From Thermodesulfobacteriota bacterium (GTDB taxonomy: Bacteria; Desulfobacterota; DSM-4660; Desulfatiglandales; Desulfatiglandaceae), in NCBI GenBank assembly GCA_028278625.1, contig JANQDY010000106.1, forward strand, positions 1 through 31,226: a DNA stretch of 31,226 nucleotides, written 5' to 3'. A program made the position numbers and the translations under genes. Below the pieces are notes generated by a model that did not search any database, was not told the DNA's origin, and saw only the letters and a list, made by a program, of their open reading frames with translations. Positions 1 through 31,226 of this stretch are shown here, piece by piece; position 1 is the stretch's first letter, and every line of letters starts with the position of its first letter.

Positions 1-2
1 TC

Positions 3-275
3 TCCCGATTGTCCAAGAAACTTGACCCGGAAGAACCGGTGGTGACGGTCTGCAACTCCGCCTATCGTTCCAGTATGGCCGTGGGGATCCTTGAGAGGAA
101 GGGATTCAAAAACCCCAGGAATCTCAAGGGTGGGAGTCAGGCATGGATCGACGCGGGTTTCCCGGTTTATGACTCGCTCAAGACAGGCCCAGCGCAGCCC
201 TCTCACAAAAAGAGAGAGAAGAAGCCCCGGACCAAAAAACCCGCAAGGCCCATCATCATGGAGGAGGGTTGTTGA
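3..275 (+). CDS. Rhodanese-like domain protein, C-terminal part (5' end outside window)
   Basis: The reading frame is open from the left edge to a TGA at 273-275, so only the last ~91 residues are present. The rhodanese active-site loop is visible as CNSAYRSS (Cys-x4-Arg-Ser), followed by the typical end of the fold, LKGGSQAWIDAGFPVY. Rhodaneses carry sulfur as a persulfide on this Cys. A Lys/Arg/Pro-rich tail of about 30 residues follows and ends in Gly-Cys, which is not part of the fold. The TTG at position 9 lies inside the domain and is unlikely to be the true start. Terminal rhodanese domains often end metallo-beta-lactamase or tandem-rhodanese proteins, but the window does not show which applies here. 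Confidence 0.8.
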   Translation, partial: SRLSKKLDPEEPVVTVCNSAYRSSMAVGILERKGFKNPRNLKGGSQAWIDAGFPVYDSLKTGPAQPSHKKREKKPRTKKPARPIIMEEGC

Positions 276-471
276 AAAAGCGATATCCGAGAACCTGGCA
301 ATAATGATGCGGAATGCGGACAAAATATTGACGTTTTGAAGCCGGCCAGGCTTTCGGACGGTAACAAGCATTATGAGAGAGTGTTTTCATCAGACCGTCT
401 TATTGTGAAAAGAGACCTTTTTTTTCGTCTGGATTGCATTAGATTTGGAAATCTATGATGGAGCATGCCGT

Positions 472-1548
472 ATGACAAATAATCGATACGGAAAGGTCGC
501 CATTCTATATCCCGGAGACCATGAGGCAAGGCAGAACGCCACGCCCGAGAACAATCGTTTGTCTTCCATATTTCAAGCTTTGGCCGGATTGGAGATACAT
601 GCCGAGCCGGCGGTATATGGCGATGATTTCTCAGAGGAAGTTCGTCAGCAGCTCCTGGGTGTTGATGTGGTTCTGGTCTGGATGAATCCGATTCAGGACG
701 GACGTGACCGGTCGATCTTAGACGCCATGCTGCTGGAAGTCGCCGATGCAGGGATCTATGTCAGTGCTCATCCGGATATTATCCTGAAAATGGGAACCAA
801 AGAAGTCCTATATCGGACACGTGAAATGGAATGGGGATGCGATACACAATTATATACCAGTATTGAACAGCTGCGCAGAGAGCTGCCTGCCAGCTTGGCG
901 TCAGGTAAGGCCCGCGTGCTCAAACAATACCGCGGTAACGGCGGCAACGGGGTATGGAAGGTGGAAGCGATGAAGAACGATTCCGGGCCGCAACCCGAAA
1001 CCAGTGTTCGCGTTCGTCATGCCAAACGGGGCAGTACGGAAGAGGAGACCTCATTGGAAGCGTTTTATGCCATTTGTGCCCCCTACTTTTCGAACCATGG
1101 GAAAATGATCAACCAGGTTTATCAGGAACGTCTGCCTGAAGGCATGGTACGCTGCTATTTGGTCCATGATGAAATTGTCGGGTTCGGACATCAAGCCGTT
1201 AATGCTTTTTTTCCGGCTGCTAAAGGTTCACCCCCATCAGAAGCGCCTCAACCGGGGCCTCGATTGTACCATCCTCCCAACATGCCGGAATTTCGGGGAT
1301 TGAAACGTAAAGTGGAAAAAGAGTGGGTGCCCGAAATGCAGCGACGACTCGGCATTGAAACCAAAAGCTTGCCCGTGATCTGGGACTGCGATTTTCTATT
1401 CGGGCCCAGGAAGCCATCAGGTGAAGATACCTATGTTCTTTGTGAAATCAATGTTAGCAGCGTAGCGCCTTATCCGGAATCAGCACCGCCCTATGTGGCC
1501 CGGGCAACCCACGCTTGTGTAAAGGAGGCCAAAAGGCGCCGTCGTTGA
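472..1548 (+). CDS. Cj0069-family / ATP-grasp-like protein
   Basis: This is a 358-residue protein starting at the ATG at 472, which has a GATGGAG ribosome site about 8 nt upstream. An in-frame TTG at 445 lacks one. It resembles the Cj0069 family, which has an ATP-grasp-like fold. The N-terminus KVAILYPGD and a central KQYRGNGGNGVWKV stretch (about residues 151-164) look like the ATP-binding lysine and glycine loop. A late LCEINVSSV (about residues 323-331) matches the Glu/Asn metal-ligand strand of ATP-grasp enzymes. No signal peptide or membrane segment is seen, so it is probably cytosolic. The substrate is unknown. It stands alone, 150 bp before an ABC transporter pair on the same strand. 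Confidence 0.7.
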   Translation: MTNNRYGKVAILYPGDHEARQNATPENNRLSSIFQALAGLEIHAEPAVYGDDFSEEVRQQLLGVDVVLVWMNPIQDGRDRSILDAMLLEVADAGIYVSAHPDIILKMGTKEVLYRTREMEWGCDTQLYTSIEQLRRELPASLASGKARVLKQYRGNGGNGVWKVEAMKNDSGPQPETSVRVRHAKRGSTEEETSLEAFYAICAPYFSNHGKMINQVYQERLPEGMVRCYLVHDEIVGFGHQAVNAFFPAAKGSPPSEAPQPGPRLYHPPNMPEFRGLKRKVEKEWVPEMQRRLGIETKSLPVIWDCDFLFGPRKPSGEDTYVLCEINVSSVAPYPESAPPYVARATHACVKEAKRRRR

Positions 1549-1699
1549 TGAAGCCCAAAAGCGGTGAAATCGCATGGCTGGATGAGAAATAAAGTCTTTC
1601 AGTCCGGTGAACTGATGTCGGTGCGATTCATTGGTTTGCAGGAAATTCTAACTGAAAAACCCAACTGAAAGGCGATGTCAGGCAGAGGAACTGAGGGGA

Positions 1700-2689
1700 A
1701 TGAGGGATAACGAAGCGAGTGCCATTTCAGTGGATGGCTTGGCCAAGCGAATTGGAGATGTTCAGGCGGTCGCCGATGTAAGCTTTGAAGTTCGAAAGGG
1801 GGAGCTTTTCGGGTTTCTCGGTCCCAATGGTGCCGGCAAAACCACCACCATCAACATGCTCACAGGTCTGGCCCGCCCTAACAAAGGCAGGTTCAAGATC
1901 TCAGGTATTGATTGCGCGGAAAATCCCAAAGCGGCCCAGTTTCTTACCGGTGTGGTCCCGGACGAAAGCAACCTCTATCCGGAGCTGACAGGCTTCGGCA
2001 ACCTGTGTTTCTGTGCAGCGCTTTACGGAATTGGAAAAAGGGAGCGTGAAGCCCGTGCACAAAGGCTTTTGGAGGATTTGGGGCTGGCCAATGCGGCAAA
2101 CAGGAAGTTTGGCGGGTATTCCAAGGGGATGAAACGCAAACTCACCATTGCCGCCGGCATTATTCACAAGCCTCCCATTCTGTTCCTGGACGAACCCACC
2201 ACCGGCATCGACGTTGCCAGCGCCCGACAAATCCGTAAGCTCATCGCCGATTTGAATCGTGCGGGAACGACCGTCTTTCTGACCACCCACTACATTGAGG
2301 AAGCCGAAAGGCTTTGCAGCCGGATTGCTTTTATCGTGCAAGGCAAAGTTGTTCGAACGGATACGGTGCACCGCTTGATCCAACCGGTCGAGAAAAAGCA
2401 GGTCATGCAGCTTGCTGTTTCGGATTCGGAGCCGGCCTTGAATGACAGACTGGCGGAAAACTTTCCCAAGCTGACATTTCAGGACCTCACAGGGGGACTG
2501 ATTCGAGTGGAGGCCAACAAACCAATTCGCGTCGGGCCCCTGGTGCGCTTTCTGGAAGATCAGGGGATCGAGGTGGATGAGGCCCGGCGCATGCAACCGT
2601 CCCTGGAGGAAGTTTTCGTTCAGATCACAGGCATTGAGGCTGCCGCCATGCGTGAAGAGAAAGAGAAGAAAGGAGGTGGCGACTCATGA
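1700..2689 (+). CDS. ABC-2 type transporter ATP-binding protein (DrrA/CcmA-like)
   Basis: This 329-residue cytoplasmic ATPase powers the permease encoded next. Walker A is GPNGAGKTT (residues 41-49), the signature region is GGYSKGMKRK (about 138-147), Walker B is ILFLDEPTTGID (160-171) and the switch histidine is in TTHYIEEAE (H197). The C-terminal ~100 residues form the accessory domain common in drug or polysaccharide exporters of the DrrA/NodI type. The stop overlaps the permease start in an ATGA, so the two are translationally coupled. The exported substrate cannot be told from sequence. The spacing before the ATG at 1700 is purine-rich (GAGGGGA). Confidence 0.9.
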   Translation: MRDNEASAISVDGLAKRIGDVQAVADVSFEVRKGELFGFLGPNGAGKTTTINMLTGLARPNKGRFKISGIDCAENPKAAQFLTGVVPDESNLYPELTGFGNLCFCAALYGIGKREREARAQRLLEDLGLANAANRKFGGYSKGMKRKLTIAAGIIHKPPILFLDEPTTGIDVASARQIRKLIADLNRAGTTVFLTTHYIEEAERLCSRIAFIVQGKVVRTDTVHRLIQPVEKKQVMQLAVSDSEPALNDRLAENFPKLTFQDLTGGLIRVEANKPIRVGPLVRFLEDQGIEVDEARRMQPSLEEVFVQITGIEAAAMREEKEKKGGGDS

Positions 2690-3423
2690 AATGGTGGATT
2701 GCCTTCTGGAACATCCTGTTGAAAGACATGCGTGCCTATTACCTCAAACCGCCCAATATCAGTTGGGGCCTGATCTTCCCCCTTGCATGGACGGGGATGT
2801 TCTTCATTAAGTCGGGCAGTGGTTTAGAGAGCATTCTTTCCATGCTTCCAGGGGTGGTGGTTGTTTCCATCCTCTTCGGAACCACATCCATGCTGTCGGT
2901 AACCGTAACCTTTGAAAAGAAGGGGCGCTCATTCGACAGGCTGCTGCTGGCTCCCATTCCCCTGGAACTCCTGATGCTGGCAAAGACTTCGGGAGCGATT
3001 TTGTTTGGCATGGCCAACGCTTTCATACCCATCGTCCTTGCGGCAATGCTAACCGATCTCTCTGGAACCACATGGTGGGCCGTTATACCTGCCGTTTTTC
3101 TTCTTGCCGTGACCTCCACTTTCCTGGGCCTCTTTATCGCGGTTTCCGTCAAAGAAGTCTTCGAGGCCCAGACCTTTTCCAACTTTTTCCGCTTTCCCAT
3201 GATATTTCTTTGCGGTTTGTTCTTTCCCATTCAAGCGTTGCCCCTTTTCCTTAGACCGCTTTCCTACGTGCTTCCACCCACCTACGGCGCCGACATTCTG
3301 CACGGTGCTTTCACCACTGGGAATACGATGCCCATGCCGTTGGATTTTGCACTGCTGATCGTTTTCTCCGTAGGGCTCTTTCTGATCAGTCTGCGAAATA
3401 TTCAGAAGCGTTGGATCATATAG
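2686..3423 (+). CDS. ABC-2 type transporter permease
   Basis: This is a 245-residue integral membrane protein with about six hydrophobic segments, the usual size for a one-domain ABC-2 permease. A cytoplasmic N-terminal amphipathic stretch (FWNILLKDMRAYYLKP) is followed by helices at about residues 25-40, 47-70, 100-125, 133-155, 165-190 and 218-240. The motif FFPIQALP before the last helices is typical of this family. It overlaps the upstream ATPase by 4 nt and would form the membrane channel of that exporter. There is no clear intrinsic terminator in the 93 bp before the convergent porin gene. Confidence 0.88.
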   Translation: MKWWIAFWNILLKDMRAYYLKPPNISWGLIFPLAWTGMFFIKSGSGLESILSMLPGVVVVSILFGTTSMLSVTVTFEKKGRSFDRLLLAPIPLELLMLAKTSGAILFGMANAFIPIVLAAMLTDLSGTTWWAVIPAVFLLAVTSTFLGLFIAVSVKEVFEAQTFSNFFRFPMIFLCGLFFPIQALPLFLRPLSYVLPPTYGADILHGAFTTGNTMPMPLDFALLIVFSVGLFLISLRNIQKRWII

Positions 3424-3516
3424 GACACAAAGCCTATTGGGTGGACGGTCCTCAAACGATTTTTGTATTCAGAAAACTTGTCCTCATCAGGTAGAAACCA
3501 AGCATCCCTCCTGTAA

Positions 3517-4650
3517 TCAGAATTCTGCGGTGGCCCGAAGACCAAAAATCCAGCCGCTGGGGCTGTCACCCTCATACATTTCGTCCTTCATGTACTGAAT
3601 GTCCCCTGTGATGGCAAAGATGTCATTTAGGCAGAACCGCCCATAGATTTCAAAGACATCGGTATAATCGAGATCTTCGGTTCCGGCCCTCAGATGCCCG
3701 AATCCGATGCCAATGTTGTCCTGACTTCGGTCCCAGAGCTTACCACTGATGTACAGCCCTCCGGAATAGAGATCTCCCCAGGTGATAACAGAACCTTTGT
3801 CCTGCCAGCACAACCGAATCCAGGCCCCTAGTATGTCTCCAAATTCCTGGTCAAAGCTAAGGGTGATGGAGCGAAGTGACTTTCTCTTGTTTTCCTCTGC
3901 GGCGCTGAAATCTTTGCTGGTGCTATCGACCATGACGCGGTAGTTTCCCTTCCCCAAGCCTGTTTTCAGATTGTAACCCAACTGAAGACCGCAAAAACTA
4001 TAGGGCTCGTCCAGATCCCCTTCTTCTCCGTTGCTGCCCACGGCCATGCCGACACCAATGGCGCTGAATCCGTGAAAATCCCACTGAACAACCCCTCCAA
4101 TGTCGTAAGAGGGCACGAATGAGTTGGGGCCGTTGACAAAGGCTTGGTTGAGAAACTGGTTGTACTCGTCATTGGCGTAGGCATTGGTATCAATATAATC
4201 CGTTGCGTCAATGATCCCGCCGGTGAGCGACAGAGAATTGTTGTCGAAAAAATCAAAGGTGTGCATGAACCAGGCGGTGAGAAGGTAGCCTCTGTTTCGT
4301 CCGTAAACGTCTTTAACACCATCCTCGGTATCGCCACCCCATGGGGCCAGCACAAAAGGGGACGCGCCACCCTCCATTAATCCGTTTCCGGCTGCAAAGC
4401 CGAGTTTGGCAAACAACTGATCGTTTTTGGTCGGGGTGAAAGAAAACTGCGGTTGAAAGGGGATGAGTCCCCTTATTAGGTTTTCATAACCGGAGGTACC
4501 GGAAAGGCTCTGATACTGGACGATTCCCGCAAGAACACCTCCGACGGAAAATTGCTCTGTGATATCAGAACTCCATCCCGGCGAAGCCCGGATCAACCAC
4601 CCAACGATTAGGCCCATTAACAACAGACAGATTTTTGTGCTCTTTGTCAT
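3517..4650 (-). CDS. Outer-membrane carbohydrate-porin-like protein (OprB-type)
   Basis: This is a 377-residue protein with a signal peptide (positive MTKSTK, hydrophobic core, cleavage probably near residue 27 at PGWSS). The mature part has alternating hydrophobic beta-strands, many Gly/Asp turns and a C-terminal aromatic strand ending FGLRATAEF, the terminal Phe expected for BAM-dependent outer-membrane barrels. Segments such as GVVQWDFHGFSAIGVG and GDLYSGGLYISGKLW look like OprB-type selective porins. The ligand is not predictable. It is a monocistronic gene convergent with the ABC permease, and a possible promoter lies about 130 bp upstream. An alginate-export-type barrel is an alternative assignment. 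Confidence 0.7.
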   Translation of the reverse strand: MTKSTKICLLLMGLIVGWLIRASPGWSSDITEQFSVGGVLAGIVQYQSLSGTSGYENLIRGLIPFQPQFSFTPTKNDQLFAKLGFAAGNGLMEGGASPFVLAPWGGDTEDGVKDVYGRNRGYLLTAWFMHTFDFFDNNSLSLTGGIIDATDYIDTNAYANDEYNQFLNQAFVNGPNSFVPSYDIGGVVQWDFHGFSAIGVGMAVGSNGEEGDLDEPYSFCGLQLGYNLKTGLGKGNYRVMVDSTSKDFSAAEENKRKSLRSITLSFDQEFGDILGAWIRLCWQDKGSVITWGDLYSGGLYISGKLWDRSQDNIGIGFGHLRAGTEDLDYTDVFEIYGRFCLNDIFAITGDIQYMKDEMYEGDSPSGWIFGLRATAEF

Positions 4651-4777
4651 TGCTTCACATTTCTTGAATGCGGGAATCGTCCATGGCCCAGATCCTTAAT
4701 GGTGTTTAAGCGACGCGCCTTCGGAAGCGTGGCACCAAAACACTTTCACACGGTTGTTCGTGTGTGGCCTTAAGTTT

Positions 4778-4807
4778 AGCATATCAAAATAAATTTGATT
4801 AATACAA
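4778..4807 (-). promoter_or_regulatory. Possible sigma70 promoter for the porin gene
   Basis: On the minus strand a -35-like TTGTAT (4802-4807) and a -10-like TATGCT (4778-4783) are separated by 18 nt. The spacer contains the inverted repeat ATCAAA-n5-TTTGAT, which could be an operator. The region is clearly AT-richer than its surroundings. This is inferred from pattern only. Confidence 0.35.
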
Positions 4808-5137
4808 TACTATTTGAAGTAGAAAGCTTTATAAGACCTCATTAATCGCTTTCTGAAACAACATTTAGCCTGACAGTACCGAGGATACGCCCATTGTTGC
4901 CGCCACGATTTTCATGGACTTTCTCTTGCCCCTTTTTCTGAACAGGCTGAGTTGAAAGCGTCGCCCTTTCCCTGTTTTGATGACCCAGGAAAAGCCGTTA
5001 GCAATTGACAAATGGCGGAATATGAAGTAAGTAAGCACTAACAATGATTTAGTTGCCAAACAAAATGATGGCCTCGTTGGCAATTCCTGTTTGTTACGCG
5101 AACGAGCAGGTGCTGTTTACGTCCGCCAAGGTCCTAC
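4808..5137. other. Gene-poor stretch, probably decayed coding DNA
   Basis: About 330 bp with no convincing gene. A 72-codon open frame on the minus strand (4865-5083) has a basic C-terminal half, but no ribosome site or recognisable domain was seen. The plus strand carries stops in all frames up to about 5066. Together with the following fragment this looks like degraded sequence between the porin and the methyltransferase. Confidence 0.4.
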
Positions 5138-5340
5138 ATGCCGCTGTTTTGCACCATCGTCGGCACACGGATGGTGTCGGTTTTCATGTGCGGACTGGGC
5201 ATGGGCAGTATCATTCGGAAGCCACCTTGGGCGCTGATCGGACTGGTTTGGATGTTCATCCGGGATGGCGTCAAACTGCTGGTATGCCGTTTTATGGATG
5301 GTCGTACCAGGCACCGTCACGAAAGGCTGGAAAAACAGGG
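5138..5340 (+). pseudogene. Possible remnant of a MATE-family efflux transporter C-terminus
   Basis: The frame beginning at 5138 reads PLFCTIVGTRMVSV, then IGLVWMFIRDGVKLLV and CRFMDGRTRHR. The order resembles the last two helices and basic tail of MATE (NorM/DinF-like) multidrug exporters: a Pro-x-x-x-Thr-x-x-Gly-Thr helix, a Trp-containing helix with an acidic residue, then an Arg-Phe-x-x-Gly-Arg tail. No start codon or upstream transporter body exists in this frame, and the preceding codons break the similarity, so it would be a truncated relic. The frame continues past 5340 only as a shadow of the methyltransferase. The assignment rests on pattern resemblance alone. Confidence 0.35.
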
Positions 5341-5379
5341 GCCGATTCAAGGGGATATTTCTTTAACAAGGAGCTTGGC

Positions 5380-6213
5380 ATGGATAGTCCTAAAATCAGA
5401 AACAACATTCGGAACAACGTGGCAGAGACGCTCTACATCCCGCTGATGATGAAGTGCAATGAAAGCAGAAGAAGGGGCGGGTTCTATGAAGATCCCTTCG
5501 CTTGTGAGATGGTAGATAAGATCGATTATGGCTTTGAAAAATACGCCAAAGCGGTTCAGAGTTCCGTGGGAGTAGCGCTTCGCGCGAGTTACTTTGATGG
5601 GGTCACAAGGACATTTGTTGGGAAGACGGCGGATCCTGTCGTCGTCAATATCGGCTGCGGCCTGGATACCCGCTTTTTGCGTCTCGGGAAGGAGGTGACC
5701 GGCCAAACGGTTACTTATGAGCTGGACCTGACAGAGGTCATGGAATTGCGGAAGAAACTCCTGCCGGAATCATCAGGCAACCCTTATATCTCCGCCTCGA
5801 TGTTTGAGACTGAATGGATGGACGGACTAAAAGAGAAGCATCCGTCTGCGTCATTTCTCTTTGTTGTCGAAGGTGTGTTGATGTATTTCGAAAAGGAAAG
5901 GGTGAGGCAGGTATTCCAGGAGCTTGCAGCCAGGTTCAAACACAGTGAAATACTGTTTGATGTGGTCAGTTCCTGGATGTGCAAAAATTCACACCGGCAC
6001 GATACCGTTAAATTTTTGGACGCAAAGTTTATATTCGGATGTGATGATGATAGAGAAATGGAATCCTGGGATGAAAAATTGGCACTTCTTTCCTCAAGAA
6101 AGTATGTGGATTTTGAAGCGTGGAAGACCATTGGCTGGCTACGTTATACTCTGATGAAGGCGCTTCCGGTCTTTAAAGACGCAAGCCGTTTGCTGCATTA
6201 TCAAATAAAATAG
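5380..6213 (+). CDS. Class I SAM-dependent methyltransferase, leucine-carboxyl/Tcmp O-methyltransferase family
   Basis: This is a 277-residue enzyme starting at the ATG at 5380, which is preceded by a near-perfect AAGGAG six bases upstream. The frame is open back to 5053, but that part is unlike any domain and overlaps a probable transporter relic. The SAM-binding loop is VVNIGCGLDTRFLRL (about residue 89), the acidic strand follows at YELDL, and the family motif VVEGVLMYFEKERV lies near residue 166. Members methylate carboxyl or hydroxyl groups on small molecules or proteins (PF04072-like). The substrate here is unknown. It ends 42 bp from the convergent metal-transport operon, with no clear terminator in between. 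Confidence 0.85.
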   Translation: MDSPKIRNNIRNNVAETLYIPLMMKCNESRRRGGFYEDPFACEMVDKIDYGFEKYAKAVQSSVGVALRASYFDGVTRTFVGKTADPVVVNIGCGLDTRFLRLGKEVTGQTVTYELDLTEVMELRKKLLPESSGNPYISASMFETEWMDGLKEKHPSASFLFVVEGVLMYFEKERVRQVFQELAARFKHSEILFDVVSSWMCKNSHRHDTVKFLDAKFIFGCDDDREMESWDEKLALLSSRKYVDFEAWKTIGWLRYTLMKALPVFKDASRLLHYQIK

Positions 6214-6255
6214 TGGGATACCGGATTGCTTGATACCGAAAACAGCGCCAACAGC

Positions 6256-8202
6256 TTACCGGTTCTGGGCCGTTTTCTTGAATCGGTAACCGATCAGGCG
6301 TGAGGAGTTGCCCACGACGATCACGCTTCCGATGTTGTGGATGAAGGCGCCGGCAACAGGTCCGATCCCGCCTGTACCGGCCAAAATCAACGCCAGAACA
6401 TTGATTCCGATGGAAATGGCAAAACTCTGTTTGATGACCTTCAGGGTCTGCCGGGACAGGGCAATGGCCTCGGAGACCCGGCCAAGGTCATCTGTTGTCA
6501 GGGCGATATCAGCGGCTTCAATGGCCGTGTCCGTACCAATTGATCCCATGGCGATTCCCACATCCGCCTCCACCAGTGCCGGGGCGTCATTGATGCCGTC
6601 CCCCACCATGGCCACGATTTCTCCGGAAGAACGAAGGCGGTTGATGTAGGAGAGTTTCTGATCAGGCATCAGGTCGGCGGCAATGTCGTCCAGACCGGCT
6701 CCGGCCAGTGCACTCCGGGCCACTTTGACTGTATCGCCGGTGAGCATGATCACCCTGTTGATGCCAAGGCGCCTCAGATCCTTTACGGCACTGCCCACTT
6801 CAGGCCGCAAGGTGTCGGCAATGCCAATGCCGCCGGCCAACCGGTTGTCCACTGACACAAGAACTCCCGTCATGCCGGCTTCGGTGGTCTGTCCAAGCAA
6901 AGCACGGGCCGGGCCGTGCAGTGTGATCCCTTTTTCTTCAAATAATGCCGGATTGCCCACCAGGATTTCCTGCTCTCCCCTCCGGGCCCTCACCCCCAGG
7001 CCCACTATCACCTGGGTTTCATCAGGTGTAGCAACAGCCAGGTTCAGCGCCTCCGCATGATCTAAAACCGCGCGGGCCAGGGGATGACCCGAAGATTTCT
7101 CAGCTGCAGCGGCCAGGCCAATGACATCCCTGGAGGAGAAGCCTTCGAATGCCGCCACGGTTTTAACCATGGGCATGCCGTAGGTGAGGGTCCCGGTCTT
7201 ATCAAAGGCGAATACGGTAAGCCTGCTGATGGTTTCCAGTACGGCACCGCCCTTTATGAGAATCCCTTTTCGGGCGGCATTTCCAATCCCGGCAACAACG
7301 GCCGTGGGGGCGGCGATGACCATGGCACAGGGGCAGGCCACCACCAAAACCGTAACGGCCCGCAGCACTTCACCGGTAATTCCCCATACCAGGGCGGCCA
7401 GGGCCAGTATTACCGGCGTGAACCAGGCGGCAAACCGGTCGGCAATCCGCTCAATGGGCGGTTTCTCTGCCTGGGCCCTATGGACCAGATGAATGATTGT
7501 TGAAAGGGTGGTGTCCTCTCCCACCCGGGTGACTTGGATCCGAAGCGCGCCAAGCTGATTGATAGTGCCGCCGAAAACCGGATCCCCGGGCCCTTTGGTA
7601 ACCGGCATGGACTCTCCGGTAATGGGGGCCTGGTCCACCTCACCCCGACCTTTGGTGATGGTACCGTCAACCGGGATTCTCTCACCGGGATGCACAACCG
7701 CAATATCACCGATTCTCACTTCATCAATATTCACTTCCAACTCCCGGCCGTTTCTGAGCACTCTTGCCCTTTCAGGCACCAGGTCCATGAGCGACCGGAT
7801 GGCCCGTCCGGTCCGGGCAATGGTCAGGTCTTCCAGCAATTCTCCCACGTTCATCATGAGGGCCACCATGGCGCCGGCCACATATTCCCCCACCCATACC
7901 GATGCAATCAAGGCAATGGATACCAGAACTTCAGCGTTGAGCTTTTTATTGGTGATGGTGGAAACAACGGAATTGCGCAAGATGGGATACCCGGCCAGGG
8001 CCACGGCCCCCATGGCCGTATAGGTGCCAACGGGCGTTTGTTCCCCCGTGATCCAGGCGAAAAGAGCCAGCACCAGGCACACCGAAGGCGCCATAAAGGC
8101 ATGATACTGCGCAATGAAGCGATCAATTCGGGAATCCCTTGAGGGCGAATCCACCGGTATGGTGACGGGAACGCCAGCTTCGTCTCTTGCAATATCGTGC
8201 AT
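6256..8202 (-). CDS. Heavy-metal translocating P1B-type ATPase without an N-terminal metal-binding domain
   Basis: A ~648-residue inner-membrane pump. In order: helices MA/MB/M1/M2 (about residues 36-125), actuator motif TGES (near 195), metal site CPC in M6 (VVACPCAM, near 290), phosphorylation motif DKTGTLT (near 334), then MLTGD and GDGINDAP. The last helices read FIHNIGSVIVVGNSSRL. No HMA or His-rich N-terminal domain is fused to it. The M8 His-Asn-x-Gly-Ser pattern differs from the Cu (MxxSS) and Zn/Cd (DxG) groups and recalls CtpC-like pumps, so the metal is uncertain. The start at 8202 uses GGAAGGG six bases upstream and overlaps the stop of the His-rich gene. Starts at 8205 or 8217 are possible. 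It is the last gene of the riboswitch-led operon. Confidence 0.92.
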   Translation of the reverse strand: MHDIARDEAGVPVTIPVDSPSRDSRIDRFIAQYHAFMAPSVCLVLALFAWITGEQTPVGTYTAMGAVALAGYPILRNSVVSTITNKKLNAEVLVSIALIASVWVGEYVAGAMVALMMNVGELLEDLTIARTGRAIRSLMDLVPERARVLRNGRELEVNIDEVRIGDIAVVHPGERIPVDGTITKGRGEVDQAPITGESMPVTKGPGDPVFGGTINQLGALRIQVTRVGEDTTLSTIIHLVHRAQAEKPPIERIADRFAAWFTPVILALAALVWGITGEVLRAVTVLVVACPCAMVIAAPTAVVAGIGNAARKGILIKGGAVLETISRLTVFAFDKTGTLTYGMPMVKTVAAFEGFSSRDVIGLAAAAEKSSGHPLARAVLDHAEALNLAVATPDETQVIVGLGVRARRGEQEILVGNPALFEEKGITLHGPARALLGQTTEAGMTGVLVSVDNRLAGGIGIADTLRPEVGSAVKDLRRLGINRVIMLTGDTVKVARSALAGAGLDDIAADLMPDQKLSYINRLRSSGEIVAMVGDGINDAPALVEADVGIAMGSIGTDTAIEAADIALTTDDLGRVSEAIALSRQTLKVIKQSFAISIGINVLALILAGTGGIGPVAGAFIHNIGSVIVVGNSSRLIGYRFKKTAQNR

Positions 8203-8915
8203 CATCGACCCTTCCATGAAAAATCAAGACGCGAGAAGCTGCCCATGAGCAAAAACAGGGAGCAAAGGGCGACTTCAATCAAAAAGCCGGAAAAGAGACC
8301 GGCCATGAGCACAACGCAGATACCCAGTTCAGGGCAGGGGCGTCGTTCTAATATGCTCTGAAAAAAAGCGTTTTTCAGGGCCGGAAAAATCCCGATGACA
8401 GCAGCGCAAACCAGTATACCGCCGGACAATTGGCCGGGCAGCCAGCGGAAATACCCGGCCACGATCATCAGCACCATCACTCCCACGGCGAACCAGTCCC
8501 GTACAGGGTCCTTGAACACCTTGTGGATCAGGGTCCGGTGTTCCGGGTCATGGGTATGGTGGTGGGAATGGTAAAATACATGTTTATGCTCATGCAGGTG
8601 GTTGAAAACCCGCTCCCTGCTGAACCGGCCGTTGTGGCGATGATCATGGGCATCATGAAAATGATCCTCATAAGCCGTGTCCGGATGATCATGATCATGA
8701 TTGCCGGCCACCGTAACCATGTCATGATCATGATGATGATGGGAGTGCGGATCTCCATGGGGATGATCATGGCCGTGGGAGTGACCGTTATGCTCATGGT
8801 GATGTTCTGACGCCGAACCACGGCTTTGATGATCGGCATGGGAATGAACACCGTGCCGGTGTTTCTTTTTCTCCCATTCCGAGAATGATATGGAATTGCG
8901 GTCGAAATCGTGCAT
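8202..8915 (-). CDS. Histidine-rich membrane protein homologous to the first four helices of a P1B ATPase
   Basis: A 237-residue protein. Residues 1-131 contain about 40 histidines in HGH/HHH/DHDH runs, a likely cytoplasmic metal buffer. Four hydrophobic helices follow (about 141-237). They align without gaps to MA-M2 of the downstream ATPase: IGIFPALKNAF matches ALAGYPILRNSV, and FSGFLIEVALCSLFLLMGSF matches VWVGEYVAGAMVALMMNVGE. The protein stops where the actuator domain would begin, so it cannot hydrolyse ATP. The start at 8915 has AAAGGA seven bases upstream; a longer frame to 9044 overlaps cbiO and was discarded. Its stop overlaps the ATPase start. A role as metal-delivery partner or extra subunit of the pump is inferred. 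Confidence 0.8.
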   Translation of the reverse strand: MHDFDRNSISFSEWEKKKHRHGVHSHADHQSRGSASEHHHEHNGHSHGHDHPHGDPHSHHHHDHDMVTVAGNHDHDHPDTAYEDHFHDAHDHRHNGRFSRERVFNHLHEHKHVFYHSHHHTHDPEHRTLIHKVFKDPVRDWFAVGVMVLMIVAGYFRWLPGQLSGGILVCAAVIGIFPALKNAFFQSILERRPCPELGICVVLMAGLFSGFLIEVALCSLFLLMGSFSRLDFSWKGR

Positions 8916-8950
8916 GACATTGTCCTTTTTTTCCGGGCAACCACAGGGGG

Positions 8951-8990
8951 TTGCCCTTACGTAGGGGCAGGCCCCCGTGCCTGCCCTATC
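8951..8990. repeat. REP-like palindromic element at the cbiO 3' end
   Basis: An 8-bp perfect inverted repeat, GGGCAGGC (8965-8972) and GCCTGCCC (8979-8986), flanks a 6-nt loop within a GTAGGGGCAGG...CCTGCCCTATC context. This form resembles dispersed intergenic palindromes in many environmental genomes. It overlaps the last codons of cbiO, encoding an unusual PAPT-ending tail, and lies just before the His-rich gene. It could act as an mRNA hairpin that alters expression of the two distal genes. Confidence 0.55.
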
Positions 8991-9721
8991 CTGCCGGGCC
9001 ACGGCAGCCCTCCTTTCCGCGGCCCAAAGTGATCCGAGCGGCATTTAAACCGGATCTGTCCGTCCCGCATGGCAAAAATATCCCTGGTGGTCCGTGCCAG
9101 GAAGTCGAATTCGTGGGAAACCACCACATAGCCGATTTCCAGGTTATTGAGCACTTCAATTGTCCGCGCCACGGTCTCTTCATCAAGGCCGGTGGTGGGC
9201 TCGTCCAACAGAAGCACCTCGGGCTCCATGACCAGGACCGTGGCCAGGGATACCAGTTTTTTTTCCCCGCCGGAGAGCTTGTAGGTGATCCGATCCTCAA
9301 AACCGTTCAGGTTCAGGGCCTTGAGCATTTGCCTGGAAAGTAGAACCGCCTCTTCCGGTGTTTTGCCCATGTTCAGCAACCCAAAGGCCACATCCTCGAT
9401 CACGGTCGGACAAAAGAGCTGATCATCGGCGTTTTGAAATACAAAACCCAACCGTTGCCGGGCTTGCCGGAAATCTTTTTCTCCCGCCATGGTTTTTCCA
9501 AATATCCTGATGGTGCCTGAGTCAGGCTTTAGCAGTCCCATGAGCAAGTGCAGGAACGTGGATTTTCCACTGCCGTTAGGCCCTATCAGTCCCAGACGCT
9601 CACCCCTGCCCAGGGCAAAGTCCAAACGGTCCAGGACCCGGCCCCGGCCCGGATAGGAAAAAGAGATGCTTTTCAGATCAATCAGAAGATCATCTGATCG
9701 AGGATCGTTGGTTTCAACCAT
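8957..9721 (-). CDS. cbiO: Cobalt/nickel ECF transporter ATPase CbiO
   Basis: A 254-residue cytoplasmic ATPase of the group I energy-coupling-factor transporter. Walker A is GPNGSGKST (about residues 47-55), the Q-loop is FVFQNADDQLF, the signature is LSGGEKKLV, Walker B is VLLLDEPTTGLD and the switch histidine is in VVVSHEFDF. The FQNxDDQLF form is typical of CbiO/NikO ATPases. The start overlaps cbiQ by 40 bp, indicating coupling. The final ~20 residues (from about HFGPRKGG) are read through a REP-like palindrome, probably a late addition. It works with CbiQ and CbiM to import Co2+ or Ni2+. Confidence 0.93.
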   Translation of the reverse strand: MVETNDPRSDDLLIDLKSISFSYPGRGRVLDRLDFALGRGERLGLIGPNGSGKSTFLHLLMGLLKPDSGTIRIFGKTMAGEKDFRQARQRLGFVFQNADDQLFCPTVIEDVAFGLLNMGKTPEEAVLLSRQMLKALNLNGFEDRITYKLSGGEKKLVSLATVLVMEPEVLLLDEPTTGLDEETVARTIEVLNNLEIGYVVVSHEFDFLARTTRDIFAMRDGQIRFKCRSDHFGPRKGGLPWPGRIGQARGPAPT

Positions 9722-10461
9722 TCCAGATTTCCCAATAGCAACAAGATCAGTAGCAGTACAACCGACCAGATCCGGTCGAACCGTGAAAACGAAAATCGGC
9801 GAATGCAGAAGAATTTTCCCTTGAACCCGCGGCAGAGCATGGACTGGTATACCCGATCCGCCCTTGCCGACGCCCGGACCAGTAGCATCCCAAACAGATA
9901 GGCATAGGTGCGGTAGGTGTGCAGATCCGTTTTGGGCGAAAATCCCCGCACCTTCATGGCCGTTGTCAGCCGCAGGTATTCCTGTTCCAGAACAAATACA
10001 TACCGATAGGCAATGAGCAGCAGGTACACGATCTTTTCGGGGATGTGGATGCGGTTCAGGGCATTGCCCAGGGTGGCAATGGTCATGGTGGACACAAGGG
10101 CGATGAAGGCCAAAAGGATGGCATTGGACTTCAGGGTGATCTGGGCTGCCAGGATCACCCCCTCCCGGGTGAAGTCCACCGGGCCTAAACGGTACAGCAC
10201 CGTTCCCTCAAAGGTAATGGGCAAAAGTGCAAAGAGGATCAGGTTAAACCCGTTGATAATGGTCAGCCGCTTGGCTGCCGCCTTGAGAGAGATCCTGGAA
10301 AGCCCGAGCATCACAATGGACAAAACCAGACCGGCAACAATGGTAGGGAAGGATTTGGAAACCGCCAGGAGGAATGAGAACAGGGTCGCAAACACAATCC
10401 GCAGTCTGGGGTCGAGACGGTGGAGCGTGGAAGCACCTTTGGCAAAGGATTCGCTCAGCAT
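9682..10461 (-). CDS. cbiQ: Cobalt/nickel ECF transporter transmembrane component CbiQ
   Basis: A 259-residue membrane protein, the T component that couples the CbiO ATPase to the substrate-binding CbiM. The N-terminal helices include RIVFATLFSFLLAVSKSF. Two cytoplasmic coupling helices carry the family's Arg-Gly signatures, AMKVRGF (about residue 168) and SMLCRGF (about 208), equivalent to the paired ARG motifs of ECF T proteins. A last hydrophobic helix is near residues 232-250. The start at 10461 has GGAAAGGG six bases upstream. It begins 12 bp after the NikL-like gene and overlaps cbiO. Confidence 0.9.
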   Translation of the reverse strand: MLSESFAKGASTLHRLDPRLRIVFATLFSFLLAVSKSFPTIVAGLVLSIVMLGLSRISLKAAAKRLTIINGFNLILFALLPITFEGTVLYRLGPVDFTREGVILAAQITLKSNAILLAFIALVSTMTIATLGNALNRIHIPEKIVYLLLIAYRYVFVLEQEYLRLTTAMKVRGFSPKTDLHTYRTYAYLFGMLLVRASARADRVYQSMLCRGFKGKFFCIRRFSFSRFDRIWSVVLLLILLLLGNLEWLKPTILDQMIF

Positions 10462-10473
10462 GGAATCCCTTTC

Positions 10474-11106
10474 CTAATTCTGCTTCTTACGCCGGTAATT
10501 GAAATACGTCCCGACGCCCACCAGCCCAAAGATATACCCGATGCCGGCGGCAATATCTTTGAAATCCGGTCCGCTTTTATCTTTTGACGCCAGTTTCCGG
10601 ACAATGGGCCGCAGTTTTTTGTCCAGGGATTTCTCCACAATGGCCCGGATTTCTTCCGGTGAAACCCCGGCAACCGCGCAAGGGGCAGTTGACGCCTTCA
10701 CCTGGGCCGGAACCGCTTCAGGTTTGCCCGGAACAGACGGGATACCACTTTCTCCCACAAAGCCTGCTTCCACTTCTTCTATGGGAATGAGAACCTCTGC
10801 CTGGTGTCCCATACCGGCGTTCGCCTTCAGTTTCAACGCACTTTTTTGAGGAATTTTAAATGAATACTCGCCCTGATCATTGGTGGCCGCGGTCAGCAGC
10901 CGGTTATCCGCGTCATCAAACACAATGATCTTCGCATTACGGGCCATTGATCCGTCTCCAAACCCAGCTTCAACAAAGACGGATCCTTCCTCTACCCAGG
11001 CCGTTACAAAAAACTTGTGGGCCAGAACCTGCCCGGCCGGCACCAGCAGAACAACCAGCAGCGCAAACACCTGTAGGGAGCGGCCTGTAATTTTATTCAA
11101 CATCAT
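10474..11106 (-). CDS. NikL-like accessory protein of a Co/Ni ECF transporter
   Basis: A 210-residue exported protein. It has a signal peptide (VFALLVVLLVPAGQVLA) whose predicted cleavage leaves a mature N-terminal His (HKFFVTAWVEEG). A carboxypeptidase-regulatory/CNA-like beta domain follows (AKIIVFDDADNRLL, TNDQGEYSFKIP), then a Pro/Ala-rich linker, a helical segment, and a C-terminal membrane helix with a basic tail (YIFGLVGVGTYFNYRRKKQN). NikL proteins of this build replace NikN/CbiN in some Ni/Co transporters. The start at 11106 is chosen because GAGGGG lies seven bases upstream; an in-frame ATG at 11124 is possible. Its place between cbiM and cbiQ supports the role. Confidence 0.72.
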   Translation of the reverse strand: MMLNKITGRSLQVFALLVVLLVPAGQVLAHKFFVTAWVEEGSVFVEAGFGDGSMARNAKIIVFDDADNRLLTAATNDQGEYSFKIPQKSALKLKANAGMGHQAEVLIPIEEVEAGFVGESGIPSVPGKPEAVPAQVKASTAPCAVAGVSPEEIRAIVEKSLDKKLRPIVRKLASKDKSGPDFKDIAAGIGYIFGLVGVGTYFNYRRKKQN

Positions 11107-11158
11107 TGATATACCCCTCATCATCTTATGGGTTTCGTGCAGACACGCCCCCTGTTTT

Positions 11159-11758
11159 CTAAAAATTGGGAAGGGAGTCCGGCTGCACTTTTTTAAGGAA
11201 ACCGACGCAGAACGCCGTGATGATCCCTTCTATGATCATCACGGGTAAGTGGGCGGTAATCACCAGGACCGCCACTTCAAAGAAACGCTCCTCGGTAAAG
11301 ATCAGGGAAAGGGCCACCATGACCGAGGTCAGGAAAACCGAAAGGGCACCGCAGGAAAAAGCCGCTACAACGGCAATTTTCGTGTCTTTATGAACCAGCC
11401 GGTTGAACAGGTAAAAGCAGAGGACGGCGGGACCGGCCACATTCAGGGTGTTCACCCCGAGAACGGTGATCCCCCCGAACTGGAAAAACATGGCCTGAAG
11501 CGCCAACCCCACCAGGATGGCCGGAAACGCCCCCCACCCCAGTAAAAGCCCTAGAATGCCGTTGAGCAACAGGTGCACGCTGGAAGGGCCGATGGGGACA
11601 TGAATCAGAGAGGCCATAAAAAAGACCGCTGACAAGATCCCCACCTGGGCCATACGGTCATAGTCCAGCTTTCTTAGCCCGATGGCAGTGCCTACGATGG
11701 TCAAGGCGCCACTGCTCAAAAGAACGGGTGCCGAAATAACGCCTTCCGATATGTGCAT
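11159..11758 (-). CDS. cbiM: Substrate-specific component CbiM/NikM of a Co/Ni ECF transporter
   Basis: A 199-residue membrane protein beginning MHISEGV, the conserved N-terminus whose Met1 amine and His2 bind the metal in NikM. A second conserved histidine region follows: IHVPIGPSSVHLLLNG (His53, His62). Six to seven hydrophobic helices cover the rest, including TLNVAGPAVLCFYLF and ITAHLPVMIIEGIITAF, both typical of CbiM. It determines metal specificity in the membrane. It lies 26 bp after the nikK-like gene with GAGGGAG upstream. Cobalt is suggested by the cobalamin riboswitch at the head of the operon, although the NikK and NikL accessories are usually tied to nickel. Confidence 0.92.
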   Translation of the reverse strand: MHISEGVISAPVLLSSGALTIVGTAIGLRKLDYDRMAQVGILSAVFFMASLIHVPIGPSSVHLLLNGILGLLLGWGAFPAILVGLALQAMFFQFGGITVLGVNTLNVAGPAVLCFYLFNRLVHKDTKIAVVAAFSCGALSVFLTSVMVALSLIFTEERFFEVAVLVITAHLPVMIIEGIITAFCVGFLKKVQPDSLPNF

Positions 11759-11784
11759 GACGGGGTGACTCCCTCAAATCATAT

Positions 11785-12588
11785 CTATTTCATGTCCGTG
11801 ACTTCCACCCAGATCACGGCATCCTGGGACAGCTTCTTACCATTAAATGCCTTTGCGGGGCCTGCGCCCAGTGCACAAAATCCCCACCAGCCTGCTTTGG
11901 GAAAACCGTAGGAGAATTCACCCTGAGCATTGGCCTTGATGGTGGTGGGCCACATGAAAGCCGCATCCGTTTGGGCATTTTTTTCCTTGGCAAAGGCGTT
12001 TTCAGCCATTTTAGGAACATGATTCACATATTCAACCTCAATTTCAGCAAAGGGAACCGGTTTCCCTCCCCCTTTTACGATGCCCCGGAACACGTTCCCG
12101 GTAAGCATTGCATAGGGTTTGTTCAAGGGAACGATTTCCGCCTCCAGTCCCACCTCCGCGTCCCAGTCCGTTGGCAGGCCGGCCACATTCACCACGGTTT
12201 TGGCGATCTGCTGGATATAGATCCCGTCGGCTTCCTCAAAATAGGGCGCGGGTTTCAGACAGAACAGCCAGTCTCCCATCCCCCTGAGTTTATAGCTTGT
12301 TTCCCATGCCTGGGCGGAATTGGTGAGGCTTGTCCAGGTGATGGGGGTCAAAGTGGCCAGCAAGTCTTTCTTTTTTCCTTTGTGGATGGTGAAAAAATAT
12401 TCCGGATTGGCCATGTTCATGGTGTGTCCGGCCTCGTAGGGATGGGTGAAAACGAGCTTGAGGTCGATTTTTCCGCCCCTTGTCCGAGCCATATCAGGGG
12501 TGTAGATCATCTGAAAATGGGCGAGGGCCGGGGAAGAGAGCACATAAAAGGCCACAAGACAAACCGTACCGAGCATCATTCTTCTCAT
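11785..12588 (-). CDS. DUF4198 family periplasmic metal-uptake protein (NikK-like)
   Basis: A 267-residue secreted protein with a signal peptide ending SSPALA, so the mature protein would begin with His (HFQMIYTPD). The body is beta-rich and contains His/Asp-rich stretches such as FTHPYEAGHTMNM. The late IWVEVTDMK matches the end of DUF4198 proteins. NikK proteins of this type accompany NikM/L/Q/O in nickel or cobalt uptake and are thought to present metal in the periplasm. The start at 12588 has AAGGAG six bases upstream. It is the first gene of the operon, directly behind the riboswitch terminator. Confidence 0.8.
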   Translation of the reverse strand: MRRMMLGTVCLVAFYVLSSPALAHFQMIYTPDMARTRGGKIDLKLVFTHPYEAGHTMNMANPEYFFTIHKGKKKDLLATLTPITWTSLTNSAQAWETSYKLRGMGDWLFCLKPAPYFEEADGIYIQQIAKTVVNVAGLPTDWDAEVGLEAEIVPLNKPYAMLTGNVFRGIVKGGGKPVPFAEIEVEYVNHVPKMAENAFAKEKNAQTDAAFMWPTTIKANAQGEFSYGFPKAGWWGFCALGAGPAKAFNGKKLSQDAVIWVEVTDMK

Positions 12589-12619
12589 CAGTTTCTCCTT
12601 AAGCTGCTAGACGTTCCAA

Positions 12620-12653
12620 TAAAAAAATCCAGACAGAATTTCTATCTGGATTT
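12620..12653 (-). terminator. Intrinsic terminator of the riboswitch expression platform
   Basis: On the minus strand an AT-rich 13-bp stem, AAATCCAGATAGA paired with TCTGTCTGGATTT with one G-U pair, has a 3-4 nt loop and is followed by a run of seven T. It lies between the cobalamin aptamer and the nikK-like start. This is the position expected for transcription-terminating control. Confidence 0.85.
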
Positions 12654-12713
12654 CCGCTTTCAAATCCTCGCTGAAACGGTACGTGCTTCCTGAAAACAGG
12701 AGACACCTATTCA

Positions 12714-12846
12714 GACAGGCTGGTCTTCTGACTTCCGGATCATCTTACTTGCCGCGCCTTCCCGTATTGTAACAGTGGCTTGTCTGCGGCGTTCATCCCC
12801 GGTTACAGCGGCGGGTCCGTCATTGATTTTCACAATGTTCCCATTA
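12714..12846 (-). ncRNA. Cobalamin (adenosylcobalamin) riboswitch
   Basis: Read on the minus strand, the region has the conserved blocks in order: AATGGGAA at the 5' side, GACCCGCCGCTGTAACCGG, then the GCCACTG box, then GGGAAGGCGCGG and ATGATCCGGAAGTCAGAAGACC followed by AGCCTG (the B12 box). Spacing fits a full-length aptamer. A terminator hairpin follows 60 nt downstream, so cobalamin binding would switch off the metal-uptake operon. This regulation links the transporter to cobalt for B12 synthesis. Confidence 0.93.
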
Positions 12847-12892
12847 TCTCACAACGGAGTACCTGTCATTTCTTGTAAAGATGACTTCTTGA

Positions 12893-12921
12893 AAAATAGA
12901 GACTCTATATCTTTTTGTAAA
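12893..12921 (-). promoter_or_regulatory. Probable promoter of the riboswitch-led operon
   Basis: The minus strand shows TTTACA (12916-12921), a 17-nt spacer, then TATTTT (12893-12898). Transcription would begin about 40 nt before the riboswitch aptamer. The surroundings are strongly AT-rich. This is a pattern match only. Confidence 0.5.
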
Positions 12922-13373
12922 GAGAAAAGAAGCTAAAAAACAACTTCTATGTGATAATTTATGTTAGGGCATCAAAATATAAATAGCTTCTTTTAACAGG
13001 CGAATCCTCTAAGATGGCGGTATCACATGGAAAAGCCGGCATTGGGAGAAACCAACCGCACAAAAAGCCAGGTGCGCCTTTAAAAAAGGCGCTTGACTTC
13101 TGGCATTGTGGGCACTAACAGCGGTATTACGATGTATTAATTCCTGATAGCAAGTACCTAAACGCTCAATACGGGGTGAGGGAGGATCAAAAATAAGGAA
13201 TTCAAGGCGTTGATCGACATGGCCAGAGAACTGGGCTGAAAATCTGGAAGAAGTCGCCGCAGCCTTTTCGGCAGTCCAGAAATAGTGTCTTTTTCCACGA
13301 ACCATTCATGTGAAGACAGGCCCGCTGCTCCAAAAGGCATTCCCTATCTCTATCCGGGACTTTTGCAATAGAC
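12922..13373. other. Intergenic stretch with degenerate frames, no recognised gene
   Basis: About 450 bp between divergent transcription units. The left part (to about 13010) is AT-rich and may hold regulatory sequence. From 13010 to 13330 the composition turns coding-like, and short frames exist on both strands (for example minus 13009-13305), but none has a ribosome site, a domain or similarity I recognise. Plus-strand frames are broken by stops (for example KNKEFKALIDMARELG followed by TGA). It may be a decayed gene. Confidence 0.4.
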
Positions 13374-13805
13374 ATGAAAAAACGAGCGATAATCTACTCC
13401 TTGATGATGGGTTTGTTGTGCTCCTGCCTAATGACAGGCGATGCAAAGAAAGAACCACAAATCAGGTTCAATCCTCTCCTGGCCATTGTCCAATTCTACC
13501 GGGGCCCGTTGGACCACCTCTCCTCAGTCAGGCAGGGGGAATGCCAAATGTACCCGTCATGCTCGGAATATAGCCGGCAGGCCCTTGAAAAATACGGCTT
13601 CTTCATGGGGGCCATGATCGCTGCCGACCGCCTCATGCGGTGCGGCCGCGATGAAATGACGTCAGCGCCGCTGATCCTGGTACATGGCAAGTGGAAACAT
13701 TATGATCCCTTGGAGCGGAACATATCCTGGCTTGGAAACAACGATATTCAGCCGGAAACCAGGATGGGCTGGCAAAATGGGCGGTACAAATTCCAAGGCC
13801 CCTGA
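13374..13805 (+). CDS. YidD-family membrane protein insertion efficiency factor, with signal peptide
   Basis: A 143-residue protein. The core FYRGPLDHLSSVRQGECQMY...PSCSEYSRQALEKYGFFMGA...ADRLMRCG matches YidD, with its conserved Cys residues and the YPSCSEY/RxxRC pattern. Unlike classical short YidD, it has an N-terminal hydrophobic segment (IIYSLMMGLLCSCLM) that could be a signal or lipoprotein peptide, and a longer C-terminus. YidD helps membrane-protein insertion by YidC. Here it is not next to rpmH, rnpA or yidC but 35 bp before a ZIP-like gene, which suggests a specialised role. The ribosome site before the ATG at 13374 is weak. Confidence 0.78.
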   Translation: MKKRAIIYSLMMGLLCSCLMTGDAKKEPQIRFNPLLAIVQFYRGPLDHLSSVRQGECQMYPSCSEYSRQALEKYGFFMGAMIAADRLMRCGRDEMTSAPLILVHGKWKHYDPLERNISWLGNNDIQPETRMGWQNGRYKFQGP

Positions 13806-13840
13806 AATTAAGTAGAAAACTGCTTGAAGGAGGATTCGCA

Positions 13841-14650
13841 ATGCAAGACTTGCTAACACAATTTAAGCTCATATCGATCATCTGCATACTTCTGGCCACA
13901 TTGGCCGGCGGCTACTTTCCTCTGACACAGCGGAAAATGACAAAAACACCGATGGGCCTGTCACTTGGTCAAGCCTTTGCAGCAGGCGTCTTTCTGGCAC
14001 TGTCGCTCATCATTATGCTTCCCAACGCTCTGCATTTGTTCGGCCGGGCGTATCCCCATATTAACTACCCGATTGCCGCGCCGCTCGCCATCGTTGCCTT
14101 CTTATTCCTTGTGGCCCTAAGCCATGTCGCTTACGGGAAAACGGCCAAAGAAGCCGAGACAGGGCAGCCATCCTCACCAGTGATTCCGGTCATCATAACC
14201 GTGATGATCGCCGTACCATCCTTCCTGCTCGGCACGGCCTTGGGTATCAGCGACGCCGCCTCAGCGCTTTTGCTTTTTGGGGCCATCATGGCCCATAAGG
14301 GAAGCGCCGCGTTTGCCTTGGCCCTGGCCATAGTGCGCAGCACCCTCTCTCGAACTCGGGCGTATGCTCTATTTGGATTGTTTGCCTGTGCCACTCCCTT
14401 GGGCATACTCCTCGGCGCGGATGTGCATGTCTATTTGAAGGGCCAGGGAGCCTTGATAACAAAAGCCATCATACTCTCCCTGGCTGCCGGTGTTTTCCTG
14501 TTCATGGCAACCCTGCACGAAATGAAGCACTCTCCGCTGATTATCCATTGTTGCACCCCCAAAGGTTTTCTGGCGATGCTGGCTGGCCTGATCATCACCG
14601 CTCTGGTGCGGTTGATGATTGGCCTGGCGCACACCGGGCACCCTGTTTGA
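13841..14650 (+). CDS. ZIP-family membrane protein with degenerate metal ligands
   Basis: A 269-residue membrane protein with eight hydrophobic helices. ZIP hallmarks are present: SLGQAFAAGVFLALSLIIMLPNAL (helix 2, about residues 41-64), AHKGSAAFAL (helix 5, 151-160) and LSLAAGVFLFMATLHEM (helix 6, 212-228). The usual helix-4 ligands (His and Glu of HxxxEG) read PSFLLG here, and the Glu of helix 5 (HKxxEAF) is Ala156. Most of the known transport-site ligands are therefore missing, and His152 remains. It has an excellent AAGGAGG ribosome site nine bases before the ATG. A transporter with altered specificity or a non-transporting relative are both possible. It lies upstream of the CDF/SPFH cassette. 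Confidence 0.7.
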   Translation: MQDLLTQFKLISIICILLATLAGGYFPLTQRKMTKTPMGLSLGQAFAAGVFLALSLIIMLPNALHLFGRAYPHINYPIAAPLAIVAFLFLVALSHVAYGKTAKEAETGQPSSPVIPVIITVMIAVPSFLLGTALGISDAASALLLFGAIMAHKGSAAFALALAIVRSTLSRTRAYALFGLFACATPLGILLGADVHVYLKGQGALITKAIILSLAAGVFLFMATLHEMKHSPLIIHCCTPKGFLAMLAGLIITALVRLMIGLAHTGHPV

Positions 14651-14729
14651 CGCGCCGGCCCAGATACGGAGTTGTCTCGGTTTAACGAAATGATTTCATC
14701 ACATCCTTCCCGTCCCTGGGCCGGAGCAC

Positions 14730-14787
14730 TGGAAAAACCGCACACACACCTGGTACACAATGACCGACAGCACGAAGCTAAAGGCCA
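14730..14787 (-). pseudogene. Relic copy of the feoB 3' end (58 nt)
   Basis: The 58 nt match 18541-18598, the 3' end of the intact feoB, with about eight substitutions and no gaps, in the same orientation. On the minus strand it still reads LAFSFVLSVIVYQVCVRFFQ, against MAFAFVLSVIVYQVGMRFFQ in FeoB. The stop codon is absent (CAG TGC follows), and similarity ends sharply on both sides. It is the left member of a direct-repeat pair that brackets the CDF/SPFH cassette. Confidence 0.85.
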
Positions 14788-14867
14788 GTTTTTCTTTTCG
14801 GCTTGATTAAACACAACCAAAAGGATATTTGGGTATTAACTGTATTAAAGGACTCAGGATTTATCAA

Positions 14868-16592
14868 ATGACCGAAACCCAATCCAAGCATCTGAAAAAC
14901 AGGGCCATAGCCCTAAAAACCGCCGCTATTGTGGTCGGCATGAATATTTTCCTGACCGGTTTCAAATTCATCGTCTATGTCTTTTCGGACAGTCTGGCGG
15001 TGCTTGCGGAAGCCTGGCACAGCTTTACGGATATCGCCACAAGCGGCATGGTCTTTTTTGCATTGGAATTTACAAATCGGAGAAATAGAAAATTCTCTGA
15101 AAGTGGAGAAAGGGAAACACCCCCGACAGTCGGCAAACCGGAAATGATCGTCTCCATTTGTATTGGCGTTTTGCTTCTTACGGTAGCCTGCTTTCTTTTT
15201 AAGAAGTTAATGGGCTCTGAACTGATACCCGTACGAAATCCCTTGGCGTCCGGTATTATCTTCCTTGTTTTTGCCATTTTGTCTTATTTTGTGGGTACCT
15301 TTGAAACGCGGGTTGGAAAAAGGGAGGCATCGCTGGGACTGATTTCCGATGGAATGCATGCCAAAGCAGATATGATTGCCTCCTTGCTGACAGGGTTTTC
15401 CCTTATTGTCTACTCAATGGGTTTAAACATCGACAAGTGGATCGCCGGGATTATTGCAGTATTCATTTTGGCACTGGCCCTTGAGATATTTGCCAATGTA
15501 TACCGGGTGCATCGGGACAAAAACGGCGATTTGCTTTATACGTATCGCTTTTTTAACTCCGTTCCATATGTTTTCAGCATAAAGAACATGAAACAAATAC
15601 CGAGACAATTTCATACATTTCTGGCCAACCGTTTAGGGGACGGCAAGAAAACAACCCTATTGCATAGAAGCGTTCTATTGGCGCCATTGATCGGAATGGC
15701 ACTTTTTTATGGATCCACGGCCTGTTATACGGTCGCTGCCAATGAGACCGCCATTGTCGAGCGTTTCGGCAGACCGGTCAGCAAGGAGACCCCCGTCCCG
15801 CCCGGTTTTCACTTGAAGCTTCCCTGGCCCTTTGACAAGGTGATAAAAGTCCCATCATCCACCATCCATGAGTTAAACATAGGGAATATCAGCACAACAG
15901 ATAATCGTGGATTCATCTGGACCCTGAAGCACGGCACTGAGGAGGCCTTTTTAACAGGGGACAACAATTTCTTCTATCCCTATATTATTCTCCATTACTT
16001 GATTAGGGATCCATTCAAATACCTCTACAAAAACTCAGATCCTGAAAAACTGCTTAGTGAAATCGGACATAGAATTGCCGTCATTCTTTTTGCAAGGGAA
16101 TCTTTCTATGATATTGCGACCACTGACCGAGAGCTGCTTCAAAAAGAAATGACACGTGGCATCCAGGAATGCCTGGACAAACATCAAAGTGGTATCCAAC
16201 TGGTAAACGTCAATTTCAAGGATATTCACCCTCCGATTTCCATTGCCAGATCATTTGAAAATGTTATCGCCGGTTTTCAGGAAAAGCAGGAGTTGATAAA
16301 TAAGGCGATCGGATATGCGAACGGTGTCATTCCCGATTCCCGGGGAAAAGGGGAAAAGAACATCCAGGCTGCGGCAGGCGACACTGTTTTTCGCATTCGC
16401 GTGGCAGAAGGGGAGGCGAAAAGATTCAACCTGAGACTGCCGGCAACGGATTCGGAAAAAGAGATTACAATGACGCGCATTTATTGTGAAACCATGAAAG
16501 AGACACTAAAACACCTAACTAAGATCATTGTCGATCCACAGGTCGGCACCCCCGAAATCTGGATGAATTTTGAAAATCCCTACTTTGAGTGA
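14868..16592 (+). CDS. Fusion of a cation diffusion facilitator (zinc-type) with an HflK-like SPFH domain
   Basis: A 574-residue protein with two parts. Residues 1-215 form a six-helix CDF transporter domain with both metal-site motifs intact, HSFTD (H51/D55, helix 2) and HAKAD (H164/D168, helix 5), the His-x3-Asp pair of Zn/Cd/Co exporters. The usual CDF C-terminal cytosolic domain is missing. After a ~50-residue linker, a seventh helix (about 267-290) leads into an HflK-type SPFH domain (VAANETAIVERFGRPV, PPGFHLKLPWPFDKV, FLTGDNNF, LIRDPFKYLYK), which would lie in the periplasm as in HflK. The ATG at 14868 has AGGA eight bases upstream; an earlier TTG at 14829 lies in a weak promoter-like element. 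It is the first gene of an operon with HflC- and HflK-like proteins. Confidence 0.88.
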   Translation: MTETQSKHLKNRAIALKTAAIVVGMNIFLTGFKFIVYVFSDSLAVLAEAWHSFTDIATSGMVFFALEFTNRRNRKFSESGERETPPTVGKPEMIVSICIGVLLLTVACFLFKKLMGSELIPVRNPLASGIIFLVFAILSYFVGTFETRVGKREASLGLISDGMHAKADMIASLLTGFSLIVYSMGLNIDKWIAGIIAVFILALALEIFANVYRVHRDKNGDLLYTYRFFNSVPYVFSIKNMKQIPRQFHTFLANRLGDGKKTTLLHRSVLLAPLIGMALFYGSTACYTVAANETAIVERFGRPVSKETPVPPGFHLKLPWPFDKVIKVPSSTIHELNIGNISTTDNRGFIWTLKHGTEEAFLTGDNNFFYPYIILHYLIRDPFKYLYKNSDPEKLLSEIGHRIAVILFARESFYDIATTDRELLQKEMTRGIQECLDKHQSGIQLVNVNFKDIHPPISIARSFENVIAGFQEKQELINKAIGYANGVIPDSRGKGEKNIQAAAGDTVFRIRVAEGEAKRFNLRLPATDSEKEITMTRIYCETMKETLKHLTKIIVDPQVGTPEIWMNFENPYFE

Positions 16593-16645
16593 TCTGTCGG
16601 CATTATTTAAGACTGGTGAATAGCGCATGATGATGAGGTCCTAAG

Positions 16646-17530
16646 ATGAGATATTTTGTTTCCGGTATGTTGGCAATTGTTGTTCTGGCGTATTTGTGTT
16701 CCTATACGGTGTCGGAAAGAGAGTACGTCGTATTGACGCGATTTGGAAAACCTGTTGAAACGGTCAATTCGGCGGGGCTTCACCATAAACTCCCCGGTTT
16801 TATTGAAACCGTCAACAGAATTGAAAAGCGGACCCACATTTTTAATACCAGGCCGATTCAGCTTCTGCTTGGAGACAAGAATCCCATCGTGATAACCTGT
16901 TATATCTGCTGGCGTGTAAAAGATCCCCTGCTCTTTTTTCAATCACTTTTGGACAGTGAGATTGCCACCCAGAAACTCTCGGATATGGTGCATTCACAAA
17001 TGGGAAATGTGTTGGGAGAGTTTAGATTGAACAATATTATCAATACCAATCCTTCGGAAGTGAAATTAGATGAACTGGAGCAGCGGATATTGTCCAATAC
17101 CAACGCCAGTGCAAGTGAAAAATATGGGATAGAGGTCGTTCAAATAGGGGTTAGAAGACTTGCCTACCCCTCCGTGGTTGCGGATGCGGTTTATAACAGA
17201 ATGCGATCTGAACGGGAAAAGGAGGCAAGGAAGTTTCGTGCTGAAGGAAAGGAAGAGGCGACGAAGATCAGGGCAAAGGCGGATCGAGAGGCCAAGGAGA
17301 TTCTTGCTGAAGCATTAAAGCAATCAGAAATTCTCAAAGGGGAAGGTGATCACCGGGCCCTGAAAATATATTCGGAGGTATATCAAAAGGATAAGGAATT
17401 CTTTGAATTCTTGAAATCCATGGAAGTTTACAAAGATATTCTTAAGGATAAGAGTACCATTGTGCTGTCCACGGATTCAGATATCTTCAAATACTTGAAT
17501 CACTCCCGAGGAACCGCTGAGAATGACTGA
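16646..17530 (+). CDS. HflC-like SPFH/Band 7 protein
   Basis: A 294-residue protein with one N-terminal helix (MRYFVSGMLAIVVLAYLCSY) and a periplasmic SPFH domain. Family marks are SEREYVVLTRFGKPV, the AGLHHKLPGFIETV turn, and VVQIGVRRLAYPSVVADAVYNRM followed by a charged coiled coil (about 190-245, repeats of EARKFRAEGKEEATKIRAKA). The order and length match HflC, which with HflK forms a cage around the FtsH protease. No ftsH is in the window. GAGG lies seven bases before the ATG, and the stop overlaps the next gene by 8 nt. Its partner here may be the CDF-HflK fusion as well as, or instead of, FtsH. Confidence 0.9.
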   Translation: MRYFVSGMLAIVVLAYLCSYTVSEREYVVLTRFGKPVETVNSAGLHHKLPGFIETVNRIEKRTHIFNTRPIQLLLGDKNPIVITCYICWRVKDPLLFFQSLLDSEIATQKLSDMVHSQMGNVLGEFRLNNIINTNPSEVKLDELEQRILSNTNASASEKYGIEVVQIGVRRLAYPSVVADAVYNRMRSEREKEARKFRAEGKEEATKIRAKADREAKEILAEALKQSEILKGEGDHRALKIYSEVYQKDKEFFEFLKSMEVYKDILKDKSTIVLSTDSDIFKYLNHSRGTAEND

Positions 17531-18524
17531 AAAGAAAGAGCATTTTCTTAAAAAGACGTTCAATTATGCCTTAAAGCATTCCGTTCTGTTTTTCCGGTTT
17601 GTTCTGGTCTGTTTAATTGTTTTATATCTGCTTTCAGGTGTTTTTTCCATTTCATCGAATGAAATCGGTGTACATCAAAGGTTCGGGCGAATTATCAATG
17701 ATAAAGTTCAGCCTGGTATCCATTACAAGCTGCCATGGCCTGTTGATAAAATCATCAAAATACCTGTTCGTGAAGTAAAACGCATGGTTATCGACGATTT
17801 TTCTATCTCATTTGACCGTGAATTGTTTCCCAAAAGCTCGGCGATAAATTTTAGATATATGACGGGCCTTGACTCTTATTGTATTACAGGGGATAATAAT
17901 CTGGCAACAATCAGGTGTGTTATTCAGTACACCATTTCAAATCCATATGAATATCTGTTCTGTATCAAAGATCCCGATATTATGCTGAGAAGCCTTGCCT
18001 GCAAGACAATTATTCACAGCATGGCCAGAATGCCGATTGATGATATTTTGACAAAAGGAAAGCAGTCCATGGCGAGCTATATTATGTTTGAGCTGCAGAG
18101 AAGGCTCGATAGATTGAAAACGGGAATCAATATTTCCTTTGTGGAGATTAATAATATCAGTCCTCCTGTACGGGTAGAGAGATATTTTTCAGATGTTATA
18201 AAGGCTTCCATTGACCGTGAGAAAAATATCAATGAAGCCGAATCTTACAGAAATGAAATTCTCCCTGAAGCCAAGGCGGAAGCCATGGAAAGAATCGAAA
18301 AAGCCAAAAGCTATAAAAAAGAAGTTATCCTTATGGCGGAAGGAAGAACAGAGCGATTCAACAAGCTTCTTGAACGCGCCGGAGAAAGAGGAAGTTCCGC
18401 CAGGGAATATCTATATATCGAATCCATGAAAGAAACCATGGAAAATGTCGGCAGCAAGCATATCATCGGCAATAACGGTGACGGAAAACCGGCCGTGAAG
18501 ATAAAAATTAAGGAAAAACAGTAA
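17523..18524 (+). CDS. HflK-like SPFH/Band 7 protein
   Basis: A 333-residue protein with a cytoplasmic N-terminus, one helix (about 20-42) and an HflK-type SPFH domain: SSNEIGVHQRFGRI, QPGIHYKLPWPVDKIIKIP, CITGDNNLATIRCVIQY and NPYEYLF. A long helical region follows (about 225-300, NEAESYRNEILPEAKAEA). The same motif set occurs in the SPFH half of the fusion two genes upstream, so the operon encodes two HflK-type and one HflC-type domains. It lacks the Gly-rich N-terminal tail common in HflK. It overlaps the hflC-like gene by 8 nt and ends 12 bp from the convergent feoB. Confidence 0.9.
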   Translation: MTEKKEHFLKKTFNYALKHSVLFFRFVLVCLIVLYLLSGVFSISSNEIGVHQRFGRIINDKVQPGIHYKLPWPVDKIIKIPVREVKRMVIDDFSISFDRELFPKSSAINFRYMTGLDSYCITGDNNLATIRCVIQYTISNPYEYLFCIKDPDIMLRSLACKTIIHSMARMPIDDILTKGKQSMASYIMFELQRRLDRLKTGINISFVEINNISPPVRVERYFSDVIKASIDREKNINEAESYRNEILPEAKAEAMERIEKAKSYKKEVILMAEGRTERFNKLLERAGERGSSAREYLYIESMKETMENVGSKHIIGNNGDGKPAVKIKIKEKQ

Positions 18525-18536
18525 ACATTAATTTCG

Positions 18537-20732
18537 CTATTGGAAAAACCGCATCCCCACCTGGTATACAATGACCGACAGAACGAAGGCAAAGGCCATG
18601 GACCCGAAAATGGAAAAAAGCGCCCATTTAACCCCCGCTTCCCGAATGATCATGACCACGGTCACCATGCAGGGAGCGTAGAGCAGCATGAACAGCATGA
18701 TGGCAATGACCGCCGGCATGGTCCATTCGGGATCGGCGGCGATTCGCTCGCCCAGGCTCTGGGCTTCTTCCGTATCCACATCACCCATGGAGTAGGCCGT
18801 GGAAAGGGTGGAGACAAACACTTCCTTGGCCGAAAAGCCGCCGATCAGGGCGATATTGGCCTGCCAGGGAAAGCCTGCGTATTTTGTAACGGATTCCACG
18901 GCGTCTCCCAGACGCCCGGCGATGGAGTATCGCAGGGCCGCTTCGCCCTGGTCATTGGCAATGGCCGAAAAGCGCTTCTGAAGCGCTTCTTCTTTCTGGC
19001 CGGCGGAGAGCTTCTTCTGCCGGGCCTGGTTTTCCACTTCCGTCTGGGCGGTCTTTCGAAGGGATTCGAAATGCCCAACCCGTTCCGCCGGCAGTTGCGG
19101 AAAGGTCATGAGCAACCACATGAGGATTGAAATCCCCAGGATCACGGTTCCGGCTTTCTTGATGTACTGCCATACCCGGTCCCAGGTGTGAACGGCAACA
19201 CTGCGCACCGTGGGCAGGCGGTAGGGGGGCAGCTCCATGACAAAGGGCGTGGATGGCCCGCGAACGACCGTGCTTCTGAGGATTCTCGAGACCACCAGCA
19301 CGAAGAACCAGAACCCTATTACCACCGCGAACATGGCTGTGGTGGGATGCGTGGGAAAAAAGGCGGCAATGAGCATCACATAGGCGGTTGTTTTGGCACC
19401 ACACACCGTGAATGGGGCCGTAAAAATGGTTGCCAGCCGTTCCCGGGGGCTTCTGAGGGTCCTGGCGGACATGACGCCGGGGACCGCGCACCCTCCCGGC
19501 AGGCCGCCCGAGATGATCAATGGCATGACGGATGCACCGTGGAGGCCGAAAACCTTGAACACCTTGTCCATCATGTAGGCCACCCGGGCCATGTAGCCCA
19601 GGTCTTCCAGAAACACCAGCAAGGCAAACATGATCAGAATGAGCGGCGCAAAGCTCATGACCGCCCCCACGCCGTCGATAATGCCGGATACCACAAGGGA
19701 CTGCACCATCCCTTGGGGAATGAAGCGCGTTCCCAAATCCCCCAGAAGGCCGAATCCATCCTCCACCCACCCTTGCGGATAGGCGCCGATATTAAAGGTG
19801 ATGTAGAACAATGCCAGCAGAATGGCGATCATTACGAGGGGTCCCATGATCACATGGGTCAGTACCCGGTCCACCCGGTCCGACGCATCCAGGGAAATTT
19901 CGTCCGCCCTCGATACAACGCCCTGATTCAAGATTGAATTGATGAAGGCATACCGGTAATCGGCGATGATGGCCTCCGGATAGGTCTCCTTTTCCTTTTC
20001 CAGACGTTCGGTTACCTGGTCCACATAGGCTTCCAATTCCCCGCCAAGGGGGCCGGCCTTCTTTCCCGCTTTGAGGATTTCCTCATCCTTTTCAAGGTAT
20101 TTCACGGCCAGCCACCGGGCATTGTACCGGTCGGTCATGAATTCTGCCTCTTCAATCCGCCCGGTCAATTCCGCTATGGCCGGGTCCAGGTCCGGCCCGT
20201 AGGAGATCCGGAGGGGCGCCCACTTCCCCTTTGTTTTTTCCGCAACGGCCTTCACCGCCTGCATCAGCTGCTTTTTGCCCTCGCCGATGCGCGCCACGCA
20301 CTCCACCACAGGAATCTTCAGCAGTTTTGACAGTTTTTCCGTGTCGATCTTTATGCCCTTTTTGCGGACCTGATCCATCATGTTCAACCCCAGGACCAGG
20401 GGCACGCCGATTTCGATGAGCTGGACCGCCAGGTAGAGGCTTCGTTCAAGGGCCGTGGCATCCATCATGTTGATGGCCACGTCCGGACGTTCATCCACGA
20501 TGACGTCGCGCGCCACCACTTCTTCCATGGAATAGGCGGAGAGGGAATAGGTGCCCGGCAAATCCACAAGGTTGAACCGGGTATTCCCAATGAGATAGGC
20601 GCCTTCTAAGCGATCCACCGTGATGCCGGGATAGTTGCCCACACGGGCCGTGGAGCCGGTAATGGCGTTGAACATGGTGCTCTTTCCGCAATTGGGCTGA
20701 CCCGATACGGCCACTCGAATGGTTTCGCTCAT
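18537..20732 (-). CDS. feoB: Ferrous iron transporter FeoB
   Basis: A 731-residue protein with an N-terminal G domain and a polytopic membrane domain. G motifs: G1 GQPNCGKST (residues 11-18), G2 Thr in NYPGITVD, G3 DLPG (57-60), G4 NMMD (117-120). The membrane core has the two Gate regions, including GGLPGGCAVPGVMSARTL and GGFSAKEVFVSTLSTAY. An Arg/Lys/Glu-rich soluble insertion (about 555-605) precedes the last helices. It imports Fe2+ across the inner membrane with FeoA. It starts 4 bp after the feoA stop. The last 58 coding nt are duplicated in degenerate form at 14730-14787. Confidence 0.96.
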   Translation of the reverse strand: MSETIRVAVSGQPNCGKSTMFNAITGSTARVGNYPGITVDRLEGAYLIGNTRFNLVDLPGTYSLSAYSMEEVVARDVIVDERPDVAINMMDATALERSLYLAVQLIEIGVPLVLGLNMMDQVRKKGIKIDTEKLSKLLKIPVVECVARIGEGKKQLMQAVKAVAEKTKGKWAPLRISYGPDLDPAIAELTGRIEEAEFMTDRYNARWLAVKYLEKDEEILKAGKKAGPLGGELEAYVDQVTERLEKEKETYPEAIIADYRYAFINSILNQGVVSRADEISLDASDRVDRVLTHVIMGPLVMIAILLALFYITFNIGAYPQGWVEDGFGLLGDLGTRFIPQGMVQSLVVSGIIDGVGAVMSFAPLILIMFALLVFLEDLGYMARVAYMMDKVFKVFGLHGASVMPLIISGGLPGGCAVPGVMSARTLRSPRERLATIFTAPFTVCGAKTTAYVMLIAAFFPTHPTTAMFAVVIGFWFFVLVVSRILRSTVVRGPSTPFVMELPPYRLPTVRSVAVHTWDRVWQYIKKAGTVILGISILMWLLMTFPQLPAERVGHFESLRKTAQTEVENQARQKKLSAGQKEEALQKRFSAIANDQGEAALRYSIAGRLGDAVESVTKYAGFPWQANIALIGGFSAKEVFVSTLSTAYSMGDVDTEEAQSLGERIAADPEWTMPAVIAIMLFMLLYAPCMVTVVMIIREAGVKWALFSIFGSMAFAFVLSVIVYQVGMRFFQ

Positions 20733-20736
20733 TCGC

Positions 20737-20970
20737 TTATTCCTCCGTTTCGCAACTGATGTAGTCGGCTTCGCTGTTTCTGAGGGTCAGAGTAAATCCT
20801 TTCATGCGCAATGCCACGGGATCGCGCAATGGCGCGCGCCCCACGATGGCAAACTCCGTTCCCGGAACCAACCCCATGTCCCGAATGCGCCGCCCGATTT
20901 CACCGTGTGCCTTTACCGCGCAAATGCGACCCTTCTGCTGTTTTCTCATTTTTCTCATGGAAATGGGCAT
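20737..20970 (-). CDS. feoA: FeoA family protein
   Basis: A 77-residue SH3-like protein that assists FeoB. GEIGRRIRDMGLVPGTEFAIV is the family signature, followed by the hydrophobic strand pair PVALRMKGFTLTLRNSEADYI. The ATG at 20970 has an AGGAGG site seven bases upstream. The N-terminus (MPISMRKMRKQQKG) is unusually basic for FeoA. It is the first gene of the feoAB operon, directly behind a near-consensus promoter. Confidence 0.92.
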   Translation of the reverse strand: MPISMRKMRKQQKGRICAVKAHGEIGRRIRDMGLVPGTEFAIVGRAPLRDPVALRMKGFTLTLRNSEADYISCETEE

Positions 20971-21007
20971 GCTCTATCCTCCTGAAGTGCTCATTTAGAA
21001 TTCTATC

Positions 21008-21036
21008 ATTCTAGGGCTCTAACCCAATTGTGTCAA
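21008..21036 (-). promoter_or_regulatory. sigma70-type promoter of feoAB with an overlapping dyad
   Basis: The minus strand has a perfect -35 TTGACA (21031-21036), a 17-nt spacer and -10 TAGAAT (21008-21013). Just downstream, around the expected start site (21000-21009), lies the palindrome TAGAATTCTA within AT-rich repeats, in a good place for a metal-responsive repressor such as Fur. It does not match the Fur consensus well enough to name the regulator. Confidence 0.7.
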
Positions 21037-21174
21037 CAAAAATTAATTAGGCAGTCAAAACTATTGTAGAGGTTAAAAATTTGAATGGTATTTTGATGAC
21101 GGTTCTGGTATATGCCTTGAAAAACATTCCGGTATCGCGGATCAAGCGGCTTTTCTGATAGAGAGGTGACATTT

Positions 21175-21753
21175 ATGTTGAAGACGGGCGTCATTATCGG
21201 TGCGCATCGCGAGGAGCTTCATTTCGGCGAAAAAACCGTCAAGGGCCTTCCCAAAGACTTGGAGATTATTCGCATTGAGCGCGGCATTTCAAACCAACGC
21301 GAGCCCGATCAGCCCCGTTCCAGGCGAAAGACAGACCTGTACGAACTCTACGAAGGCATTGACCGAAAAGCCCGCGACAGATTCCAACTATTGCTTGATC
21401 TTCATTACGGGTGCTGTGAAGAAGGGTGGGGCGCGGATGTTTTTTCAGTGGAAGCGAAATTCTTAAATGCCATGGAGGATGCATTGAAAAAGCCATCCCG
21501 AAAAACATTTCCTTTGCCGAAGGAAGTCCGTCTGATCAGGGTCATACCGAATGCGCAATCCAAGCGCCAGGCCTTTGATGACCGCTTTCCCGTCTGCCTC
21601 TCTTTTTTACCTGAGGGAATTTTGAGCGGCCGCCATTACCATTACGTGGGGCTGGAATTCTACCTGACTTCGAAAAAGGGCCGCCGGTCCGAGCACCGGC
21701 TGTCACGGCGACTCATTCAGGGCGTTCAGGCGTGCGCCGGACAATATCTGTAA
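21175..21753 (+). CDS. Unknown protein, possibly M14/AstE-like zinc hydrolase
   Basis: A 192-residue cytosolic protein from the ATG at 21175 (GAGAGG eight bases upstream). No close family is recognised. The start VIIGAHREELHFGE has a His-x2-Glu (H11, E14) after a hydrophobic strand, and LLLDLHYG gives a later histidine (H77). This order is that of the zinc ligands in M14 carboxypeptidases and succinylglutamate desuccinylase/aspartoacylase. An N-formylglutamate-amidohydrolase-like fold is an alternative. A Cys-Cys pair follows at 80-81. It is divergent from feoAB and convergent with the small-protein operon. The function is inferred and unproven. Confidence 0.55.
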   Translation: MLKTGVIIGAHREELHFGEKTVKGLPKDLEIIRIERGISNQREPDQPRSRRKTDLYELYEGIDRKARDRFQLLLDLHYGCCEEGWGADVFSVEAKFLNAMEDALKKPSRKTFPLPKEVRLIRVIPNAQSKRQAFDDRFPVCLSFLPEGILSGRHYHYVGLEFYLTSKKGRRSEHRLSRRLIQGVQACAGQYL

Positions 21754-21786
21754 AAAAAAAGGGTGACCGAAAGATGACGAAAACCG

Positions 21787-22176
21787 CTAGCCGGAAATGA
21801 AAGGTTCTAATTCTTCAAAGGGTCTCTCATCCCGAAACACCAGGCAGCCCCGACGAACGTCATTCATAACCATGTCTGAAGAAAACAGCGTTACCACCTG
21901 CTGTTGAATGCACAGGATGTAGTAGACCATTTTAAAGAGCTCCACCCGGTAGAGGGTTTTCGGTTTGGGTTTGCCCCTGTAGCTGTCCGATTCGAGATAG
22001 ACCGGTTTGCCGTCATCTTTCACCTGATTGAGGGCCTGGGCGATAACCCGCTTGATATCTTTTGAATTGCGGCGTTTTCGCCTGACCGCGGGATCGCGCA
22101 CCCGTTCCTTATAGGAGTTGATGGTGTGGGCTCCGATTCCCCAATCGCTCATGACGCGTTTTCCGTTTTTGGCCAT
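21787..22176 (-). CDS. Hypothetical protein
   Basis: A 129-residue basic protein with an AAGGAG site six bases before its ATG. The N-terminal half is Lys/Arg-rich (YKERVRDPAVRRKRRNSKDIKRV), and the C-terminal half is hydrophobic/mixed (LYRVELFKMVYYILCIQQQVVTLFSSDMV). No domain is recognised; a small nucleic-acid-binding protein is possible. It is the last gene of the flavodoxin-led minus-strand cluster, 34 bp after a STAS-like gene. Confidence 0.6.
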   Translation of the reverse strand: MAKNGKRVMSDWGIGAHTINSYKERVRDPAVRRKRRNSKDIKRVIAQALNQVKDDGKPVYLESDSYRGKPKPKTLYRVELFKMVYYILCIQQQVVTLFSSDMVMNDVRRGCLVFRDERPFEELEPFISG

Positions 22177-22210
22177 TGCACGCTCCTTTGTTTTTCCTCA
22201 TCCCATGGGC

Positions 22211-22606
22211 TCACTCAAACCGCGGTTTTTCGCTTCCAGGTGCTTTCTGTTTTCCGGCGCACAGGACCGGCCAGAATGATCCGCGGCGACGAATTTTTCT
22301 GGTTCGTTCCGGATTGCAGATCAGCACCCGTGAACCATCCGGCCCGATTTGAAAGCCCTTTTCCCCCTTCAGGTACAACCGGTCAAGGGGCACGATGCTG
22401 GATGTCATCAAGTTCTTGAAAAGACCGGTCCCTGAGGGCGAAATCTCTTTAAGACCGGCAGTATCGACGAATATCCGCCCAAAACCCCGGTAGTGTTGCT
22501 TGATGGTTTTGATCAAGATCCAGGCGGACATTTGCGTAAATGAGCCTTCCGGGTTGAGGTGCAGGTTGCCCGCACTGTAACGATAAGCGATTCTAAATCC
22601 TGACAT
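22211..22606 (-). CDS. STAS-like domain protein
   Basis: A 131-residue protein from the ATG at 22606 (AAGGAG eleven bases upstream). The frame is open to 22693 but would then overlap the small gene before it. The pattern NLHLNPEGSFTQMSAWILIKTI, FGRIFVDTAGLKEISPSG and LFKNLM matches the beta-strand/helix layout of STAS anti-anti-sigma folds, including the Asp-Thr-x-x-Leu strand end, though the usual phosphorylatable Asp-Ser pair is not clear. The last ~30 residues are basic and unstructured. It sits in a cluster with a flavodoxin and a 56-residue CGKCC protein. Confidence 0.55.
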   Translation of the reverse strand: MSGFRIAYRYSAGNLHLNPEGSFTQMSAWILIKTIKQHYRGFGRIFVDTAGLKEISPSGTGLFKNLMTSSIVPLDRLYLKGEKGFQIGPDGSRVLICNPERTRKIRRRGSFWPVLCAGKQKAPGSEKPRFE

Positions 22607-22676
22607 TATGGTACAGTCTCCTTGCTGGATAAGGGCGCAGAGGGTCGTCTGAATGAACGGGCGCTCAAGGGAGGCG

Positions 22677-22847
22677 TCAATCCAGCCGGACAATCTTCAC
22701 CCTGCGCCCGACCCAAGCGACGGGAAGGTAAACCCTGCCGCTGGGACAACATTTCCCACAGGACTTGACCTCTTTTTCAATGACCTCTTCACCGTGAAGC
22801 TCGAGTTTGGTCAGCCCTGTTTTTCCAGGCAGTTTGTCGGTGTGCAT
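22677..22847 (-). CDS. Small CGKCC protein resembling DUF2080 (transposon-associated) family
   Basis: A 56-residue frame starting at the ATG at 22847 and ending with TGA at 22677-22679. It reads LELHGEEVIEKEVKSCGKCC, then PSGRVYLPVAWVGRRVKIV. The pattern of Glu-Lys-x-Val-Lys, a Gly-x-x-x-x-Gly-Arg-Val-Tyr-x-Pro strand, and Trp-x-Gly-x-x-Val-x-Val is that of DUF2080 proteins, AbrB-like small proteins often found near transposases. The SCGKCCPSG insertion could bind a metal. No strong ribosome site is visible. It begins 15 bp after the flavodoxin stop, so translation by coupling is likely. Confidence 0.65.
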   Translation of the reverse strand: MHTDKLPGKTGLTKLELHGEEVIEKEVKSCGKCCPSGRVYLPVAWVGRRVKIVRLD

Positions 22848-22862
22848 TGCGATTCACGGTGC

Positions 22863-23312
22863 CTAATGCCCGTTTTCAGCGATCTCTAACGCCCAGCCCA
22901 TCACTTCCTCTTCCGCATCCTCCGGATCACCGTCGATTTTCAGGGATTCCCAGGGAAGCATTCCTCCCATTTTTTCAAGCTTTTCACCGATGACGTCCAC
23001 GGCCCCGCAAAAATGTGTGTAAGAGCTGTCGCCGCAACCAAAAACCGCCGCCTTCTTACCGTTGATGGATACGGCGTCCATCTCCTCGTAGAACTCGGCA
23101 AAATCCTCCTGGATTTCGATCTCTTCATCGCCCCATGTGGAAGCCCCTAAAAGGAGCAGGTCGTAGTCCCATGAAAGCTCCTCAGGAGAGGTCTCATCCA
23201 CGTTTTTCAAAACCGTGTCCCAGTCCTTTTCCTCAAAGATGTCGCTTATCCTTTCCGCCACCGATTCGGTGTTTCCGGTGGTTGAACCGTATACGATCAG
23301 TACCTTTCCCAT
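22863..23312 (-). CDS. Flavodoxin
   Basis: A 149-residue short-chain flavodoxin that carries one FMN as an electron carrier. The phosphate loop is VYGSTTGNTE (residues 6-15), the first FMN loop is GASTWGDEEIE (Trp near 60) and the second is FGCGDSSYTHFC (near 90). The start at 23312 is chosen because GGAGATG precedes it; the frame extends to 23339 without a good site. It lies 64 bp after the unknown ORF upstream and heads the cluster of small genes. A strong promoter lies upstream of that ORF. Confidence 0.93.
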   Translation of the reverse strand: MGKVLIVYGSTTGNTESVAERISDIFEEKDWDTVLKNVDETSPEELSWDYDLLLLGASTWGDEEIEIQEDFAEFYEEMDAVSINGKKAAVFGCGDSSYTHFCGAVDVIGEKLEKMGGMLPWESLKIDGDPEDAEEEVMGWALEIAENGH

Positions 23313-23375
23313 TGTTATCATCTCCTTTCCTTTGCACAAAAGATCCCATAAAAATGGCGGTGCCCTCTGTCTGGG

Positions 23376-23888
23376 CTACCGCTTTGCAGTGGTAACCGCC
23401 AGCGGCCCTCGCGGGGTTTCCAGCACGCGCGACAGCACCCAATGGAACCCCAGTTGAATCGCGGACTCCGCTATGGCATCGGTCACCACGGATATGTCTT
23501 CGACGGCACTCCGTGAATCGGAATCATGATCTCCAAAAAGGGGGAACACGCCGGTTTCATCGGGCGTTTTCTCCAGCAAACTGACAAAATAGCCCCCAGG
23601 TTCGAGAGCGCCATGAAGATGACGGAGCACCCCGTCCACACCTTTCGTATCCGAACGAAGCAAAACGCTTACGAGTACACGATCCCATTCAATGTTGCTG
23701 TCCGGTTCCATAAAAAGGGCGTCACCCGATTCAATGTAACACCGCACCAATTCCGTAAGCAGAAGCCCATTCGACAACCCTCCCTCGGAGCTTACATCCC
23801 GAAGAGCGAAAACAGACCAATGGCAGTGTGCGGTCAGCGTCACTGGCGGGGTGTGGCACTCTGAGCATTGAATCAGTTGAAAAACCAT
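23376..23888 (-). CDS. Hypothetical protein, weakly methyltransferase-like
   Basis: A 170-residue acidic protein from the ATG at 23888, about 76 nt after a predicted transcription start. The segment LRHLHGALEPGGYFVSLLEK resembles the post-core strand of class I methyltransferases, but no SAM-binding glycine loop is present, so catalytic activity is doubtful. The N-terminus has CSECH (residues 8-12), a haem-type motif by chance or a zinc knuckle; there is no signal peptide, so haem attachment is unlikely. It precedes the flavodoxin gene in the same direction. Confidence 0.55.
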   Translation of the reverse strand: MVFQLIQCSECHTPPVTLTAHCHWSVFALRDVSSEGGLSNGLLLTELVRCYIESGDALFMEPDSNIEWDRVLVSVLLRSDTKGVDGVLRHLHGALEPGGYFVSLLEKTPDETGVFPLFGDHDSDSRSAVEDISVVTDAIAESAIQLGFHWVLSRVLETPRGPLAVTTAKR

Positions 23889-23970
23889 CTGTCGGCTTCA
23901 TCAATCCCGTGATGGAAAAATTTCTGTTTGACGATTGCTGGTGTTGCTTTCGCTGGCCGAAATGGAAACC

Positions 23971-23999
23971 ATTTTATAATCAAAAATATATTTTGTCAA
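23971..23999 (-). promoter_or_regulatory. Strong sigma70 promoter upstream of the flavodoxin cluster
   Basis: The minus strand has TTGACA (23994-23999), a 17-nt A/T spacer and TAAAAT (23971-23976). The dyad AACAA-n4-TTGTT (23998-24011) overlaps the -35 edge and could be an operator. It is the only strong promoter seen for the block 23888-21787. Confidence 0.65.
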
Positions 24000-24033
24000 C
24001 AACATATTGTTAGTTATGCAAAACTTATTTGAC

Positions 24034-24066
24034 AAAAAAACAGAGATGGTTTCTAAAACTCTCTCT
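24034..24066 (-). terminator. Intrinsic terminator of the siaABCD operon
   Basis: Directly at the siaD stop, the minus strand forms AGAGA and GTTT paired with AAAC and TCTCT around a 3-nt loop, with a 2x2 internal mismatch, followed by G and seven T (24034-24040). It closes the long signalling operon before the flavodoxin promoter. Confidence 0.65.
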
Positions 24067-25184
24067 CATGCTGCTGATCTCGCTGCTGCCCCTTTTGGGC
24101 CGTATGCGCATACGCGATTGCGACCCTCTCTTTTTGCCCGATACAATGCCTTGTCTGCGGCTTTCAACAATCCTTGAACGTCTGAAACGCCACTGTTGAG
24201 GGTGCATAGCCCGATGCTTACGGTCGTCTTGATCACATCATCGGCGATGCACAGGACGTCTTTCTCAACGTTTTTCCTCAAGCGTTCAGCGATTTGCAGG
24301 GACCGGATTCGATCCACATCCCATAGGATCACTGCGAATTCCTCTCCGCCCAACCGCCCAAGGATATCTCTGTCTCTGAGCCCTTTTCGGCAGGCGGACG
24401 CAATCCTTTTAAGAGCCTGATCCCCTGCCACATGACCGAAGCGATCGTTGACCGTCTTAAAATAATCCACATCGATCATGATCAAGGACAAGGGGTGATG
24501 TGACTCACATGCCTGTCGAAAACTCTCCTGCAACTTTTCCATAAACCGCCTGCGATTGTACACTCCGGTGAGTCCATCCCTATTGGCCATACGGCAGAGA
24601 TGCGCGTGGCGCTTTTTCCTTTCGGTAATGTCCAAAACCAAGCCATCAATATGGGTTAAGGCACCGTTGTCGTCGCAAAACGCCTGAGCGCTGAACTCTG
24701 CCCATATGCAATCGCCTTCTTTTCTTATGATTTCCGTTTGGTATTGCTTGCAACCGCCATTTCTGGTTACAGCCGCATAGAGCTTTTTGTAACCTTCCTG
24801 GCACTCCAGGCGTGATTTCCCGGACGGTTCCTTCAGTAGATGCTCGGGAGATTGATATCCCAAGATTTGTGCCATTGCAGGGTTGACATGAATGAGCCTG
24901 CCTGAAGGGTTGCTGCGAAAGATCCCTTCGGCCGCGTTTTCAAAGAGATTGTGGTAGGTCCTTTCACTTCGAACGAGGCGTTTATTGAGACCGTTCAATT
25001 GGTTTTGCATGCGGTCGCTGAACCGGACAAGCCTTTGGGCCTGCTTGAACAGCTTTTCATACTTGTCCGCAAGCCACTCAAAATCCCCCACAGGGACCAG
25101 GCCATTCCCCAGTCCGTGTGCGAGTACCTTCCGGGCCGCCTTGAGAACTTTCTGTTCAGTCTGGAATAGTCCGCCGGAACCCAT
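24066..25184 (-). CDS. siaD: SiaD-like diguanylate cyclase with PAS domain
   Basis: A 372-residue cytosolic enzyme that makes c-di-GMP. The N-terminal ~70 residues are a coiled coil as in SiaD (VLKAARKVLAHGLGNGLVP). A PAS domain follows (about 75-190, VNPAMAQILGYQSPEHLL), then a GGDEF domain with the active GGEEF (280-284) and an intact product-inhibition site RDRD (271-274). Pseudomonas SiaD lacks the PAS domain, so this protein probably adds a second input. The start at ATG 25184 is 11 nt after the siaC stop; a TTG at 25193 is the alternative. It is the last gene of the operon and is followed by a terminator. Confidence 0.88.
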   Translation of the reverse strand: MGSGGLFQTEQKVLKAARKVLAHGLGNGLVPVGDFEWLADKYEKLFKQAQRLVRFSDRMQNQLNGLNKRLVRSERTYHNLFENAAEGIFRSNPSGRLIHVNPAMAQILGYQSPEHLLKEPSGKSRLECQEGYKKLYAAVTRNGGCKQYQTEIIRKEGDCIWAEFSAQAFCDDNGALTHIDGLVLDITERKKRHAHLCRMANRDGLTGVYNRRRFMEKLQESFRQACESHHPLSLIMIDVDYFKTVNDRFGHVAGDQALKRIASACRKGLRDRDILGRLGGEEFAVILWDVDRIRSLQIAERLRKNVEKDVLCIADDVIKTTVSIGLCTLNSGVSDVQGLLKAADKALYRAKREGRNRVCAYGPKGAAARSAA

Positions 25185-25195
25185 AATAACCAACC

Positions 25196-25582
25196 CTATG
25201 CGGGAATCGCCTCCAGCCTGACATCAACCTGTTCATAGTCCATCTGAAACTCTTCGCCGCTTTCCCGGATGATCTCGTTTTCCTCATCAAATCGCCAGTA
25301 CACGGTGATCCTCCGACCCAGTTCAGCGGCGTCTTCCAGAAGGTCAAAAAGATTCATGATGGCCTTTGAACTGCTGCTGTTGTAATAGAGCAATTCAAAA
25401 TCGACCTGGAGCCCTTTTTGCGGGGACCTTCCAAGCCATTCACCGAGCCAGCGTAAAACAGGTTCGTAGAATCGCGACGCATTTTCAGGGTACGATTCGC
25501 CTTTGATGTAAAGAACAGATGAATCCACGTCAAAGTAGATATTCGGTGTGGAATTGGATGCCGCAATGTTCAAAGGTTCCAT
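25196..25582 (-). CDS. siaC: SiaC-family regulatory phosphoprotein (DUF1987)
   Basis: A 128-residue protein from the ATG at 25582 (GAGGA seven bases upstream); the frame runs on to 25651, but into siaB. The family motif FELLYYNSSSSKAIMNLFDLL is near residues 62-82. In Pseudomonas SiaC the phospho-acceptor Thr lies at this NTSS site; here all candidates are Ser (69-72). SiaC binds SiaD when unphosphorylated and activates it. SiaB phosphorylates SiaC and SiaA dephosphorylates it. The gene order siaA-B-C-D is complete here. Confidence 0.88.
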   Translation of the reverse strand: MEPLNIAASNSTPNIYFDVDSSVLYIKGESYPENASRFYEPVLRWLGEWLGRSPQKGLQVDFELLYYNSSSSKAIMNLFDLLEDAAELGRRITVYWRFDEENEIIRESGEEFQMDYEQVDVRLEAIPA

Positions 25583-25592
25583 ATAACATTCC

Positions 25593-26144
25593 TCAAATAA
25601 TCGCCTTAAGGGCAAAGAAAGCGAGCCCATCGTCCAGGGGCCGTAGGTCAAAGGAGATCGGCGCTGTGGAACGGCGGGCCATTTCGATAAGGCCCAGACC
25701 CGCGCCCATGCTGTCTGCTTTTGGATGGGCCCTGCGCCTTTCCTTATAGAGCTTTCGTAGCGCTTCCGGATCCATCTCTCGGATCATGGTCAGATCCCGA
25801 ACAAGCGGTACGGCTTTCTCAAGTGCCACATAGTTCCCGCAGCATACATAGTACTGTCCATCCTGAAACCCGATCACCAGTACCCCGGCCTTGATCTCCG
25901 ACTCCCGGTCTTGTATGGGCGCCGTGATCTCAGCGGAATAGTTCATGATGTTTTGGCTCTGCTCGACGAATACGGAAAAAACCCGCTGTATGGTTCCCAG
26001 GGCCGTCAGTTCCATCTTCATCTTTTTGCGCATGGTTTCACCGATCCCTTCCAAGATAATCTGAGACAGGGGGCCGCTGAAACTGAAAATGACGCCATCT
26101 CTTTTGAGCCCTTCATAGAAGTGATTCAGATGCTCGATTTGCAT
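25593..26144 (-). CDS. siaB: SiaB-family protein kinase
   Basis: A 183-residue soluble GHKL-type kinase that phosphorylates SiaC. The N-box is FVEQSQNIMNYSAE (about residues 59-72) and the ATP-lid glycines are SMGAGLGLIEMARRS (about 145-159). It lacks a histidine-phosphoacceptor domain, as expected for a kinase of SiaC. It starts 9 bp after the siaA stop and ends 10 bp before the siaC start. Confidence 0.87.
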   Translation of the reverse strand: MQIEHLNHFYEGLKRDGVIFSFSGPLSQIILEGIGETMRKKMKMELTALGTIQRVFSVFVEQSQNIMNYSAEITAPIQDRESEIKAGVLVIGFQDGQYYVCCGNYVALEKAVPLVRDLTMIREMDPEALRKLYKERRRAHPKADSMGAGLGLIEMARRSTAPISFDLRPLDDGLAFFALKAII

Positions 26145-26153
26145 ATTTTCTCC

Positions 26154-27335
26154 TCATCCCCTTGAAACGGAAAAGCCCAACAATGTTATGTCGTCCCGCT
26201 TTTCCTCTTGGCCGGCGTAAGCTTTCCATGACGTCGCCAGATGTCTTTGCTGTTCGACAAATGGCTGACCGGATACCTCCGCCAAAAGACCCTTGAGTCT
26301 GTTTTTGCCTAAGGGCAACCGTTTTTTGCCGCCAACCTGATCCATGATGCCGTCCGTGGCCAGATAAAACGCCATGGGACATTCCAATTTGATGGTGTGG
26401 TTGGCAAAGCGGCGGTCTTTTGCCACGCGCAAATCCCCGATGCCCATTCGATGCCCCTTGATTTCACATATCTCCCCGCCGGCCTGGTAGAAGAGCGGCA
26501 GGCCTGCTCCGGAAAATGTCACCTCGTCATGTTGGGTGCTGATGTGGCAGACGGCTGCGTCAAATCCGTCGTCGATCCGACAATCAGCGCCGTTGCGACC
26601 CAAAAACGTGTTGAGCTGGGTATTCATATGCTGCAATACCATACCCGGGTTGCGGCTGAATTGAGGCCCTGAGCACCTATCCAACAAGGCATGGACGATA
26701 AGGGTCATAAAGGCGCCCGGAACGCCGTGCCCGGTGCAGTCTATGGCCGCGACAAAATAGCCGTTATCCGTTGAGGTGACCCAATAAGTATCTCCGCCCA
26801 CCACGTCGCGCGGTTCCCACCATACAAAATAGTCTTCAAATGCATTCTGCAACAAGGCGGAAGAGGGGAGCAAAGTGTGCTGGATTCGGCTTGCGTATTC
26901 AATGCTTTCCATGATTTTGGCTTGTGCGGCATTGAGGGCCTTGAAAGCGCTGACCAATTTCTCTTCCCGCGCGGCAATGATCTGCCCCATCCAGTAGAGA
27001 TTCCGTTTGGCTCTCAAAAAATCATTTTCCTCGCCCCTTTCGGGGGGAAGTGAAAAGGCGGCATGATACATGCCCCGTTTTACCGCTCGACAATACTCAT
27101 TGATCCGCCTGACGTTCCTGAGCACCATGATGTTGCTGAGCCAACCGCAGAGGGGAAACTGAACCATAATCAGCACCACCAGGTAGACGGCGGCAAACGG
27201 GAGAATCCGTTGTGAAGGATAGTAATACAAAAGTATCAGATTGGCACCGGCGGGCACCACCGACAGAGCAAAAAAAAGGACCACCATCTTAAGTTTGGTG
27301 TCCACATCCGCCAGTCTGTCCAACAATCGGGTCAT
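26154..27335 (-). CDS. siaA: SiaA-like PP2C/SpoIIE-type protein phosphatase
   Basis: A 393-residue membrane phosphatase. Two hydrophobic helices (about 17-39 and 45-66) enclose only a short loop, followed by a HAMP/coiled-coil-like linker (70-155) and a PP2C domain. Metal-binding acids are in VVGGDTYW (D182), AAIDCTGHG (D199), LATDGIMDQ (D328) and EKRDDITLL (D381/D382). It would dephosphorylate SiaC. Pseudomonas SiaA has a large periplasmic sensor domain; this one does not, so sensing may rest on the upstream MCP and kinase. Its ATG overlaps the kinase stop (ATGA). Confidence 0.88.
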   Translation of the reverse strand: MTRLLDRLADVDTKLKMVVLFFALSVVPAGANLILLYYYPSQRILPFAAVYLVVLIMVQFPLCGWLSNIMVLRNVRRINEYCRAVKRGMYHAAFSLPPERGEENDFLRAKRNLYWMGQIIAAREEKLVSAFKALNAAQAKIMESIEYASRIQHTLLPSSALLQNAFEDYFVWWEPRDVVGGDTYWVTSTDNGYFVAAIDCTGHGVPGAFMTLIVHALLDRCSGPQFSRNPGMVLQHMNTQLNTFLGRNGADCRIDDGFDAAVCHISTQHDEVTFSGAGLPLFYQAGGEICEIKGHRMGIGDLRVAKDRRFANHTIKLECPMAFYLATDGIMDQVGGKKRLPLGKNRLKGLLAEVSGQPFVEQQRHLATSWKAYAGQEEKRDDITLLGFSVSRG

Positions 27336-29515
27336 CGCACGAATCCCGTAGGTTCAGACTCTCCATCCAATACAAGATGAATGTGTTCGGAAAGAGTGGC
27401 CATGCTATATGGCTTCTGAATGAATCCGCAGGAAGGGTCTGCACGCGTAAGGCGGTCGATCTTTTCGCTGACCGTATGGCCGCTTGAGAAGATCACGGGA
27501 ATTTCGGGCGCGATTTCACGAATGAGTTCGAAGGTCTTCTCGCCGTCCATATCCGGCATGATCATGTCCAGTATCACAAGGTCGATGTCATGGGACATGG
27601 CATCCACCGCTCTTACGGCCTGCCGTCCCCCTTTTGCCACAACAACCTCATATCCCAGCTTTTCCAGGATGGCCTGTGCAACATCGGAGACAAGGTCTTC
27701 ATCGTCCACCAGCAGGATCTTTCCCGAACCCCGATCCGGCCTTGCTTCTCTTTGGACTTCAGGGGGCGGCTCCTTTTCCGATGCGGGCAGAAAAATGCTG
27801 AAGCTCGTTCCACAACCGGGCTTACTTCGTACCGCAACAACACCGCCATGGTTCTTAATGATACCGTAAGCCGATGCAAGGCCCAATCCCGTCCCTCGCC
27901 CCCTTTCCTTGGTGGTGAAAAAGGGATCGAAAATCCGCTTCCGGGTGTCCTTGTCCATGCCGATGCCCGTATCCGTAATGTCGATTCTAACGAAAGGCCC
28001 CGGCTCGATACCGTGTAACCCACAGAAGCTTCTTTCCGGCACGACGGTTTCGGTGGTCAGAAGGATCAGGCCTCCGTTGGGCATGGCCTGCCAGGCGTTG
28101 ATTAGCATGTTCAGCAGAACCTGTTCGATTTGATTCTGATCGACCTCCACCACGGCGGAGTTTTGTTCAGACTTGAAATGAATCCGAAGACCCTTTTTGG
28201 TCCTTCCAAACATAGCGGCGCTGGTGCGAACCAGATCATTGATATCGATGGGTTTTACCAGATATTTCCCGCCCCTGGCAAAACCCAATAGCTGATCCGT
28301 GAGGGTCTTGGCGCTTTGGATGTGAGACTCGATGGCGTCCGTATGTTCAAGATGGGGATGGGCAGGCGGGAGGTCCAGACCGATGAGGGAAGTGCGCCCC
28401 TGAATGCCCATGAGCAAATTATTGAAGTCATGGGCAACGCCGCTGGCAAGGGTGCCGATGGCCTCGAATTTCTGGGTCTGAAGGAGGTGTGCCTCCAGCC
28501 TTTTGTGCTCGGTAATATCTGCGACACAACCCAGAAAGCTGGAAGGATTTCCTCCCGAGTCCCGGATCAGGCTCGCGTCAAGAAGCCCGTAGACAACATG
28601 TCCTTCCTTATGAATGAAATGCTTCTTCATATTGTAGTGGTTGATTTCTCCTTTGAGAAGCTGGTTCTGCTTTCTCAGGTTTTCCTGCAACGAATCCGGA
28701 TGGGTGAAATCGGCGATGGAGCGGCCCACGAGTTCCTCTTCTTCATAACCCAACATCCGGCAGTAGGCCCGATTCGCGTTGAGAATCCTGAAATCGAGGG
28801 AAACGCGCGCCACGCCGATTTTCATGCGGTTGTAGATGCTGCGGTACAAGGCTTCGTTTTCCCTCAAAGCACGTTCCGCATCAATCCGTTCAGTGATATC
28901 CGTGAAAACGAACTCGAAATGTCTCGGTTCGCCCTTGGCATCCATATGAATGAAGCCGCTCCCGATGACAACGGGGCATCGCTGGTCCTTTTCTTTGGGG
29001 CAGAGGGTCGTCTCTAAGTTTTCGATCTTTCCGGTTTTGAGTAGGGTCTTGAGCAAATGATCCAGGATGCCTGTTTCGGCAAAGATTCTCTCGATGGGAA
29101 TGCTTTTCATTGCGGACCCGGAAGGGTAGCCGAGTAGCCGAACTGCGGCAGGATTTGCTTCGATTAATTGCAGTTCATGATCGAGGATCACTATGGCGTC
29201 TCGAGTGCTCTCAAAAAAATTATGATACTCCTGTTCCCGTTCCAGCAGTTCCGCATATGCCCTGTTCAGCCGATTATTTTCAGCCATCAGCATTGCGATT
29301 TCCTCCATCTTCTGAAAAGGATACCTTTTCTGATTGCCGTGAAACCGGTCTTTGGCGGCGGTGATGTACGAATTGTCCGATTCGGAAAGCCGCTGTTTGA
29401 ATGTAACCATGTTTCGGTCCCTGAGAACCGTTTCTCCGTCTTGTTCAGGATCTCCGCATTTGGAGCGGGCACAACGCTTTTCCCCGGAAGGCATGGGGGT
29501 AGTATTTACCTGCAT
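27332..29515 (-). CDS. PAS-PAS hybrid sensor histidine kinase with C-terminal receiver
   Basis: A 727-residue cytosolic kinase from the ATG at 29515 (AAGGAGG eleven bases upstream; the frame extends into the MCP gene). Order: coiled coil (70-98), PAS (100-210), PAS (220-338), HisKA with H362 in VAHDFNN, HATPase_c (N-box LLNMLINAWQAM near 467, DTGIGM near 515, GTGLGL near 541), then a receiver domain (about 598-720) with acceptor D650 in VILDMIMPD and the late Lys in IQKPYS. No membrane segment is seen, so it senses internal signals. It is translationally coupled to siaA, placing a phosphorelay beside the SiaB/SiaA switch. Confidence 0.9.
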   Translation of the reverse strand: MQVNTTPMPSGEKRCARSKCGDPEQDGETVLRDRNMVTFKQRLSESDNSYITAAKDRFHGNQKRYPFQKMEEIAMLMAENNRLNRAYAELLEREQEYHNFFESTRDAIVILDHELQLIEANPAAVRLLGYPSGSAMKSIPIERIFAETGILDHLLKTLLKTGKIENLETTLCPKEKDQRCPVVIGSGFIHMDAKGEPRHFEFVFTDITERIDAERALRENEALYRSIYNRMKIGVARVSLDFRILNANRAYCRMLGYEEEELVGRSIADFTHPDSLQENLRKQNQLLKGEINHYNMKKHFIHKEGHVVYGLLDASLIRDSGGNPSSFLGCVADITEHKRLEAHLLQTQKFEAIGTLASGVAHDFNNLLMGIQGRTSLIGLDLPPAHPHLEHTDAIESHIQSAKTLTDQLLGFARGGKYLVKPIDINDLVRTSAAMFGRTKKGLRIHFKSEQNSAVVEVDQNQIEQVLLNMLINAWQAMPNGGLILLTTETVVPERSFCGLHGIEPGPFVRIDITDTGIGMDKDTRKRIFDPFFTTKERGRGTGLGLASAYGIIKNHGGVVAVRSKPGCGTSFSIFLPASEKEPPPEVQREARPDRGSGKILLVDDEDLVSDVAQAILEKLGYEVVVAKGGRQAVRAVDAMSHDIDLVILDMIMPDMDGEKTFELIREIAPEIPVIFSSGHTVSEKIDRLTRADPSCGFIQKPYSMATLSEHIHLVLDGESEPTGFVR

Positions 29516-29597
29516 AGTCTCGATTTCCTCCTTTTGAAACAATTCCCCTGAGGGCAAGGTTCGTTTTCGAGGGCCAAGATAAACCCGACCAGAAATA

Positions 29598-31226
29598 TCA
29601 GCATTTTGAAGGGACGATTCGGGTTCCCGAGATCTCAGATGAACCGGGTCCCAAAAGAATTCTCCCCCATCCTTGGGGTCTTTCCGTTGCAGGCTCCGCA
29701 TTATTCGCTGTTTCTCCATCGGAATGTCCGGCCACCAAGGCCAGCAATTCGTCGACGGTATTGCGCATCTGTTCGGCCTGCCCGGACATTTCCTCGGCGG
29801 CCCCGGCCGATTCTTCCGCATTGGCGGCATTCAACTGGACCACCTGATTCGCTTCTGCGAGGCCTTCGTTGACTTGCTTTATCCCCTCGGCCTGGTGTTT
29901 CGAGGCGGCGGCAATCCTTGCCACCAATCGACCGACTTCGTCGGCACCGCCGGAAATCCGGGAAAGAGAGTCCTGATTCGTACGAACAAGATCGGATCCT
30001 TCCTTTACCCTGGCGACGGTTCCCTGAATCAAATCCTCGGTAGTTTTTGCTGCATCCGCGGCACGCAGGGCCAGGCCCCTGACCTCATCGGCAACAACCC
30101 CGAATCCCGCCCCGGCGTCGCCGGCTCTCGCCGCTTCAACCGCAGCATTTAGTGACAGCAGATTTGTCTGAAATGCAATCTGGTCGATGGTCTTGATGAT
30201 TTTGTAGGTCTCATTGCCGGATTTCAAAAGCAGTTCCATCGCCGTGATCAATTGGTCCATTGCGCCATTGGCGTCTGCGACCATCCGTTTTGTCTCTATT
30301 ACCAGACCATCGGCTTCATGGGCGTCGTGCGCGTTCTTCCGGGTCATGGAAGCCATTTGGTCCATTGACGCCGAGATCTCTTCAATCACTGCGGCCTGCT
30401 CGGAAGCGCCCTCGGCAAGCGCCTGGCTGGAGGCGGAGAGCTGCCCGGAGGCCGATGCGACCTGTTCGGCGCTTCTGTTCAGGGCTTCGGTGTTTCTGCC
30501 GATCGGGTTTGTGATGCTCCGGGAGAGGTGGAAAGCGGCACCACCGCCCAGAAAAAGAAGCACCAAGGCGCAACCCGATACAAATAAAGCCATGGATCGA
30601 AAGCCCCTGTCCATGGATTGGGCTGCTGCCTCAATTTCATCCTCATACGCCCCGGCGCCGATCACCCAGTCCCAGGGGGCATAATAGACGCACTGTGCCA
30701 GCTTCATACGCGGGGATGTCTCTCCCGGGTTTTTCCAGGGATACCTCTGTACGATCGTCTCTCCCGGTTCGGCGGTGACTGCCTTCTCGATCATGGTTTG
30801 AATGAATGGACGCCCTTCTGCATCCCTCGCCGCCCAGATGTTCTCGCCGTCCCGTTTACCCTTCCGGGAAATGATGTAGCGCCCCTTGTCCCCCCCTTGC
30901 GATCCCAACACAAAAACATAGCCGGTCTGGCCGATCTTTTTAGACAGGATCGAACGGCGGATGGCGTCTTCGATCTGTGTTTTCACCATCCGGTCAAACT
31001 CCGCCTTGTAGGACGATGCGGAAATGATCCATCCCCAGGGTTCAAAGATTCTCTGGGCAAGGCATTTGGTCCGTTCGCCGCTCTCCCCGGGATTTTTCCA
31101 CTCATACTCCATGTAGGCCCCGTCGCCCATGGAGAGCTGTTTTCGGATGAAGTCGTGTTTTCGCAGGTCTTTGCCGACCAGGGTTTCCCTGGGATGGAAC
31201 AATACCGTTCCATCCGATGAAAGCAC
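29598..31226 (-). CDS. Methyl-accepting chemotaxis protein with tandem Cache domains (N-terminus outside window)
   Basis: The last 542 residues are present; the frame runs off the right edge. Two related Cache units are visible, each ending in a WGWIISA- or WDWVIGAGAY-type strand (about residues 60-70 and 185-196), so the periplasmic sensor is a repeat of single-Cache folds. One helix (about 212-235) follows, then a very short HAMP-like link and a long signalling coiled coil. The tip is IDQIAFQTNLLSLNAAVEAA with GFGVVADEVRGLA. No C-terminal CheR/CheB pentapeptide is seen. It is the first visible gene of the operon that continues into the kinase and siaABCD. Confidence 0.92.
   Translation of the reverse strand: MLSSDGTVLFHPRETLVGKDLRKHDFIRKQLSMGDGAYMEYEWKNPGESGERTKCLAQRIFEPWGWIISASSYKAEFDRMVKTQIEDAIRRSILSKKIGQTGYVFVLGSQGGDKGRYIISRKGKRDGENIWAARDAEGRPFIQTMIEKAVTAEPGETIVQRYPWKNPGETSPRMKLAQCVYYAPWDWVIGAGAYEDEIEAAAQSMDRGFRSMALFVSGCALVLLFLGGGAAFHLSRSITNPIGRNTEALNRSAEQVASASGQLSASSQALAEGASEQAAVIEEISASMDQMASMTRKNAHDAHEADGLVIETKRMVADANGAMDQLITAMELLLKSGNETYKIIKTIDQIAFQTNLLSLNAAVEAARAGDAGAGFGVVADEVRGLALRAADAAKTTEDLIQGTVARVKEGSDLVRTNQDSLSRISGGADEVGRLVARIAAASKHQAEGIKQVNEGLAEANQVVQLNAANAEESAGAAEEMSGQAEQMRNTVDELLALVAGHSDGETANNAEPATERPQGWGRILLGPGSSEISGTRIVPSKC

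Follow-up and report, generated by a model that had tools for sequence, protein, structure and literature searches.

HflK/C domes are known as partners of FtsH, and HflK itself carries one N-terminal transmembrane helix. In CDF transporters, a C-terminal domain is usual, though not universal, and dimerisation usually depends on it. Elsewhere in the SPFH family, the stomatin dome faces the cytosol, and the flotillin-associated rhodopsin belongs to a system of separate genes that involves a flotillin, not HflK/C, and light, not metal. The window analysed here, the whole 31,226-nucleotide contig JANQDY010000106.1 of a Thermodesulfobacteriota bacterium, encodes a six-helix CDF domain and an HflK-type SPFH domain in one protein, followed by an hflC-like and an hflK-like gene. 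It shares with the E. coli HflK/HflC-FtsH complex (PDB 7WI3, 9CZ2; PMC12048511) the SPFH and hat architecture and the HflC-type and HflK-type partners, and the periplasmic orientation of E. coli HflK/HflC would be expected for it as well. However, the fusion operon has three genes rather than two, one of its HflK-type subunits bears the transporter, the canonical HflK arginine is mostly lost and, unlike in the E. coli complex with its FtsH partner, no FtsH gene was found on the operon contigs. Compared with the CDFs YiiP/FieF and ZnT (SLC30) (PDB 8F6K, 8J7V), the fusion lacks the cytosolic C-terminal domain and is predicted to have a linker, one more membrane helix and an SPFH domain on the periplasmic side instead. 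The stomatin dome of human erythrocytes is reported to enclose transporters, namely aquaporin-1 or UT-B (PMC12407830), as we propose for the dome here; in stomatin the transporter is cargo distinct from the dome protein, whereas here it is part of a dome subunit, and the dome is expected to be periplasmic, unlike that of stomatin. The flotillin-associated rhodopsin, as described (PMC10308929), likewise links a transporter-kin membrane protein with an SPFH-family gene.

This locus is best read, in our view, as encoding a periplasmic dome of the HflK/C type with a metal transporter as a built-in or docked component, and the three genes probably form such a dome with a zinc-type CDF exporter in its wall. 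We infer its assembly, transport activity and direction as follows. HflC would alternate with two kinds of HflK, one plain and one with an N-terminal CDF membrane domain; the CDF domain would take up Zn2+, or another divalent ion like it, from the cytosol in exchange for protons and release the metal on the periplasmic face directly beneath the dome, so that it would reach the enclosed space instead of the open periplasm. The metal would be Zn rather than Fe, Co, Ni or Mn, as judged solely from the motif and the neighbouring genes.

The 574-residue fusion is a single open frame on the forward strand, from an ATG at 14868 to a stop at 16592; an alternative TTG start at 14829 would add 13 residues. 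Pfam scans matched Cation_efflux at residues 21-211 (80.5 bits, cut-off 26.6) and Band_7 at residues 288-480 (56.8 bits, cut-off 23.6), and the fusion exceeded the cut-off of the NCBIfam CDF model TIGR01297 and fell just below that of the hflK model TIGR01933 (153.2 vs 159.4). Together with the metal motifs H51-S-F-T-D55 and H164-A-K-A-D168, these scores confirm the original prediction of a CDF domain with intact motifs joined to an HflK-type SPFH domain. The six-helix CDF membrane domain (residues 1-218; 14868..15521, +) has the HxxxD/DxxxD metal-binding motifs in helices 2 and 5, and its ligands H51, D55, H164 and D168 are all kept in 117 of 118 active-family sequences, the remaining one having a gap at D55, and are invariant across the 77 sequences of alignment A2. 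As had been predicted, no CDF C-terminal domain was matched in the fusion by the Pfam and NCBIfam scans; the absence of this domain, usual for dimerisation, counts against the dome reading. In the AF2 model, the six helices are followed by two short helices (228-235 and 238-256), which form a predicted cytosolic linker and alone precede the seventh transmembrane helix 259-283 (15522..15716, +), and then by the HflK-type SPFH domain with long hat helices (residues 284-574; 15717..16589, +). Both Pfam and the model thus support an HflK-fold SPFH domain with hat helices, but on a protein with seven predicted membrane helices instead of the single N-terminal one of HflK. The single-chain model (pTM 0.57) matches both YiiP and HflK structures, and the six CDF helices plus helix 259-283 make a predicted anatomy compatible with the periplasmic SPFH domain claimed earlier. 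Family alignment and pattern comparison also revealed an SPFH-domain loop (15918..15944, +) containing W351 and H355, conserved in 117/118 (W) and 116/118 (H) active-family sequences, shared with a family of CDF-SPFH fusions whose CDF domain lacks metal ligands, and absent from the ordinary HflK rows compared.

Downstream lie the hflC-like gene (294 residues; 16646..17530, +), which passes TIGR01932 with 199.7 bits (cut-off 134.4), and the hflK-like gene (333 residues; 17523..18524, +), which passes TIGR01933 with 186.2 bits (cut-off 159.4). The expectation of a tightly joined three-gene set held for hflC and hflK, which overlap by 8 bp, but not for the fusion, which is separated from hflC by a 53-bp gap. 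Upstream, a ZIP-family metal transporter gene (13841..14650, +; PF02535, 84.7 bits) on the same strand, 217 bp from the fusion, is a possible member of the operon. A search insensitive to degenerate sites found no inverted repeat in 14640-14875, immediately before the fusion gene, so the window provides no regulatory-site support; a promoter/terminator scan (13 vs 9.8 and 6 vs 6.5 in shuffles) was not used as evidence. A 9-nt imperfect palindrome was seen at 13360-13371, upstream of a YidD gene.

The fusion is not confined to one genome: a search for the domain pair found it in many. Of 201 proteins found, 120 were listed, the window protein among them, and 118 of these contain both domains; fusion and partner genes occur together in several phyla of bacteria. 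Some relatives lie on contigs 3.2 and 6.7 Mb long and one is encoded on a complete plasmid, and a lost stop codon or assembly join was therefore rejected, given so many relatives from separate sources. The plasmid search with the window protein gave 72 matching records, one of which covers at least 80%. The order fusion-hflC-hflK, proposed as a point to check, is conserved in 18/18 fusion loci, and neighbour scans with Pfam and NCBIfam covered chosen genes of the loci. In trees, a single clade (support 90/96) holds the CDF domains of the fusions and excludes 18 plain CDFs, and for fusion, hflC and hflK alike the main 15 loci group together with support (100/99, 100/99 and 99/98, respectively), while the fusions of loci L021 and L031 fall outside the main SPFH clade. 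This placement first suggested two independent CDF-SPFH fusion origins; we do not claim them, because a single SPFH clade was not rejected (p 0.076) and the fused CDF domains are one clade. This recurrence with partner genes points to a pump operating within a membrane chamber of its own; no publication describing the fusion or the system was found in an open-access literature search, which is not proof of absence.

The likeness to HflK/C raises the question of whether these proteins form a paralogous ring around FtsH, with the CDF domain merely tuning or anchoring it. Their SPFH domains are of the HflK/HflC type and FtsH was found in 10/11 genomes, both of which agree with such a role. However, a canonical hflKC pair distinct from the operon was identified in 9/11 genomes, two being undecided, and the arginine at residue 193 in the E. 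coli sequence record is present in 13/13 canonical HflKs but in 0/17 operon HflKs and 2/17 fusions. The fusions that keep it are those of L021 and L031, also the two outside the main SPFH clade, which counts against the dome reading; the arginine is lost in the window fusion and in 15/17 fusions overall. This arginine may correspond to the FtsH contact given in the literature as Arg191, an identity made uncertain by the two numberings. The conserved metal site argues in the same direction, since a mere anchor would not need one. We therefore regard a regulator of FtsH as unlikely and favour the transporter dome.

Two sister layouts bear on the transporter dome. In a subfamily of the SO_0444 family, a Cu/Zn exporter carries a fused SPFH domain of the HflK type; this fusion passes NCBIfam NF033936, a model named for Cu/Zn efflux, and is followed by hflC and hflK in the one operon examined. 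It resembles our fusion in joining a metal exporter to such a domain but belongs to a distinct transporter family (PF03773), and a literature search found no publication that combines SO_0444 with HflK. In the second layout, a CDF-fold domain without metal ligands is fused to SPFH, and a P1B metal ATPase adjoins it in 8/8 operons opened; for plasmids, five of the best 10 matches (H23-H32) of this kind were opened, namely H23 (L034), H24 (L033), H25, H27 and H31. A single clade of active and metal-site-less SPFH domains was not rejected (p 0.176). As further metal transporters are likewise attached to SPFH sets of this kind, by fusion or otherwise, the link between the fusion and metal transport is strengthened. 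The second family retains its CDF-fold domain although 115/123 members lack the [HD]xxxD motif, and a role other than transport is thus possible for this domain: it seems likely to serve there as a docking platform, and it might do the same, without transporting, in the window protein. This is very unlikely, given that 117/118 members of the window's own family retain all four ligands and that a P1B ATPase occurs in the fetched flanks (of varying length) of just 1/17 other active-CDF loci (L031), where it lies outside the three genes; that of the window is ~6.6 kb from the fusion operon on the opposite strand.

The transporter dome also has an apparent counterpart in P. aeruginosa. As in the fusion operon, three SPFH genes of the HflK/HflC kind, PA2439-PA2437, cluster with a metal transporter, hmtA (PA2435); by gene order alone, PA2439-PA2435 apparently belongs to the metal-site-less kind with a separate P1B ATPase, and we infer that PaFlo5-7 (PMC13086221) are PA2437-PA2439. 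Published work (PMC4542158, PMC11761036, PMC8531726) reports that PA2434-PA2439 rises in zinc depletion and that Zur binds the PA2439 promoter; in one study (PMC8531726), however, added zinc did not repress hmtA mRNA, and the table of the proteomics study gives p values above 0.05 for PA2437 and PA2439. The cluster is tied to an importer, and the papers considered assign no role to its HflK/HflC genes. The existence of this zinc-regulated relative strengthens the metal reading; no evidence was found in our analysis for the sensing of metal that the original prediction had also envisaged.

The purpose of the dome is the most speculative part of our proposal: it may load metal into exported metalloenzymes or keep exported metal off the rest of the periplasm, both compatible with the best reading. 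A dome that supplies zinc to newly exported metalloenzymes is possible. Among the matches listed, 6/16 genomes (G010, without a flank, left out) have a metallophosphoesterase gene no more than 5 kb from the operon, against 0.35 expected from gene lengths and flanks entered by hand; after two related pairs are merged, the count is 4 against 0.31 (P about 2e-4, an optimistic value because the family was chosen after the neighbours were seen). By eye, a signal-peptide-like stretch is present in 7/7 adjacent metallophosphoesterases whose starts were read, two of the adjacent enzymes are 5'-nucleotidase-type, and no listed metallophosphoesterase is within 5 kb of the compared plain CDFs or 9 canonical hflKC pairs, some control contigs being short. 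An analogy exists in animal cells, where ZnT5-6 and ZnT7 supply zinc to secreted phosphatases and 5'-nucleotidase. Zinc deficiency is reported to impair CD73 and TNAP (PMC6123718). These neighbours give a hint of metal loading; against it, none is near the operon in 10/16 genomes or in the window among the matches listed.

Whether the dome instead confines exported metal, preventing periplasmic mis-metallation or backflow, is doubtful. Zn/Cd export is typical of CDFs that have this motif, the SO_0444-type fusion matches an efflux model, and one operon, on a plasmid, lies near genes for a heavy-metal ATPase and Nramp. However, uptake-type neighbours (ZIP or FeoB) occur in the window, L004 and L055, and the P. 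aeruginosa relative goes up when zinc is depleted rather than in excess, which, with its importer tie, does not agree with export for detoxification. The gene neighbourhoods agree slightly better with metal supply to exported enzymes than with confinement.

We tentatively propose, at rather less than even confidence, a class of bacterial metal-transport chambers: HflK/C-type SPFH domes with a transporter-bearing HflK-like subunit (an active CDF or SO_0444-type), or with a dead CDF that docks a P1B ATPase, in which a closed patch of periplasm would move metal and in some species load exported metalloenzymes. The metal-site-less CDF family is a clear case of a pseudo-transporter retained for a different function. 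Where the transporter is covalently part of a dome subunit, the cargo of the dome is thereby named, and a simple metal assay can test what the dome does. Such gene sets are paired with metal transporters of three kinds, the hmtA cluster under zinc regulation apparently being one of these pairings, which suggests that bacteria may have an enclosed periplasmic metal compartment.

The fusion gene (14868-16592 of the window) is a single uninterrupted frame of 574 residues, in which Pfam assigns residues 21-211 to a CDF membrane domain and residues 288-480 to an SPFH domain. The protein passes the NCBIfam CDF model and lies just under the cut-off of the HflK model (153.2 versus 159.4 bits), and the second and third genes (16646-17530 and 17523-18524) pass the HflC and HflK cut-offs, respectively. 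The original prediction had the coordinates and description right, but not the detail of overlapping genes throughout: a 53-bp gap separates the fusion from hflC, and the only overlap, of 8 bp, is between hflC and hflK. The operon (measured over 15001-18000) has a G+C content of 0.41-0.45, against 0.47-0.56 across the remaining window in 1500-base steps, and may have been acquired horizontally.

The possibility that the fusion occurs only in this genome did not hold. A protein search (E <= 0.001) found 201 proteins. Both Pfam domains occur in 118 of the 120 listed, a set that includes the window's protein; the sequences of the remaining pair (P0038 and P0107) start inside the CDF domain and match only the SPFH domain. 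A scan of genome contigs gave 11 fusion loci, with record titles naming Desulfobacterales, Deltaproteobacteria, Thermodesulfobacteriota, Desulfobacteraceae, Planctomycetota, Spirochaetales, Muiribacteriota and 'bacterium'. An Aquibium oceanicum conjugative plasmid carries a divergent full-length relative, with one annotated gene (peptidylprolyl isomerase) between its hflK and a heavy-metal P-type ATPase. The distribution is sparse: the fusion was detected in 10 of the 395 genomes from the phylum of genome G001 (E <= 1e-60; six of the ten previously found), in 2 of 199 from that of G008 and in 1 of 198 from that of G011 (both E <= 1e-40), counts that include each starting genome and use cut-offs that would miss divergent fusions such as that of Aquibium.

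The three-gene order, whose conservation the original prediction had proposed checking, is kept in every fusion locus read. Fusion, hflC and hflK lie on one strand in 17/17 loci (the window, L001-L011, L018-L021 and L031) and in L059, making 18/18, although hflK runs past the contig end in L010 and those of L018-L021, incomplete in the first stretches, are complete in L055-L058. Because loci were picked by the fusion, this count describes what accompanies it, not how frequent it is. Intergenic spacing across the 17 loci lies between -125 and 53 bp, and its larger overlaps hinge on start codon choice. An SPFH-domain tree of 95 rows places the same 15 loci in a supported clade for the fusion (100/99), for its hflC (100/99) and for its hflK (99/98), and this matching pattern suggests three genes that move as a set. 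The divergent loci L021 and L031 have HflC proteins that cluster with the one from an operon carrying an SO_0444-type exporter (100/93). Since a single clade of all fusions was not rejected (p 0.076) and all fused CDF domains group together, apart from 18 plain CDFs (90/96), a single origin is favoured by the trees.

The metal site is preserved along with the architecture. The motifs H51SFTD55 and H164AKAD168 match the two HxxxD motifs of zinc-type CDFs, and all four ligands are kept in 117/118 full-length sequences, including the Aquibium protein; the exception, P0033, has a gap at D55. They are invariant in alignments A1 (56 sequences) and A2 (77 sequences). A loop of the SPFH domain carries W351 (117/118) and H355 (116/118). 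With the SPFH part alone, a loose W-H pattern was found in 116/118 of this active family and in 5/5 related fusions lacking the metal ligands, and in 0/17 operon HflKs, 0/13 canonical HflKs and 1/5 HflKs of the metal-site-less operons; with whole proteins, it was found in 120/120 listed metal-site-less and 10/120 listed SO_0444-type proteins. The loop, a low-confidence region of the predicted model, could contact the pump's exit.

The fusion operon probably encodes something other than a plain FtsH ring. At least 9/11 genomes have an hflKC pair of their own besides it (L037-L045), and FtsH was found in 10/11, always on a different contig from the operon. The position matching arginine 193 of the HflK record from E. 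coli holds R in 13/13 canonical HflKs (nine genomes, E. coli and three plasmid pairs), 0/17 operon HflKs, 2/17 fusions (L021 and L031) and 0/5 metal-site-less fusions. One study reports contact of HflK Arg191 with FtsH (PMC12048511); its numbering is off by two from the record used, and the residues are not equated here. In the tree, the canonical HflC rows group in a clade of their own (100/96), and canonical HflK rows lie inside a 100/93 clade shared with HflK-type rows from L021, L031 and the SO_0444-type operon. Its membrane domain makes the fusion a member of the CDF superfamily and its SPFH domain places it in the HflK/C group, but it is not a canonical HflK. The genome of L001 has a second SPFH/hflC/hflK set (L048, G001:C436), its fusion-like SPFH domain broken by the contig end.

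Other layouts join metal transport to SPFH proteins. At L023:1777-5965, an SO_0444-type Cu/Zn exporter (ArsP family) is fused to an HflK-type SPFH domain and followed by hflC and hflK; a search gave 1145 matches, with both domains in 120/120 among the matches listed. CDF-fold-SPFH fusions without metal ligands, which by sequence appear to be a pseudo-transporter family, are accompanied by hflC, hflK and a P1B metal ATPase at L022:2197-8449, L023:12264-17833, L024:996-7060, L033:6239-12251 and L034:6368-12420. Planctomycetota account for most of the few named matches; one such operon in Paraburkholderia has a zinc ABC transporter and a gene for a copper chaperone nearby, and one on a Klebsiella aerogenes plasmid (L079) lies near a DUF4198 gene. 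At L025:3556-6664, two adjacent SPFH proteins (512 and 522 aa) have ~150 residues before the SPFH domain, with no further Pfam match.

In Pseudomonas aeruginosa PAO1, the cluster PA2434-PA2439, which appears to be of the metal-site-less kind judging by gene order, combines HmtA, described as a Zn/Cu importer (PMC8456098), with three HflC/HflK-family genes, and an expression study reports increases in a znuA mutant of 14.4-fold for PA2437, 10.6-fold for PA2438, 9.0-fold for PA2439 and 5.6-fold for HmtA (PMC4542158). A proteomic study reports proteins of the cluster raised under zinc depletion; among PA2437-PA2439, its table gives p < 0.05 only for PA2438 (DDA, 0.011) (PMC11761036). The PA2439 promoter is bound by Zur in vitro, but hmtA mRNA is reported as low throughout, without repression by added zinc (PMC8531726). 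The weak proteomic p values and this lack of repression slightly lower our confidence in the explanation of an exporter built into an HflK/C-like dome. Deletion of the three-SPFH operon PaFlo5-7, taken to be PA2437-PA2439, is reported to give small phenotypes, with biofilm slightly down and attenuation in an insect model (PMC13086221).

Upstream of the fusion in the window are ZIP and YidD genes on the same strand, and downstream of the operon is FeoB on the opposite strand; P1B ATPase, CbiQ, CbiM and DUF4198 genes lie farther off (6256-12588, minus strand), the ATPase having a CPC motif and no CxxC within its first 120 residues. FeoB is also near the operon in L003, L004, L005 and L055, and DUF1007 and NicO are immediately upstream in L004 and L055 (the genome of L018). 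Metallophosphoesterase genes were found within 5 kb of the operon in 6/16 genomes (G003, G005, G009, G216, G258 and G285) among the matches listed, against 0.35 expected, or 4 against 0.31 with two related pairs merged (P ~2e-4), for a family chosen after looking and with G010 lacking flank and G007 lacking any match. These genes (L003:8113-10260, L005:10672-12729, L056:6179-8278 and 2-1570, L057:6313-8643, L058:5149-6189 and L009:6738-8966) encode proteins with a signal-peptide-like start, judged by eye, in 7/7 read. Lists compared by eye, some from short contigs, placed none of the listed genes within 5 kb of plain CDFs or the nine canonical hflKC pairs. In animals, ZnT exporters provide the zinc of secreted phosphatases and 5'-nucleotidase, and zinc deficiency is reported to impair CD73 and TNAP (PMC6123718); by this analogy, zinc supply to exported metallophosphoesterases is a lead.

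The open-access literature searched held no description of the fusion architecture. The fusion is a real, conserved architecture, and we consider it fairly probable that its zinc-type exporter is built structurally into an HflK/C-like assembly. Such a system would work like the stomatin-type dome enclosing a transporter described in PMC12407830, and the fusion is one of at least three bacterial ways to couple metal transport with HflK/C-like sets.
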